In this document: positions 1 to 64,000 of the stretch, piece after piece
How the letters are laid out: every line of letters begins with the position of its first letter
Position numbering within the stretch: the stretch's first letter is position 1
NCBI GenBank assembly: GCA_950295325.1
Contig: OX485803.1
Location: 29,574,001 to 29,638,000 of the forward strand
DNA: 64,000 nucleotides
DNA from: Polytrichum commune
Taxonomy: Eukaryota > Streptophyta > Polytrichopsida > Polytrichales > Polytrichaceae
Direction: 5' to 3'
Position numbers and translations under genes: made by a program
The notes under the pieces: generated by a model
What the model was told of the DNA's origin: nothing
The model's input: only the letters and a program-made list of their open reading frames with translations
The model's database searches: none

Positions 1-549
1 CGTCATTTGGTTTCAAGTGACATGTTTCTAGCCCAAAAATGGTAGCATTTAAATACATTTATGAATTCCTAAGTTTTAATTCAATACTTGTACTGATATC
101 CAAATATGATGGAAATTTGATAACCAAAATAGCACATAAGATTATCATGCAAGGGGTATAATATAAAGTGTCATCATAAGCAACATTATCCCTTTATGTT
201 ATGCACTTAATGGTTGAAGATTTTTAGGACATTTACATTATAGAGAATAGGGAAAGGTGACAAAGCTCTTCCTCCATTGTAATACAAACTCCAAAATACA
301 TATAAATATGCTATACGTCTCTAAACCTTATACAACCATGTATCAAAAAAAAAAAATGTGTTTATTTTAATTAATAAGCTGAGAATAATACGAAGAGAAA
401 TTCTTAGTATAATGGAATGGATGATATTTTATATAAAAAATAATGAAACTTACATTATGGCTCCATAACTCTATGATGGATCATTGGTAGGTGGAGGGGT
501 AGAATCTTTAGAGGGAGGTTCCATATAACCCCTCAAATGTAATGACAAA
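1..549. other. AT-rich spacer, no gene seen
   Basis: AT-rich sequence with an A-run near 348. No reading frame, RNA gene or repeat boundary that I can support. Confidence 0.5.
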
Positions 550-1560
550 ATACTAAAAACATTACCTAAGGCCGAATTTTGCCTTGTTTAATAATTGCAA
601 GGCAGACGTTGTCCGCCACCATCAAACTTTGTTCATACAACCACATGTCATACTCTCATTGATACACCATTTGCTCTGAAAACAATCAGACTTGGACTTC
701 AAGCTTGTTGGATTTGCTTTCCTTCGTCACCAAGGCCATTTTCTTTATTTTTGTTGCAATAGCCTCCCCGGAGGCTTTAACAACCTCTACTAATGCGGTT
801 GGACCCCCTTCAAGATGTCCTCCTTATAGCGGTATTTGCTATTCTTCTTTTACTGATTGAATGGCTAGATTCGGATAGAAGTATGGTCCTCCCTTTTAAA
901 ATAGGGGTTCCTCTGTGCAAAGGCGTACCATTTGAGGCACCTACATCTGTTGGTGGATCTCTAACATCAATAACCCTTTTAACATGGTTAATGTTAGGAG
1001 TAACATCTAAACCCTTAATGTTTGCTTCATTAATACTAAGATCAACAACCTCCACATCTTCTTCACCCCTTCTAAATCCCCACATGGAAATACTTCATCA
1101 TGGGGATTTAATAAATTGAGGACATGAGGGGGTTAGATTTGGGGGCAACGACCAAACCACTCATGAATTATATTATAAATTTCCTTAGAAAATACTTTAG
1201 GCAATTTCTCCGCCGTTAATTCATTAGGGGTTAGTAACCAATAATCTTTATTTTTTTTGTCCGTGCGAACATGGTAATCCGCAACCCGACAATAGTCCAG
1301 TAGGATAAGGTGCCACTTACCTTTACAAGTCATACCATCTCGGTAATGCATTGAAAAACTGGAGGCCATGATTTTGTCAGAGGTGCGACTCCACTTAGTA
1401 ACCTCAGAGTCCATGAGGTCACATTCATCAACAACGTCAAGCTCCTCTAGGAATTCTTCATGTTTTGGACGCCCATCTCGATGTGGCCTTTGGGATGTCT
1501 CCCCTTGAGAATCCGATGTGGATGGCCGTTTGCCCTAACTACATACAGGAAAGGCCACGT
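550..1560 (-). pseudogene. Myb/SANT-like (trihelix-type) protein, decayed
   Basis: Read on the minus strand, 1,480-1,133 gives one open stretch with the pattern WSRTSDKI, then CKGKWHLILLDYCRVADYH, then DYWLLTP and a tail KVFSKEIYNIIHEWFGR. Regularly spaced tryptophans with K/R-rich helices are typical of plant Myb/SANT-like or trihelix DNA-binding domains, many of which are linked to transposons. Downstream (about 1,130-550) the same product continues in broken frames: a PPHVLN segment, then a helical, K/E/S-rich tail containing LYEQSLMVADN that looks like a C-terminal coiled coil. Several stops and frame changes interrupt it, so it is a relic. No partner transposase lies next to it. The family call rests on remembered motif shape, not on an alignment. 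Confidence 0.5.
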
Positions 1561-1983
1561 GAGCATGATGTTGCCACCCTAGACCTGCAAAATGAATATA
1601 AATTTGAGTAGTGTACATGGGTGTAGTGATTGCTAATTAATTCTACAAACTCCACAAATACATATGGGTATCTTTAATTTTAAACTCTAGACGATGAAGG
1701 GTTTCACCTTCGTCCTCCCACTCTTCAACCTCACCTATGACCACACTTAGGACCTCTATACACCTAATCCAAGAGGCTTTGTGCTATGCAAGAAAAAATC
1801 ATGCAACATTAACAATTCCCAGCAAATACAATTCCCAGCACTAACAATTCCCAGGAAATAGAAACCCTAAATCATGAAAGGTAAAAAATAAAGGATTGCT
1901 ACAGGAATCCTAAACCCACAATCTAAACTCAAACTGTGAATCGTCTGTCTGAAGTATCCGACATGCATATTAATATCTGTCAA
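1561..1983. other. spacer, no gene seen
   Basis: Holds a short internal duplication near 1,815-1,860 (two copies of an ACAATTCCCAG motif) just before the 1,984 element. Nothing else recognisable. Confidence 0.4.
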
Positions 1984-2020
1984 GGAGCTCCGGAGGCCTT
2001 CCCCACATGGGAAATGGGGT
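1984..2020 (+). repeat. left terminal inverted repeat of Pack-type element
   Basis: Pairs with 5,648-5,684 in inverse orientation, with near identity over about 36 bp. Confidence 0.65.
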
Positions 2021-2649
2021 GGTCTCCCATGTGAAAAGGGGGTTACAAGACTAGAGCTCTTGCCCACGTACTGTAGGGAAGTGCAAAAATGGGGAATTTT
2101 AGGCATTTCCCATATGGCCAAAAGGAGAAGTTCCCCACATAAAAATAATTGTGAGAAAAATCGGATTTCCGGGATTTTGGAGATGACTTTCATCTGCTAT
2201 GCCAAGGATGATGTTCACAACATTTCATCCTTAAAATGTAGATGGTTTTCCTCCATAGAGTACGCTACGATGTGCACCACTTCTCACTCTTGTCAACATA
2301 TCGTCGTTAGGAAATAAAAAATAAAAAATTTGAATATAGAATATATACGCATTCGCCTCGGCCAGTTCTAACAGTCTCCGACAATTTAAGAAGCCACTAT
2401 ATCTATACTTCAATACATTAAACAACAACAACCAGCTCTTGGGCATTACCCTCCACTGGTACTGGTGCTGGAACAGCCTCTGGACCTATGGCATCTTTTC
2501 AGCTGCCATTCCCACTTTGAGGACCAGGTTTTGGGGTCTGCCTAATGCAGAAGTGCCATGGGTAGTGAAGGATATGACTCTAAAATGGACAAATTGGTGG
2601 CCAAAACCCTCCAGTGTCCACCTTGTCCCTGTCAAGAATTAACCAAGAC

Positions 2650-2870
2650 CAGGCAAGTTAGCAGAATATTAATCTCCATACAGCACAGATCTGCTTGCAA
2701 ACTCCTTCAAACGATGCACAAAAACATACAAAACAATTGTTGACAATATAAAAAAAGATTGATCCCCACAACTGAGCAGGTTAGCAAGATACATACAAGA
2801 ACAGATCTACCTGCAAATTCCTTCGAGTGATACACAGAAACATACACAAAAACAGTTCAAACACATACCA
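2650..2870 (+). repeat. tandem duplication, ~124-bp unit
   Basis: Two diverged copies share GTTAGCA, then CAGATCT, a CAAA(C/T)TCCTTC segment and an ACATACA-rich tail. They lie inside the Pack-type element and look like duplicated intronic sequence. Confidence 0.5.
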
Positions 2871-3314
2871 AAACTGTTGAGATGGACACATGTATACACA
2901 AATATTGCAACTTACATAAGGTTGACACAGAAGGTTGTGAATGCAGCTGTGCATGTATCCAAAACAGTCAAAACATGCGCAAAACATCCACAAAAAGTTT
3001 CATAACAGTTTCATAGACTGTGTTCTTTTATCAATTGGTTGCAGTGCTTACCACAGGTTGACTTAGCACTGCTTTGGCAGCAGTCTTAATACGCAGAACC
3101 CGATGTACACCCAGTATATTAATGGGGAGCAATGAAGGTTGCCTAACGTAAACTTTCCTAATTCGGATTCTTTTCTCAATCGGACGTCTCTATTTATGTG
3201 GTGCCTGGTTAGAGTTGGATCTAAGAAAGGACACAGAAATGGCACCATGTGTTCAAAAGAGATTGGACTGGGTGCTCAAAATTAGGTTCAATAGTCAGCA
3301 TGGGCCTGGGAAAA

Positions 3315-3331
3315 GGGGGGGGGGGGGGGGG
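3315..3331 (+). repeat. poly-G tract (17 G)
   Basis: Uninterrupted G run, one of several long G or C runs in this window. Confidence 0.9.
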
Positions 3332-3562
3332 TGGCACTTGGTCGTTTTATGGCTCCGACTCTTTTGACTCTGAAAAATTATAGCAGCAACAGGGAGCTCA
3401 GAAATTTCCAGACTGTCGCTAAATTCTCACATCAGTTTTGCAGATCCAAGAAAAAACCTATCTCTGAAATCCAAGTTGAGAATCATGGCAAACTGCTAAG
3501 TCACCATTTAAGACACGTTTACCTTAACCTGTATAAGAGATTTTTCTTTGGTCCTTCCTCAC

Positions 3563-4611
3563 CTTACATCAGGATTGATCTCCGAAGCTGTTGCAGTGAA
3601 CCACAGAGCTTGTTTCCCAGAGATGAGCTGGGGTATTGATCCACCACCCAAGTCCAGGAAGTACATAACGGCAGCTGGCTTATCACTTTCCGAGGAGGAG
3701 GAAGCAGCTACGGGGATGGCATAGTTGGAGACGCTCGGCCACAATGTTTGTGGCCCTGCTCAAGAGGCCGAGTTGGGCAAACTCATGTCGGACTCCATCA
3801 ACTCCATCCTCCTCAAATTTTATCCCCTGTGGCAACGCACAAAAATAGACCATACAGGTCATGGTCGTTTCTGAAACACCTAAAACCCTCAAGAACGGTA
3901 TCTTTATAGAAGCATCCACAATCACAGAGTTTCAGACGTTCGGCCTCTCTTCTGCACTTGAGACACAAAAACAAACGCAATCATCCACGAATTGCATCCG
4001 AAAACTTGGAGGTGTATGATGCCAATGCACAAAATACAACCATACACCCCATCACTATTTCTTGAAATAACTAAACCTCTGAAGATCGAAATTTATATAG
4101 AAGCACATAAAATCACAAGGTTTTAGGTGTTTGCCTCTCTTTTGTGTGCAAGACACAGACACAAACAGATTGCATCCGCCTTTTCTATCTGACAATTTGG
4201 AAATGTCAATGCACAAAACACAACCATACAAGCCATCATCATTGCTGAAACACCTAAAACCCTGAATTAGAAGGGACTTTCTATAGAAGCAGTGCAACTA
4301 TGACCCTTCGACGTATCTTTCAAGAATGAATTATGCTGCAGGACAAAGTGTGAGAATGAGTGAAGGCGAGCAGAGTAAATGGGTCAGGGTCATGCCTGAG
4401 ATGATAAAGACAGCTCAAATGCTGCATCGTCATGGTTTCTGAACAACGATGCCCATGTAATCATCTGATCCACCATCGGCGCAAGAGCATGCTGCCAATG
4501 CTTGGTAGCATCGTGGTTGGGCAAATTGTTTGCCGTGATCACATCCCCCAGAAAGACAATAAAATCTACACACAACAAACATGGAGTTACCGTAATGCTC
4601 AAATCCCCCAA
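3563..4611 (-). pseudogene. purple acid phosphatase (PAP16/28/29-like) fragment
   Basis: Two minus-strand exon remnants match the calcineurin-like metallophosphoesterase fold of plant purple acid phosphatases. At about 4,570-4,400 the translation has VFLGDVITANNL, then WASLFRNHDDAAFE. These correspond to the metal-binding GD and GNHD blocks; here GNHD reads RNHD, a change at a conserved glycine. At about 3,745-3,564 it has LWPSVSNYAIPVA, then MYFLDLGGGS and INPDVR, the family's SNY and FLD-GGG blocks. This second exon ends on a good donor (AAG|GTGAGG). A frameshift near 3,770 separates the upstream part. No N-terminus or C-terminal His motif is present, so this is a captured partial gene. The separating intron is filled by a tandem repeat. 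Confidence 0.65.
3837..4290 (+). repeat. tandem repeat inside captured intron, ~187-bp unit, about 2.5 copies
   Basis: Units begin near 3,837, 4,027 and 4,211 with GCACAAAA(A/T)A, followed by ACCATACA, a TGAAA(C/T)ACCTAAAACCCT block and an ATAGAAGCA block. It lies between the two phosphatase exon remnants. Confidence 0.65.
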
Positions 4612-5053
4612 GATCTCACAAGTAGCAAACAGATGTATGACTTACATTTCATTTTCACGCGAGCACCATTTGTGTCAATATGAGTTATCAAATCTGAAAA
4701 GGTCAATTGACTCACAAATGCAAGTCAAATTATGTGTCAGCCCTCTTCTCACTCACAGCTTCCAGACCAATGGCATGCCGATGCTACTGCATAGCATACA
4801 CATCTGCCTCGACGCCATACAAGTGACCCAGCTCCTGGAGACTCCTCTGTTGACACACAAATGCAAGCAATCCGAAATCAAGTTGCAAGGGACACTGGGG
4901 TGCACATGGCAACTTCAAATCATCGATGTTTGAAGGAATATGACTTCGTTTCTCAAGAATCCCTGCAACAGCATATGCTATTTTGAAACTTCATAAAACC
5001 CTGACAATAAGAGAAGTTACGGAAAGAGGTATGCAAGAATGCTTTCAACTTAC

Positions 5054-5370
5054 CTGAGGCACCCAAGCTTTAAGACAATGGTCCCACTTGTACACAGTCC
5101 CGTCATCATCAGTGAATTCTTGTTCGCCTTCAGGAGGAGTAGCTGGCCTCTCCTCGTCTTCAGCTTCAACGGCAGTCTTCAGCTTCAACGGCAGGAGCAG
5201 GCTCAATTGGCTCTTCAGCAAACTCAACATGCTTTCGAAAATCCTTGTGATACCGATGCGTCCTACCCGCTTTCAATGCCTCAGCCTCTTCCTCTGCGAG
5301 TCGGATCTCCTCTTGCCATCTCGAGTAATCGTCATCAACATCGGTTGTTGAGGCCTGGCCACCAATGAAA
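5054..5370 (-). pseudogene. Tat-SF1/CUS2-like splicing factor, first-exon fragment with 19-bp duplication
   Basis: The minus-strand translation starts around GGQASTTDVDDDYSRWQEE, runs through an E/A-rich helix, and ends in EFTDDDGTVYKWDHCLKAW with VPQ at a clean donor (CAG|GTAAGT). The DDDGTxYKWD...AWVPQ block is characteristic of Tat-SF1/CUS2-type U2 snRNP-associated splicing factors. A direct duplication of TGCCGTTGAAGCTGAAGAC shifts the frame in the middle; removing one copy joins the two halves in frame. The expected start codon reads ATT. No further exons follow, so this is a captured and broken fragment. The family call is from motif memory. Confidence 0.55.
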
Positions 5371-5647
5371 CCCTAATCCTTTGCTCCGTCCGTTTTCTGC
5401 TGTGAAGAGAAGCCCTTATTTTAGGCGAAACATACCAGATTGCAATATTGTAAAACTAGAACTATAATATTCCTCCATTTTCATGGACGAAATCGACATG
5501 AACATCTTCAATCGACATGAACTTAACTTTAATATTGGATGAATTTCCCCACCTTAGGATGAAAATGTGGAAGTGGGGACTTGTGCAAGTGGGGAATTGA
5601 AAGCCCCACTTGGAGGCTCCTACCCACATTCGGAACAGGCCACATTC

Positions 5648-5684
5648 CCCACATTTCCCATGTGGGGAAGGCCTCCGGGGCTCC
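5648..5684 (-). repeat. right terminal inverted repeat of Pack-type element
   Basis: Inverse complement of 1,984-2,020; ends in GGCCTCCGGGGCTCC. Confidence 0.65.
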
Positions 5685-5891
5685 CTGTGAGATCTATCTG
5701 CATGTCTTTCTGTCTGTCTGTCATACTGTTTCCCGTGAAAGTGAGTAAAATGCAAACAGAAATGCTGGTAATTCTTTCTGTACCGATCTACGATGTATGA
5801 ACAATGTATATATCTGGTGCAGAGATATGATCCGGGGACTGAACTACTCGAGAGATTGAAATTCAAAGCTGCACCGAACTAATTGCTGCAC

Positions 5892-6057
5892 AATAAGTAT
5901 GCAGAGCTGCAAGTTAATTTCGTGGCAGGCATCAAATCCTAGTTCAGCTACATAGTAGTGTAGTGGTATTGTCCAATAAGTATGCGGAGCTGCAAGTTAA
6001 TTTCGTGGCAGGCATCAAATCCTAGTTCAGCTACATAGTGGTGTAGTGGTATTGTCG
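5892..6057 (+). repeat. tandem duplication, 83-bp unit, two near-identical copies
   Basis: AATAAGTATGC starts at 5,892 and again at 5,975. I see only two base differences between the copies, so the duplication is recent. Confidence 0.9.
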
Positions 6058-6073
6058 TTGACGTAGCGTTTAG

Positions 6074-6520
6074 ATGATTCTGTTGTGCACCGGAATAACA
6101 ATGCATCCTCTGAAAATTGCAACCACATCGACGAAGAGTTCTGCATTGCTTAAAGTACAGGTGTGGGACGACACTAGAGCTCCAGAAGATTTGACACGAA
6201 TTTGGAAACCGGAAGCGCCATTAGTAGTTATTGAGGAAGGAGGAGCTGCTTTGCTCGCGGTGCTTTGCGGACAATTCGAAAGCTTCAAGAAAGTGCTCCA
6301 AAAGATTGAGCAAGAACTTGGAAACCGGGCGTAGACGTAGGTAGTCGTCGAAGAAGTATTAGTAAAATTACTGGCAGCCGTCTCTAGTGCAAGAAGAGCC
6401 ACTACTAGTAGTTGTTTAAGGAATTAAGGAGCTGCATCTGTTCGCGGTGCTTTGCAGAGAGTTCGAACGATTCAAGAAGAAACTCACAAAAGATTGATAA
6501 GAATTTGGAGCTGAACTGTT
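6074..6520 (+). pseudogene. unrecognised coding remnant with an internal protein repeat
   Basis: An open frame from 6,074 to 6,334 ends in a block LLAVLCGQFESFKKVLQKIE. About 188 bases later the DNA repeats and again encodes a similar block (LFAVLCREFERFKKKL, from about 6,430) before two stops. Conservation of the hydrophobic and lysine pattern across both copies suggests this was once coding. I do not recognise the family. It could also be a duplicated spacer that is open by chance. Confidence 0.25.
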
Positions 6521-6599
6521 TGCTCATACAAGGAAAAATTGAGCATTTCAGATAAATCGAAGCACTGAACCACAAATAACTGAAGCGGGGAGTTCTACT

Positions 6600-6720
6600 C
6601 ACTAGGCCTCGTCTCTAAGGGCCCCTCAAAAGAAGGCCCCCCCCCCGCTTCTACCCGCCCGGTCGCCTTGCCTGCCCGCCTGCTTGCCCCGCCCTGCCCG
6701 GTGGAGCTTAGTGTTTCTAA
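6600..6720 (+). repeat. C-rich segment, inverted partner near 14,570-14,645
   Basis: TAAGGGCCCCTCAAAA followed by a C-rich, CCCGCC-repeating tract. The inverse complement (TTTTTGAGGGGCCCTTAG after a G-rich tract) lies near 14,640. They may be ends of one 8-kb element or two independent copies. No target duplication seen. Confidence 0.35.
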
Positions 6721-6865
6721 GTTCACCGGGGGACATGTTAACATCTTCCGGGATTTTTTTATGAATTTGAGAATTTTTTAAACATGAAAAATGATTGGTA
6801 ATTTTTTGAAAGTCTTGAATTTCAACTGGTCATTTTTCAAACTCGATCAAATCATTTTTAATTAC

Positions 6866-7084
6866 ACTAAATATTGTATTTAGTAACACTTATTATTTAG
6901 AGTTGCACAATGATATAAATTTGTATTATAAATGACTTTTTTTTACCGCATAATGATGTCAATGTTCTGTAATGTCCAAAGAACAAGTTTGATCTTTGTT
7001 GGCAAAAAGTGAGATAATATATAATAAATTATTATAGCATTGTGTAATTCCAAATAGTAAGTGACATTAAATACAATATTTAGT
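6866..7084. mobile_element. small AT-rich foldback (MITE-like), ~219 bp
   Basis: ACTAAATATTGTATTTA at the left end pairs with TAAATACAATATTTAGT at the right end. The pairing continues inward for about 47 bases to a CACAATG/CATTGTG pair. No coding capacity. Confidence 0.55.
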
Positions 7085-7171
7085 GTAGTGGTCGGTTCTT
7101 CCCGTTCACTAGTCTACAAAACCCATCTTACGTGCATCCACCTTCAAGGTCCAAAAGCCAATATATATGTC

Positions 7172-7201
7172 CACTTTCACTTTCACTTTCACTTTCACTT
7201 A
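7172..7201 (+). repeat. microsatellite, CTTTCA unit
   Basis: About five consecutive ACTTTC hexamers. Confidence 0.8.
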
Positions 7202-8603
7202 GTAAACAAGCATTTCATTGGAATTTCAGGTCCATAATGCATTGCTCATTAGACTTTTAACCCTTGATTGGTCAAGCAGTTTCTTGAATTATTAATTCCA
7301 TTATAAACCATTGTTTTTTTTTTAATTTCTATACTCGCTACTATAAGCAAGGTCATTACCACATTATTGATGATTCAATTTGCATGACTTGTTGTGTTTC
7401 ATTAAAATTATGAGGGTTTAGAATCTAACATTTATAACCTATAGCCCATCCTCATAGCACATGCGATAAGAAATTTTGAGATGAATATAGATATATTGAA
7501 CATATTATTTCAAGAAGCTTGTTTTTGGTGGATAAGTACTCTAGTTCTCATTCATCAACCCAAAAATTGTCGCATGGGCAATTGAGATTGAAGTATCATT
7601 CTAACATTCCATAAAAAAAATAAAATTTAAATGCTAAATAAAAGGTGAATGAATTGGTTTCAATATCCAATTTCTTAAAAACATTAATGACACAAAAATC
7701 AAAACAATAGATATTTGATTATGAAAATATTTGGAAATTATGATTGATGATATGAAATACTCCAACATCATGTGTTTAACCTTCCATGGATCATAATCGA
7801 CACATTGAAAAATATTATTGGAACACATTTTCATCATGCATGTCAATGGATAATTTGAAAATGTACCATTGCAAAATTATTGCAAGGATGTTACAAGCAC
7901 ATTAGTATGTTTTATTACACATTTCCATTCAAGTGTAATCACAACATATTTCGACATGGAATATCAAAAAACAATGTTCTTGCTAGACTTAGAATTCGCA
8001 TACCGCGTTAAGGCTTTATTCTAAACCAAATCGTTTAAAATCCCTCAAATTCAAACTATGAAGACAAGTTGACTCTAAAGTTGATATCGAGGCACAACCA
8101 CTTCATCATACATTAATTCTAAAAACACCATGTGCAACAATAAGAGTTAACAATCGCGTAGTCATTTTTATTTATTGAATACTAATAATATTAAAATTCA
8201 TATTTCATCATTAGCTTAGAAATATTTTAATTGCATGATGGATCAGTGAAGGTGTAGGTACTCGTCCTTAGTAAGTACTTTAAGGAACTACACTTGAAAA
8301 GATCACAAGAGTTTAAGCAAGTGTCATTTTGAAAGAAAAAATGAAAAATTGGACAATTACAGATGTAGTATTCATATAATAAAAGATAAATGCTATCATA
8401 TGTAGCTCATTGTTGTTGTATGGATGAACAAACAAAGTAAGATGGTTGCCAACTTGTGAGCCTAATTATGTGCCCACATTTTGATTTAACCTTAGGAATA
8501 GTAGAACCTTGGAATTTGCTATTGTTTGAGTCAGTGAGAAGTTAAAAAAGAGTGAAGTTCAAAGTCTTAGATAGTTTTGAATTAAAGTTTAAACTAGGAG
8601 CAA
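7202..8603. other. AT-rich spacer, no gene seen
   Basis: No protein-like frame, RNA gene or clear repeat. The first part (to about 7,240) weakly resembles the arms of the 15.3-kb foldback. Confidence 0.4.
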
Positions 8604-9500
8604 TTAAAAGAAAAGAAAACTAAAAAGAAGGATTATAGGGTGTAGCCTAAGGGCCAAAGAGGCTAGGGGGAGGCTTTTTTTGGAAAGAAAGGGCAGTTGG
8701 GCGATAAGGATAGGGGATGGATTTTTTGAGTCGGGAGGAGTCCTTGGCAACCTCAGAAAGAGGCTTGCATTCAAAAAAACGGGCAAAGAGGGAGAAGGGA
8801 AGCGGGGAAGGAGCCTACTCCGGGGCGGCGTTGAGCCTGATCTCGGCTGCCGAACTACCTTCTTATATGTGCGACATCGGCGATCAAGGGGGAAAACGAC
8901 GACTGTGTGTGGATTGAGGCTGGAATGGCAAAATGCAGAAGAAAAAAAGGAAGGTGAAAATGTCGTGAGGATTTGTGCGTGGAAGGGTGGAGGAGTAAGG
9001 AACTGGGTCGGCACCCGCAAGCTCATGCCCGACCTCGGCACCCAGGCTAATCCAGATTGTTGTGTGGAGTGCCAAAAGGCGACCCAAGCAGCGCCTTGCT
9101 GCAGTCTTGGAAGGATCCACATTGCTCTTCATTCTTTGGTCCATCCGTGAGGGTGCCTTAGGTGCGGCAATCTTTGCTCTATTGTCCACCGAAGGAGTGA
9201 GAGCTTCGGCAGCGAAGGGGTGGTTGATGCAACCAGGAGTGGTGAGATTGGGAGCACCTTGTTTTCAGTAATTTTGATTTGTGTAGCTAGGCCGGTCGAA
9301 ATCGTTGAGGGCCCTGGTAGCATCTTTGGAAGGAGGGAAATGAGGGAATGGGCTGGACTGCCGAGTCTCGGCGAAGGGGGAGCTAGTGGTCGAAGGTTGC
9401 AACTGCAGCTGCAGCCGTAAAAGGAATTCCAAGGCCTCGGGATGTAGTCCGAGGTCGGATCCATTGCGCTGGATTGGGTGTAGCCAGCCGGCATCAAGGG
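8604..9500. other. GC-rich island 1, function unknown
   Basis: Base composition rises sharply against the AT-rich flanks. Long frames are open on both strands (for example 8,680-9,150 plus and 8,604-9,122 minus), which is expected when stop codons are rare. The translations are low in complexity and rich in R, P and S, and show no motif. It may be a decayed GC-rich transposon or LTR segment; compare 12,590-13,560 and 26,140-26,955. Confidence 0.35.
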
Positions 9501-10189
9501 CCTAAAGGCCTAAGGATGGAAATGGTGAGGGAAGTGCCGCAATAGGGTGTTAGTATTGAGGTTAAGTGGACAGACACACGGAGTCTAACTAAACTACGGG
9601 TTAAACCCCACTAAGAGGCACATTGTGATGGGCTCAACTAGGATTACGATCCATTAAATCATGACATAGATTTGAGGTGTTCTTCCTTTTGCGTGTAAAT
9701 GAAACCCAAGTATTTATGAATGCTTGCGGTTCAGAAAAATATAATAAAGGAGAGGTATCAAGTTACTGACTCATCATTGAGGTGAACGGAGGTTACGCAC
9801 TCTTGCAGCATTTGATGAACCTGTGACAAGGGATCCCTCACCCAGACTACGACGCAATTAAGGGTGGGGGTGATCTTGGCTCACACAACTCGGTGAAGTC
9901 ATAAAAATCTGTAGCAAACATAACATAACTTAAGAGATTGTTCACCAGCCTAGAGTAAATCACACATATGTGTTAAATAAAAATATTTGCTAAATTGAAA
10001 TGCAAGTGATAAGAAAAAATTAATTAAAATAGAATTCGGACCACTCGTTATATTTTAGATTAAAAAAACTTACTTGTAATCCAGAATAACATATGATCCA
10101 CATCTACCACCTCTAATATTGCATCCGGATTTGTTTGATAAGCTTTCAATATTTATTCTCCTCCCTTTAAACGTCAACGATGTTCCTTG
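9501..10189. other. spacer, no gene seen
   Basis: Mixed composition; no supported frame or repeat boundary. Confidence 0.35.
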
Positions 10190-11760
10190 GTATTACCTCA
10201 TATTGAAAACCTTTCCGAATCATCTACATATAAATCACAAAACATAAATGATGCACAACTATATTATTACAAATCAAGAAGAGTAGATTCACCATTTCGA
10301 CTTTTATCGACCGCGCTACTCATAATTGAACCGATGAGATCTCTTAGCACACGGTTTACTCTTCTTTGAAGTAAAAATATTTGATCCACTCCCAATGTCT
10401 TTTGATATGATTTATAATATTTGTGCCTCCATAGACATATAGATGACTGAATCGTGGTCATAGCCTTCTCCAAGGTATATTCTCATTGGTCCAATTTTTT
10501 TTCATTAAGTCTATTACATTGGGTTTGTGTTGAAAATTCTCATAAAATCTCTTAAGGGTGTTGTTAAATTATTAGTCTTATGAATAATACATTAAAAATG
10601 CATCGCTCTCCAAAAATTATTTTTATCACTAGCGGCAACACAATAAAAAAGATTTTCACTCTAAGCCTTCATAATATGAAAATGACATACTAATACATTC
10701 TCACTAACTTGTATTCTTTGTTTATTTTTTACACGCCAACAATGACCATCATTCTCAACAACTTCATTAATAACATTTGAAGACGTATTGTGTTTATCAA
10801 TAAAAATTACAGAAGATCTTACATTTCCAATGGATGCAAATGCAATAGTGAAAGCTAGCTCCAACGCTATACCCTTATGATTTTTTTTTAATTCTCGTTT
10901 CAGATTCCTTATGCATAGCACATAAAATCTAGGAACTTAATTTCCATCTTGATTTGAAATAGTTGCAGCATACAAAGGAAGATCATATTGATTTGTTAAG
11001 AATGTATAATCAAAAGCCCAATAATTACTGTTTGAAATACTTTTCTAATAATTCACATCTATTCATCGAGAATGACTATAACAAAATGACGTTTCATTGG
11101 ATTTTTCTCTTTTGGTAAATATGGTTGATAACCCTTCATTAAATTCCAAACTTAATGAAGGGTGTAGACCCTTCCTAACAAATAAATTCATGCATAATAA
11201 TGACAACATGCACCTACATATGACATTGGAGCATTCCCCTCGGGGGGGGGGGGCAGTGTGTTAAAAAGTTAAGGATATAGGTGCGAACAACCACTATTTT
11301 ATAGGGGGTCTTACTTTCAATTCTCTTTTTTTTTTCACATGCTATCATTATGTAAATTTCTACTTTGCGTTAATAGAAAAATGGCTTGCATTACTTATAA
11401 TTCCAAATTACCTATTATTCCATACCCTATAGTACTTTAAAGATGTCCAATGCCATTTTTGATACCCTATATTACTCTTAAGCCCATTTATAATTTTTTG
11501 CCCCCATGTTTTTAAAATACTCTATCATTTGTTCGCACGTATATTGCTACTCCAACCAATGACTACCCCCCCCCCCAAGGCATTCCCAAACAATGAGAAG
11601 TTTATACACTGATATGTAGCAAACCCAGGGACCTTTTTTTTCACTGAGATTTGAAAAAACATGTGAAATTTCACTACCATCAGTTTGCAATTCCACTAGG
11701 TGGAAGTCCTCTTCAAAACTCCAAGCCCAAAAAGCCTAGGATAAATGTCATACACAGAGT
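10190..11760 (-). pseudogene. Mutator-like (MULE) transposase, decayed and split by a MITE
   Basis: On the minus strand, about 11,010-10,661 encodes FDYTFLTNQYDLPLYAATIS, a broken piece, then ALELAFTIAFASIGNVR, FIDKHNTSSNVINEVV and LVCHFHIMKA. FDYTF and FIDKHNTSSNVI fit the first two catalytic aspartates of the MULE DDE core, and CHFH fits the C-x2-H motif after the second. A later segment (10,473-10,270) contains RRVNRVLRDLIGSIMS, resembling the region after the third acid. Upstream, coding-like sequence (LFGNAPMSYVGACCH) runs across the MITE at 11,239-11,579 when that is ignored. Several stops and frame changes make it inactive. It is not close to the transposase at 47.6-51.3 kb. Confidence 0.6.
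11239..11579 (+). mobile_element. MITE, family 1 copy A (341 bp), 8-bp TSD GCATTCCC
   Basis: Ends read CTCGGGGGGG...CAGTG and ...GACTACCCCCCC..AAG, an inverted pair built on a G/C homopolymer. The 8-bp direct repeat GCATTCCC occurs exactly at 11,231-11,238 and 11,580-11,587. A second copy sits at 31,746-32,087. An 8-bp duplication fits hAT-like transposition, among others. It lies inside the MULE pseudogene. Confidence 0.85.
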
Positions 11761-12589
11761 CCTAGAAATTTTTGGGGGTGACAATTGACCTATCTTTGTA
11801 AAAGGTCACTCGCTCAATATATCAAGCTAACTTACATTACTCAAGTGCATTGGAAAACAACTACATTGCACCATAGATGTCTGCCCCACAATGCTTGTAC
11901 ATGCAAAAACCCATCAATATCATGAAGGGCCTATGTATTTATGTTACACTTCTTATATCTAGACACAGTGCTAAGGCTAAATACGTCTTCTTCACCGACT
12001 TTTCATCTAGTCTACAATCTTGAATCTATCAAGGAAAGTAAGACATTGTCCGCTTGTCGCAAGTGACATTGATTACTAGGATGTCGACCAATTATACTCA
12101 AAAATCTCCTTGGACACCCCTCTTGGCACAAAATAACTATTTTCTTGATACTAAAACACAAACCCCAATTGTGAGGCCTAAACCTCCACCCTTAAGCGTC
12201 CTAGTCCGGGTGGGGGCTCATGGGTCACATGCGTTCGAATAATGCCGCTGTGCCATTGCGACTTAGCAAGGACAGCTCCCACAACTGAATCTCAAACACC
12301 CAAGCTTTATTCAAGGAACAAAGAGCTTTTAGCATTAACAAATGCTCTAACCCCCTTTTTGGCCATTATCACATTCGGTTGCTTAAAGAACATCATCAAG
12401 CTTGATTAAAGGTTTTTCATTCTAAACTAATCTTCAAGGAATACTATCCTACCAAACCACCTATCAAGCAAGTGTCACACCCACATACGGATGGTCACAA
12501 CTTGATTCACAAAAACAATTCAATAATTTCAATCCGAGGTCACTAGTCTACCTTACTTCCATTTCCCAGCTAATTAACCTAGCACCTAA
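11761..12589. other. spacer, no gene seen
   Basis: No supported frame or RNA. Contains one GTTCGAAT string (12,231) that is not part of a tRNA fold. Confidence 0.35.
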
Positions 12590-13560
12590 CCCAACCAGTG
12601 AGTACCAGTGTCCTCGGCCAGTCCCACAAAACTTCACCCTTTTTCCCCTGGACCCAACGTCCTGGCCTTAGCAGACCCCACAAAGTCCCCCCCGACTGCT
12701 ACCCGGTAGACACTGTTGATAACCAGCCCTTGGCCAACCCAATACCCTGCTGGTCGGTTGCAATCTGGTCGGTCTTGTTCCAGCGTTGAGCCTAGCGGCC
12801 ATCTAACCTCAGCAACCTTAGTTCGCTGTGAGCCTGGCCTTCCCTTGCTCATCCCTCGGATTGCACCCGTAGTCGTGCCCAACCGCAATCATCCTTCGCC
12901 CAGATATTGCCCTCCTTCTTCCTGCTGAATGTGGAGCTTTACCTTCTCAGAATTCAGGCTTCATCCTTGCTATGGAACCCCCCCCCCTTTGTTGTGCAGA
13001 GATTCAACCCGAGACTACTCCAATCCACCCTGGATGCAGCTTGATCCTCATTAGCCGCATTCTTCAAATTTGCACTGGATTTGCGCACCTCCGCGGCCAG
13101 CCTTCCAACTAGTTCGTCCTCCTCATTGGCAGCTTCCTCATGTGCAACCCTCCTCCGATTCGGAGGTTGTTTCCCCCAATGCAGCTCCCTTGAGAATCGC
13201 GGGGGTGTAAGCGCCGAAGGTCTCCCCTGCAGAGTGTTTTTTCCTAGCTGGAATCCCCTCCAGCTGATCTCTCTTTCATGCCATTGCGTCGGCCCCCCAC
13301 CTACAGCGCTAGCCGCACGAGTCCACACACTCCCTCCTACCCTGTAGCAACAACCGAAGAGAGAGATCTCTCCCCTTCTGCCCTGGTTTTTTCCTCGGAG
13401 AGATGTCCTCCCAGGGGCTCCCCACTCTTCTCGGTTTTCTACCGTGTGAGGATAATCCTGCCCTCTAACCATATCCCAAAACCAACAGGAAAGAGCCTAA
13501 TTCCGACACCCCTGGGACCCCCTTGGGTTGGCCTTAAACATTTCCCTTCTTCTAACTAAT
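12590..13560. other. GC-rich island 2, function unknown
   Basis: C-rich on the plus strand with frames open on both strands, including a 172-residue minus frame (12,954-13,472) with EEAANEEDELVGRLAAEVRK, a possible short amphipathic helix. No known motif. Composition and size resemble islands 1 and 3, so these may be members of one decayed repeat. Confidence 0.3.
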
Positions 13561-13744
13561 TCCTAGATCGAGCCTTCACGGCTCCAAGCCCACTCAACTA
13601 ATGAATTACTCTTTTAACCCAATCCTAATACAAACTTCAAAGTATGCTATTTTTTATCCTTTTGAATAATTCAATACAATTGTAAAGCACAAGTTTGATC
13701 ATCGTAAGTTTTAAGAGCACATGTGGGCGCAGTTTTTGGGCTCA

Positions 13745-13905
13745 CACCAATCGTGGAGAGCCGATCGCTAGTCACAGATGAACTGGTTGAGTTTGAGAAT
13801 TGACTAATTGAAGTTCAAAGTTTAGGAAAATTATTTCTCATTTCAAAATAATTCACGAAACATACCTCAATCAATAAGAAAACTTGAAAGATCACAAAAT
13901 GCCAC
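13745..13905 (+). repeat. dispersed repeat R1, copy 1 (+)
   Basis: Contains CTAGTCACAGATGAAC, then a GTTGAGTTTGAGAA block and GAAGTTCAAAG. It is the most diverged of seven copies. Confidence 0.55.
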
Positions 13906-13918
13906 CGCTTAAGGTCCG

Positions 13919-14290
13919 ATGAACAAGAGATTCATTGATCGCTCAGTGAAGGAGTTGCAAATGGATGTGGAGGTCTGGAAAAGTATAGCAAGCAATCGTG
14001 AGGCCTATCACCTAGAGCTTCAAAAGGCAATGGAGAATATCCAGGTGAAGCTTGTAGGATGGAAGGAGAAAATTGTTGATGCAGTCGATGAGGAGAGGAT
14101 TACAAAGACGAATTTTGAGGCATCCTTAATTAAAATGTAGGAGAAAGTGAAGGCTTGGAAGGAGAAAGCTGCCACATCGGCTGAAGAGAGTGAACGCTTG
14201 CAGGTTGGATTTGCAGTATCGATGGCGGAGACCAATGTATGAGAACTCAATCGTGATGAGACCGAGAGTTAGGTAACCATTGACAGAACG
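13919..14290 (+). pseudogene. coiled-coil protein remnant, unrecognised
   Basis: Opens MNKRFIDRSVKELQMDVEVW and continues as a charged helix (ENIQVKLVGWKEKIVDAV, then EKVKAWKEKAATSAEESERL) across an in-frame TAG at 14,138, a TGA near 14,240 and a TAG near 14,270. The heptad-like L/V/K/E pattern on both sides of the stops shows it was one coding frame. Such coils occur in gag-like or transposon accessory proteins, but I cannot assign a family. Confidence 0.4.
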
Positions 14291-15312
14291 TTGTCGTTCA
14301 TGAGGTACCAATCATCTTCCCAGTCGCTAACATCATCAACCTTAGAGAGATTAACGCATGTCCAACTTTCATCGGTGTTAGACTCTGTGATAAGGTCCAC
14401 CAACAAGTTCAAGTTGGTTTCAACATCCGACGACGTTCAAGTTGGCATCATCAAAGGGAGTCTCTTGTTCGGAGGCTTGAATTGCCTCTTTGAGAAATTT
14501 CCCTGCCATAGCCAACCACCAATTCTTTCGAATTCGCTTGCCAGGAATGAGCACAAAGTCATGTCCTGGGCAGAGCAGGGCGGCCAGGGCAGGCAAAGAC
14601 CAGGGCAAAGGCGGGGGGCCATTTTTGAGGGGCCCTTAGTGACAATGCTCACCAAGGTGGCCACCAAAGAGAGCATTGGGGCTGGAGGAGACTCCACCAA
14701 ATCCCCAACCTGAACTTGGATGCGCCATGAAAACCCACAATGCCCAAATGTACAGGAAGATTGTCAGCCTCAGGCACCTACACACAAATTCAAATTTGTG
14801 GAATTAGAGATACTTATAAAGGATTGTCAATGCCTAGTTGAGTAGGAGATTTTGACTAGAGAATGCCATTGTTGAAGGAATTTCTATTCCAGTTGAAGTG
14901 GCAGTTAAAGTGCCATTACAGTTGTCAAGTTACAGCTCAGGAGCACAAAGCCTCCCCTTAGAGCTTTACCATTAATATTGCTCAAGCATGCGAGATAGCC
15001 AATACTTGCATTATCCAATCCCATGACGCCAACTCTGCATGCTTAGTGACCCTACAAACCCTCCGCAGTGTTAGCAGAGGTTGTCAGCCTCGGCGTTGGT
15101 ACTGTGGGATCGGGAGTTTTAGGGACTCCACGGTGGACAACCAGCTCAGCTCACAAGCTAATACATGTGCAAGTGGAGAAGGACGGCATTAAGGAATGGG
15201 TAATAGGTTGAAACCCACCTCCCTAAAGTCAAGTGGGGAGGGGGCTTAACTGTACAGGTCCTCTAAATTTTTATTTTTATTTTTATTTTTATTTTATGCT
15301 AGAAGTAAACCT
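14291..15312. other. spacer with G-rich segment at 14,570-14,645
   Basis: The G-rich segment is the inverted relative of 6,600-6,720. A TTTTA microsatellite lies near 15,270-15,296. No gene supported. Confidence 0.4.
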
Positions 15313-16581
15313 CGGAGGACATTAAGTACCCCCCCACGAACTTTTCAGGGGGGAAATATTCTGTCAGAGGGCAGCCCCCAACATTTTTCCTGCACCCGCC
15401 CGAAAACTGCTGCCCGCCCGCCCGATTTCGAAAAAACTAGTGTACTTGCATTTTTGAAGGCTACTTGTCCACAAATCCCATATTGAGTGCACTTCATTTT
15501 CAAGGTCTCAAATGCAATATATATGTTCACTTCCATTGAGTAAATAAACAATTGACTAGATTTCATTTTCAAAGTGAAACTGTCAATAAAGCATGTAATT
15601 AACTTGGAAGTCAAAAATATTACAAAATCCTCATTACCACTGAGGTTATAATTGAAAGGGACTTTATCATTCTAAAATGAAACTAAAATTTATGATTTAT
15701 TTTTATATTTTTATATTATATTGTAATAGAATAGAATAAGAATTTTTTAATAGAATATTATATATATATATAATAGACTATACTATATAACATCTAATAT
15801 ATATTTAATACCTTCTACAATCACAAAGTTTTCATACGCATTTAAACTAGTTAAGTAAGATTGAATGCAACTTAGTCTAATCATTTTTTATTAATCCTAA
15901 ATTAATCCTATTCAAACCCATTTAAATCAGAAGATATGCGTACCAAATTAATTAACCCTAATTAATTATAAAATGTACTTACTGGAATTAGTCATGATTT
16001 AAATGGAATTAACTCCAGTAAATATAATTTATGATTAATTAGGCTTAATTAATTTGGTAAGCATATTTTCTGATTTAATTGGGTTTAATTAGGATTAATC
16101 AGAATATATTAGACTTAGTTGCATTCAATCTCACTTAACTAGTTTAAATGCATATGAAAACTTTGTAAATCATAAATTTTAGTTTCATTTTAGAATGACA
16201 AAGTCCCTTTCAATTGTAAGTGACAAAAATTATAACCTCAGTGGTAATGAGGATTTTGTAATATTTTTGACTTCCAAGTTAATTACATGCTTTATTGACA
16301 ATTTCACTTTGAAAATGAAATCTAGTCAATTGCTTATTTACTCAATGGAAGTGAACATATATATTGCATTTGAGACCTTAAAAATGAAGTGCACTCAATA
16401 TGGGATTTGTGGACAAGTAGCCTTCAAAAATGCAAGTACACTAGTTTTTTCGAAATCGGGCGGGCGGGCAGCAGTTTTCGGGCGGGTGCAGGAAAAATGT
16501 CGGGGGCTGCCCATTGACAGAATATTCCCCCCCCCCCCCCCCCCCCGGAAACGTTCGTGGGGGGGTACTTAACGTCCTCCG
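15313..16581. mobile_element. 1.27-kb foldback transposon with arms of about 500-630 bp
   Basis: The left end CGGAGGACATTAAGTACCCC pairs with the right end GGGGTACTTAACGTCCTCCG. Pairing continues along both arms through a CCCGCCCGCCCGA/TCGGGCGGGCGGG block, an AATATATATGTTCACTT block and the ATTAATT-rich centre near 15,980. The left arm holds an extra AT-rich stretch of about 130 bp (15,690-15,825) missing from the right arm. C/G homopolymers differ in length near the ends. No protein is encoded. No clear target duplication seen. Confidence 0.85.
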
Positions 16582-17265
16582 ATAGGAACCCTCTCCTCCC
16601 ATATAGGACCCTGTATTTTTTCTAAATGATATTGTCCCCTATAAATCTGCCCTGTGGGAATTCTAGGATTGTTGAGATATTCTAGGATGCCATGTGGAAG
16701 CTAAATGAGTAACGTAGTATATGCATACTTGAGGTTTACGCCTTGCAATAACTCCCTGTCTTCCTACTTTTTGTTGCATTGAGTATTAAGTTGGCTCCCA
16801 CCAATGATGGTATTTGACATAATCTTATTCCAAAATGTCGCTAGGAAAGTTACCACAGTGACACAAAACTTCATATGATACTAATTACAATATTAAAAAT
16901 CAGTGTAGGGACTCATTTGCATGGGCTAGGTTGTCAATGCTTAGTTTAAGATGGTTAGTCCAAAATGCCACACAAATCAATTTGGTACACATGAGTTCCA
17001 AACACTTTTGAGGAAAGTGGCTACAAACTCCACTTGAAACTTTTTGCTAACCATCTTGTAATAATTGCGTGTTTCATATCGTAGAAGTGGGCTAGTAAAA
17101 AGAAAGGAACCACTTAAGATACTGAAAAAAAGAAGACTTTATGCTACCTCCAACTTGTCAGTGCGTCACATATGAATGAGCCATAATCCATCCCGTGGCT
17201 CTCAAAAAGTGATTTTTCTTTGTATGTAACAAAAAAACACTTTATATTGCCTCGAACTTTGGATG
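16582..17265. other. spacer, no gene seen
   Basis: Nothing recognisable. Confidence 0.35.
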
Positions 17266-17330
17266 GGCCATAGGGTTTGGGGTTGGGTTTAGGGTTTAGG
17301 ATTCAGGGTTTGGTTTAACGGTTTAGATTG
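17266..17330 (+). repeat. degenerate TTTAGGG telomere-like repeats
   Basis: About seven imperfect GGGTTTA/GGGTTT units in a row, followed 15 bases later by a run of 23 A (17,346-17,368). Plant-type telomeric heptamer; position is interstitial. Confidence 0.6.
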
Positions 17331-17499
17331 AAAGCTTGCTATATGAAAAAAAAAAAAAAAAAAAAAAACATATTTACATAGTTAATTGATATCTTAATGG
17401 AGAGCCAAGGATCACAAGTCCAAATCACGTCGCCTTCATAGGACATGATACCACGTGACGGATATTGATGTGAAATCCACGTTGTCACTCAATTTTGTT

Positions 17500-19663
17500 G
17501 CCAATATCCTTGTGTCAAAGTTGAATGGGTATTGACATCTACTACTTGCAAAGTAGATTGAATTTGATCCCAATACACGATCAACGGTTCATGTGTATCC
17601 CGTACAACCATTGTAATGTCTTCCTCACACAACTATTTCCAGTATTCAATGAATCATGGCATGCCTTTAATGATTTCCAGGGTGTGTAAGGCTTTGGCTC
17701 ACCATCCAGTAACATATTTTTGCCATCTTTGTCTTGGTGCCAAACATGTATTCCTTCTTGTTGTCCCCAATTTGGTGAAGTGCACAAAACCTTGAATTGC
17801 ATGGATGGTATACATTCGTCAAGCATATAGAAGCGAAATTGTGGTGGTATGGCCGACTAAGCGGTCTTCTTCTTAAGAATAGATGGTTTGAAGAACGTTT
17901 TGAAATCATGTATTTCTTTAATCCAATGCGGAATGACTAGTATATCATCTTAATCCATGTATACTTTCATAAGAAGTGGATTTGCAGCAAAATCCTCTTT
18001 CTGTAACTTCATACTCCAATATCCAAGTGAAGCATCAAAGTTGTCATGTGTATGCTTGATCACTGAAAAAGGAAAAAAACACCTCCTTGAAAATCCATTT
18101 GGCTATGGGCAACAACCAAAAACAAAATATGTATCAACACTTGTTGTCCTTTGCAAAATTATCAAGTTGCATGTGGTGGGTTGGTGGCAATACTTTACCA
18201 AGAACAAGTCGTTGAGGGGGTTTAACCAATGAAGTCAAATACACCTCCTTTCCATTGAATACCTAGGGGTTGCACCTTCCACTAAAAACGAAGGACCACG
18301 TAAATTCACAACATACTCTAAAAACCATCTATATACAAGTTTTTTTGGGATAATCAAACAATACTTGTACAATTTCAATGATAGAAATACAAGAATATGT
18401 ATACGTAAAAAAATTTACATTCATATATTATCCTTAACACAAATTTACAAATATACTTTTGAATAATATTGAACCCCTATTATATGTATAATGTAAAACC
18501 CTAGCATTCATTAATAAAGTTGTTGAAGACTTTTTGATCCCTTGGATGTAATTTATAAGCATATAAGTCTACAATATATTTCATAGGAGCTTATGTTATT
18601 ATTGTTTATTAATCAACCATCAAATGATATGTACGATTGTAAGTCCACTTGTTGTTGGTTCTTTTTTCATACCAACATAAACCATCTCCATGTTTTGATC
18701 GACGGTCCATCAAGTCAATTGGATCTTGATACTCAACCCAATGATTACCAATTTCTTTACGCATTCTATAAACCCTTCCAACAAGTCAAACCTTATTGGA
18801 GCTAATTTTTTTGGGTTTACCAATTTCTTTGACATTTCTAGCTTCAAGTGTGTTAAAAAAAAAACAACCATCATCCAAGTCAATCAATCTTTATATAAAG
18901 TTGGATTGCAATTCAATTAACTAGCAAGTGTATTTTTAAAGATTCTAGACTCCCCTACCTCTACATAAGCCACAATGAACTTTACATTAAATTGAGAAGG
19001 CATTTCAACATTTTCATGTTCATCAATTAGAACATCCAAGGCATGTCAAAGCTCAATTTGCAGCTCCACATCTTCATGTAAATCATTTTCAACATGCTAT
19101 TGCATCAATTTTGTTGCTATGACAACATCCATACACATGTTTGAATTGTCTTCTCCAACACTATAATTTTCCTTGTCACCACCTTGTGCACTAGAATCAT
19201 CAATCAATGTGTGATTAGAATCTTACTCCTCATCCTCCTCCATACTTCCAAATAAATGAGCCTCAATAAGTGACCCTACAATACAAGTACAAATGTTGTA
19301 TATTTTCTAGAGGTCATCCATATATGTACATAACTATGAGTTATAATTTGTGTAGCATATGTATACATAGTACAAATTAGTTCAAATTAAAAGCCCTTTT
19401 GCATATTCACATATACTCACACGTGTTATGAAAGATGCACCCATGGGATCAAGTAATGCCTCATAAAAAGATGTTGTTTAGAAACCCTTGAATAAAGTAC
19501 AAGAAGAAGACGTTGATGGTTTTTCAAGATCTTGTAGAAGTTTTGCAATAGATCCCACCTTATGGTTGGTATCTCTCCATAGCACTTTCCCATTCATAAC
19601 GTGCATGCTCGCAGATGTGAGATTAAAGAATACATCTAGTGCTTCGACATCCAATTTAGACAT
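17500..19663 (-). pseudogene. unidentified TE protein, degenerate copy A
   Basis: The minus strand gives broken coding blocks shared with copy B: IAKLLQDLE (about 19,570), then CIPSMQFKVLCTSPNWGQQE with VWHQDKDGKNML and DGEPKPYT (17,826-17,690), and LQWLYGIHMNR. The blocks GCIP-MQ-KVL-TS--WG, WHQD and GEPKP recur in copy B, so this was a real protein. I do not recognise the family. Internal order differs from copy B: about 1 kb (18,290-19,255) is present only here. Multiple stops; not functional. Confidence 0.45.
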
Positions 19664-20179
19664 GTTTTCAAGTATAGTATTTACCTAAATCATAATCAAA
19701 ACATGCATTTCAATGAAGTAAAATCATATTATTGAGTGTATTACACCAAAAAAATTATGGAGTCCAAAAACAACCATCATGTTTTATAGTGATATTCTTG
19801 GATGTGCATCCACAACATAAGGGTCATATTGAATAGCATGGCACATTCCAAAATAAATTGATGTCATACAAGTACGAATTGCCAAATTTAAATTTGGAAT
19901 ATATAATTGCTATTACACAATATTTGTAGCATAACATGTAAAAAACATTTGATAGCACATGGAAAGTTGGTTTTCACATCTGCAAACTAATATGATCATG
20001 TAGAATATAAAATTGAATATCTTAAATTGAACCTCAAAACATGTGCCTAATCCAATCTTCGACCCCAATGTCATATAATTTCTAAAATAACAAATACATA
20101 TTTCAAACAATGACCCCAAGCTCCTACATTATCATATACCATGTTCATGTTCATTTCCATTCTCAACATCATTTTCTGT

Positions 20180-21570
20180 AGTAGCAATACATGCCAAGTT
20201 ATATTTGGCGAACTCTATGTGTTTCTAGGGGATGGTCATCATCTTTGATTTGGAATATTTTCACAACTTCCGAGCACAAAGTATAGTATCCACGGTTACC
20301 CAAACCGGTACATATGTTGAGTCCACTATTCATTTCAAACCCTTCTTGGTGTCCTGACATGAATAGGTGCACAACACATTTGGGTTTCTAGTGCTTGGGC
20401 GGCAATCTTCCACCCCAACTTAATGGCAATGGGGTTGGCACACAATTTAGTGACGACAATGCTTTCGCCAACCATATGGATTTGGTGTGCTCTTCATCTC
20501 TAGCATGTACAAGAAGCATATAATCTTCATGGCAATCAACAACCACATGAAATGACGGAGCCGAACGATTGCGAGTAGGGCCAACGTAATGCACGTCTAC
20601 AACAAACTCTTCATGGATGTCCCCATTGATGAAGAACATAGCATCAAATTATCTACAAAGTAGACTGAATGTGTTCCCAATACACAATGAGTGGTTCATA
20701 TGTTTCTTGAATAATCCTTGTAATGTCTTCCTCACACAATTGTTTCCAATGTTCAATGAATCTCGATGTACCCTTAATGATTTCCAACTCATTTCTCATT
20801 GGGTTAAGCATGCAAGGCTTTGGCTCTCCATATGGTAACATGCATTTGTCATGTTCATCTTGGTGCCAAACAAGTATTCCTTACTTTGGGCCCCAACTCG
20901 ATGAAGTGTACAAAACTTTTAATTGCATAACCGGAATACAACCGTCACGCATGTACATGCATAATTGTTGAGCTTTTGTATGGCCAACTAAGCGGTCACC
21001 TCCTTTGAGAATGAATGGTTTGATGAATGACTTGAAATCGGGTACTTCAATCAAATACAATATGACCAACACAATATCCAAATTCATATATGATTTCAAA
21101 AGAAGTGGAATTGTTGGAAAATTCTATTTGTGCAATTTCATATTCCAATGTCCAAATGAAGCATCAATGTTGTCATGCGTATGCCTTGACCATCGAAAAA
21201 GGAACAAACACATCCTTGAAAATCCCTTTGACTACGAGCAACAACCAAAAACAAAACACATATTGACATTTGTTGTCCTTTACACAATTTTGAAATTCCA
21301 CATGGTGAGTTGGTGGAAAGTGTTTACCAAGAACGGGTCATTGAGGGGGTTCCGCCATTGAAGTCAAACACACATGCTTTCCATCATTACTGCCTCATAA
21401 AGAGATATCGTATGAAAATTCTCAAATAAAGCATGAGACAAAGATGTTGTTGGTTTTCAAGATCTTGTAGAAGTTTTGCAAAATATCCCATTGTATGATT
21501 GGCAACACGAGGGTAAAAGTCCAACACATAATGTACATACTTCATATCTACATAGCCTTGTGTATTCATA
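20180..21570 (-). pseudogene. unidentified TE protein, degenerate copy B
   Basis: Minus-strand blocks in order: AKLLQDLE (about 21,470), then GDRLVGHTKAQQLCMYMRDG with CIPVMQLKVLYTSSSWG (21,040-20,885), MLPYGEPKPCMLNPMRNELE with HWKQLCEEDITRIIQETYEP (20,841-20,690), and EEFVVDVHYVGPTRNRSAPS with FHVVVDCHEDYMLL and KSIWLAKALSS (20,610-20,450). A further reading (VLCTYSCQDTKKG..VDSTY) extends to about 20,180. The last conserved block has a beta-rich pattern that could be a small reader-type domain, but this is a guess. Stops and frameshifts throughout. Compare 17,500-19,663. Confidence 0.45.
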
Positions 21571-21775
21571 CTTGGAGGGGGGAATGCATAAAGATGGAGA
21601 CAATGTGTAAGTCTTTATAAATTGTGCATGGGAACAAATCTAAATTCTCTACCTAGCATATGGAAATAACCAACTTGCAGATGCGCATCTGTAACCGTAA
21701 ACAAACTATATGATGGGATACCTTGGTGGCTTCAATAAGAGACCCTAACATATAAGTACAAATGTTGTATTATTA

Positions 21776-22937
21776 GCGGTAGATAGATGTCACCTTTTTG
21801 AGATTAACTAGGAAAGTAGAAGTCAATAAGCAAGAATAAGGTAGAAGATATTAGTGAAGAGGAAGCATTGTTGAAGGTGTGGTCAGGACTAGAAGTAGGA
21901 AGTTGAGATAGGAGTAGGAAGAAAGTACTTACGTGTGGAGTGACCGGTGTCAAGGGTGACCAAATATTGTGAAGGTTTTTGGAAGTGGTTACCATTTTGA
22001 ATTAATGTGTGAGGATGTTATTGGACTTCCGTGCTATGTGTGTATGCATGTTAAGTTCAAGTTGTCATGTAGTTGGCCTGGTTCACACAAGTAAATGTAG
22101 TTAGCCATGTTAGGAACGTTATGTGTAACCTAATTAGTTTTTTTAGGTTATGAAAAATTTGATGTAATCAATTTATCAATTAATTACAATTTGCCAAGCC
22201 ATTCTAAATTAGTATGGCTAACACTGCACTCTATCAAGGAGTATGAGAAGTTGAGAGAAGAGTATAGGTAGAAGGTAAAATTCCTTGTAGATTAGTTATA
22301 TACAGTAGAACCAAGAACTAGGAGATTGCCAGAGGCAGTGAGAGGATTCAAATCCCTAGGTGACATGAAGATAATGTGGGGAATTGGCATGCCAATAGCA
22401 AGGAAAATAATAGAGACATTGGGTACATGGTGATTAAGAGACGATGGGTATTTGGAGGGTAGAGTTAAACCCGGTAATGAGGGTGTTTACGATATTCAAT
22501 ACTGGAGTAGCTGTTTGGGATATTACTAGGAATTGCGAGTAACCAAATCAATAGAACATTTAACGTGTGGAACGACTACTTGACTACTTGACTACCATAA
22601 CTAAGAGCTAATGTCAACTACTGGGAAGGTGCATACTAGGAGGGGAGGATCTTGGCTAGTGGTCTTCGTGTAGCATGGAGTACCTGTTAGTATCGGTAGT
22701 GGGATTATGTTGGTTGCAAGCCTATATAGGGAGCCATGACGGGAATTTCCTAAGTGATAGATACCACATAGTTGTAGTAGTAGTTATACTCACCAATAGA
22801 GTGTCTAGTAGAAAGGGTAAGCCAAGAGTCATGCTAGAACCAATATTCTAACCAGTAAGGGATTTGATAAGGGGGTTATGAACTATTGAGGCTACTTAGT
22901 TTTACTAGGGGTAAAAAGAAGAATTCTTTAGCATTTA
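21776..22937. mobile_element. 1.16-kb insertion in duplicated segment, candidate 5-bp TSD TATTA
   Basis: Segment 19,258-19,440 has a paralogue split into 21,720-21,775 and 22,938-23,080. The inserted 1.16 kb is flanked by TATTA at 21,771-21,775 and 22,938-22,942. The uninterrupted paralogue reads GTTGTATATTTTCTAGAGG across the site. No TIRs and no TG/CA ends are evident. A 5-bp duplication would fit an LTR retrotransposon remnant or solo LTR, but that identity is not shown. Confidence 0.6.
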
Positions 22938-23785
22938 TATTATCTAGAGGTCCTCCATACATGTATATGACTATGAGTTATATATTGTGTAGAATATGTG
23001 TATGTAGTACAGAAAAGTTCAAATTAATACACCTTTTGTGCACTCACGTATACTCATATGTATTATGAAAGTTGCACCCCCTCCTAGGGAACATATGCAG
23101 AATATATATTTATGAAGCTATTTAAGACTTCATTGTTGTACGTTGTTGGTGGATGTTTGAAAAGTCCTAAGCCTTCAAACATGTCCTCAAAATGTCTACA
23201 AACATCTATTATATAATTCATACTATATTCATGAATTTTGAAAAGAATAAAACGTAATTTTACTACACAAGTTGAAAATAATTAGTCCACATACATGTTT
23301 CATACGGAGTGCGACCCTGGATATGTAATTGACAAAAAAAATCCTTTACATGATGTGCACATTTGGTAAGACCCTTCTCCCTCATGTAAACTCCATGTAT
23401 ACTAGGTATGCTACTACCTCAAATAATACCCCTTCTTACGCTTGCCTTAGTTCGTATGTGGTATGAAGAGTCCAACCACCGGATAAACATCTCTCTAGGT
23501 TTAAGAGGTGGAAAGAGGAGATCCCAAAGATTTCACCCAACTTTCAAAATAGGCTCCTATACATGACAAACTAATGAGCTCTAGATAGAAAGTTTCTCAA
23601 AGAAGGATTAAACTCTACGGTTTTGTCCCTCTTTGAGGGACTTCACTTCATCTCAAAACATACTATAACTCGCAGACCTACAACATTGCGATAATAATTG
23701 AAATTGCAGCTCTCTATGCCGACCTAAAAAAATTGGAAGTCTATGAAAACACCAGGTTTTGAGTGATGATACACACCAATGTCCA
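22938..23785. other. spacer with paralogous stretch (to ~23,080), no gene seen
   Basis: 22,938-23,080 matches 19,310-19,440. A stretch near 23,390-23,490 resembles 33,045-33,130. Otherwise nothing. Confidence 0.4.
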
Positions 23786-23789
23786 GAAC

Positions 23790-23990
23790 CAACTGACTGC
23801 TAGTTACAGATGAACCAATTGAGTTTGAGAAATAACTGGTTGAAGTTTGAGACTACAGGAAATTTACCGATCATTTTAGAGGAATCTGTAGATTATACCT
23901 CAAATGAACAAAAAAAAAACTGGAAGATATCAACATGTAGCCAATTGGATTTAGAATCACTAGGGTCTTGATAGACTATGCCCAAAAACT
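23790..23990 (+). repeat. dispersed repeat R1, copy 2 (+)
   Basis: CTGCTAGTTACAGATGAACC, then TGAGTTTGAGAAATAACTGG, ATCATTTTAGAGGAATCTG and GGTCTTGATAGACTATGCCC. Confidence 0.75.
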
Positions 23991-26140
23991 TCCCAGGCAC
24001 TGATACACTCATATTGAATCCACATCAACCCTCAAGGATCAAATTTGTGATTTGTAGTCCTGATTTGAGAAAATGCAGGATGCAGCATGTCAGATGAACG
24101 ATTTTGCACACAAGGCCATGGAAGTTTACCTTTTGGCATTTGCTGTTTTTGTATTATAATCAGTGTTTGAAATAGTGGGGTTGTTTGAAACTCACACATG
24201 TGCAAAGTATACTAAATATTGTGTTTACTAACATATGGCATTTTATGTCACTATGGTAACTTTTCTAATGACACTTCTTATCAATAAGTCTACAATATTG
24301 TCATCCCAACTTACTTTTAGTTCATCCAAAATCCAATTATTAAAAACACAGTTTGATATATTTAGCATCCTCGCACTTGAATCAGTAATGAACTTATTGC
24401 CATGGATGATTGAAATTGAGATGAAAAACCACTTGTTAAGTGAAAAAAATTGCAACGTTGTGAATCTATGATGACCAAATGCTTTTCAAGGAATAACTTA
24501 TAATGCTAGTTTTACATTAAACAATGTTGGTGACACTACATGGGCGGTTTACAATTTATATTGAGCAAATAGAGTTGGTAACACTAGAATAGAATATTTA
24601 GTCCAATATTGGATGACTCTTCAACCCATCCACAACCAACTTTTTCAACCACAACCATAGTGTTGAGGTGTTAGGCAAGACTTTTTGACATGAACTTCAT
24701 GTTTCAATCTACTTTGATTGTTGTTGTGATAATTTTGAGATTTAATCTCATATTTCATGGAAATGTCATTTATAGGCTCCAAAGTGGTTTGCACTTTTCA
24801 CATATAAGTCGCATATTATGTCTTGGTTGATAAATAAATATCACATGAGTATTATGCACAATGTATGATTGTGACATTGAGGAGTTAGATAATTAAAAAT
24901 GGAGTCATGAGGCAACATGAGGTGGTGGGGGCCCTTGGGGGGGGGGGGGGTATTGTGTTTGCTTCTTGTAATTGGACACTCAAATTTGAGTTGACGCTGG
25001 TAGTTAAGAATGAATACTGAAAAGACATGTGTTATGATGAGATTTGACTATGTGCTCAATATGTAGACATGATTCTAGGCTTAAAAGTTAACACAATTGG
25101 GAGGGACCAAATTGATGTGATCTTTCAAAAATGAAAGAGAATCTTCATTTTGAAGTTTAACATCTTATATAGCCTTTGCATCTCTACTTTGATTTCATAA
25201 GCATGAAGGATGATTTGTCAATGTTCATGATATGCAATTGTTAACATGATGAGACAATCTATGCTTTCATCCAATATTGTCTAGGGCATTACAAGTGCTC
25301 AAAGTAGATCCAAATACTATGAAATTTGAGGTTAGAAATCTAAATTTATGTACAAATTGAAATGACCCCCATGTTCTAAGGAACATTTACTCCTAAAATT
25401 TAGATTTTGATCACAAAAATGTACACCACTAGAACATGGATATCTATAAGAACCTAAGGTTGATTTCAAGATACACAAGTGAACAACAAATTGAAAATTA
25501 TTTCTGATTCATATGGTCTCCAAATTATCCATGCTAACAATTATCCATACTATTCCCTTTCAATTACTAACAAGACTCAATTAAAAGAAGTCCCTCTCAT
25601 ACCTGAAACTATGCTTAATTATATGATGGTTTTATGCATTTCTACCAATTTGGACCCATCACCTTCTGAGCACACGATGGGAACATGTGAATAGTAAATC
25701 TCCCAAATGCCAGGACGTTATAGGGCCCTTGTGTCCAAATGAGGGCTTTGCTTGGTCTTGTTGGTATGAAAAAAGGGTCACTGTACACTAGAGCTTGAGG
25801 GCCCTTGACCCGTGTATATGTGATTGGTTGATGTGAGCCCAACATTGTGCCCACATGTCAACCTTATGCTTAAAGTAGGAAAAATTGTAGAATAGGTGCT
25901 TGCTTGAATGGTTAAAGCAATTAGAAGTATGTGAGTTGTTAAAGTCTAGGTGAAATTAAGTTAGCATTGATGTTGTTGTGTGGGTTTTGATTGTCGTGCA
26001 TTACAAATGAAAAAAACTAAAAATTAGAGGAGTAGCTTTAAATTGGGGTAGCCAATGCTAATTTGAAGGGGTAGGGCTAAGGATTAGTAATTGTTTTAGG
26101 ATGAGTTGATGTTAGTTTTAGGAGAGGATTAGGTGGAAGT
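23991..26140. other. AT-rich spacer, no gene seen
   Basis: Short open frames only (for example 24,235-24,471), none protein-like. A G run of about 13 lies near 24,938. Confidence 0.35.
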
Positions 26141-26955
26141 CCGGGGGGGGGGGGGGGGCAATCTGGTCAGGGATTGGCCGAGGGTGGAAAACCGTTATTT
26201 GTGCTGGATACTAGGAAAGGGAGCGCTGGAGGGGTCCCGGTGTGTCTTCCCGAGAGGCTCCTAGTTGAAGAGGCGAGGTAGGGAGAGGCAGGGGACCGGT
26301 GGACGGAGAGAGAAAAAACCTGCCCGATTACAGAAGCGTTGAGGCCTGGGAATCGAAGGAGTTGATGATAGAGCTCGAGGGTGGGTTTGCAGAGCACTGC
26401 ACAGGGGGATAAACCCAGCTGCGAAAGCGCTGGTCTCTGCTGGTTTTCGCTGTTGCCACTGCCACCTAGCCTAACTCAGATCAGGCTGCATTGTCTTCGT
26501 GAGCGAAGATTGAGATAGCTCGGCGGCGAGGAACAACCAGCAACCCCAAGGGTGGATTTAGGCAGAGTGAACATGCATTCAGATAAAGGGTAGCGGGAGA
26601 AGCCCGAAGATTGGCGGCTGAGGGACGGGGATCAGGTGGCGGTCCGATGAGAAGGATTCTCTGATGCTGCCGGCACCTAGGCCGCATGCTAATCTCCAAA
26701 GTGACTAGTGAGCTGAATCAATGAGTGTGGATGGCGGCAGTATTGGAAGGACCTGATGTGAATAAGGAGGGAGCGATAGAAGGTGGCTGCACTACCAAGG
26801 AGGAGTGCTTGTGGAGCCGAAACCAGGGGGTGAGCAATCCTCTGCTCAAGCAAGATGAAGCTTGGGGGCAGTTCCTGGTGCAATTCACTAGACAACACAT
26901 GAGAGAAGGTTGGAGCGGGGTCTCAAAGGTAAAGGGGGTAGGTAGGGTTAGTTAA
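26141..26955. other. GC-rich island 3, preceded by a poly-G run
   Basis: Starts at a run of about 17 G (26,142) and stays GC-rich. Frames are open on both strands with no motif. Similar in size and composition to islands 1 and 2. Confidence 0.3.
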
Positions 26956-27585
26956 GTGTGTAGTTGGTAATTAGTGACTTGATCAAAGGCATTTGTTAAT
27001 GCCATTGTATGGATCTCCCTTAATGATAAAACGTGTTGGCATTTTAACCCCACTCAAGAATGCATTGCAAGAGTTGGTTGGTGGATGGGGATCGATTGGG
27101 ACATGTGAGCCTGGGGCCTCCACCTGGACACAGACGCACACAAAGGTGGAGGTTTAGGGCTCACAGTTGAGGAGTCAAAGGCGGTCCAAGTTCACTTTAC
27201 GTGAGATTCTGAGGGTTTGAGGGACCAAAGATATTCGAATAAACAAAAAATTTACATGGAGTCTTACATGGTAATATTGCATTAGGTTCATTAAAAAGAG
27301 TTGCGTCTAATGCAAGATCCGAGACCGTGATAAGTAATGGAATTGCCATTGGCCGTAGAGATATTATTTTGTCATGATGGGAACTTAGATGTATGGTCTA
27401 CATACTATTTTAGATTGTCCGTAAAATATGTTGTAGTCCCTCAACATGGTCCACTTGACACTAAGCTTTGAGAGCCCATCAATTGCAATTGGATTTCACT
27501 CCCCACAGTACAACCTTTGGATGAATTTCAAGGACCCCTAGATTTTCATGATCATGGCTTCTGGTCCATGTAAAGTGACCCTTAG
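26956..27585. other. spacer, no gene seen
   Basis: Nothing recognisable. Confidence 0.3.
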
Positions 27586-27589
27586 TTCA

Positions 27590-27795
27590 ATGTCCGGGGA
27601 GGTTTTTAGACATAATCAATCTAAATCCCAATGTTTCCAGGTCCAACCGGTTACATGTTTGAGGTCTATTACATAGATTCTTCTAAAATGATCAATAATT
27701 TTCCTGAACTTCAATCGGTTATTTCTCAAACTCAAGTGGTTCATCTGTAACTAGTAGCCGATTCTCCCTGTTCGTTGCCTTAGCTAGATAGTGTT
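27590..27795 (-). repeat. dispersed repeat R1, copy 3 (-)
   Basis: Inverse orientation: CCAACCGGTTACATG, TTCTAAAATGATCAATAATT, CGGTTATTTCTCAAACTCAA and TTCATCTGTAACTAGTAGCC. Confidence 0.7.
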
Positions 27796-28324
27796 GTGAG
27801 ATGACATCAAGGTTTGGAGAGTCATAATAGGTAATGTTGTCATCAGGCCTACAATTCCAACTTTTGGAATAAAGGATTTAATTGATGAGGTCACTGACAT
27901 ATACAAAGTTACTTACTAGATTGTGACATCAAATATCCACGTCCCTTAAGGTAGATGATGCTAATATGGACACCTCCAACTATGTGGAATCATCCAATTG
28001 ATGGAATGATCATTAGAAGCTTTAGTAGGTTAGCAATTGCAAATCGGGACCAAAGAATTTGAAAGTCGTTGAAATTGGAGTTGAGGAAGGTGTTGATCTA
28101 GGTTCTAGAATCAAACATTTTCTACTTTTCAATTTGGGGAACTCTTTTATTGTTCAATGTTATAAAGTGGATGACATCATTAGCAAGTTCTATATGGGTT
28201 AGTTGCCAATGAAAACCAAGTTCAATGCCAATATTGGTTGTGTCATGTCTCTAAAGTGGTCACGGGTAATATAAAATGTTGTTGGATTAGCCTTTCATTA
28301 TAGAATACCCACAATACAATTTGG

Positions 28325-28740
28325 TCAACACCTCATAGCCATAGGCCGCCTCCTAATTTGCCCATCTCGTCCACAAAAATTCAAATGTGTCATAGCTCGG
28401 TGGATAGCACTCCTTATTATGGAGGATGGTAGGTGTAGTTTGGCTTTTGCGAAGGTGACTAACCCAAATATCATCAAGGTGGTGGTGAAATAACCACTCG
28501 CCCACTGATTTAGAGCGAATATAGTGCTGATTAAAGGCCAAAAATAGGTGTCCAATTAAGGAAGCTAACATAATTAGCTCCATCTACCTTAGTAGCTTCC
28601 ACAATCTCAGACTTGTTCATTTCAATTTGAAAGGCTTTAGTACTGTAGTCTCTAACTTGGGTGCAACTCCTTATACACCACATGTATACATGTTGTGATA
28701 CGTACAATTTAATTGACAGTGTGGTGACAATCATGCTTTT
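28325..28740 (-). pseudogene. unrecognised coding remnant
   Basis: Minus-strand frames read EIVEATKVDGANYVSFLNW, then after a frameshift near 28,550 GHLFLAFNQHYIRSKSVGEW and HHHLDDIWVSHLRKSQ, ending TFEFLWTRWAN. The aromatic-rich composition looks coding rather than random, but no family is recognised and stops follow on both sides. Confidence 0.25.
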
Positions 28741-30239
28741 ATTAATCTACCAACATATGAGTCCTAGATAATTGACTTGCAGCTTTGAAGAAATATGCAA
28801 ATCTATCATCATGATAGATTTGTATATATTCTAGTGATGCATCACAAATTTGTAGGGATATGATGTCATATAAGGGGTACTAATTATTATTTTTGGTTGC
28901 AAATATATTTAGGGCTAGGATATTCTTTTTCTTGGTAATGTAGATATACAGGAGAATCCATTTATTATTCCCTATAGAACATTGAAACCCGTATATAATA
29001 TCACAACGAGAACACACACACGAGATTATAGAAAGCTATGATGAAATATTAAAGTATTTTTTGTCAACAAATGGTATAGGCCTGTTTTTTGGGTTTTCTT
29101 TTCTGTTCTTTTCTTGTATAAATTTGTTACGCTATTTCTCTATATTTTATTTTTGTGTGGTATACATACTTCTTGCTATTTCTCAACTATAGTTGCTATT
29201 ATATCCCTTTTTGGTCCTAATTTACCCAGAACCGTATATAGGATATAAAATTGAAGGTGACACATATATGTGACGTATGCTCTTAATGAAGGATGTTGCA
29301 TCCCCGAGTAACTACATCCACTAATTAGATGAGACAATTCCAAAATCGATTCAACGGTCATGATTTTCTTTGGAGTTGGACGTGCCCATAGTAAAGCCAC
29401 ACACATCTCCCCCTCCCCTTTCCCCTACAAATGAAATAACTTGATAATTTTTGCCAACAAAACAAAACAAAACCACCGGGATCCGAAAGAAGAGAGGGAA
29501 GCCTTCTCTTGGAGACACCCTGTAGTATCATATTGTAGAGGTCACTCTATTTCATCTTTACTAGTGCTAGAATGAAGTTCCCACATGGGGATTAAAGAGG
29601 GTCTCAAACAATGTAGGATTGCCATGTGGCAAAACTTAAGGAGAAAATAATCATTTTGTGTTGAAATAGAGAGCCGTCTTTAGTACACACATATGTATCT
29701 TACCTTAGCTCAAGCATGCAAGAGGTAAATGGGAGATAGGAAGTGACATAAATGCTGACAGGTTTATGTCATCCTCCAAAGGTTTCTAACTTCTCAGTGA
29801 GCATTCTTCTCATGAATCTCAGTCCCATCTTGAACACAAAGATTCCAAAAATCATTGTCAAGTCAAATGTCAATGTGAAGGCAGCTTGGCCTGGAGAATG
29901 TAACGACCCCATATAAGGTTGAGGCATCTATAACCAATAAAATAAGAGAGTTTGCATCTATTTAGCAGGAGTAATAGCGGAGAATTATTTTGAAGTCATA
30001 AATTCAATCATTATGATGTTTTTTTTGGAAAGAGAAACATATTCTTAGGAGAATGAATTTTTTTTAAAAAAAAAATCATGATTATGGAAATTGTTGCAAA
30101 TTTGAAGCGGTTAAGTTACGGTAACACATAGTTGATTTATGGGTTAACCCATAACCGCTCATCTAAATGCTAATACTTGGCTACAACGGTTGTCATAAAT
30201 CTTATGAGGGTAATCAATCACAAGTCGTCACCACATATG
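28741..30239. other. AT-rich spacer, no gene seen
   Basis: No supported gene or repeat edge. Confidence 0.35.
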
Positions 30240-30455
30240 ATTGGGGAGAATTGGCAGTTAGTTACAAGTAAACCAGTTGAGTTTGAAAAATGACTGGTTG
30301 AAGTTCAAGACTGCATGCAAATTATCGATCATTTTAGAGGAATTTACAGAGAATATCGCAATTTAATAAAGGAAAACCGAAGGATGTCACAAGTAACCGG
30401 TTGGACTTGGAAACACTAGGATCTCAGCCGATTATGCCCAAAATCTCCCCCATCA
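30240..30455 (+). repeat. dispersed repeat R1, copy 4 (+)
   Basis: TTAGTTACAAGTAAACCAG, then ATCATTTTAGAGGAATTTAC, AATAAAGGAAAACCGAAGG and GTAACCGGTTGGACTTGG. Head-to-head with copy 5. Confidence 0.75.
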
Positions 30456-30699
30456 TTAGTCACCACATAAATCTTAACTTCATTCGCCTCAAAAAAAAGA
30501 CCTCGTCCATGTTGGCAACCCTAGTGAGCGCTTCATTGGACACTATGGATGCCTCGACCTTGGCTATAAATGCTGACATGTGAAGAAGATTTGGAGAGTC
30601 AGGGCAGTACTTACTGTCCCAAGAATTAAGCAAATGATTGATACGGTAACTGATTTATGAGCTAAGTTACTTACTAGATTGCGGCGTCGAAGGTTCCCT

Positions 30700-30935
30700 G
30701 CATCAGTGTCCAGGGAGATTTTGGGTCATAATCGGTCAATACCCTAGTGTTTCCAAGTCCAAACGGTTACATGTTGTGATCTTTCGGTTTTCTTAACTAA
30801 TTTGAGGTATATTCTACAGATTCCTCTAAAATGATCAGTAATTTTCCTGCAGGCTTGAACTTCAAGTGGATATTTCTCAAACTCAACTGGTTCATCGGTA
30901 ACTAGCGGTCGGTTTTCATTGCCCTGCATCCATGA
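30700..30935 (-). repeat. dispersed repeat R1, copy 5 (-)
   Basis: Inverse orientation relative to copy 4, 245 bp away; includes GTTACATGTTGTGATCTTTC and CTCTAAAATGATCAGTAATT. Confidence 0.75.
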
Positions 30936-31745
30936 CTGGAGAATCGAAGCCAAGATTCTTGATTGTCCCGAATTCCTCCTGACACCCCAGGTTGACATGA
31001 AGTCTAGTCATAAATACAATAATTGAAAAGTAACAGAATGATATGTTATATTTTGTTTCTACCTGTCTAGAATTTAAAGCAGGCGTATGTAGGCAGAGGT
31101 TCTAGATATATGAAATGTACAATGACAACATTAAAACCGCAACATCACTTCCATGTCACTGTGATAATTCCATTTGTCAGCTTTCCTTCAAAGCCATGAT
31201 TGATTCCTCTTCAGGAACCTCATCAGTTTCTTCTAAGTCCTTTCACTGTCCTCGGACACACGAAAGCCGGCCTGTTAATGATAAGGTATGTGGGCGATGC
31301 TCTGTTAGTTCTTGTTCTCCATCTTCTGCTGATTAGAATCATGTCTTCAAATTTGTGTTGCAAAGTAGCAAATCTACGATGAAATATCCACAAAAATCAG
31401 ATGGAAAATCGGACCCTCTCTGATATAGTTATGGCTATTGGAAGTGTATGTTTTTTGATTTCCCAACTGAATACGCAAGTCTTCCTATTGTGTTCACTAT
31501 TGAATGTGGAGCAATTAATTATATTTGAAGATGTAGTGCAATATACTTTCTTTAAACATGTGTCTTTATGGTGTTTGTTCTTTGATCTTTACCTAACCAC
31601 ACACCAATCAAATATAGGTGTTCGATTGAGAAAAGTAATTACATAACACCCACATACCTTAATGTCAATTGAAAGGCTTGGCTGAGTGAATATAAAATTA
31701 TTCAAGATTTGTAGTGCCAAAATTATTTGGATTTTCTAATATTTT
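30936..31745. other. spacer, no gene seen
   Basis: Short frames only; nothing recognisable. Confidence 0.3.
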
Positions 31746-32087
31746 CTCGGGGGGGGGGGGGGGCAGTGTGTTAAAAAGTTAAGGATATAGGTGTGAACAA
31801 CCACTATTTTATAGGGGGGTATTACTTTCAATTCTCTTCTTTTTTTCACATGCTATCATTATGTAAATTTCTACTTTGGGTTAATAGGAAAATGGCTTGC
31901 ATTACTTATAATTCCAAATTACCTATTATTCCATACCCTATAGTACTTTAAAGATGTCCAATGCCATTTTTGATACCCTATATTACTCTTAAGTCGATTT
32001 ATAATTTTTAGCTCCCATGTTTTTAAAATACCCTATCATTTGTTCGCACGTATATTGCTACTCCAACCAATGACTACCCCCCCCAAG
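31746..32087 (+). mobile_element. MITE, family 1 copy B (342 bp), 8-bp TSD AATATTTT
   Basis: Nearly identical to 11,239-11,579 along its whole length (for example GTTAAGGATATAGGTG and TATTGCTACTCCAACCAATG). Exact 8-bp direct repeats AATATTTT lie at 31,738-31,745 and 32,088-32,095. High identity between copies implies recent activity. Confidence 0.88.
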
Positions 32088-33165
32088 AATATTTTAATTC
32101 TTGGTTGCTAAGGATTTGAAGCCAAAGTTTGTGGGAGATCTAGATGTCGCAAGAAATAGGTTTCTTTGGCACAAATTGAATCAAAAGAGTCACCACAGTT
32201 GGGACTACCTATGTGATCACTCAATATTAAATAAAGAGAAAACCAATCCTTATGTTGACCTCTTATAACTTTTGCAACTTAGTTTCAATTCCGAAACTAT
32301 TAATAGTTAAGTAAAATTAGGCCAAGTCCAATCCAAGATAATTATAATGTCATGCTTGAGTTGTATGGTAGGAACCTTTGATCAATTAAACATATCAATT
32401 AGATTATATATTTGGACAATTTAATAATTGATTAGATAGCCCAGGGGGGTGGACTCTTCATTGGAAACCTAAATGACGTGCTTGGGTCACTATGAATTAA
32501 AACCCTTATATACAAGAAGTTTGTGAAGAAAAACAAGTGTATACATACCAATGACATGCTAGGAAATGAACTAATGTGTTTATACTAAGCTTTTCAATAT
32601 GATGTGATAAATGGCTCCACTACATATACAAAACATATATCATGCATTAAATACCCTTTTTAACACATGAAATCCTTTTTCACTTTCCAATGAAAAAGTC
32701 ATTTTGATCCATAGCATGTAACTCAATGATTGTATCAAACAAACAAAAACAAGAGCGTAACAACTTAGCCACAAACCAAAGAGCATAACTCGAGGAAGCC
32801 AATGAGCACTCCAAGAGCCTCTAGTTTGTAAAAACCTAGTCTGCCCAAATGCAAATCCTAACAAGAGCATACATGGTAGTCATTGAGGACTGATACGACA
32901 ACAATGGATGAAAATGTGAATTGGATGAAACTAACAAATCTATTGTCGAAATTTTCTCTAAATCATTGGACCCCCACATCTACCTTTACTTCAAAAAATT
33001 AATCGCCTTTTAAAAGTACATATTGGAGAAAAATTAAACCTCTCCCTTATGAACACTATGTACACTAGTCCTCAAATAATACCCCTTCTTAAACTCATAT
33101 TAGTTCATATGTGAAATGAAGAGCCCCCCCCCTCAAGTTAGATAGATAGAACATCATAAAGTAAA
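32088..33165. other. spacer, no gene seen
   Basis: AT-rich; a run of C lies near 33,125. Confidence 0.35.
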
Positions 33166-33408
33166 CTAACATTTAAGTATATTTGGACACACCACTTGTC
33201 CAAAAATAAAAACGGATATGCACTTGTGGGGACAAAAACATCAAATGACAACATCAATAGCAACAACACAACAACCAAAACTTTGAATGTGTTGTATTCC
33301 ATGTTTGCCAACCACCATATTTGTTTAGTTTTGCAATCTAGTGTACATCATATTGACGGTTGGAATTGTCCAGATTCATGCATAAGTCCAAATATACTCA
33401 AATGCTAG
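33166..33408 (+). mobile_element. MITE-like repeat, family 2 copy A (243 bp)
   Basis: The left end CTAACATTTAAGTATATTTG and the inverted right end CTAGCATTTGAGTATATTTG form imperfect TIRs of about 23 bp. A diverged copy with the same interior (TGCACTTGTGGGGACAAAA, TTCCATGTTTGCCAACCACC) lies at 53,260-53,510. Confidence 0.6.
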
Positions 33409-34138
33409 TTAGTAATTTCTTCTTTTTTCATCATATCTGAACATTATAAGTTATAAAATTCAATTGATCACTGAAAATTTTACTATCATATTATCCATGA
33501 AATTCAGATTGATTGAGAATGTATCAATGGATTGGGTCCACAAAATTGAGTTAGATGAAAATTCCACATTTTGAAAACACGTCCAATGTTACCTTAATAT
33601 GAGTTTTATGAAGGTGTTAAAACAATTTTGTGGTGGGAGTTGTGTTGTAGAAAGGCCCAATGGATAGGGGCCTTGTAGGTATGAAGGGGGAAAAGAAAAT
33701 ATCATGGTGGGTGATATGGTTGGGCCTATGTGTTTGCATAGTCTTGACATGTGTAGTGGTTTCTTTTTTGTGTATAGAGCTAGGAAATAGATCATTAGTT
33801 TGGTATTAGAGGGGTGATTACAAGATAGTGAGCCGATATTTGTATGTTGGGACTAGACATGGTCCGTGGGGTCCAATTATGTATTCAATTTTGGATGGGG
33901 TACAAGGAGGATGGTGGTGGAGTTCGGGGATTGGGTAGTAGTGATTTGGGCCCCCTTGATGGGTTGGTTTGTTGCAGTGTAAAGAGGGATAGCTTTTCCG
34001 TTTCCTTTCCATTTGCGTGACATGCTTATGCTAGTGGCACCAAAGATATAATCACGGGGATAGGGACTTCTAAATAATGACAATGTGGTAGGGCATGTGA
34101 AAGAGGGGGAAGGGGTTTGAGTAGTATGTATATGTATA

Positions 34139-34177
<39 letters not shown>

Positions 34178-35065
34178 AACCACCATAACCGGTAGCTCAT
34201 CCAATTGAAGAGCGGGTGAAGACCACTTTCAACAACTCCTTGTAAATTTTATTCAATTAAAGGTTAGATCATCCATTATTGGACCATTACATGCAAAGTT
34301 TGTCCACAAGCAAACCGATTGTGCTTTATAAATAGCTTGAGGGGCTAGATGTCTACACTCTTGCCTATTATGTAGTCCACAGTCATCAAGCACCTCCAAC
34401 AATTTTATTTTTATTATTATGATTTAGTAGGCTTAAATACATTTTTGTTACCATACATAGTGGTGCATGTAAGACGTTCATTTTCATTGGTGTTACATGC
34501 ATACTACAAAAACAATTATGTGTGAAAAGAAATTTAAATACAATATTATAAGGGGGCATTCATGGTTGGGGTACTACTTTTGGGTATCTAACGGTTAAAG
34601 GACTAAATTCGATAACTTTACATAGTTGGTGTGCTTAGATTTGTATTGTGGAGCATATTTTGGATCATACTTACGTTTCATATTCCATATTGAGTACACC
34701 GACAAAGTTAATTTACAAGGAATAGGGTTATCTAAGATGTTATTTTGATTCCTTAACGGACATCCATGGGTGCTGTCAAACTTGTTGACTTTAGGATCAA
34801 GAAATGAAAAGGACAACAAAAATTAATTGAAATGATCCCAATTTTTCTTCTCACAATTATCGTTCAATTGTGTACCAATAGAACTAAGAATGTATTGCAT
34901 ACCAATTATATAGCTTTACATATGACACCAAACATGGCCAACAATACACAATAACATGGCTACATGAAAAATGAACGTATAGTATTATAATTGGACATCA
35001 AAAAATATATGTATGGACACATGACACTTACACCAAGGTACTAGGATGGAAAACAGAAAATAGTT
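33409..35065. other. spacer; TA microsatellite at 34,144-34,175
   Basis: About 15 TA dinucleotides at 34,144-34,175. A block near 34,558-34,585 (GGGGTACTACTTTTGGG) recurs inverted at 52,105-52,132. No gene supported. Confidence 0.4.
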
Positions 35066-35076
35066 CACCTTCGATG
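35066..35076 (+). other. left target-site duplication CACCTTCGATG (11 bp)
   Basis: Identical, same orientation, to 51,841-51,851, immediately outside the terminal inverted repeats. Confidence 0.85.
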
Positions 35077-35123
35077 GAGGAAAGTTAGTATGCGAGCGGA
35101 GAGCGGCGATTTGGAGAGCGGAG
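35077..35123 (+). repeat. left terminal inverted repeat of the 16.76-kb element
   Basis: Contains GTATGCGAGCGG followed by repeated GAGAGCGG heptamer-like units. Confidence 0.85.
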
Positions 35124-36307
35124 AACTCCATTTGAGACATGAATTGAGAGGGGAAATGCACCTATAACCGTGAGATTATGGGTTTAGGGTAGAGCTATTT
35201 TAAGAAAATTTTATGAGTTAGGGTCTCTATTACCGTGGAAATAGAACAACATTTCCCCATTTGAAACGTTTACATATTTTTGAAACATATATATATTATA
35301 ATAAAATAAAAAATTAGGGCTTACATCACTATTACGTCATAAATACAATTACCAAACTTGTGTACTATAGTACATATCACTGTAAATCAAATAAAAATTA
35401 CTATATGAAGGAAACACGAAGGAGGTATGTGAAAAGAATTCCCCACATATAGTCCACTATATTAATGTTACACCTATAAATGTTAACCCTTTGTAATTGT
35501 TAACTTTATTCTACTCCCCACATATTGCACACTTTTAAATTTGACTCTATATATGTTAACGAATGAAATGCAACCATAACTACTCTTTGGAAAGACTACG
35601 TTTGGCTACGTTTAGTTCTAGTGACGGAAGTGTAAGAATGGAGGCACATGAGAACTTCCATTAGAAGGTACATGGAAACACGTTCATGTGGGTGTCCAAG
35701 TATGTGGGTTTGTTGGTGCAAATTGAGAAATATTTGCAAGTTGTGCATGCCCATGATTCATACTTCACCCGTGATTTGTAAACTTGATATTGAATAAAGT
35801 TTTGATTGGGTTTGCAATTTTATGAATGGTATTCTCTCACAAGGACTCTTCAAAAATGCTTATATTTATAAATGTTAAGATTTGTATATTGGTCGATAAA
35901 ACAATTTTATAATTGGTAACTGTTAACACGTTAATAAATGTTAACTATGATCGTTTCCTGAGGGTTAACATTTGAGGGTGAACATTATAGAAAGTGTTGT
36001 GTGGTGTGCAACTTAAGTATTATTGAGTATTTATGATTTAGTGAAACAAGGAGGAGGTGTGTGAGGCACCAACTTTATATTTGAATGGGTGGATGCTACA
36101 TTAGTGGTTAAGATTGTGAGAGGCATACCGTTTAGGGATACTTGAACTATACTTAAGGGCTAATCCACAAACTAAAAATATTTACAATAATAATTGAAAA
36201 ATGCAATGCGGGTTGACATTATGGGAATGAAATAAAGAAGAGCAAGTATGAGACTTGCGCCGGAAATCTAAAAGCCAAAAATAATACAATCCAATACAAA
36301 ATGGAGT
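35124..36307. other. subterminal non-coding region of the element
   Basis: AT-rich with no supported frame; probably holds the 3' end of the minus-strand gene. Confidence 0.4.
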
Positions 36308-36505
36308 TCAAGGAATAAACTCATCCTCACTCTCCGAAGCACTTTGATCTATGTATCTAAGTACTCTTGGATCGTATCTCTCACGTGGACTAGAAGAGGC
36401 ACTAGAGCTATGGGAGGATTATTTGGCATAAGCTACTGCCATATCCTCGGCATAAGAAGGAAGTCGCATGGTAGGACTAGTCGGCGAGCCGAAGTATTGA
36501 TCCAT
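36308..36505 (-). pseudogene. probable last exon of the methyltransferase gene
   Basis: The minus strand reads MDQYFGSPTSPTMRLPSYAE, then AVAYAK, an in-frame TAA (36,421-36,419), then SSHSSSASSSPRERYDPRVL and an acidic end SASESEDEFIP. Composition matches a serine-rich acidic tail. The preceding exon ends near CTAT|GTGAGTAAG, a strong donor, but I could not place a consistent acceptor, so the joint is unproven. Confidence 0.4.
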
Positions 36506-37624
36506 CAGATTGCACCAACAGAGGAGAAACTACGATTGTTAGAATACTTCCAATCAAATGCAACATACTCAACATTAAGTTTAAGATGACAACAAACTTA
36601 CTCACATAGATTAACTGCACCCTGTTGAGGGAGGGCATCGTCGTCGTCCTCGCCAAGGTCTACAACGTGAGTTGGATCGACCCCTAGAGACTCCGAGGCT
36701 GCGACCTGTATTGGGTGCAAAATTTCTTCGTACAATTCCTTGTCTCCCTCAAGTGCCACTATTGCCATGTTAGTAGATTGTGCTGCAAGAACCGAGGCAC
36801 CTACAAAGAGCAAAACAAATGAATTAGTAGAAGGTGATTGAATTGCCTAAGTCTAGAGGCATGGGAATGTTACACAAATTACTCATACCAGTTCCAGCAG
36901 TGAGGTCACATATAATCCCACCTGGAGGGCTAAGGCCACTGATTAGAAGCTGGAGCAGGGACACTGCCTTCTCTTTAGGGCCCCTCCAGAATGTGTCACC
37001 GTCGTTGCGCTTGAGTGCAGTATCAGAGGTGACAATGTTGAAAATAACGTCATCATTTGCAAGGTCAACATCTTCAAATTTGTCACTGGAAGAAATAACA
37101 AACTCCTTGGGTGGCCTAAGCAAAGGTGTGGAGAAAGATCGAACCAACACGATTGCTTTGAATTTCAGAGTTTGGACATCAAACATAGGCCTCGAATTGT
37201 TAGCAATGTGATTGAAAGTATGAATGACTTCGAACTTGAAGAGTGGGAAATGGCTACAATTACTCACCCGCTTAGAGTTATGCATAGGGTGAGTGAGGTG
37301 TAGAGAATTAACGATGGTCCATTCCTCCTTGACCTCCAAGTTGTTGTTGTAGAGAAAGCTCAAGACCTCCTTCTTGATTTGCACACTGTCAGGATAAAAT
37401 AAGAGGAGTGCGCCATCGTCGTGAAGATAGCCCTGACAAAAACCAATGGTGAACTTGATAAAGTTCTGAACCTGCTTACTCCAATTTGGAACTTGCCCCG
37501 GGAATTCAGAAACTCCTGGGACAGGCAAACCATCAGGATACTCTGCAATGACGAGGTCCACCGCAGCCTTATGCAATACCTTGCCGGAGAAGAAGAATTC
37601 CCTGGATGCTCCAACCTAAAAAGA

Positions 37625-39230
37625 AAAAACCCGTGAACGGCATATCTCGAGAGGGTGCCGTCAACAAAAAATTTGATTTTCATTACCATATCAAGCATCC
37701 TAATATGACCATTAACCAAGAATTAAATGAACGTAGCGGGTCCACCTATATGACCAACCTGAAATTTCTAACCATATTCGGTCATCCTAAACCTATTAGT
37801 GCATATCCAGGCCATATATGAGCACCAAAAAAATAAAAAAAAAAGTCTCCCGAGGGGGGTGCCGTTAACGGCAACTCTCGGGGGCACCACATATTAACCT
37901 CAAAATCTTATATTTATGAATGTATTATGCATCCTAATATGACCATTAACCAAGCTTTAAATGACCGTAACAGGTCCGAATATATGACCAACCTGAAATT
38001 TCTAGCCATATTGACTTATCCTCAACCTTAGAGTGCATAAACATGCCATATTCAAGCACCAAAAAAATAAAAATAAAACCCCCGAGGGGGGTGCCGTTAA
38101 CGGCACCTCTTGGGGGCACCACATTATAACCTCAAAATCTGATATTTATGAGTATATTATGCATCCTTATATGACCTTCAACCAAGACCAAAATCAACTT
38201 AAGGGAGTCCGAATATATGATGCACTTGAAATTTATGGCCATATTGACTCATCCTCAACCTTACAGTGTGTAGACAGGCCATTTTCAAGCACCAAAAAAT
38301 TCAAAAAAAAGACCCCCGAGGGGGGTGCCGTTAACGGCACCTATCGGGGGCAGCACATTATAACCTCAAAATTTGATATTTATGAGTATATTGTGCATCC
38401 TTATATGATCTACAACCAAGACCAACATCAACTTAGGGGGGTCCGAATATATGACCAACGAGCAATTTCTAGCCATATTGACTTACTCTCAACCTTAGAG
38501 TGCATAAACAGGCCATTTTCAAGCACCAAAAAAACCAAAAATAAAACCCCCGAGGGGGGTGCTGTTAACGGCACCTCTCGGGGGCACCACATTATATCCT
38601 CACAATCTGATATTTATGAGTATATTATGCATCCTTATATGACCTTCAACCAAGACCAAAATCAACTTAAGGGGGTCCGAATATATAACCAACCAACAAT
38701 TTCTAGCCATATTGACTTACCCTCAACCTAAGAGTGCATAAACATGCCATTTTCAAGCACCAAAAACATAAAAAAAAAGAGCCCCCGAGGGGGGTGCCGT
38801 TAACGACACCTCTCGGGGGCACCACATTATAACCTCAAAATCAGATATTTATGAGTATATTATGCATCCTTATATGACCTTCAACCAAGACCAACATCAA
38901 TTTAAGGGGGTCCGAGTATATGACCCACCTAAAATTTCTGGCCATATTGACTTAGCCTCAACCTTAGAGTGCATAAACAGGCCATTTTGAAGCACCAAAA
39001 AAATTAAAAAAAAAACCCCCCAAGGGGGTGCCGTTAACGGCACCTCTCGGGGGCAAGACATTATAACCTGAAATTTCTAACTATATTGAGTCATCCTTAA
39101 CCATATAGGGCATAACCAGGCCATTTACAAGCACCAGATAAATTTTAAAAAAGTCATCCGAGGGGGGTGCCTTTAACGGCACCTCTTGGGGGCACCACAT
39201 TATAACCTTAAAATGAGATTTTCATTTGCA
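37625..39230 (+). repeat. palindrome tandem array 1 (234-bp unit), filling intron 5
   Basis: About seven units plus a truncated one. Palindrome centres lie near 38,098, 38,332, 38,566, 38,801 and 39,035, giving a period of 234-235 bp. Each unit has CCCCCGAG, a run of G, the 16-bp palindrome GTGCCGTTAACGGCAC (sometimes one base changed) and TCTCGGGGG, forming a dyad of about 38 bp. A more variable body follows, with CTGATATTTATGAGTATATT and GGCCATTTTCAAGCACC blocks. It occupies nearly the whole intron between 39,329 and 37,618. Confidence 0.92.
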
Positions 39231-41929
39231 TATTAAACATCCTAAGCAGACCATGGCGTTAAGGGAAGATGCATTTGGTGAATAGAGGAAGGTGAGCCGA
39301 ATTGAATGGGAATTAAACAAAATATTTACCTCATTGAAAAAAACAACCATGTCATCGTAAGTTGAAGGGAATTTGTTGTGCTTTGTCTTATAATCTAACA
39401 TCCTGTGGAATGAGTCATTAAGTAAAAGAACCCGAGGAGAAGCAGAGGAGGAGTTGTATGCCTGGGATGAAGACATTGTATTGACAGCAGGTGGGATGAA
39501 TCTGATGGGATTGGATTCACCAGCAACTCCTAGGTGAATACGCTTTAGAGCAGGTTCCCGCGGAGTATGTGAGATAAGAGGGTCCGCAAGTGAATCATGT
39601 TGATCACCGATATCCTCTGTTACTTGAATATCTTCGTCCATTGGCTCCTCAACCACCTCAGCAGCCTTCCGCTTAGATACCTGAGGCCTACTCCCTGTAG
39701 TAGTTGTCTTTCTTTTGGAGGAGCCACCCATAGGAGGTGTAGGAGACTGTGAGACAGGAACTGATGCGGCGGGAGAAGGTAAGAGAGGTTGGATGGAGTC
39801 CCTGAGTGCGATGTCAAATGGAGGAGGCTTCTTGAACAGACAGTCCAAATACCATCCGCACTGTTGAAAATGGATTGGATACCATGTCCTTATAATTGCA
39901 GTAGTGAACATGGAATCAGGGCTTTCGATATCCAGGTAGTTAGGGAAGAAAACGGGTACCTTAGATATGGCCTTCCTCGGCAGGAGAACGTATCGAAAGT
40001 ACCTGTAAAGGACCCTGCGGATAGCTTGAACGAAGAAAGGTTGCTTGTCCGGGGGGTTGTTCTTGTAAGCGCCATTATCTCCACCTAATTCAACAAAGAA
40101 TGCAATCTCCCAAAGTTGACACCTCATAGCCTCCACGTAATCGAAAATAGTTAGGATCGGATCTTCGCCATGGGGATTATAGTCAACAACTTCTCCAAGA
40201 TCTATGAGAACACCCGAGAAGAGCTCCTCAGCCTCCACCGCAATCTGATGCCATGCGCAATTAGATATAGTATGAAAGGTTAAGGTTGATTTCCATAGCT
40301 CATTACTGGATATGCAAATGACAACATGAACTTTGAGATGAATGCTCACCTGCGCCCACCATGTTGCACGATTAAGCCATTCCAGGAACTTGGAGTCGGC
40401 GAAGGCAGTCTTGGAAAAGCGATGCGCATCCCGGATTGCCGCAGAGGAGTTCCACCTCTGGAGCCACTTAACCATCATTCTTGAAGGCATCGTTGAAGTA
40501 GCTAGCATATACAATTTCTTTTGAAGCATCTCAGGTTCATCAAACTTTTCATAATGAGCCTTCACTTCCTCTAGAAAAGCAGGAGTTAATTTGGGATCCG
40601 CGACAGGCAAATGCTTCCTGAGCTCCGCGACAGGCTTATCCTCCACCTTCTTCACAGCTTTCCTAACCCATTCCTCTGCATTACGCTCCATCCAATTGCT
40701 AGAATCTTGGTTCTTCATCTTGTACTTGTCCTCAGCGGCATGGGCAGCTTTTGCAATCTCTTGCTATAGGTCAAACAAACAATACAATCAGTTACATGAA
40801 TTACATATGCATAATTCAAATGACACGATAATATTAGAGGTTGAGATAACCTGGTAAAGGACCGCATTGAGACCTTCAACGGTGAGGGTGAATCATGTGC
40901 GATGTTTCCCAGCCTGCTTCTTCCTTGCAGCCTCCAACATAGTCGGAGATACTAAACCCTCAAAGTAGGACAGTGGCTGGGGTGCTAGATTCTGTATGCG
41001 AAATAGCTTGTGAACTAGGTTGGTGGTGACGTGTGATTTTTGATTCTTCCTGGAAAACCAAAATATATATTAGAATGATGCATGACTAAAAGCAAAATTC
41101 AAAAACAGAGATTATGATCTTACCAATTAACTTTGTGCAGAGCGGCTATCACGGATGGAACGTCTCCTCTAGGTTCAAGGATTACATCCTCAACACAGAA
41201 ATGCCAATTAATATCATGAGTGTGAAATTGCTCAATGATAGGCATCCATGCTTGAAGCCGATGGTTCCCATCCCAAACCATGAACATCTTATTAGATAAT
41301 ATCTTCAAATCGTCATCTGTAAGAAGCTTCTTCTCAAATTCGTCATTCACATCCTTCCACTCCGAAGACCACTTGGCAACCACATTGGGTGTCACGTCAT
41401 TGGTGTGTCCATGGTGGTCCTCCAATGCCACATAAAAGAAACCACACCCCTCTATGTAACCATCAATCATAAAATGAGTAGCAAGTTGAGATACATCATT
41501 TTTAAGAAACGGTCTCACAACAGGAAGAGGCATCATGCAACAAAGAGGGATAAAGAGACGACCCTTTTGTTTTGGTTGCCATTTAAGTTTCTCAAGCCTA
41601 GATGCGGTTGGAACGCTCTCCTTAATGGCAAGGTCGTGAAGCTTGAATTTCAACTGTCCATCTGTAAGGCGGACTTCATCTGAACAAAGGTCTCAGCATC
41701 AAAATACATTAGAAGTGATAAGGACTTGTCCTTAACTCCAAACAATTGAACTAAAACGCACTCCAAAACCTTAAAATCAAATCAATAACCAAAACTTGAA
41801 GCTTCATAATCAAACAAAGAAAAAAAACCCATTAAGGGCCACCTGTAAGCGCAACGACAAACCTCAAACCATATTCAGTCATACTAAGCCATACTCAGTT
41901 ATCCTAATGTATAGAGTACATAAACATGC

Positions 41930-44730
41930 CATATACAAGCAACAAAACAATAAAAAAAAATACCCCCGAGGGGTGCCGTTAACGGCACCTCTCAGGGGCA
42001 CCACATTATAACCTCAAAATCTAATATTTATGAATATATTATGCATCTTTATATGACCTTCAACCAATACTAAAATCAACTTAAAGGGGTCCGAGTATAT
42101 AACCCACCTGAAAATTCTAGCCATATTGACTCATCCTCAACCTTACAGTGTGTAGACAGGCCATATTCAAGCACCAAAAAAATAAAAAATAAAAGCCCCC
42201 GAGAGGGGTGCCGTTAACGGCACCCCTCGGGGGCACCACATTTTATCCACACAATCTGATATTTATGAATATATTATACATCCTTATATGACCTTCAACC
42301 AAGACCAAAATCAACTTAAGGGGGTCCGAGTATATGACCCACCTGCAATTTCTGGTCATATTGACTTAGCCTCAACCTTAGAATGCATAAACAGGCCATT
42401 TTCAAGCACCAAAAAAATAAATAAAAAAACACCCAAAGGGGATGCCGTTAACGGCACCCCTCAGGGGCACCACATTATTTTTTATTTTTTTAAATTTTTT
42501 TAAAAAAAAGAGCCCCCGAGGGGGGTGCCGTTAACGGCACCTCTTGAGGGCACCACAGTTTATCCTTACAATTTGATATTTATGAGTATATTATGCATCC
42601 TTATATGACCTTCAATCAAGACCAAAATGAACTTAAGGGGGTCCGAATATATAAGCCACCTGAAAATTCTAGCCATATTGACTCATCCTCAACCTTACAG
42701 TGTGTAGACAGGCCATATTCAAGCACCATAAAAATAAAAATAAAAGCCCCCGAGGGGGGTGCCGTAAACGGCACCCCTTGGGGGCACCACATTTTATCCT
42801 CACAATCTGATATTTATGAATATATTATGCATCCTTATATGACCTTCAACCAAGACCAAAACCAACTTAAGGGGGTCCGAATATATGACCCACCTGCAAT
42901 TTCTGGTCATATTGACCTAGCCTCAACCTTAGAATGTATAAATAGGCCATTTTCAAGCACCAAAAAAAAAAAAAAAAGACACCCAAAGGGGGTGCCGTTA
43001 ACGGCACCCCTCGGGGGCACCACATTAAAAAAAAAATTAAAAAAAAAAAAAAAAACCCCCGAGGGGTGTGCCGTTAACGGCACCTCTCGGGGGCACCACA
43101 TTATATCCTCAAAATCTGATATTTATGAGTATATTGTGCATTTTTATATGACGTTCAACCAAGACCAAAATCAACTTAAGGGGGTCCGAATATATGACCC
43201 ACCTGCAATTTCTGGCCATATTGACTTAGCCTCAACCGTAGAGTGCATAAAGAGGCCATTTTCAAGCACCAAAAAAATAAAAAAGAAGACCCCCATTGGG
43301 GGTGCCGTTAACGGCACCCCTCTGGGGCACCACATTACAACCTCAAAATCTGATATTTATGAGTATATTGTGCATCCTTATATGACCTTCAACCAAGACC
43401 AAAATCAACTTAAGGGGGTCCGAGTATATGACCCACCTAAAGTTTCTGGCCATATTGACTTACCCTCAACCTTAGAGTGCATAAACATGCCATTTTCAAG
43501 TACCCAAAGAATATAAAAAAAGACCCCCACAGGGGATGCCGTTAACGGCACCTCTCGGGGGCACCACATTACAACCTCAAAATCTGATATTTATGAATAT
43601 ATTGTGCATCCTTATATGACCTTCAACCAAGACCAAAATCAACTTAAGGGGGTCCGAGTATATGACCTACCTGCAATTTCTAACCATATTGACTTACCCT
43701 CAATCTTAGAGTGCATAAATATGCCATTTTCAAGCACTAAAAAATAAAAAGAAGACCCCCAAAGGGGGTGCCGTTAACGGCACCTCTCGGGGGCACCACA
43801 TTACAACCTCAAAATCTGATATTTATGAATATATTGTGCATCTTTATATGACCTTCAACCAAGACCAAAATCAACTTAACGGGGTCCGAGTATATGACCC
43901 ACCTGCAATTTCTAGGCATATTGACTTACCCTCAACCTTAGAGTGCATAAACATGCCATTTTTAAGCACCAGAAAAATTTAAAAAATGACCCCCAAAGGG
44001 GGTGCCGTTAACGGCACCCCTCGGGGGCACCACTTTATATCCTCACAATCTGATATTTATGAGTATATTATAGATCCTTATTTGATCCTTAAGGGGGTCC
44101 GAGTATATGACCCACCTAAAATTTCTAGCCATATTGACTCATCCTCAACGTTACAGTGTGTAGACAGGCCATTTTCAAGCACCAAAAAAATAAAAATAAA
44201 ACCCCCCGAGGGGGGTGCCGTTAACGGCACCTCTTGGGGGCACCACTTTATATCCTGACAATCTGATATTTATGAGTATATTATGCATCCTTATATGACC
44301 TTCAACCAAGACCAAAATCAACTTAAGGGGGTCCGAGTATATGACCCACCTGCAATTTCTGGCCATATTGACTTACCCTCAACCTTAGAGTGCATAAACA
44401 TGCCATTATCAAGCACCAAAATAATCAAAAAATAAACCCCCGAGGGGGGTGCCGTTAACGGCACCTCTCGGGGGCACCACATTACAAACTCAACATCTGA
44501 TATTTATGAGTATATTGTGCATTCTTATATGACCTTCAACCAAGACCAATATCAACTTAAGGGGGTCCGAATATATGACCCACCTAAAATTTCTAGCCAT
44601 ATTGACTCATCCTCAACCTTACAGTGTGTAGACAGGCCATTTTCAAACACCAAAAAAATAAAAATAAAGCCCTCGAGGGGGGTGCCGTTAGCGGCACCTC
44701 TCGTGGGCACCACATTCTATCCTCACAATC
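41930..44730 (+). repeat. palindrome tandem array 2 (234-bp unit), filling most of intron 1
   Basis: About fourteen copies of the same palindrome unit as array 1 (centres near 41,980, 42,215, 42,449 and onward to 44,690). In two places (42,449 to 42,532; 43,000 to 43,075) two palindromes are only about 75-85 bp apart because the unit body is missing, yet both palindromes are kept. It lies in the 3.5-kb intron 1 (45,212-41,680) of the minus-strand gene. Confidence 0.92.
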
Positions 44731-45212
44731 TGAACTTCACAAGCATATCAAACATCATGTTATATCCTTCAACCAAAACCAAGTTGAACTTAGGGGGTCC
44801 GAATATATGAACCTGAGTCTCCGCTGGACACTTCGGGTTCCATCCTCGGCCTCCAAATCCTACCTCACCTTACAATCAAACCCTCAACAACAAAACCCTT
44901 CCACACCCTCGGGGGCACCCTAGAGCTCCAAAAGATTCCCTCAATTTTCAAAGTTGACTTCACTCCTTGGCTTTACCTTCAAACCTTAAACCCGTAAACC
45001 TTTGGACCCACTCGGGTGCACCCTAGGGTTCTAGAAAGATTCCCTCAATATCGAAATTTGACTGCACTACTAAACCATACAATCACTTCCGGAGGGGTGC
45101 CCTTGACGGGTCCTATTCTTTGGCTACTCTAAGCCCACCACTTTTTGGGCTAACTTCTATTCCGCGTCTAAATTCTTTCAAAATTGTCAAGTTTAGGGTC
45201 CGAGGAACCAAC
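44731..45212 (-). other. 5' end of intron 1, non-repeat part
   Basis: Degenerate tail of the array, then sequence with two similar CTCGGGGGCACCC/CTCGGGTGCACCC blocks (about 44,909 and 45,010). The donor is at 45,212-45,211 (GAAG|GTTGGT). Confidence 0.5.
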
Positions 45213-45552
45213 CTTCTGGTTCCATCAAGCTCGTCTCTTCAACCTCTTCCTCGCCACTCTCCTCCTGCGATGCTGGATTGGATGCGGGATTGGACTCTGT
45301 CCCCACATCCTTTGATGCTTCTCGACATTGTGATCCTGGGCTCTTGGATTTTGATGGACCCAGAGATTCGTCTATCGTCGATAATGTTCCGTTCTCCTCA
45401 GTGTCGTCAAAATCTAAAATTTTGTTAATTCCACTAGTGTCATATGTTTTAGGCGCCACCTTCTTCCTCCCCATCCTGCTCGACTTCAATTTCTTAGTGC
45501 TACTGAAATATAACTTCCCTCTCTTCTTTCTCCTCTTGATAGGGGCCTGCAT

Positions 45553-45829
45553 GTCACGTGTCACCCTTCCTGTGCATGTCTACTCCAACACTCGCAAACC
45601 CTCCCGTCAATCAAACACGTCTTACGCCTCTCATGAAATTCATAACTTTTGACACTAAGTGAAAGGATATGAGTTTCACGAAATCTAAGACAAGACTTTC
45701 CAGGTGTGACATTCATTTATTTAATGCCTAATTGGTATTTCATTATACTTCCTATTCCTGTCCTGAAACGTCATGCCTAATTATGATTTCAGGCTTTATA
45801 TCGGCGCCAACTAATAATATGTAATTGCC
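45553..45829. other. divergent intergenic region of the element
   Basis: Between the start of the minus-strand gene (ATG at 45,552) and the first plus-strand upstream module; likely promoter area for the minus gene. No defined box seen. Confidence 0.4.
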
Positions 45830-46020
45830 TGTCAAGTAGTATGTCTACCATGACTTGTACTCTCTTATTTTGTATATCGTGACAGCGTTACAAATTTTAA
45901 AAATATTAATGTTACTCTCGTTTAGAGTACCTCCGTCATGTGGAGCTTGTGCATCGCAGTTCTCTTTTGGCAGCACATTCCTAATAAATAGGTAGCCCAC
46001 AATGTTGAGATTCCTCTTTC
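45830..46020 (+). promoter_or_regulatory. duplicated upstream module, copy 1 (TATA-like AATAAATAGG)
   Basis: Contains GTCAAGTAGTATGTCTACC and ATATCGTGACAGC, then AATAAATAGG (45,983-45,992) followed by CCCACAATGTTGAGA. The same modules recur in order before the next gene (46,738-46,950). Lies about 200 bp upstream of the ATG at 46,211, fitting a core promoter plus 5' leader. Confidence 0.6.
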
Positions 46021-46210
46021 ATATTTCTATTGTAATACATTCTAATCCTTCATGCTACAGTTTGTCACAATTTACATAAATACATATTGACTCTATATTG
46101 ATCTAACAGGTTATCAAATATTCTAAGTGCATTGGTGTCTACCCTAAGTGTATATAATACCCGATTACTTGTACCCATTCCTTCATGTAATCTACTCATA
46201 TTCTTCTCAA

Positions 46211-46630
46211 ATGGGTACTGACGCAAGTCCCCCCAACCTTCCTCCGTCAGGTGCTCCTAGTTCCTCTGGAATTCACACCAAGTTGACCATCGATGGTTCT
46301 TCAGACGTCAACATCATTAAGATTGCCAACCCACGTGACTGCTCAGTTCCTCCGGCTGTCGTCGTTCACACTTCTCAACCACATACTCCATCTTTGCAGG
46401 CAGATGTTGCAACGCTGAAAGAGGACAAGTCTACTTTACAAACTCATGCCTATTCTAGAGCAGGGGTTATTAAACCGGGCACTTACTCTAGATCCCTGTT
46501 TAGGAATGCCAAAGGTCAGAAACTCGATTGCGCAGCATGCACTGCAGTTCATAGTTTGGGGATTGACCATTGTCATAAACATGACGGTGACAAATATGGC
46601 AAAGGGCCCCATAAGCGTATTCGTCGTTAA
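46211..46630 (+). CDS. small Pro/Ser-rich protein with a C-terminal Cys/His cluster (139 aa)
   Basis: Starts MGTDASPPNLPPSG and has a disordered Pro/Ser/Thr N-terminal half. The C-terminus holds LDCAACTAVHSLGIDHCHK, a C-x2-C ... H-x-C-x-H arrangement that could bind one metal ion, and ends in a basic KGPHKRIRR that may act as a nuclear signal. The frame is intact and has its own upstream module, so it is likely an accessory gene of the transposon. No family recognised; function unknown. Confidence 0.5.
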   Translation: MGTDASPPNLPPSGAPSSSGIHTKLTIDGSSDVNIIKIANPRDCSVPPAVVVHTSQPHTPSLQADVATLKEDKSTLQTHAYSRAGVIKPGTYSRSLFRNAKGQKLDCAACTAVHSLGIDHCHKHDGDKYGKGPHKRIRR

Positions 46631-46737
46631 TAACAATGTTGCATTCTAATGTTTGGAATTTCCTATTCATGAGGTACTATCATGTTCAGTATATATGCAT
46701 GTTATTGGATTCTACTATTTGAAAATAAATACTATCT

Positions 46738-46960
46738 TGTCAAGTAGAATGTCTACCATGACTTGACTGATATAATTTGGTATATCTTGACAGCCTTTCT
46801 GCTCCCTTTCAGACTCCTTGGTTTAGGGTGGATCATTTTTAGAAGTATTTATTCATGCTTTCCTTCATTGTTCATCCGTCATTTGGATCTGTCCATCATT
46901 GTTGTCTTTGGCCATTCATTTCCAATAAATAGGTTTCCCACAATGTTGAGAAACCTCTTC
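46738..46960 (+). promoter_or_regulatory. duplicated upstream module, copy 2 (TATA-like AATAAATAGG)
   Basis: Repeats the copy 1 modules: GTCAAGTAGAATGTCTACC, ATATCTTGACAGC, then AATAAATAGG (46,923-46,932) with CCCACAATGTTGAGA. Spacing to the next ATG (47,000) is about 70 bp. Confidence 0.6.
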
Positions 46961-46999
46961 CATATTTCCATCACCGCGCAAGGCCTCATTCCCCTCATC

Positions 47000-47569
47000 A
47001 TGGCTCATGTGCCTGCTAACGGAGAAGTCGGTATGGCAATCCTCAGAGCCGATGGAGAGAGAGTCCCACTTACCTTTTGCATGGATGACAACGGACTAGC
47101 TTACGTGACGTCCCAACGTCTAAGTATTCGGTTCGGTTTCAGAGCGGACACTATTGTTGTTGACGAGGATATTTTTGATGTTGTCACGTCTGAGCTTACA
47201 CATACCCTAGGTCGCATTTCGCATCGTGATGAGAACAATAACATGTTTTGGACTCTTCATCCAGGTAGTTACCGAGTCTATGGCCTCACTGAATCTCAGA
47301 TGGCTGCTTCTACTGAGATCCTCACTCCTCGCTCTTCCTCTACCTGCACCATTCAAACTCCTCTGCCACGTGATGTGAAGGTCAAGCTTGAACCCGGTCT
47401 CGAGACGCCTATTGTAGACAACTCTAGAGTAGAATCTGTAATTACACTTTCTTCAGATGACGAGGTCAGTCCCACCAAGCCCCCGCCTCAGGTTATAGTT
47501 GGTGGGGACGCTCCTAAAGTATATCCTTTGTCGCAAGATACTGTTAGCATAGTACCATTATTAAAATAA
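47000..47569 (+). CDS. acidic protein with SUMO-interacting motif; separate gene or transposase N-terminus
   Basis: Opens MAHVPANGEVGMAILRADGE and has a compact alpha/beta-looking part to about residue 95, then a Ser/Thr/Pro linker. The linker contains VKLEP, a consensus sumoylation site (hydrophobic-K-x-E), and VITLSSDDE, a classic SUMO-interacting motif (hydrophobic core, serines, acidic tail). A possible donor (AAA|GTATAT at 47,519) and acceptors at 47,576 or 47,611 could splice it to the transposase frame, but the phases I tried do not join cleanly. It is therefore either the first exon of the transposase, damaged at the junction, or an independent gene of up to 190 aa. Confidence 0.5.
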   Translation: MAHVPANGEVGMAILRADGERVPLTFCMDDNGLAYVTSQRLSIRFGFRADTIVVDEDIFDVVTSELTHTLGRISHRDENNNMFWTLHPGSYRVYGLTESQMAASTEILTPRSSSTCTIQTPLPRDVKVKLEPGLETPIVDNSRVESVITLSSDDEVSPTKPPPQVIVGGDAPKVYPLSQDTVSIVPLLK

Positions 47570-50376
47570 CTTGCAGCAATGCCGGGAAAAAAAACATTCT
47601 TAAAAAAATAGACTACTCGGTGATTAGACACGAGAGGGTAGAGTACCTTCCTGCTCTGTTCGATGGTGCTGTCATCTTTGAGTTGCCACCTGTTGGTCAT
47701 ACGGCCGCACGGTCACATGCCAAGTCTATGCAAGGAATGGACAAACGTTACGACGGCCATGTGTGGACCAAGACCATCACCACCAACACCAACATCACAA
47801 ACAACATTGGTTTGTCCTTCCGTTCTTCCTCCTGCGTTGGACACCTGCGTTGCAAGAACAAGGAGTGCAAATATCTGATCCGCCGACCTCGTATTTTCGA
47901 AGTCAACGAGACAGAGTTTGAAGGTTGTACCCTCCAAGCCTTTGTAGTGGATCAAGCACCCCCAACTGACTCTACGCTTGTTTGCAAGGTGTGTAAAGAA
48001 CCCCCGACATGTATTGCTACATGTGGGGCTAAGATTTATTATGTTGTTGGCAAAATCAACCATACAAGAGCGTGTATCCATCTTGGAATTCACGATCACC
48101 CAGTCAAGGTGGGCGACTACAGAGACACTAAGGCTGAGATCAGTGGCCTAATTGAAGAACAGATCGAGAAGACTCCCCAGGCTACCAGGAGTGCGGTTGT
48201 GTTGGAGGCTAGCAAAGTTCTAATTGGCAGTTATCTCCTTCAACCCGATGACGCGCCAACAAAGAAGCTTTCTCTTGAGGAACTTGTTCCAGTATTCGAC
48301 CGGTGCAAGGACATGGCTTCCCCAAACATCCGCAACAAGGTCATGAGCTTCCGTTTCCTCAGAAGGTATGGTGTCATAGACTCTATCACCAAACTCCGTG
48401 GAATTAGTTTATGGGCATTTGTGCAGGAGAACAAATTCCCAGGTCAAGGGGCAGATCTTGACAAGGTTTTTGTCTTTAAGATGTCGGAAGTCGGGCCTGG
48501 TAGTGGGGTAGACTTGGTGAAGCGTATGCAGCCCGGCGAAGATCTGGAGAATGCTTGGATTATGTTCGACCATGTGAAACGGGTGAGACAGTGGACCACA
48601 ATGGCATGCCACATGTATGACTCCACGTATTGTCGTGTCATGACCATTGCAAGCTGTGACATGCAATCGGAGGACTGTGATGCCCAGATCGTTTTATGGA
48701 AGAATCTCAATGCTGTGATGGAGAGGAATGACGTTGTCGATACCAACTTCAAGGGTTTCATGGCCGACAGCGCCCAGGCCAATTGGAATGCAGTTCGGGT
48801 CATATATGGCAACAGGAAGAAGGAGGACCGCATGGATGACCGGGAAAGAACCTGTCAGTTTCACTGGACCCAATCTATGGTTAAGTATACCGAGAAATAC
48901 ATCCCCGAAGAACTCTGGGAGCAACACAAGAAGATGTGCCACCAATATAGGACCGCCAGGACCATGGACGAAGCGGAGAACCTGTACCACGGGCTACGTG
49001 CATGGTGGGTATCCGCCGGGGCAGTGACAGAGAAGGCACTTGACAAACTCGAGCTCTGGCTTGCATTCTGGCACTTCCGTTATCGCCAATGGGGAGGCTT
49101 CATGACCGGGGTATGTTCACCCTAAACTTGTTGTTTTTTTTCTTTCTTTTCACTCTAATATGAAACAACTCTTCTCCAATTTCTAATTGCTTACACTATG
49201 TGCACGCAGAAATTTACAGTAGAAGAACTAGCAGAAATGCCTTCATGTAATCTCGCCGAATCAATACACAACTAGTGGCTTCAATCGTCTGGAAACAACG
49301 GTGGCGACCTCTATGTTGCTACAGTGGACGACTTTGTTTGAGGCTTCCTTCAGGTTGTCAATTACTACCAGTTCCTGAAAGGTGATGTTGGCGGTACAGG
49401 CCCTACAAAGAAAGAGCTCAAGCTAAGGTTGGCAGAGCGTAGGGCGAAGCAAACGGGTAATCCTTTAGTCCTCGAAGACCCCATGATGGACATGCCTGAA
49501 GCAGAAGAGTTCTGTACCCGGGTGCCTTATATGGCTGGGGAAGAGGTGTTCGGGTCCACGAAGCGCAAAGCAGATCTACCTCTTGGAGCAGAAGAGGAGT
49601 CGCACAGACCTGATAAGGTCAACTTCTCACATCCCCGTGCCTCTAGTAGGGCTGTCCGGACTCGTTCCACTGACATGCCCATAATTGTTGAAGAGGAAGA
49701 TTCTAATGTCCCGGAAGTTGCACCCCCGGCGCCACATGCGGACGATATCGTCCCGTCCCCCATCCCCGTGGGACGGATCAGCCACGTCACTGCCGTCGAG
49801 GAGACTAGGGTGAACGTGAAGGAGTGGCACATCGCTCGGTTGCCAAAGACTTCTGCCAAATGTTGTTGGGCACAGAGAGCCGTCACCAAAAAGAAGTGTA
49901 CTGAGAGAATCGTAAGGGGTGCAAAATCAACCCCTGCCCCTACGTACACCGGTCTATGGCACAGCACTAGGAGAAATGTGAAAGAGACCACAGAGTTTTT
50001 CTTCTGCTCAGATGATATCCATAGGTGCGTTAAGGGTAGCAGGCGCAAATGGGTTGTTCAATACTCTGCGGAATAGGAGAGGCCAAGCATTCCGGATGTT
50101 TGGCCAGTGAAACTTGGGACTAACCTCAAGCAATGTGAGATCCTGGCCCTCGAGGCGGCCGGATTCCAACTGCCGCAGAAAGTGCCAGTCTCACCCAGAA
50201 GGCTCTTTTCCACTGCACCGTCTCCGGCAAATTTAGACTCCGTGCTGGTGCCAGCAGATGCAGACAGGTATCCTGGGAAGAGAGAAGGGAAGCTCGTTAA
50301 GCCCACCGCAACCCGTCCAAACCCTCAGCAGCGGTTATCCATGGGCTCTGCGGACTCCCTCAAAGCTCAACTCCGC

Positions 50377-50966
50377 CCCGGGTACGCAACTCCCGTATTA
50401 TATGGTCCTGATTATAATCACTTATAATGCGTTTTAGTCCAATATTGAGTGATACAATTTGTTTTAATGTAGGAAACCCTTGTAGCCCTTCTAACAAGGA
50501 ATCCAAAAATGTAATTATATATAGGAAATGAATATATTTTGAAGCATATAATTGCATTAAAAACCTAATTATATGAATTTTTTTAATACAGGTACCATAG
50601 GTCAAACTACCCAACTTTTTGGACTTTTTAATAAAAATTTAACATTGTGAATGAATTATAATTTTAATGGGAGGCAACTATTCGTGGCTTATAATTTTAA
50701 TGGGAGGCTTAATAAATATGCAACCCAACTTTTTTTTCATCTCATTTATTTAATTTGGTCTTCACCCAACTTTTTTTTCATCTCATTTTATTTAATTTGG
50801 TCTTTACCCAAATTTTTTTTCATCTCATTTTATTTAATTTGGTCTTCACCCAACTTTTTGATCATTTTAATTTGATATAATTTGATATAATTTTTACAAA
50901 AGCCGTCCTCTAAGCCGTTTTAAGTACGATGCCCCCTGCGTATAATATGGGAGTTGCGTACCCGGG
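50377..50966. mobile_element. nested 590-bp TIR element in the transposase gene, 8-bp TSD AACTCCGC
   Basis: Left end CCCGGGTACGCAACTCCC and right end GGGAGTTGCGTACCCGGG are perfect inverted repeats; pairing extends to about 26 bp with one mismatch. The direct repeats AACTCCGC lie at 50,369-50,376 and 50,967-50,974. No coding capacity, so a MITE. It is younger than the host transposon copy. Not similar in sequence to the MITEs at 11.2 and 31.7 kb. Confidence 0.92.
50724..50860 (+). repeat. tandem repeat inside the nested MITE, ~44-bp unit, three copies
   Basis: Repeats CCCAA(C/A)TTTTTTTTCATC followed by TTTATTTAATTTGGTCTT. Confidence 0.8.
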
Positions 50967-51292
50967 AACTCCGCTCGGTGACGATGATTCCTCACCCTGG
51001 CCATGGCTGCATCATTGCGCTAGACTCGATGACGCCACCCGACGTGACACAATACCACATCACCATCAGTTCCCTCCCGGGTTGCACCTGCCCTGCATTC
51101 AAGAAGACAATGACCAACTTTCGAGGGCGGAGTCAATTCTCGTATTGCAAGCATGTTTACTATATTTTTTTAAAGGTCTGCCATCGCAATCCTGATGTAG
51201 ACCTTTTCATCCACGCGCCAACCTTCAGCTTCAACGAGGTCAAAGTTATTCTCGAGAGTGGAATTTTAACTCACCCTTTAGATCGGGCCTAG

Positions 51293-51780
51293 GATTTACT
51301 CTAAGTGTCCCTTTCTCCCATCAACATGATAGATGAAGTAGTGCCTATTCATCCATGTTTCTAATAGAGTACACCATAGACTAAGTGATATAAGATTTTC
51401 ATTGAATAATTAAATATTGTCAGCTCAAAAATATAATAAATATAATCCCATGGATTATTTTTATTCAGCTCAAAAAGTTGGATTACAATACTCAACCGTA
51501 TCATGTGTCTCTATACATATTGGGATCATCATTGGTTTTCATCATCTACTTAATTATTATATCATAATTTTACGATCATTTTGGCACTTCACGGTTCTCA
51601 AACTAAATCAGACCATTTCAAATTCAGGGCATTTATTTTATTTAGTGCCCACACATTCCACGGAAATAGGTCCCAACAATTTTCTATTTTTGGTAGAATC
51701 TGGAATATTCTAATTATATTCTTTTACTATTTTTAGGGAATTCTAAATTTAATGCAGAATCTATCCTATTTTTACCACAT
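51293..51780. other. 3' region of the transposase gene and subterminal DNA
   Basis: AT-rich; nothing further recognisable before the right TIR. Confidence 0.4.
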
Positions 51781-51840
51781 TTCCGCTCTCCGCTCTCCAA
51801 ATCGCCGCTCTCCGCTCACCGCTCGCATACAAGCCTCGTC
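51781..51840 (-). repeat. right terminal inverted repeat of the 16.76-kb element
   Basis: Contains CTCCAAATCGCCGCTCTCCG and CCGCTCGCATAC, inverse of the left TIR with a 7-bp insertion. Confidence 0.85.
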
Positions 51841-51851
51841 CACCTTCGATG
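51841..51851 (+). other. right target-site duplication CACCTTCGATG (11 bp)
   Basis: Exact direct copy of 35,066-35,076. Confidence 0.85.
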
Positions 51852-52440
51852 TACACTTCAATAATGAAATTGCTGTTGATGTGGCCCAAACAAGTCATAT
51901 GACCTATTTACAAGTCCTATGACCTATCTATTCATTTCATAAAGGATTTATCTATTCTTGATGATTATTTCATAATATATAATATCTTTCTTGATAAGGC
52001 ATATGACCTATCTACTTATCTATTTAAAATTTATTGATCAAATAATAGTAAATCATAATAAACGCCAAGATCCAATGTGACATAGTCCTTAATTCCTTTG
52101 TCCCAAAAGTAGTACCCCAATCATGAATGGCCTCATAATAAAAATCCTTTGAGAAGCAATGTGGTCAAAACATGAGTTTAAATGTTTTATTTCCACAAAT
52201 AACACAATGTCCACAGAACTAAAATATATTTACAACAAAAATTGTTGTTCACATCTAATTTTTTTTCCCTATCATACGCCCTATCCGAACACATAACTTC
52301 CGGCTTTTGTCCATAAGCATATGTAGTCCAAAACCGGTTACACTCTATAAACTACACAACTCAAGTAGGTGGATGTGTCTCCTCAAACCATTATTTGGTG
52401 TCACCAACAATGAAGAGCATGAGTCAACATGAATATTGAA
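51852..52440. other. spacer, no gene seen
   Basis: Short TATGACCTAT repeats near 51,895-52,010; the block at 52,105-52,132 is inverted relative to 34,558-34,585. Confidence 0.4.
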
Positions 52441-52872
52441 TCACTTCTTGTTTGATTCGTGCCCTGGCGGCAGGGTGAAAACTTTGTCGAAATCGCAACC
52501 CATGTAATAGGTATCACCATCCACATGCTCGACATACTCATCCCAGTCTCCAAAATTTTCATACCTCCGAATCTCCTCCAATGTGCACATTGTCTTGAGC
52601 GTCCTCACATTGTACACTTTTGCAAATTTCATGACTCGGCTAAAATCGGATCCATCCAAAAACTGCAAGCTAAACATCTCATTGTCGAGATAACTCTTGA
52701 AAATCTCTAGCGCAGGTGGGAGCACGTCATTGCGAACGACGATGGCGTAGATCCCTCGGTCGTGGATCATCAACTTTGGGATCTCAACACGCTTGCCATC
52801 CTCCTTCCGGTAGATGTGTTGCCCATCTTGCGCTGCCTCTAGGAAGTTTTGAAGGTACTTCGATTCCTTCAC
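52441..52872 (-). CDS. orphan terminal exon, unrecognised protein (~143 aa)
   Basis: Open from a plausible acceptor (CATCAG|GTGAAG at 52,873) to a stop at 52,441. The product reads ESKYLQNFLEAAQDG, then IPKLMIHDRGIYAIVVRNDV, LPPALEIFKSYLD and GDWDEYVEHVDGDTYYMGCD. Balanced composition and an absence of stops suggest a genuine exon. No motif identifies a family. Upstream exons would lie at higher coordinates; candidates are at 53,504-53,708 and 55,554-55,684, but I cannot connect them. Confidence 0.4.
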   Translation of the reverse strand: MKESKYLQNFLEAAQDGQHIYRKEDGKRVEIPKLMIHDRGIYAIVVRNDVLPPALEIFKSYLDNEMFSLQFLDGSDFSRVMKFAKVYNVRTLKTMCTLEEIRRYENFGDWDEYVEHVDGDTYYMGCDFDKVFTLPPGHESNKK

Positions 52873-53259
52873 CTGATGAATTTTGCAAATTGGAAAGAAC
52901 ACTCATAAGGTAACATGGAGTTGGTGGAAGAACTAGTACTCTCTACTTGGATGAGTGACCAAATATGAAAAGAGGAAGGCAACATAATCGTAAGAGCCAA
53001 GCGATTTCATAGACAATTCTTTTCCCAAGATTAATACAACAAAACATATTTAAACCACCCGTAATTGATGATCCTCCCATGGCTGCATGACCACTACACC
53101 CTAGAATATACATGTCTCACCTTGCCATTGGCATAACTAAATACTAACCTCTCAGATACCCAAAATTCAATGGATTAGGTGCCTAATACAACTCATAGTA
53201 GGGCTCCTTGCATCCACGCACACTTATTGAATATTACAAACTACTAAAAGTACATGGAA
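52873..53259. other. spacer, no gene seen
   Basis: Nothing recognisable. Confidence 0.3.
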
Positions 53260-53510
53260 TTGACATTTAAAATATTTGGACAAACCACTTGTCCAAAAAT
53301 AATAAGGAATGTGCACTTGTGGGGACAAAACCATCAAACGAAGCGAAAGCAACATGAAAGCAACAACACAACAATAACCATGACTTGGAATTTTTGAATT
53401 CCATGTTTGCCAACCACCATATTTGTGTAGTTTTGCGATCTAGTGTGCATCATATTGGAGGTTGGAAATGTCCAAAGTCATGCATATATCCAAATACACT
53501 TAATTAAATC
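53260..53510 (+). mobile_element. MITE-like repeat, family 2 copy B
   Basis: Same orientation and interior as 33,166-33,408 (CCACTTGTCCAAAAATAA, GCACTTGTGGGGACAAAA, CCATGTTTGCCAACCACC), with more decayed ends. Confidence 0.65.
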
Positions 53511-53708
53511 CTAGTTATGGAGCAGGTAGAACCCTTGATTGGTTTTGGAATGGGGAAGGATTGAGCTACCATTTTTGCCTTATCGACCAGAATGGCATCC
53601 TCGATGCTCTCGGGTATGGAGTTGGAGTAGCATAAGCACACCAGATTCTCAGCATCCAATGCCGCTTCTTCGACCTCACCCATCTCTGCAGCTGGCAGCG
53701 GACTGATC
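53504..53708 (-). other. possible terminal exon, unrecognised
   Basis: After a possible acceptor (GTTGCAG|ATCAGT) the minus strand reads SPLPAAEMGEVEEAALDAEN, then LVCLCYSNSIPESIEDAILV and ends in a stop at 53,504. Acidic, coding-like composition. It borders the MITE-like repeat. Low certainty. Confidence 0.3.
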
Positions 53709-55553
53709 TGCAACAGGCACAGTGAAAGCTCAGTATATTGACCCTAAGAAGCGATCTTCTTTCTCACCAAACTGGACACATTCCATGAGGACCTGCTCAT
53801 TTAAGTGCTACAAAGTGAGCCAATTAGAAACATGAAAGTTATCCTCAATCGAAAATGCAATCAAAGTGTCGCGGAGCACCAGACAGACCAAGACTGCCAG
53901 ACTACTAATTTGCAAGTAGTTTCTGTCCGCTGCCTGCATTCGAGCATCGATTCCTAAGACAGAGCACCGATCCATCGAAATACAAGAGAAGTTCATGTCG
54001 GAGTGGCAAGCCCTCCAATTCAGTATTAACAAGACCGCAATGTAGACAATAGTGTGACATCCGCCTCACGCCATGGACCTGTCACCAGCTCTTACAATAA
54101 ACAATCGGTTTTTCGAGCATGAATGAAGTCAATCTTATGTATGTTGGTTATAGATCGTTAACACTGTATCATCCATCGATAAACCGAGAGAAAATTGAAA
54201 TGTCCTTCTTCGAACCGACACTGCGAGAATAGATTCTTAATTGTTTGGGTATGTGTTGACTGTCAGGCAAGCGTACCATCATATTCACATGATAATCAGT
54301 TGCTTCTTACCAACAGCACATGGAGCAAAGGGATGCTCAGTCCAACTTTACTCAAGATTGGAGTTTAGAGTAAGGCGGGGTTTGGTATCTGATGTGGAAG
54401 AATTCATTCCATTGCCTGTTAAACCCTGCTTTAAACCCCCCGCCCTGTAAACCCTGACGGTAAATCGAAGGGCTCGAGTACTCTGTGTCTCACCTCCTCA
54501 CATCATTACAGTTTAATTTGCACTCCACAAAGCAGGACGCACAGATACTAGAGTCGGGCAGGAGTCTTCACAACGATGTCAATGTCAACGGACCAACGAA
54601 GAAAAATTCCAACGAAGCTAGGGCAATGTACATTAGAAGTAATTAATTGAAGCCAGCCCTATGAACGCAGAAAGCTTCTGAACTGCCGATTTAGTATCAC
54701 TCCATCTACATCCTGGGGATCGGAATCTCCAGACTTGAAGAAGAATTTATGTGGACGGACTCTAGCTACACATTTATACTAAACGGGTCATTTACAGTTA
54801 CAGTATAACTGCATATATACATGTCCCGGAAACAGTAAACTACGAGAAGATTCCCTCAGCATCTATAAAATGACCAGGCAAGTATAATCCACCAAAATCT
54901 CTATCGGTTAGAAGTAATGCTGCAGTCAAGGACGTATACTGGATGAAATGCACCTAGGTATTTCAGTTAGACCAGGTTGACAACATGAAATCAAGCTGTA
55001 CCGAAACATACACAGGTTCCCGGAGTGGCGGCCATCTGTATCTGTAGCACTCGCAGGGGTCACCGTCTTCAGAACAGTTTGCTTTGGAGCTGCTAAATTA
55101 TTTCTGAGCATAAGCATATTCTTGGAGCTGCTAAGTTCGCAATTTACAAGCAATTTTAAGACAGTGAATGAAACTAAGAAATCAAATAAATTTTATCACA
55201 AGTAAAATTCAACGCATAGGGGGTCTGGATGGTGACCCCTGTTATAGACGCAGACGAACTGCTTCTCATTAGTTTTAAAGCTGACATCTGAAGTGCAATC
55301 CTTTCACAGATCTTCTCGTTGGATTCCTCCCAATGCGGTCCAATTTCCAAGCTATTTCCTGCTCTTTGTGGAAGCACAAATCACCAATGCATTACAAGCC
55401 AATTTAGAAGTGATTTAGAAGCAGCAACTGTTCTAAAATTAGGGAGAACTGCCACCCCGGGCAAGTGATGCTGTAGTCAAGGTGGATGCATATTGGATGA
55501 GACACACCAGCTCGGTCGCACACAAAAGTAAGTACCGAAACATACACACGTAC
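53709..55553. other. spacer with internal duplication; weak exon-like stretch at 55,178-55,377 (-)
   Basis: A segment near 54,920-55,030 resembles 55,470-55,560 (a GTCAAGG..ATATTGGATGA block and GTACCGAAACATACACA), so part of this region is duplicated. The minus strand at 55,377-55,178 reads EESNEKICERIALQMSALKL, a possible exon. No gene can be assembled. Confidence 0.3.
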
Positions 55554-55684
55554 CATACAACTAAACATGTAATTCATCTCCTCGACTCTCAAATCCTGTG
55601 CAACGTCGACACCGATAACATATGACTCATTATAGATGTGAAATTCCTCATCAGGGAACTTGGTGGGGGCTGGGCTAATCCGAC
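55554..55684 (-). other. possible internal exon, unrecognised
   Basis: Bounded by a possible acceptor (CTAG|TAG|GTCGG) and a possible donor (ATG|GTACGT). Encodes GRISPAPTKFPDEEFHIYNE, then SYVIGVDVAQDLRVEEMNYM. Coding-like but unassigned. Confidence 0.3.
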
Positions 55685-56340
55685 CTACTAGAAATATGTG
55701 CAACCTATAACTTATAAATCGCACACCTAATACTCATGCAGAAATCCTCCATACAATTGTTAATCAGTCCCAACACCCATGGGGGGCTAGCTACTGGAGT
55801 CTGGGATGATGAATCTATAGTAATTCATTCAGTCGACCCTTCATCTGCAAATCGGAACCCCATTGGAATGAGGGGGTCGTCTGATACCTGTTTTCCTGAA
55901 TCTAAGGCAGCACACGCCGATCGAAGCAGATATGTCTCCGAAGAGTGGACTGATCTCCACAAGTGTAGCTTTAAATATATTCCTGTAGCTCTCCACCCCT
56001 GCTTCCTTCACCTATTGCCAATTAGGGACCTATGGGCTTGTAGCGTGGAGGCCAAGATGGGGTGGATTGATGGGGGTGGGCGTAAGAGGGGGGGGGGGGG
56101 GGGTGGCCACATGTCCCCCTCCCATTGGTGCACACAATGTGTGGTGACTTAGTGGGCATGTGCTAGTGGATGGGGACTCGCTTAGTGCCCAATGCCCATG
56201 TAATTAACTTACTACTTTAACATTATACATGCAACGGGTACTGGTGCAAATGTGAGACGATGGGCATGCAGGAGCTTGGTTTGATGGCCCTGGTGGGGCA
56301 TGGAAGGTGTCCTCTGCGGTTGGTGAGGAGTTATGGCCCC
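55685..56340. other. spacer with poly-G run (56,088-56,103)
   Basis: No supported gene; 16-G homopolymer. Confidence 0.4.
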
Positions 56341-56344
56341 TGCG

Positions 56345-56545
56345 GCCGGGTGAGAACCGACTGCTAAGTACAGTCGAACTGGTTGAGTTGAGAAATAACC
56401 AGTTGAAGTTCAAGACTTCGTTTGAGAAAATTGCCAATCATGTTGGAGGAGTTTATGTCATTTTAATAAAGGACAACCGAAAGATCACAACATGTAGCCA
56501 ATTAGACTTGGAAACGTGACTAGGATTTGGACCAATTAATATGTC
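56345..56545 (+). repeat. dispersed repeat R1, copy 6 (+)
   Basis: GACTGCTAAGTACAG, then GAGAAATAACCAGTTGAAGT, AATAAAGGACAACCGAAAGA and CAACATGTAGCCAATTAGAC. Confidence 0.75.
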
Positions 56546-58200
56546 CAAAAATCTTCATGCTGGAGACTATCCTTGATCTTGTTAGACTCAAGACTAGATC
56601 CAAATTAAAACTAGTAGAAGTGTTTTAGTGAGTTGGGATTGTTGATATTTGACAAGAAAGCGATGCCATAAATTTACTGTCTTTTTAAAAAAAAATCGAT
56701 GGTTTAGACTTGGATCTTAACAGCATGAACTCCTTGTGTTCCAAATTTTGCTCTCACCAATAAGATCGTTTGGTTTTGGAGTTTCTTTGGTCTTGGACCT
56801 TATGTAAACCCACCATAACAATATTATTTAATAGGTTCCATGTGCCTAGGTAATTGGTCCTTAATCAGACCTTATAATGGAGTTCCATGGACTTGGGAAT
56901 ATTTAGCATTCTATGCTCTCATATTTGTGTGGAGATGCTGGGGAGAACTAGCTCATAATTAGATTCAGTGCTGGATTTGGTATGCATGACCCATATGGGG
57001 CTTTTAAAAAGAACAAACACAATGACATGCACACACACAACAAGGGCTCGATAGGATTAATGGGCATTAACAGGCTAGAAATTAGCACTTATGCGTTTTG
57101 ACTTCATTAGTGTCAACTTATTGAGCACAAAAATGTCACAAATATGACACTTTCTCTTGGTGAAAATTTAGAATGTCACAAAGTTGACAAACGAATATGA
57201 CATTGATTCCACTGGATTCTACTAGTGTAATGATCATGTTTGGTGGGATCTAGATTTGCTTTGGTCAATTCTACAATTCGAATTCACCATAGAGTTTAGG
57301 GTTTGTCCTCCGATCCATTGAGAAGCGGCAATGGAATGATGGTGTTACCTTAATGCCATTTTCTTCAAGTTTATTAGTGTACCTTCAGGGTGTTCATGGC
57401 TTCCATCTAGTGAGACTTGTAAATGAATTTTTATTTTTATTTTTAAAAAAAAATTTGAGACGAATGAGCAAATTTTTTATTTCATTGCCAAAAAACCATA
57501 CAACGTCATCGGGACCTAAAAAAAGGGAGCACGTTAATTTTATGGGTGCAGCAAGTGGTTTCACAAAATTCTAAACAAGGTGAACAATCTAAGTATGATC
57601 AACTAGCGTTTGAGTGTTCCAATGGGGTTGTAATTCATCATCCTAGTGTTTGACCTATGGTAGAGGAAATTGTTGCTACCCCATGAAATGCCGAACTTGT
57701 TGAGGACATCATTTTAATCGTTGCTCTCTCTGTGTCTTTAAAAGCTTCATTCAAAGAAATCCTACCATAGGCAAGGATTCATAAGGTGTATGTATTACAA
57801 GGTCAAATTTGTAGAAAATATATACATTATTGATTTAAAACCTTGGAGAGAAAGTTGTGCCATAAATGCTTGATGACATTGGCATTCCGTTTCTACTTCT
57901 CAACGGAATTGTTTCAACCTTATTACTTTAATATTACCTTTTCTTAGACAAGTGAACCACATTATTCACTGCCAAAAACTTATGAATGACCCTTGTTGGT
58001 GTGACCAATACTAACCTAATACAAATGGAGCTTGCAGTATATTGACCTATGTGGCCTCTCATGTCAACTATGTACTTGACTTCAAAAATACATTGAGTGT
58101 TTTCTCAGCTAAAGTTCATGCTTAGCCATGTGGAGCTCAATTGGCTCTAGAAATGTACAGTCATGTAACTTAGTACACCTAATAAAATGATATTGGTCAT
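56546..58200. other. spacer, no gene seen
   Basis: AT-rich; nothing recognisable. Confidence 0.3.
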
Positions 58201-58204
58201 AAAG

Positions 58205-58425
58205 TGTCCGGGGAGAGTTTTGACCATAATTGGTGGAAATCCTTGTGTCTCGAAGTCCAACTTGTTACATGTTGACATCTTTCGGGTTTTCTTTCTTAAA
58301 TTGGGATATATTCTCTAAATTCCTCTAAAACGATTGATAATTCTCTTGACAACTTCAACCGGTTATTTCTCAAACTCAACCAATTCATCTGTAACTAGCA
58401 ACTGTTGCTTCTCCCCGTTCATTGC
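58205..58425 (-). repeat. dispersed repeat R1, copy 7 (-)
   Basis: Inverse orientation: GTTACATGTTGACATCTTTC, GTTATTTCTCAAACTCAACC and CATCTGTAACTAGCAAC. Confidence 0.75.
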
Positions 58426-58460
58426 ACAGAAATATCAAACATTCTAAACTTACATTACTA

Positions 58461-58488
58461 CTAATATATATATATATATATATATATC
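58461..58488 (+). repeat. TA microsatellite
   Basis: Alternating AT run following CTACTA. Confidence 0.9.
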
Positions 58489-60770
58489 TTGAGCTGCACA
58501 CTGCCTGCAGGAACGAAAGATAATTATCACAAAATTTGTCGTAAATTGGCCTTTTCTCGTTCATCAAAGTTGCTGCTTATCTCAACTCCTCCTCATTCCT
58601 CTCTAGCTTTTAGCCCTCTGTCTGTAGAGTGTGGACAGTAGGAGCGCTTGCACTTTTGTTAAAAGGCAGGACCTTGCAAAATTGGTGTTCTTGGGTATCT
58701 CAGCCTTCAGCCACAATCGTTGTAGCCATGGAAGATTCAATATCCAAGCAAGCCAGGAAGCTGCAAGTGATCATCACCAGCATGGCTACCACATAATTAT
58801 GGCAAACAGAAAGGATACAACCTGCCATTTTGTAGTGGCTTGGTCCCAATCTCAGCTCGTATACATTTTCATGGATGAGTCACAATAGATGTTGCTTCAT
58901 TGTTTTCATGGCAACCAATTAAATTAACTACGGCCATATGACCGGATATGACTATCGGTTTTAGGGCAGTTAGGTGGAACCAAAGTGATGACTAGAAGTG
59001 ACTTTAGTCATCATATGACTAGGTTTTTAGTCATATCGAACATGACCTAGATGGGAATCGTGTAGAGAACGTGTTGGGAACCTGATTAGGTGGTACGTAT
59101 ACAAGAGATTGGAGACCCTTCTTTACAATGACTCATATATAGTAGTGGCGCCTATTCCCGATCAAGACCCCATGGGCAATCTATAGTGTACAAGAATTTT
59201 AACCAAGTTGGGATTGGGTTTCGATTTGGGTGGGATTCGATTTCAATCACGCCGAAACCAATAGTGCCATGGCACGTGTCGTGGTTTTGAGTGCAAAAGT
59301 GAGGAAGAATGATCGGTTAAACTAAGCAGTTATGACAAACTCTAGGCATTGGTAATAATTTCGGACCAACTTTTGGCTTCAAGAATTCATAATAATTTCA
59401 ATTTAAGGAATAAAATTACCGAAAAAAATTGCAATCCTCTTGATTTCTATCTTCCTACACATGTAAAATTTTACACCACCTGATACTTCTCTAGATCTGG
59501 TGCAAAATCTCTCTAGTGATCGGTTATAGGTGCCTAAACTCTATATATGGCAAGCCCCCACAAGTCTGCCCATAGACACTTAGATAAAACAGAGTGTAGC
59601 AGAGTTGGTCACAGAGCGTATTGAATATGGCACGGCTGTTGACCATGTGCATGCATGGATAAATAAATGCCTGCCAGCCATCATGCTAGACATGGAGGGA
59701 CAGTTTATGAGGGCACTAAATGCCACTCTATCCCTTCACAGTTGTCTAAGATGCCCAGTTCTCCAATGAGTTCCCTATTATTTCATTAAGGTACACAGGT
59801 TTTAAACAGATACACTCTAAACTCCGTAGTATCACACCTGTGGCAACCAAAGTGCACGTTATATTACGGAGTTTTGTAGTGTTAACATAGATGCATGATA
59901 TTATAGAACTAGTGTAACATGTGACATTATGGCATAACACAAAGGAGATGTGGATAATTTGAATTCTTTCTCCCGTCACCTATGCTAGTGTGGTCCGCTC
60001 CACTTGGCCTTCCTGGGCGATGTGGCGGACACATGCACCAACATTCAACAAGTGGCAAAAGAAGAAGAAGAAGAATAAGAAGGTGACACTCCACATGTTG
60101 ACACATGGCGCAATGAGAGGGTGTGGGTTGACTTCTTTGGTGGTTTGCATTAATGACAAATTTCGTAATATGAGGGAGAGAAATGTGACAATAAGGAGTG
60201 GGATTTGAACTACGAACATCTGTTCCCCAGGGTTTCGATATAGTAGAGAGTGTGTGACATTATGGAGGTTGATATTACTGAGTTTAGGGAGTACTTTAAG
60301 CTCTACACCCACATTCTTGTAGGCCCATGAAACATGAAAATAGTGCAAGATGATTAGCAAATTCAATTCTTGCCTAGTCATTCCCCTCGTGATTTTCGGA
60401 GCTCATAAGATTCATGAATACCTTATTCATTAACAAAGTGAAGATTTTTTCTTTCTTTCTCATCAGATGTAGTCATTTAGGTTCCTCCAATCTAGAATGG
60501 TTAAAGTCTGAACACGTAGTCCAAAAATGACACAAGGAGGGACTACGTTTTGAATGTTCACCGCGTTGAAATGATTAAAAGTGCAAAGGTGAGTGTAACA
60601 AACCTCCTACAAGTTTGTCACCAAATTTCATAATAACAATTATCAATCAAATTGACAAGTTGAAGAACACAACTTATTTTCCTTGTAACGTCAAATTACA
60701 ATCAGAGACCAAGTAGGTCTTGGTCTAAGCTCAACCACCCGACCATAGGAGAGAGACAAAAAGGATCCTC
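58489..60770. other. spacer, no gene seen
   Basis: Short frames only (for example 58,631-58,888 plus, 59,980-60,381 minus), none protein-like. Confidence 0.35.
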
Positions 60771-60814
60771 TCTCATCCCTGTCTAATTCCAACTTGGCTC
60801 ATCCAACCATTCTT

Positions 60815-61087
60815 CTAGTTGGAACTGTCTAATTCCAACTAGATTCATCTATTCATTGAGAGTTTTCTAATTCCAATGAATAGCATTCATCTTTTCAAAT
60901 TTGGAGTGGTTTAACTCCAGTGCACCTCATCGAGAGTTGTCTAACTCATGTGCACATGTTCTCAATACGGAATGGTCTAATTCCAATGCACTAATTGCGG
61001 AGTTATCTAACTCTAGTGCACATGTTGTCAATTTAGAGTTGTCTAACTCCAGTCCATCCATCTTCAATTGGGAGTTGTCTAGCTCCC
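60815..61087 (+). repeat. array of eight small hairpins with loop consensus near GTCTAA
   Basis: Successive units form stems around a TNTCTAA-type loop: CTAGTTGGAA/TTCCAACTAG (60,815-60,842), CTATTCATTG/CAATGAATAG (60,849-60,883), TGGAGT/ACTCCA (60,902-60,919), GAGTT/AACTC (60,934-60,947), GGAAT/ATTCC (60,969-60,984), GAGTT/AACTC (61,000-61,013 and 61,036-61,049), GGGAG/CTCCC (61,070-61,087). Stem bases change on both sides together. A plus frame (60,901-61,110) stays open and repeats ELSNSS, which may be incidental. Confidence 0.75.
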
Positions 61088-61090
61088 ATC

Positions 61091-62085
61091 ATCCTTTGCT
61101 TACACACTAGCACATGTGGTTAGAGTATTCAATCATCCATCAATATATCTGGTTACCTTACAATGAGCTTGGTGCCTCTGGATAGAGGTCAAAATGGCAA
61201 ATCCAAAGAGCCTATTCTCATGTCCAAAGTCTAAGAAATGAGGATGGGAGAAAACATTAGAAAACAAGACAAAAAGAAGCGTGACTTTGCATTCTCACTA
61301 CACCCAGACAACTAAGATTTAGCAGGCGCTGAGCTTGGTGTAGACCTATGAATGGAACATGAGAACATGAGTCTTGTTTTGGGAAACTAAGAGCAATAAT
61401 TATTGAAGATATCATCATTTGAAACAACTGGTGGTATTTCTTGAAAGGTAGGTTTTGGTGGAGAGGTCCTCTTTAAATAGCCATGTGGTCACTTCAAATT
61501 GAGAATATCAATTTTCAAAATTTGTAGATAAAATGTGCTTTGCTAATGTTTTGGAATAACTTGAATAATCGTTAGTGAAAACATATGCAATAATCTCATT
61601 TTCTTGTAGAGTTAGTGTCCCATACCACTTCAAATATTTTAGTAGTGTTAATAGACCATTTTTCAATGGGTAGGAACCATTTAGTTGTGACTCGTGGATA
61701 TGTGCTATATAATTAATTCAAGTGACGTTGCCTAGTAGCATGCATGACCACACAATTCTTGTACTACCGTAGGTTCATAGCTGGTTCGACACATGTTAGC
61801 CGAATAATTAATTAAAGTTCAAAAAGTAGGTTTGGCACCTAAAAATAGTGTATTCATATTTTCAACAATTTTCTTTTTTAATTTTTAATTTAAGCTTATA
61901 TCTTGTACATCTCTCTTGCATTGAATGACAAGTAAGATGTAAGTGAAGTGTTGAGAATGCTCTGTGCTTTATGCAAGTAGAGTGGAGTTGTGTTCAACAA
62001 TGCATATGGGATATGTAAACTTTGAGGTGAAGCACCGAGTTAGACTTCATTTTTATAACATGCATAACTTTTGCATAGTCTTCAA
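61091..62085. other. spacer, no gene seen
   Basis: AT-rich; nothing recognisable. Confidence 0.3.
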
Positions 62086-62088
62086 ATG

Positions 62089-62400
62089 ACATAAAATTTG
62101 TTGGAGGTGAAAGATTACTTGATTTCTAAACTTTTCTTAGACCAACAAAATTCCAAAAAAGTTGATCTTCTATGCACAAATGAGCTCCGAAAAACTGTTA
62201 TGAACGCATTTTAATTTTTTGATCTTTACACGGCTGCAATGTTTTGTCCATATCTTTTGCATAAAGACTAATTTTGACACAAAACTTGTTGGAGGTGGAA
62301 GAAGGATTGATTTCTCAACTTTTGTTAGTTGGACAAAATTCTATAAAACTTCATCTTCTATGCTCAATTGGACTCCAAAAATTTGTGTACAACACATTTG
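62089..62400 (+). repeat. diverged tandem duplication, ~188-bp offset
   Basis: Copies share TTGTTGGAGGTG(A/G)AAGA, TTGATTTCT..ACTTTT and a CATCTTCTATGC-type block. Confidence 0.6.
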
Positions 62401-63115
62401 AAAAGCCTCACCTAGAGTCTTGCTACTTCTTAACCCATATTCTTTGTGGACTAATGTAAGTGAGCTTGATTACAAAAGGAGCACCTTCTCTCTTTCAAAA
62501 TTCACATATGCTTCCACTATAAGTGAAACTCTAGTGAGAAGTAAAAATTTCTTACTTTTCGGCAATTTTGAAAAATAATTAATTTTATGTTCGGCAAAAA
62601 ATGCCAATAATATTCCATAAATTTCGGCATCTATTTTTATAATTATTTTGTGCCGAACCTGCTATTAAACTACGGTAATAGAAATACATCCACTAGCATA
62701 CATGAATTCCAATTGCACAATAAGTAAAAAAAATTATGTTGTGAAGTGGGATTAATTAGTGGCACATCATTCACTTGCAAGTTTCTTATAAGTAGGTGCT
62801 ATTGAAGGCCTAGGGGTGTTGTCCACAATGACTTGAGGAGCTAGACGTAGATAGATTGCATTTAGGATTACATTTATGATAATCAATGACTAGTACCACC
62901 AACAATAAATATTTGGAAAGCGGTACTTTTGTCAGTGGTGAATACGTGGGGCAAAGCAACGCCTTTTGGTATCAAGGTTGTTGGTTGTGTTGTACAACCT
63001 AAACTTGAGGCACATGTCGATTGAGAGGCTATTGTTACAGGAAGAGTGTCATGTAGGATGATTCGGGAACACTTGAGCATTTTGCATTTTGGTCTCCTGT
63101 GTTCCTTTCTTTAAT
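62401..63115. other. spacer, no gene seen
   Basis: Nothing recognisable. Confidence 0.3.
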
Positions 63116-63117
63116 CA

Positions 63118-63625
63118 ACTGGAAACCATTCTCCTCTTGAATGTGAATCATCGTGAATTTATTGCGAATGTTTTTATAAACCCAAAACTACATTTTTCAG
63201 GTCATCTGGATGCATATTGAAAGAGAACCATGATCTAGTCTCCATCCAATTTCTCCTTCATAGTTGATAATTTGGAGCATCTAAGCTTCACTGGAGGCAT
63301 GCTCCAAACATATTATTTTCTTTTCTCTTTAAACTTTTTTTCCTTTTTTCGAGACACGACTCATCAAGTATTGACACGAAACAGTGGAACGTATTATTGA
63401 ATAACAATATTAATGATCATTGTGTGTTTCATCCTCCTATTCTCTTTAGCTTAAAACCATTCCTATATTAGAATGTGAACCTTGCTTGATTTTATCAAGA
63501 AAAAGTCTATAAAATGAACACCACATGTTTTCAGGTTAGCTGGATCCATATTGGAAGAGGACCATGATTTGGTCTCCATCCAATGTCCCGGCCTTCACAG
63601 TTCATTGAATCATCTAATAAGCTTC
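63118..63625 (+). repeat. diverged tandem duplication, ~334-bp offset
   Basis: 63,118-63,290 and 63,452-63,625 share AAACCATTC, TTTTCAGGT, a GAACCATGAT/GACCATGAT block and GGTCTCCATCCAAT-type sequence. Confidence 0.6.
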
Positions 63626-64000
63626 ACTAAAGGCCGGGGGGTTCTATCTAGAAATCCCTATAGCCTTTATAAATTGGGGATTGCTATTTCCACACCTTTT
63701 TTGGCTAGATTCACACCTTTTTGCCGGTTCGGTTGCCGTGTCACTGAGGCGCTATATATGAGATTCTTCATGATGTATCCGGACCGTTGATCCACCAAGG
63801 CCCATCCAAGGGCCTTAATGATCCTAGGTGGCGGTGGGGTGGGGGACGCTGTCGGGTAGAGAGGGTTCCGCCTTGGGAAAGCGCTGGGCTTCTGGCTGCA
63901 ACTAGATTTTATCATACCCGTCGAATCTTCTGATCTTCAATCGAATCTTCCGGTCTTCTAGTCTTCAATTTCTTCAATTTCTTCTAATCTTCAACCTCTT
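63626..64000. other. spacer, no gene seen
   Basis: Ends in short TCTTCAATTTCTTC repeats at the window edge. Confidence 0.35.

Follow-up and report, generated by a model that had tools for sequence, protein, structure and literature searches.

The VANDAL elements of Arabidopsis provide the precedent for an element-encoded protein that can drive an arms race against host silencing. The VANC protein of VANDAL21 is reported to bind a short motif in fast-changing tandem repeats, which also lie within the introns of VANC21 and VANB21 (PMC5735166), and to strip DNA methylation from its own VANDAL family (PMC5735166, PMC10398659). MULE target site duplications span 8-11 bp, and some members of the VANDAL clade do have terminal inverted repeats (PMC6446971). 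Other mobile elements encode enzymes that act on epigenetic marks, including TET/JBP proteins in fungal DNA transposons and SET genes in MuDR elements of Phytophthora (PMC12730594).

Here, we describe an element of Polytrichum commune that lies within a 64,000-nucleotide stretch of DNA (C1:29574001-29638000, hereafter the window). It shares with VANDAL and Hiun elements a transposase of predicted MULE type, accessory genes, and tandem repeats in introns that differ between related elements (PMC5735166, PMC10398659), but it possesses clear terminal inverted repeats where VANDAL elements are defined by absent or degenerate ones, a target duplication of 10 bp, palindromic units of 234 bp, and an accessory gene whose product has a predicted methyltransferase fold. 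The element may work like a VANDAL, a likeness drawn from layout. The TET/JBP- and SET-bearing transposons likewise carry an enzyme for epigenetic marks, although the class of enzyme and the hosts differ, as do the transposases of the TET/JBP elements (PMC12730594). Retrotransposons of dinoflagellates and charophytes also encode a DNA methyltransferase, but theirs are C5-cytosine enzymes (PMC5890265), whereas the fold predicted here is of the N6/N4 type and resides in a DNA transposon. A virus-integrated Mariner similarly combines a transposase with a methyltransferase in a DNA transposon; it differs in its Mariner transposase, in its methyltransferase families, and in having a separate endonuclease gene (PMC3627910). 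The same presumed pair of domains is found in phage ParB-CTPase/N6_N4-MTase fusions and in a Bacillus ParB-methylase, but these are prokaryotic, while the gene described here is spliced, has a long middle region, and contains a ParB-like part without HMM support (PMC12704722, PMC5512222). Finally, Kaonashi (KIU) MULEs are also multi-gene elements with a conserved enzyme-like accessory gene, one that encodes a Ulp1 domain in elements of the non-TIR kind (PMC13317346). The literature covered, consisting of parts of papers and few subscription titles, reports no MULE with an N6/N4-type methyltransferase and no cassette exchange of the kind suggested below.

Results

Borders and copies of the element

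The element spans positions 35077-51841 of the window (16,765 bp), and its borders were fixed by alignment with 11 other complete copies (Table 1). As had been claimed in a preliminary description of this DNA, inverted repeats are present at both ends; they are clear, as in MULEs, extend over ~50-60 bp, and share as their core a 31-nt perfect inverted repeat. The left terminus is 5'-GGGGAAAGTTAGTATGCGAGCGG, which reads GAGG... in the window copy, and the right terminus is ...CCGCTCGCATACAAGCCTCGTCC-3'; the number of GAGAGCGG-like units in the left repeat differs among copies. The preliminary description had also placed an exact 11-bp target duplication around a unit at 35077..51840. The sequence CACCTTCGATG is indeed identical at each end, but its 11th matching base, the C at 51841, is the last base of the element proper, and the true duplication is therefore 10 bp, which falls inside the 8-11 bp range of MULEs. 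The left border at 35077 was retained by the 11-copy comparison, while the right border is 51841.

Table 1. Features of the element and its flanks in the window (positions are those of the whole 64,000-nucleotide stretch)
Feature	Position	Strand	Remarks
Left target site duplication, ACCTTCGATG	35067..35076	.	Borders from 11 other copies
Left terminal inverted repeat	35077..35128	+	Perfect 31-nt core, 35094-35124
Spliced ParB-like/methyltransferase gene (predicted)	36606..45552	-	Splice model with fitting phases; modelled exons 45552-45213, 41679-41124, 41049-40851, 40763-40350, 40244-39330, 37615-36889, 36800-36606; 3' end beyond the model
Methyltransferase exon (predicted)	36889..37615	-	Motif IV variant AEYPDG; motif I DLTAGTG
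234-bp repeat array bearing the palindrome GGTGCCGTTAACGGCACC	37688..39214	+	In modelled intron
ParB/Srx-like exon	41124..41679	-	WDGNHRLQAW motif; assignment at motif level only
Second array, identical 234-bp repeat type	41919..44810	+	In first modelled intron
Putative promoter-like segments, two copies	45816..46971 (45816-46030, 46724-46971)	+	77-82% alike where aligned
Small ORF, 139 aa	46211..46630	+	Ahead of transposase gene
MULE-type transposase gene (predicted)	46943..50376	+	Intron 49111-49209; probably extends past nested insertion
Nested 590-bp insertion, foreign to the family element	50377..50966	.	Inverted ends; 8-bp duplication AACTCCGC
Right terminal inverted repeat	51784..51841	-	Sequence and copy comparison; perfect core 51787-51817
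Right target site duplication, ACCTTCGATG	51842..51851	.	Copy comparison

The entire genome (407.8 Mb, 64 contigs) was searched with each end. With the left end as query, 40 of the 128 candidates were scored and yielded 40 matches; with the right end, 40 of 392 were scored and yielded 42 matches. Most full-length end matches begin or stop at one common border. The tip pattern GTATGCGAGCGGWGAG occurs at 201 places in the genome with at most one mismatch, as opposed to 14 for a reversed control. Pairing of the ends, a search that the preliminary description had called for, revealed 11 further complete copies of 7.8-17.9 kb each on five contigs. The 10-bp duplication is perfect in eight of these 11, each with a different sequence, matches at nine of ten bases in one, and is absent from the two copies at C1 28.16 Mb and at C3 47.68 Mb. 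One copy, at C6 23.90 Mb, is inserted within a high-copy repeat. A query made of both its flanks joined by a single 10-mer had 262 candidate places in this genome, of which 40 were scored; every one of the 40 matched over 159-160 of the 160 bases at 94-99%. These are uninterrupted paralogous sites for this copy, indicating that the unit inserted with a target duplication. The 11 full copies, of which nine have duplications of their own, and the empty sites for one of the copies uphold the earlier view that everything between the ends is one mobile unit.

Gene content of the window copy

The element consists of two divergent gene blocks, with the transposase on the right in the plus orientation and the ParB-like/methyltransferase gene on the left in the minus orientation. 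Scans of the transposase with Pfam and NCBIfam yielded no domain, including no match to the Pfam MULE model. Its predicted structure resembles the catalytic domain of IS256-family transposases, with a weaker structural match to the GCM zinc finger. The IS256-like prediction, in combination with the 10-bp duplication, supports the assignment of the transposase as MULE-type, in agreement with the preliminary description of a MULE-type element with its transposase inside. The candidate promoter-like segments sit ahead of each plus-strand gene, the small ORF and the transposase, and the DNA of the 139-aa ORF is present in those copies that keep the region.

In the window copy, the transposase gene shifts frame near 47.57 kb and contains in-frame stops. 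It is further disrupted by the nested insertion, whose flanking segments directly adjoin in all 11 other copies. The ParB-like/methyltransferase gene contains an in-frame stop and has lost a splice acceptor. Judged by these lesions in both genes, the window copy is dead. Other copies retain open frames across the parts examined.

The ParB-like/methyltransferase gene was compared with possible homologues using exon-sized protein queries; the complete spliced product of 977 aa had retrieved no homologue, probably because the comparison was confined to proteins of similar length. In the methyltransferase exon, motif IV precedes motif I, the order of the beta class, and a lineage B relative (see below) has Foldseek and VIA matches to CcrM, M.BceJIV, MboIIA, and M1.HpyAVI. 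The exon contains a further short in-frame intron, and it is the acceptor of this intron that is lost in the window copy. The predicted model, which has a mean pLDDT of 49 with a core of 70-86, points to a DNA-methyltransferase fold of the beta class, in which the catalytic motif is unusual. The fold is matched by N4-cytosine and METTL3-type enzymes as well and is compatible with more than one target base. The catalytic motif of beta-class N6A and N4C enzymes is (D/N/S)PP(Y/F/W). At this position 35 of 36 aligned rows have x-x-P-[DE] and one has EYRD, none has DPPY, and three rows contain a [DNS]PP[YFW] tetrapeptide at other places. With x-x-P-[DE] in place of DPPY in nearly all rows, catalytic activity may be absent. 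Several methyltransferase lineages retain a motif I loop of the DxTAGTG type.

The ParB-like exon is characterized by a DGNHR-type motif only; the Pfam ParB_N model does not match it, and there is a weak match to DUF1015 (E 0.21). Across the genome the ParB_N model matched four places (C10, C12, C23), none of them within elements, while 11 of 14 control genomes were positive. Searches with the exon gave no convincing PDB relative, and its phage matches were at chance level only. Of 131 genes, 71 have the ParB-like exon on the 5' side of the methyltransferase exon, a count based on 150 of 158 methyltransferase and 150 of 151 ParB-like matches, with a random control that used guessed lengths for three contigs. 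No TET/JBP dioxygenase was detected by Pfam in the nine ORFs and three spliced pieces scanned, and Rfam and tRNA scans of the sequence gave nothing.

Methyltransferase lineages accompany closely related transposases

A methyltransferase gene is located within 30 kb upstream at 52 of the 61 scored transposase loci (2396 candidates) and is divergent from the transposase in all 52 pairings; in a few of these the two genes are separated by 18-26 kb and may simply be neighbours. Along with 158 matches to methyltransferase relatives, obtained from 150 of 1446 candidates in the genome, this rules out a single exceptional copy with cargo. The preliminary description had considered the methyltransferase cargo unusual. 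The accessory gene is present as it stated, but recurs at most family loci and is not peculiar to this copy.

Four lineages of the methyltransferase were distinguished at the 61 transposase loci: A, that of the window, at 23, B at 21, C at four, and D at four, with none found at nine. Typing was by hand, lineage A comprising 62 places from which relatives under about 77% identity were excluded and lineages B, C, and D coming from a separate search. The methyltransferases of lineages A and B are 29% identical to each other, and those of lineages C and D are identical to P0237 (lineage B) at 46-49% and, across part of the domain, at 42-43%, respectively. The identity of the transposases to a single reference transposase, P0001, is 84-95% (median 92) beside lineage A, 90-95% (median 93) beside B, 91-92% beside D, and 74-76% beside C. 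The transposase and methyltransferase genes thus seem to be differently descended. Because transposases of 84-95% identity accompany three very different methyltransferase lineages, the comparison, which uses identities to one reference and not trees, suggests that the left block has been exchanged between elements with nearly one transposase. An initial comparison of tips and methyltransferases, covering 71 of the listed methyltransferase matches and the tips on C1 through part of C6, had given the impression that young copies lack the methyltransferase; this was wrong, as young copies carry lineage B, which is absent from the matches to the lineage A query.

Palindromic arrays within the accessory gene

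The methyltransferase gene and the palindrome arrays, both assigned to the mobile unit in the preliminary description, do lie inside it, and the palindromes are within the modelled introns of that gene. The 12 copies contain 147 units of the 234-bp repeat, 3 to 22 each, in uniform orientation. The palindrome is the best conserved stretch of the unit (0.973 vs 0.912 elsewhere), and compensatory changes in it are nearly absent. A 22-mer with the palindrome occurs at 296 places in the genome (at most one mismatch) and a reversed control at none. The palindrome matches listed are exact and cover C1, C2, and the first 36.5 Mb of C3; they were compared with the lineage A and B places from C1 to C3. 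Among the matches listed, the palindrome is confined to the vicinity of lineage A, each of the 100 places lying within 20 kb of a lineage A exon. In this range, 15 of the 17 lineage A loci with at least 95% identity have the palindrome, as opposed to none of 13 more diverged A loci and none of 22 lineage B loci. This confinement to near-identical lineage A loci indicates that the gene and its arrays move as one and diverge in parallel, a link that is partly built in because the arrays lie inside introns of the exchanged gene.

Selection and decay

Comparison between subfamilies revealed purifying selection on the methyltransferase gene, with dS undefined for two distant pairs and a value of 0.31 for one further distant pair. 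When copies within the window's own family are compared, the dN/dS values are 0.48 (methyltransferase exon), 0.50 (transposase), and 0.79 (middle exon). A set of 23 methyltransferase exon copies shows 141 differences from its consensus, 99 of which are C to T or G to A, and the rate of decay is highest at CHG (3.1%), followed by CG (1.5%) and CHH (1.0%). This pattern fits plant-type cytosine methylation of silenced copies. The genome also has 58 matches to the chlorophyll a/b-binding family, on contigs C1, C2, and C4 to C7, which marks the host as photosynthetic and probably a green plant.

Discussion

We propose, with a probability of roughly 0.55, that the window contains a dead copy of a large MULE-type family whose protein counters silencing or marks the family's copies, and in which the exchange of cassettes shifts specificity. 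The ParB-like/methyltransferase protein would bind or modify the DNA of the element that encodes it, with the palindromic arrays as its probable site of action, and would in this way either counter host silencing or mark its own copies. If the cassette is exchanged as a whole, gene together with arrays, specificity would change with it, in parallel to VANC and the target repeats of the VANDAL elements. Binding, modification, and anti-silencing are inferred by analogy, as the proposal of self-recognition is based on a layout similar to that of VANDAL21 and on a methyltransferase-fold protein in the accessory gene. Several observations weigh against it: the x-x-P-[DE] motif, the lack of a ParB_N match, and the low confidence of the predicted model; the dN/dS values within the window's family; the nine transposase loci at which no such gene was found; and the near-absence of compensatory changes in the palindrome. 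The association of palindrome and lineage may also simply reflect the position of the arrays inside the exchanged gene. More doubtful is the stronger proposition that the family carries an exchangeable, element-encoded DNA modification, in which a protein with a non-canonical motif is combined with cassette-specific intron arrays and swaps reset the specificity.

The foremost alternative, which we regard as rather less than an even chance, is that catalysis has been lost and that the protein is a VANC-like sequence-specific binder which clears silencing marks from its own arrays. Catalytically dead methyltransferase partners exist, METTL14 being one example, and the x-x-P-[DE] reading of motif IV in 35 of 36 rows would be in keeping with such a role. 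The position of the arrays in modelled introns of the accessory gene recalls the VANC targets in the introns of VANC21 and VANB21 (PMC5735166). Weighing against a protein that only binds are the retention of motif I across several lineages and the conservation of the motif IV change, a combination that fits an altered rather than a lost activity.

It is improbable, though less so than the alternatives that follow, that the gene encodes a selfish pair resembling a restriction-modification system, in which a ParB-like nuclease or nickase and a protecting methyltransferase penalise competitors. The Bacillus ParB-methylase has nicking endonuclease activity (PMC5512222), ParB/N6_N4-MTase fusions occur in phages (PMC12704722), and exchange of lineages would alter the specificity of such a pair; the nuclease part, however, depends on a ParB assignment at the level of a motif alone. 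We consider it very unlikely that a host gene has been captured as passive cargo. MULEs often capture host sequence, and Pack-MULEs have been described (PMC6431247), but a captured passenger is difficult to reconcile with a constant orientation at 52 of 61 loci, purifying selection between subfamilies, and 158 matches among scored candidates; moreover, Pack-MULEs are non-autonomous and carry host gene fragments, whereas this family encodes a transposase and a recurrent accessory gene. That the repeats and the 11-mer are a product of chance or misassembly and do not bound a single unit can be dismissed almost entirely, given eleven full copies on five contigs with identical borders, nine with their own duplications, the excess of the tip pattern over its reversed control, and empty sites at 40 of 40 scored places for one copy.

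Distinctive of this family, which we favor as one whose protein counters silencing or marks its own copies, are a constrained gene with a predicted methyltransferase fold, a catalytic motif that is odd yet conserved, and indications that entire cassettes have moved between elements. If true, the cassette swaps would resemble bacterial restriction-modification systems and VANC/target pairs in changing specificity. The family may therefore bear on the diversification of transposon self-recognition, and it offers a testable system for element-encoded DNA modification and for N6/N4-type methylation in its host.

Internal organization of the element

The right part of the 16,765-bp transposon carries a nested insertion bounded by inverted ends (CCCGGGTACGCAACTCCC...) and an 8-bp duplication, AACTCCGC. 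Between the two divergent genes of the element lies a small ORF of 139 amino acids, and a promoter-like segment that includes a TATA-like AATAAATAGG is present in two copies, which precede both plus-strand genes. Immediately to the right of the element is a 153-amino-acid ORF with no Pfam match at E ≤ 0.1.

Coordinates of features in and beside transposon copies
Feature	Location	Strand	Size
Small ORF	window 46211-46630		139 aa
Promoter-like segment, first copy	window 45816-46030
Promoter-like segment, second copy	window 46724-46971
Nested insertion	window 50377-50966		590 bp
ORF right of element	window 52441-52902		153 aa
ParB-like exon, right flank of the 28.24 Mb copy	L015:95-535 (sequence containing that flank)	minus

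Elsewhere in the genome

Pairs of element ends spaced 34 and 44 kb apart, at C1:22.240-22.274 Mb and C3:36.641-36.685 Mb of the assembly, are perhaps elements with large nested insertions. The ParB-like exon flanking the C1 28.24 Mb copy is 41% identical, and a divergent relative therefore adjoins that copy. Pfam ParB_N matches within the assembly are confined to long open frames on contigs C10, C12 and C23, which possibly represent bacterial contamination. Chlorophyll a/b-binding matches of equal score (n = 14) are clustered at C5:1.75-1.85 Mb; weaker ones, perhaps ELIP-like, lie at C2:29.4-30.9 Mb.

Decay of copies

Across the segment of the methyltransferase exon at window 36890-37576 and 22 other copies, C>T and G>A changes accounted for most of the decay, and CHG sites were hit hardest. 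This pattern is likely the trace of cytosine methylation by the host.

Follow-up and report, generated by a model that had tools for sequence, protein, structure and literature searches.

The 64,000-nucleotide stretch of Polytrichum commune DNA analysed here (the window) raises the question of why a DNA transposon should carry, beside its transposase, a multi-exon gene with ParB/Srx-like and methyltransferase-like motifs. A preliminary description held that a MULE had acquired a ParB-methyltransferase cassette and might use it to mark or protect its own DNA, analogous to the anti-silencing genes of VANDAL elements. As a whole this observation is partly confirmed, and its interpretation partly supported. 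Tandem arrays of palindromes in the introns of the gene are a new observation, absent from that account; being specific to gene subtypes, they suggest that each transposon encodes a protein recognising its own DNA.

The element and its genes

Gene and transposase share one element, flanked by a target-site duplication and homologous to copies on C1 (window positions 35094-51795) and C6 (35079-51279). Its features are:

35077..51840, whole transposon, 16,764 bp, from homology to the C1 and C6 copies and the perfect 11-bp duplication
35066..35076, left target-site duplication CACCTTCGATG, perfect, 11 bp
51841..51851, right target-site duplication CACCTTCGATG, perfect, 11 bp
35094..35124, plus strand, left terminal inverted repeat, core of 31 bp with repeats of the GAGCGGA type
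51787..51817, minus strand, right terminal inverted repeat core, 31/31 identical to the left, inverted
46748..49122, plus strand, two transposase ORFs, 46748-47566 and 47548-49122, oriented divergently to the gene
49342..50073, plus strand, transposase C-terminal ORF, ahead of the MITE
50377..50966, 590-bp insertion within the transposase gene, 8-bp duplication AACTCCGC
51041..51289, plus strand, SWIM zinc-finger end of the transposase, PF04434, sub-threshold
45213..45552, minus strand, exon 1, basic N-terminus, adjoins the divergent transposase
41124..41679, minus strand, exon 2, ParB/Srx-like motif domain, VRPF ... DGNHRLQAW
40851..41049, minus strand, exon 3, single in-frame stop in the window copy
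40350..40763, minus strand, exon 4, linker
39330..40244, minus strand, exon 5 of the seven-exon model
36889..37615, minus strand, exon 6, methyltransferase-like motifs IV (EYPDG), X and I, with donor 37267 inside
36598..36800, minus strand, exon 7, remainder of motif I, plus motif II

The assignment to MULEs is favoured by the length of the target-site duplication, which at 11 bp lies within the MULE range of 8-11 bp (PMC6446971), and by a sub-threshold SWIM finger (PF04434; E=0.011 in the window, E=0.0023 and 17.9 bits, cut-off 19.6, in the C6 copy), whereas the MULE DDE domain PF10551 has no Pfam match at E<=1 in either copy. Gene and transposase are divergently oriented in 59 of 60 linked copies, counted from 110 of the 142 exon 6-7 rows (second pieces of one copy dropped by eye) and, for exon 2, from the first part of the 176 rows, to about 48% identity, with further rows and 65 T2-type rows checked later. 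The transposase at C4:43.317 Mb has a same-strand gene 15 kb away, but a divergent T2 gene lies closer.

The seven exons on the minus strand are joined by GT-AG splicing in consistent phases to 1118 codons including the stop, and all motifs quoted in the preliminary description are found where it placed them. Its seven-exon model holds for splicing and phases but not throughout, given the in-frame stop of exon 3 and a probable further intron. In three further copies, represented by four loci since L009 and L011 are one copy, the stop is absent, so copies free of it exist; the gene is real and the window copy broken, its transposase being split too. Exon 6 probably hides an additional intron starting at donor 37267, which is common to lineages with stops in the next stretch; the window copy stays open there and has no clear acceptor. 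Such an intron would give the gene at least eight exons.

A large and fast-changing family

Exons 6-7 have at least 142 matches genome-wide, with identities down to 31%, and exon 2 at least 176, so that the gene is far beyond chance; the gene searches scored the best 128 of 1644 and the best 150 of 1560 candidates, the transposase search the best 82 of 2178. Eleven other loci, with individual exons 27-73% identical, keep the order of those exons that are found, exons 6-7 being found in 7 of the 11 stretches examined. At the sequence level the gene is shown to be conserved under purifying selection, with a dN/dS of 0.07-0.08 (exon 2: 0.08) in one pair, the window copy and L027, which are 81-86% identical; the pairs of the window copy with L008, L009 and L010 gave no value. 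The gene is fast-changing and is carried by a large transposon family. Residues 1-45 of exon 1 are 73% identical in L072, and residues 1-52 are 29% identical in an element at C3:48.37 Mb.

The C-terminal domain

A permuted beta-class amino-methyltransferase fold, as proposed earlier, is supported for the C-terminal domain by profile comparisons. The family profile matches DpnA (E=2.9e-6) and CcrM (7.7e-4) in the PDB from motif IV to motif II, and hhalign of the methyltransferase part with phage-type ParB-methyltransferases gives 97% (E=7.6e-11). PF01555 matches six of the seven members of set A2 at E<=10 (best 1.2e-5) and stays below its curated cut-off in the window copy; single-sequence structure prediction of exon 6 gives no usable model (pLDDT 35). 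The alignment with CcrM displays the permuted order IV ... X-I-II, including the SAM-binding motif I.

The catalytic motif IV of beta-class amino-methyltransferases is (D/N/S)PP(Y/F/W). This canonical form is not found in 12 of 13 loci (near-duplicates L015/L016 and L017/L026 included), which have [D/E/Q]xP[D/E] instead of DPPY; L030 alone reads DIPYG, its close relative L032 DIPDG. The motif IV stretch has no match in L020, L021, L023 and L024. An acid takes the place of the catalytic aromatic residue in 12 of the 13 loci, and marking or protection of the element by methylation is therefore not supported.

The exon 2 domain

The ParB/Srx identity of exon 2 fits at the level of the motif and is unproven. 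The pattern RP...D..L...G.........DGxHR..A is conserved across 11 aligned loci; when compared with column shuffles, an insertion having been removed by hand, 3 of 100 shuffles score equally high. Set A1 omits L016, L022 and L024, near relatives of retained rows. Against the proposed domain, PF02195 matches none of nine family members in Pfam searches, the profile search of the PDB yields no credible ParB/Srx structure match, and hhalign against ParB is not significant (prob 0.4-1.9). Single exon 2 members match unrelated Pfam families, best PF20608 at 5.3e-4; a ParB-like PHROG family is matched by one of nine members at E=0.15, with unrelated PHROGs scoring higher. Single-sequence AlphaFold2 of exon 2 gives no usable model (pLDDT 31). 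Genome-wide, PF02195 matches are confined to C10, C12 and C23, all of them small contigs and apparently contaminants. Candidate relatives in viral contigs and bacterial genomes comprise 59, 30 and 15 pattern matches, none of them confirmed.

Intronic arrays and palindromes

The following repeats are located in introns of the window copy:

41887..44797, intron 1 tandem array, unit of about 234 bp, 14 palindrome copies
37770..39282, intron 5 tandem array, unit of about 234 bp, 7 palindrome copies
41972..41989, example palindrome GGTGCCGTTAACGGCACC, one of 21 sites

At <=1 mismatch, GGTGCCGTTAACGGCACC occurs at 21 sites between 37858 and 44698, all in introns 1 and 5. Its core is 97.6% conserved, compared with 81.2% in the remainder of the unit, and it is the second most conserved of 219 windows in the repeat. 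Other lineages possess different palindromes upstream of exon 2, namely GTGGCCGTTAACGGCCAC in L018, CTGTGCGTTAACGCACAG and TTTGGGTCGnnCGACCCAAA in L015 and L016, GTGTCTCGGnnCCGAGACAC in L021, L022 and L024, and CTGTCGGATCCGACAG in L072; the centre GTTAAC is common to three lineages. Palindromes recur between later exons in the window, L021, L022 and L024. Arrays are present in 13 of 17 loci tested, the exceptions being L019, L025, L026 and L030, with no array within the stretch examined. The unit is palindromic in 9 of these 13 (shuffle p <= 0.03, uncorrected), while no significant palindrome is found in L017, L020, L023 and L073; one of the two arrays of L022 is non-significant (p = 0.115).

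In the window arrays, 67 of 92 CpGs lie inside the palindrome core or <=14 bp away from it, and the CpG observed/expected ratio is 0.26-0.33 in the array remainder versus 0.47-0.52 in the flanks. Six palindromes share a CpG in each arm, but with a joint chance of 0.065 this is not claimed as a signal.

Palindrome, gene subtype and transposase

Three palindromes have 259, 374 and 997 exact sites genome-wide, their reversed controls 0, 0 and 0. Among the first 50 sites listed for each palindrome, all on C1, 5/5, 5/6 and 4/6 clusters are located <=10 kb from the matching gene subtype and none near a non-matching one (chance mean <0.05); this test is restricted to C1 and to gene rows above hand-set identities of 77%, 85% and 66%. 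Clusters without a listed gene occur at C1:14.07 Mb, 468 kb and 10.99 Mb, and within the listed range 1/6 A, 1/6 T2 and 5/9 G genes have no exact cluster <=10 kb away. Among the listed sites, the palindrome co-segregates with the gene subtype.

Main transposase ORFs that are 92-93% identical are paired with genes of 30-42% identity. In the L072 element the main transposase ORF is 92% and the N-terminal ORF 80% identical, but the gene shares 30-42% identity and the palindrome is a different one; in this case, judged from sequence, the palindrome is not a simple follower of the transposase. The element at C3:48.37 Mb possesses imperfect subtype-A-like sites, and here the site looks more like a companion of the transposase than of the gene, because the main transposase ORF is 93% identical and exon 2 only 38%.

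A proposed self-recognition system and its alternatives

The reading we prefer, to which we give about an even chance, is that of a self-recognition gene of MULE-like transposons, similar to VANC in action and built from unrelated domains. The protein would combine a ParB/Srx-like domain (at motif level) with an amino-methyltransferase fold, circularly permuted, in which the SAM-binding motifs are retained and the canonical catalytic DPPY is lost. Presumably a dimer, with SAM as ligand or scaffold, it would bind the palindrome that its own gene carries in repeated copies within introns, and would in this way mark elements of its own subtype only. Binding to this palindrome is rather likely; if it takes place, a role against silencing is somewhat favoured, the mark countering host silencing of same-subtype elements as VANC does with the motif arrays in VANDAL introns. 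A further-reaching version is tentative and has less than an even chance: a ParB-parS-like system in eukaryotic DNA transposons, in which a ParB-methyltransferase-derived protein and its own palindromic array would co-evolve or be swapped as modules in each subtype under a constant transposase, and a non-canonical, possibly SAM-sensing methyltransferase domain would serve against silencing.

The gene might instead encode an accessory transposition factor (a nickase, or a partner in replication or integration, comparable to MURB in MuDR) with the palindromes as loading sites. Its divergent position beside the transposase in one element would suit such a role, as would the C3:48.37 Mb element, where an A-like site and an A-like transposase accompany a distant gene, and a ParB-methylase of Bacillus cereus is reported as a nicking nuclease (PMC5512222). 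This is unlikely, since main transposase ORFs of 92-93% identity accompany the strongly diverged genes, the L072 palindrome differs, and the arrays are intronic and not at the element ends. An active amino-methyltransferase that places 6mA or 4mC on its own element, as mark or protection and with the palindrome as target, would account for the retained motifs X, I and II of the beta-class fold and for purifying selection; many phage relatives, ParB-methyltransferase fusions among them, carry methylase or methyltransferase annotations, and transposon DNMTs methylating CG are known (PMC5890265). The change from the DPPY aromatic to an acid, with L030 as sole exception, makes it rather unlikely.

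The arrays may also have no relation to the protein, as fast-expanding intronic minisatellites or hairpin repeats (e.g. sources of small RNA) carried by descent. Tandem repeats diverge fast and same-subtype copies are close relatives, so co-segregation in part reflects descent; L017, L020 and L023 likewise have arrays with non-significant palindromes close to the gene. This is quite unlikely in view of palindromic units recurring with differing sequences upstream of exon 2 and of the palindrome's rank in unit conservation. If the preferred self-recognition reading is true, sequence-specific transposon self-recognition, known from Arabidopsis VANC, arose a second time and from unrelated domains resembling phage or bacterial ones; a single genome would supply many natural protein-palindrome pairs, and with them a direct test of how recognition and its escape from host silencing co-evolve.

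Comparison with known systems

The analogy with VANDAL anti-silencing is strengthened by the subtype-specific palindromic arrays in the introns of the gene, with loci lacking a palindrome and clusters lacking a gene as exceptions. VANDAL motif arrays are located in VANC and VANB introns, and the transposase is more conserved than VANC (PMC5735166). Shared with the moss element are a fast-diverging second gene beside a conserved transposase (PMC5735166, PMC10398659), and short motifs in tandem arrays in accessory-gene introns, with arrays and motifs differing among related families. The VANC21 motif is 9 bp long, YAGTATTAY, and neither source uses the word "palindrome" in its main text (PMC5735166, PMC10398659). 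VANC, however, consists of DUF1985 and DUF287, for which neither gene nor family members have a Pfam match, whereas the moss gene has ParB- and methyltransferase-like domains; binding and hypomethylation are demonstrated for VANC and here inferred from sequence.

Phage and bacterial ParB-DNA methyltransferase fusions share the order of ParB-like part, linker and permuted beta-class methyltransferase, the last with a significant profile match. They differ in having DPPY in eight of nine aligned members and DFPY in the ninth, where motif IV of the transposon gene is altered, and PF02195 in both own-genome contigs tested, where the transposon gene has no match; the multi-exon structure and the intronic arrays are features of the transposon gene. 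ParB-type partition proteins bind short palindromes, often clustered, and ParB-parS partitions chromosomes and plasmids, whereas a eukaryotic transposon with a putative ParB fold is concerned here. No report of a ParB-methyltransferase gene in a eukaryotic transposon was found among titles and abstract starts in PMC, with subscription literature mostly outside this search, and the main text of a review of plant transposon gene capture contains neither "methyltransferase" nor "ParB" (PMC13317346). The DNMT retrotransposons of dinoflagellates and charophytes likewise represent the acquisition of a DNA-methyltransferase domain by a eukaryotic transposon; they carry C5-cytosine DNMTs shown to be active (PMC5890265), whereas the moss element is a DNA transposon with a permuted amino-methyltransferase fold and an altered catalytic motif.

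Structure of the element and of the gene

The seven-exon gene (36598-45552, minus strand) is part of a 16.8-kb transposon, both sides of which bear the perfect 11-bp duplication CACCTTCGATG, and whose ends have a common, GAGCGGA-rich 31-bp inverted repeat. The window copy aligns with a copy on contig C1 over 35094-51795 and with one on C6 over 35079-51279. Its further features are:

35077-51840: the transposon between the two 11-bp duplications
from 46748, plus strand: transposase, divergent from the gene
50377-50966: 590-bp insertion splitting the transposase in the window copy, with inverted ends CCCGGGTACGCAACTCCCGTATTATA and an 8-bp duplication AACTCCGC

By its duplication length alone, the 590-bp insertion is judged a hAT-like MITE. 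The preliminary description regarded the carrier as a MULE, which is likely: the 11-bp duplication agrees with the 8-11 bp given for MULEs in PMC6446971, and the transposase contains a putative SWIM-like finger. The PF04434 match of this finger in the C6 copy (E=0.0023) stays below the curated cut-off, and Pfam yields no DDE match for the transposase. A second, decayed MULE (10667-11020, minus strand, PF10551 E=5.3e-5, one stop) is located some 24 kb to the left of this element, and an inverted repeat with two 198-nt arms of 75% complementarity at 30246-30917.

All seven exons proposed earlier are present; they can be joined on the minus strand with agreeing splice phases, and every motif quoted for them occurs in the window copy. 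Exon 3 contains one in-frame stop, absent from the three other copies read (L008, L013 and L009/L011, the latter one single copy). Exon 6 probably harbours a further intron, as the donor GTGAGT at 37267 is common to lineages with stops in the following stretch; we only infer it, because this stretch in the window copy is free of stops and has no clear acceptor.

Exons 6-7 have at least 142 and exon 2 at least 176 matches in the genome, with identities from 99% to 31% among the matches listed. In eleven loci compared the order is kept for all exons found, with exons 6-7 present in seven of these stretches. Between the window copy and L027 (81-86% identical) dN/dS is 0.08 in exon 2 and 0.07 in the initial part of the methyltransferase domain. 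Exon 2 yields 0.16-0.24 in three pairs among L021, L022 and L024, the methyltransferase part 0.15-0.38 in three deeper pairs with dS near or above 2; all other deep pairs are saturated. Near-identical pairs, with very few changes, give 0.5-0.8 (L015-L016) and 0 or 0.52 (L017-L026).

Protein domains

Exon 2 shows strong conservation, across 11 aligned loci, of the pattern RP..D..L..F..GY..G..(insertion)..DGNHR..AW, which resembles ParB/Srx, as described previously. The libraries do not confirm this: PF02195 is matched by none of nine family members, single members match unrelated families (best PF20608, 5.3e-4), a PDB search returns nothing credible, and one PHROG ParB-like match (E=0.15) ranks under better unrelated ones. 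Against 35 ParB domains, hhalign gives the correct register without significance; with the insertion removed by hand, 3 of 100 column shuffles score equally high. ParB/Srx is therefore a plausible label only.

The proposed permuted methyltransferase is borne out at the level of the fold. Among PDB entries, a seven-locus profile matches DpnA (E=2.9e-6) and, from motif IV to motif II, CcrM (7.7e-4); with L030 added, it matches nine ParB-methyltransferase fusions (seven phage records, one IMG/VR contig and one phage-like contig of this assembly) with 97% probability (E=7.6e-11, 205 columns). Searched singly, six of the seven loci match PF01555, and six of seven match phrog_3008. By these matches the C-terminal domain is firmly assigned to a circularly permuted beta-class fold. 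Motif IV differs from that of the relatives, which is DPPY in eight and DFPY in one of the nine; the transposon gene has EYPD, DYPD, DIPE, DLPE or QFPD instead. An acid replaces the aromatic residue in 12 of 13 loci, the sole exception being L030 (DIPY). Loci sharing the replacement are only 34-49% identical to the window copy in this domain, which argues that it is not random decay. Either the chemistry was altered, or activity was lost and the fold now serves as a scaffold or SAM sensor. In the lineage of L030 and L032, motifs IV to II lie in one intronless open frame (577 codons in L030), with DIPYG in one copy and DIPDG in the other.

Palindrome arrays

Introns 1 and 5 of the window copy consist mostly of a 234-bp repeat and contain the palindrome GGTGCCGTTAACGGCACC 21 times, never with more than one mismatch. 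Conservation is 97.6% in the 18-bp core versus 81.2% in the unit remainder outside the 44-bp extended palindrome, and only one of 219 windows is better conserved than the core. The arrays contain 92 CpGs, 67 of them inside the core or no more than 14 bp away; CpG o/e is 0.26-0.33 in the rest of the arrays and 0.51-0.54 over whole arrays, similar to the flanks (0.47-0.52). The 47 kb of the window outside the element contain five isolated palindromes and no recurrent one.

Other lineages possess palindromes of their own: GTGGCCGTTAACGGCCAC in 10 copies in L018 (which shares about 55-60% identity with the window in exon 2), GTGTCTCGGnnCCGAGACAC in L021, L022 and L024, CTGTCGGATCCGACAG in L072, and both CTGTGCGTTAACGCACAG and TTTGGGTCGnnCGACCCAAA in L015 and L016, where the two unrelated arrays are both upstream of exon 2. 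L027 has the half-site of the window with an altered centre. These palindromes are located upstream of exon 2, a position that corresponds to intron 1 in the window copy and in L072, where exon 1 was identified; L021, L022 and L024 carry them a second time between or after later exons. Arrays occur in 13 of 17 loci tested, nine of them with a palindromic unit at an uncorrected shuffle p <= 0.03; L015 and L016 nearly duplicate each other. Those of L017, L020, L023 and L073 show no significant palindromic unit by shuffle, near-palindromes being present in L023 and L073; L019, L025, L026 and L030 have no array within the DNA stretch examined.

Genome-wide association

Exact sites number 259 for subtype A (window), 374 for T2 (from L072) and 997 for G (from L021); the patterns read backward have none. 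The first 50 sites of each palindrome, all on C1, form the clusters tabulated here, which are non-independent events because copies within a subtype are relatives.

Clusters and genes of the same subtype within 10 kb (C1)
Subtype; clusters near gene; sites near gene; genes with exact cluster (reverse test, listed range)
A; 5 of 5; 50 of 50; 5 of 6
T2; 5 of 6; 46 of 50; 5 of 6
G; 4 of 6; 36 of 50; 4 of 9

The chance mean is below 0.05 clusters, and among the C1 sites listed no cluster lies near a gene of another subtype in any of six comparisons. Two clusters without a listed gene nearby (C1:468608-471927, 13 sites; C1:14070221-14078018, 4 sites) are possible gene-less, non-autonomous arrays.

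Among the 82 best of 2178 transposase matches, 32 are within 25 kb of a gene copy of the first gene set, 31 divergently (1.5 expected by chance, maximum 5 in 200 trials). Of the remaining 50, 28 lie equally near a T2-type gene, all divergent (0.4 expected, maximum 3). Together 60 of 82 are linked, 59 divergently, to the gene copies used for this comparison. Two further transposases (C7:23.41 Mb, C3:48.39 Mb) lie no more than 13 kb from a more distantly related gene in divergent orientation, and the other 20 have no gene among the copies used.

The main transposase ORF of L072 is 92% identical to that of the window (81% over the piece within L072) and its N-terminal ORF 80%; its gene shares 40-42% in exon 2 and 30-34% in the methyltransferase part, with a different palindrome. 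At C3:48.37 Mb the main ORF is 93% identical (91% over the piece compared), the N-terminal ORF 65%, exon 2 38% and the methyltransferase part 30%. Since main transposase ORFs 92-93% identical stand beside genes far more diverged, the gene either evolves far more quickly than the transposase or is exchanged as a module. The C3:48.37 Mb array, with four imperfect copies resembling the subtype-A palindrome, is at odds with a strict coupling of palindrome to gene.

Possible function

The nearest functional model is VANC of VANDAL elements. According to PMC5735166 and PMC10398659, VANC binds short motifs, often in tandem repeats, with VANC and VANB introns among their places, and causes DNA methylation to be lost; the repeats vary among related copies, whereas VANA shows higher conservation. 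The protein is not a VANC, being devoid of DUF1985 and DUF287. It would probably bind the palindrome of its own element, and, given such binding, anti-silencing would be a fairly likely role. An active methyltransferase, an accessory transposition factor and arrays that are minisatellites unrelated to the protein are all unlikely. Transposons with acquired DNMTs exist (PMC5890265). Bacteria and phages have ParB-methylase fusions, one of which is reported to be a nickase (PMC5512222). In the PMC literature searched, titles and abstract openings mention no gene of this kind from a eukaryotic transposon.

Other contigs and loci

The small contigs C12 (L028), C10 (L029) and C23 contain bacterial or phage-type genes and look like contaminants or associated phages. 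C12 and C10 possess ParB-methyltransferase fusions; that of C12 shares 75% identity with an IMG/VR contig, and the 711-aa ORF of L029 (830-2965) seems, by eye, to have an intein-like insert within the methyltransferase. At C3:58502281 (L026), exon 2 of a lineage-C copy that lacks its first part is preceded by, and continuous with, an open frame, 1905 aa in all; another element has probably inserted at this place.
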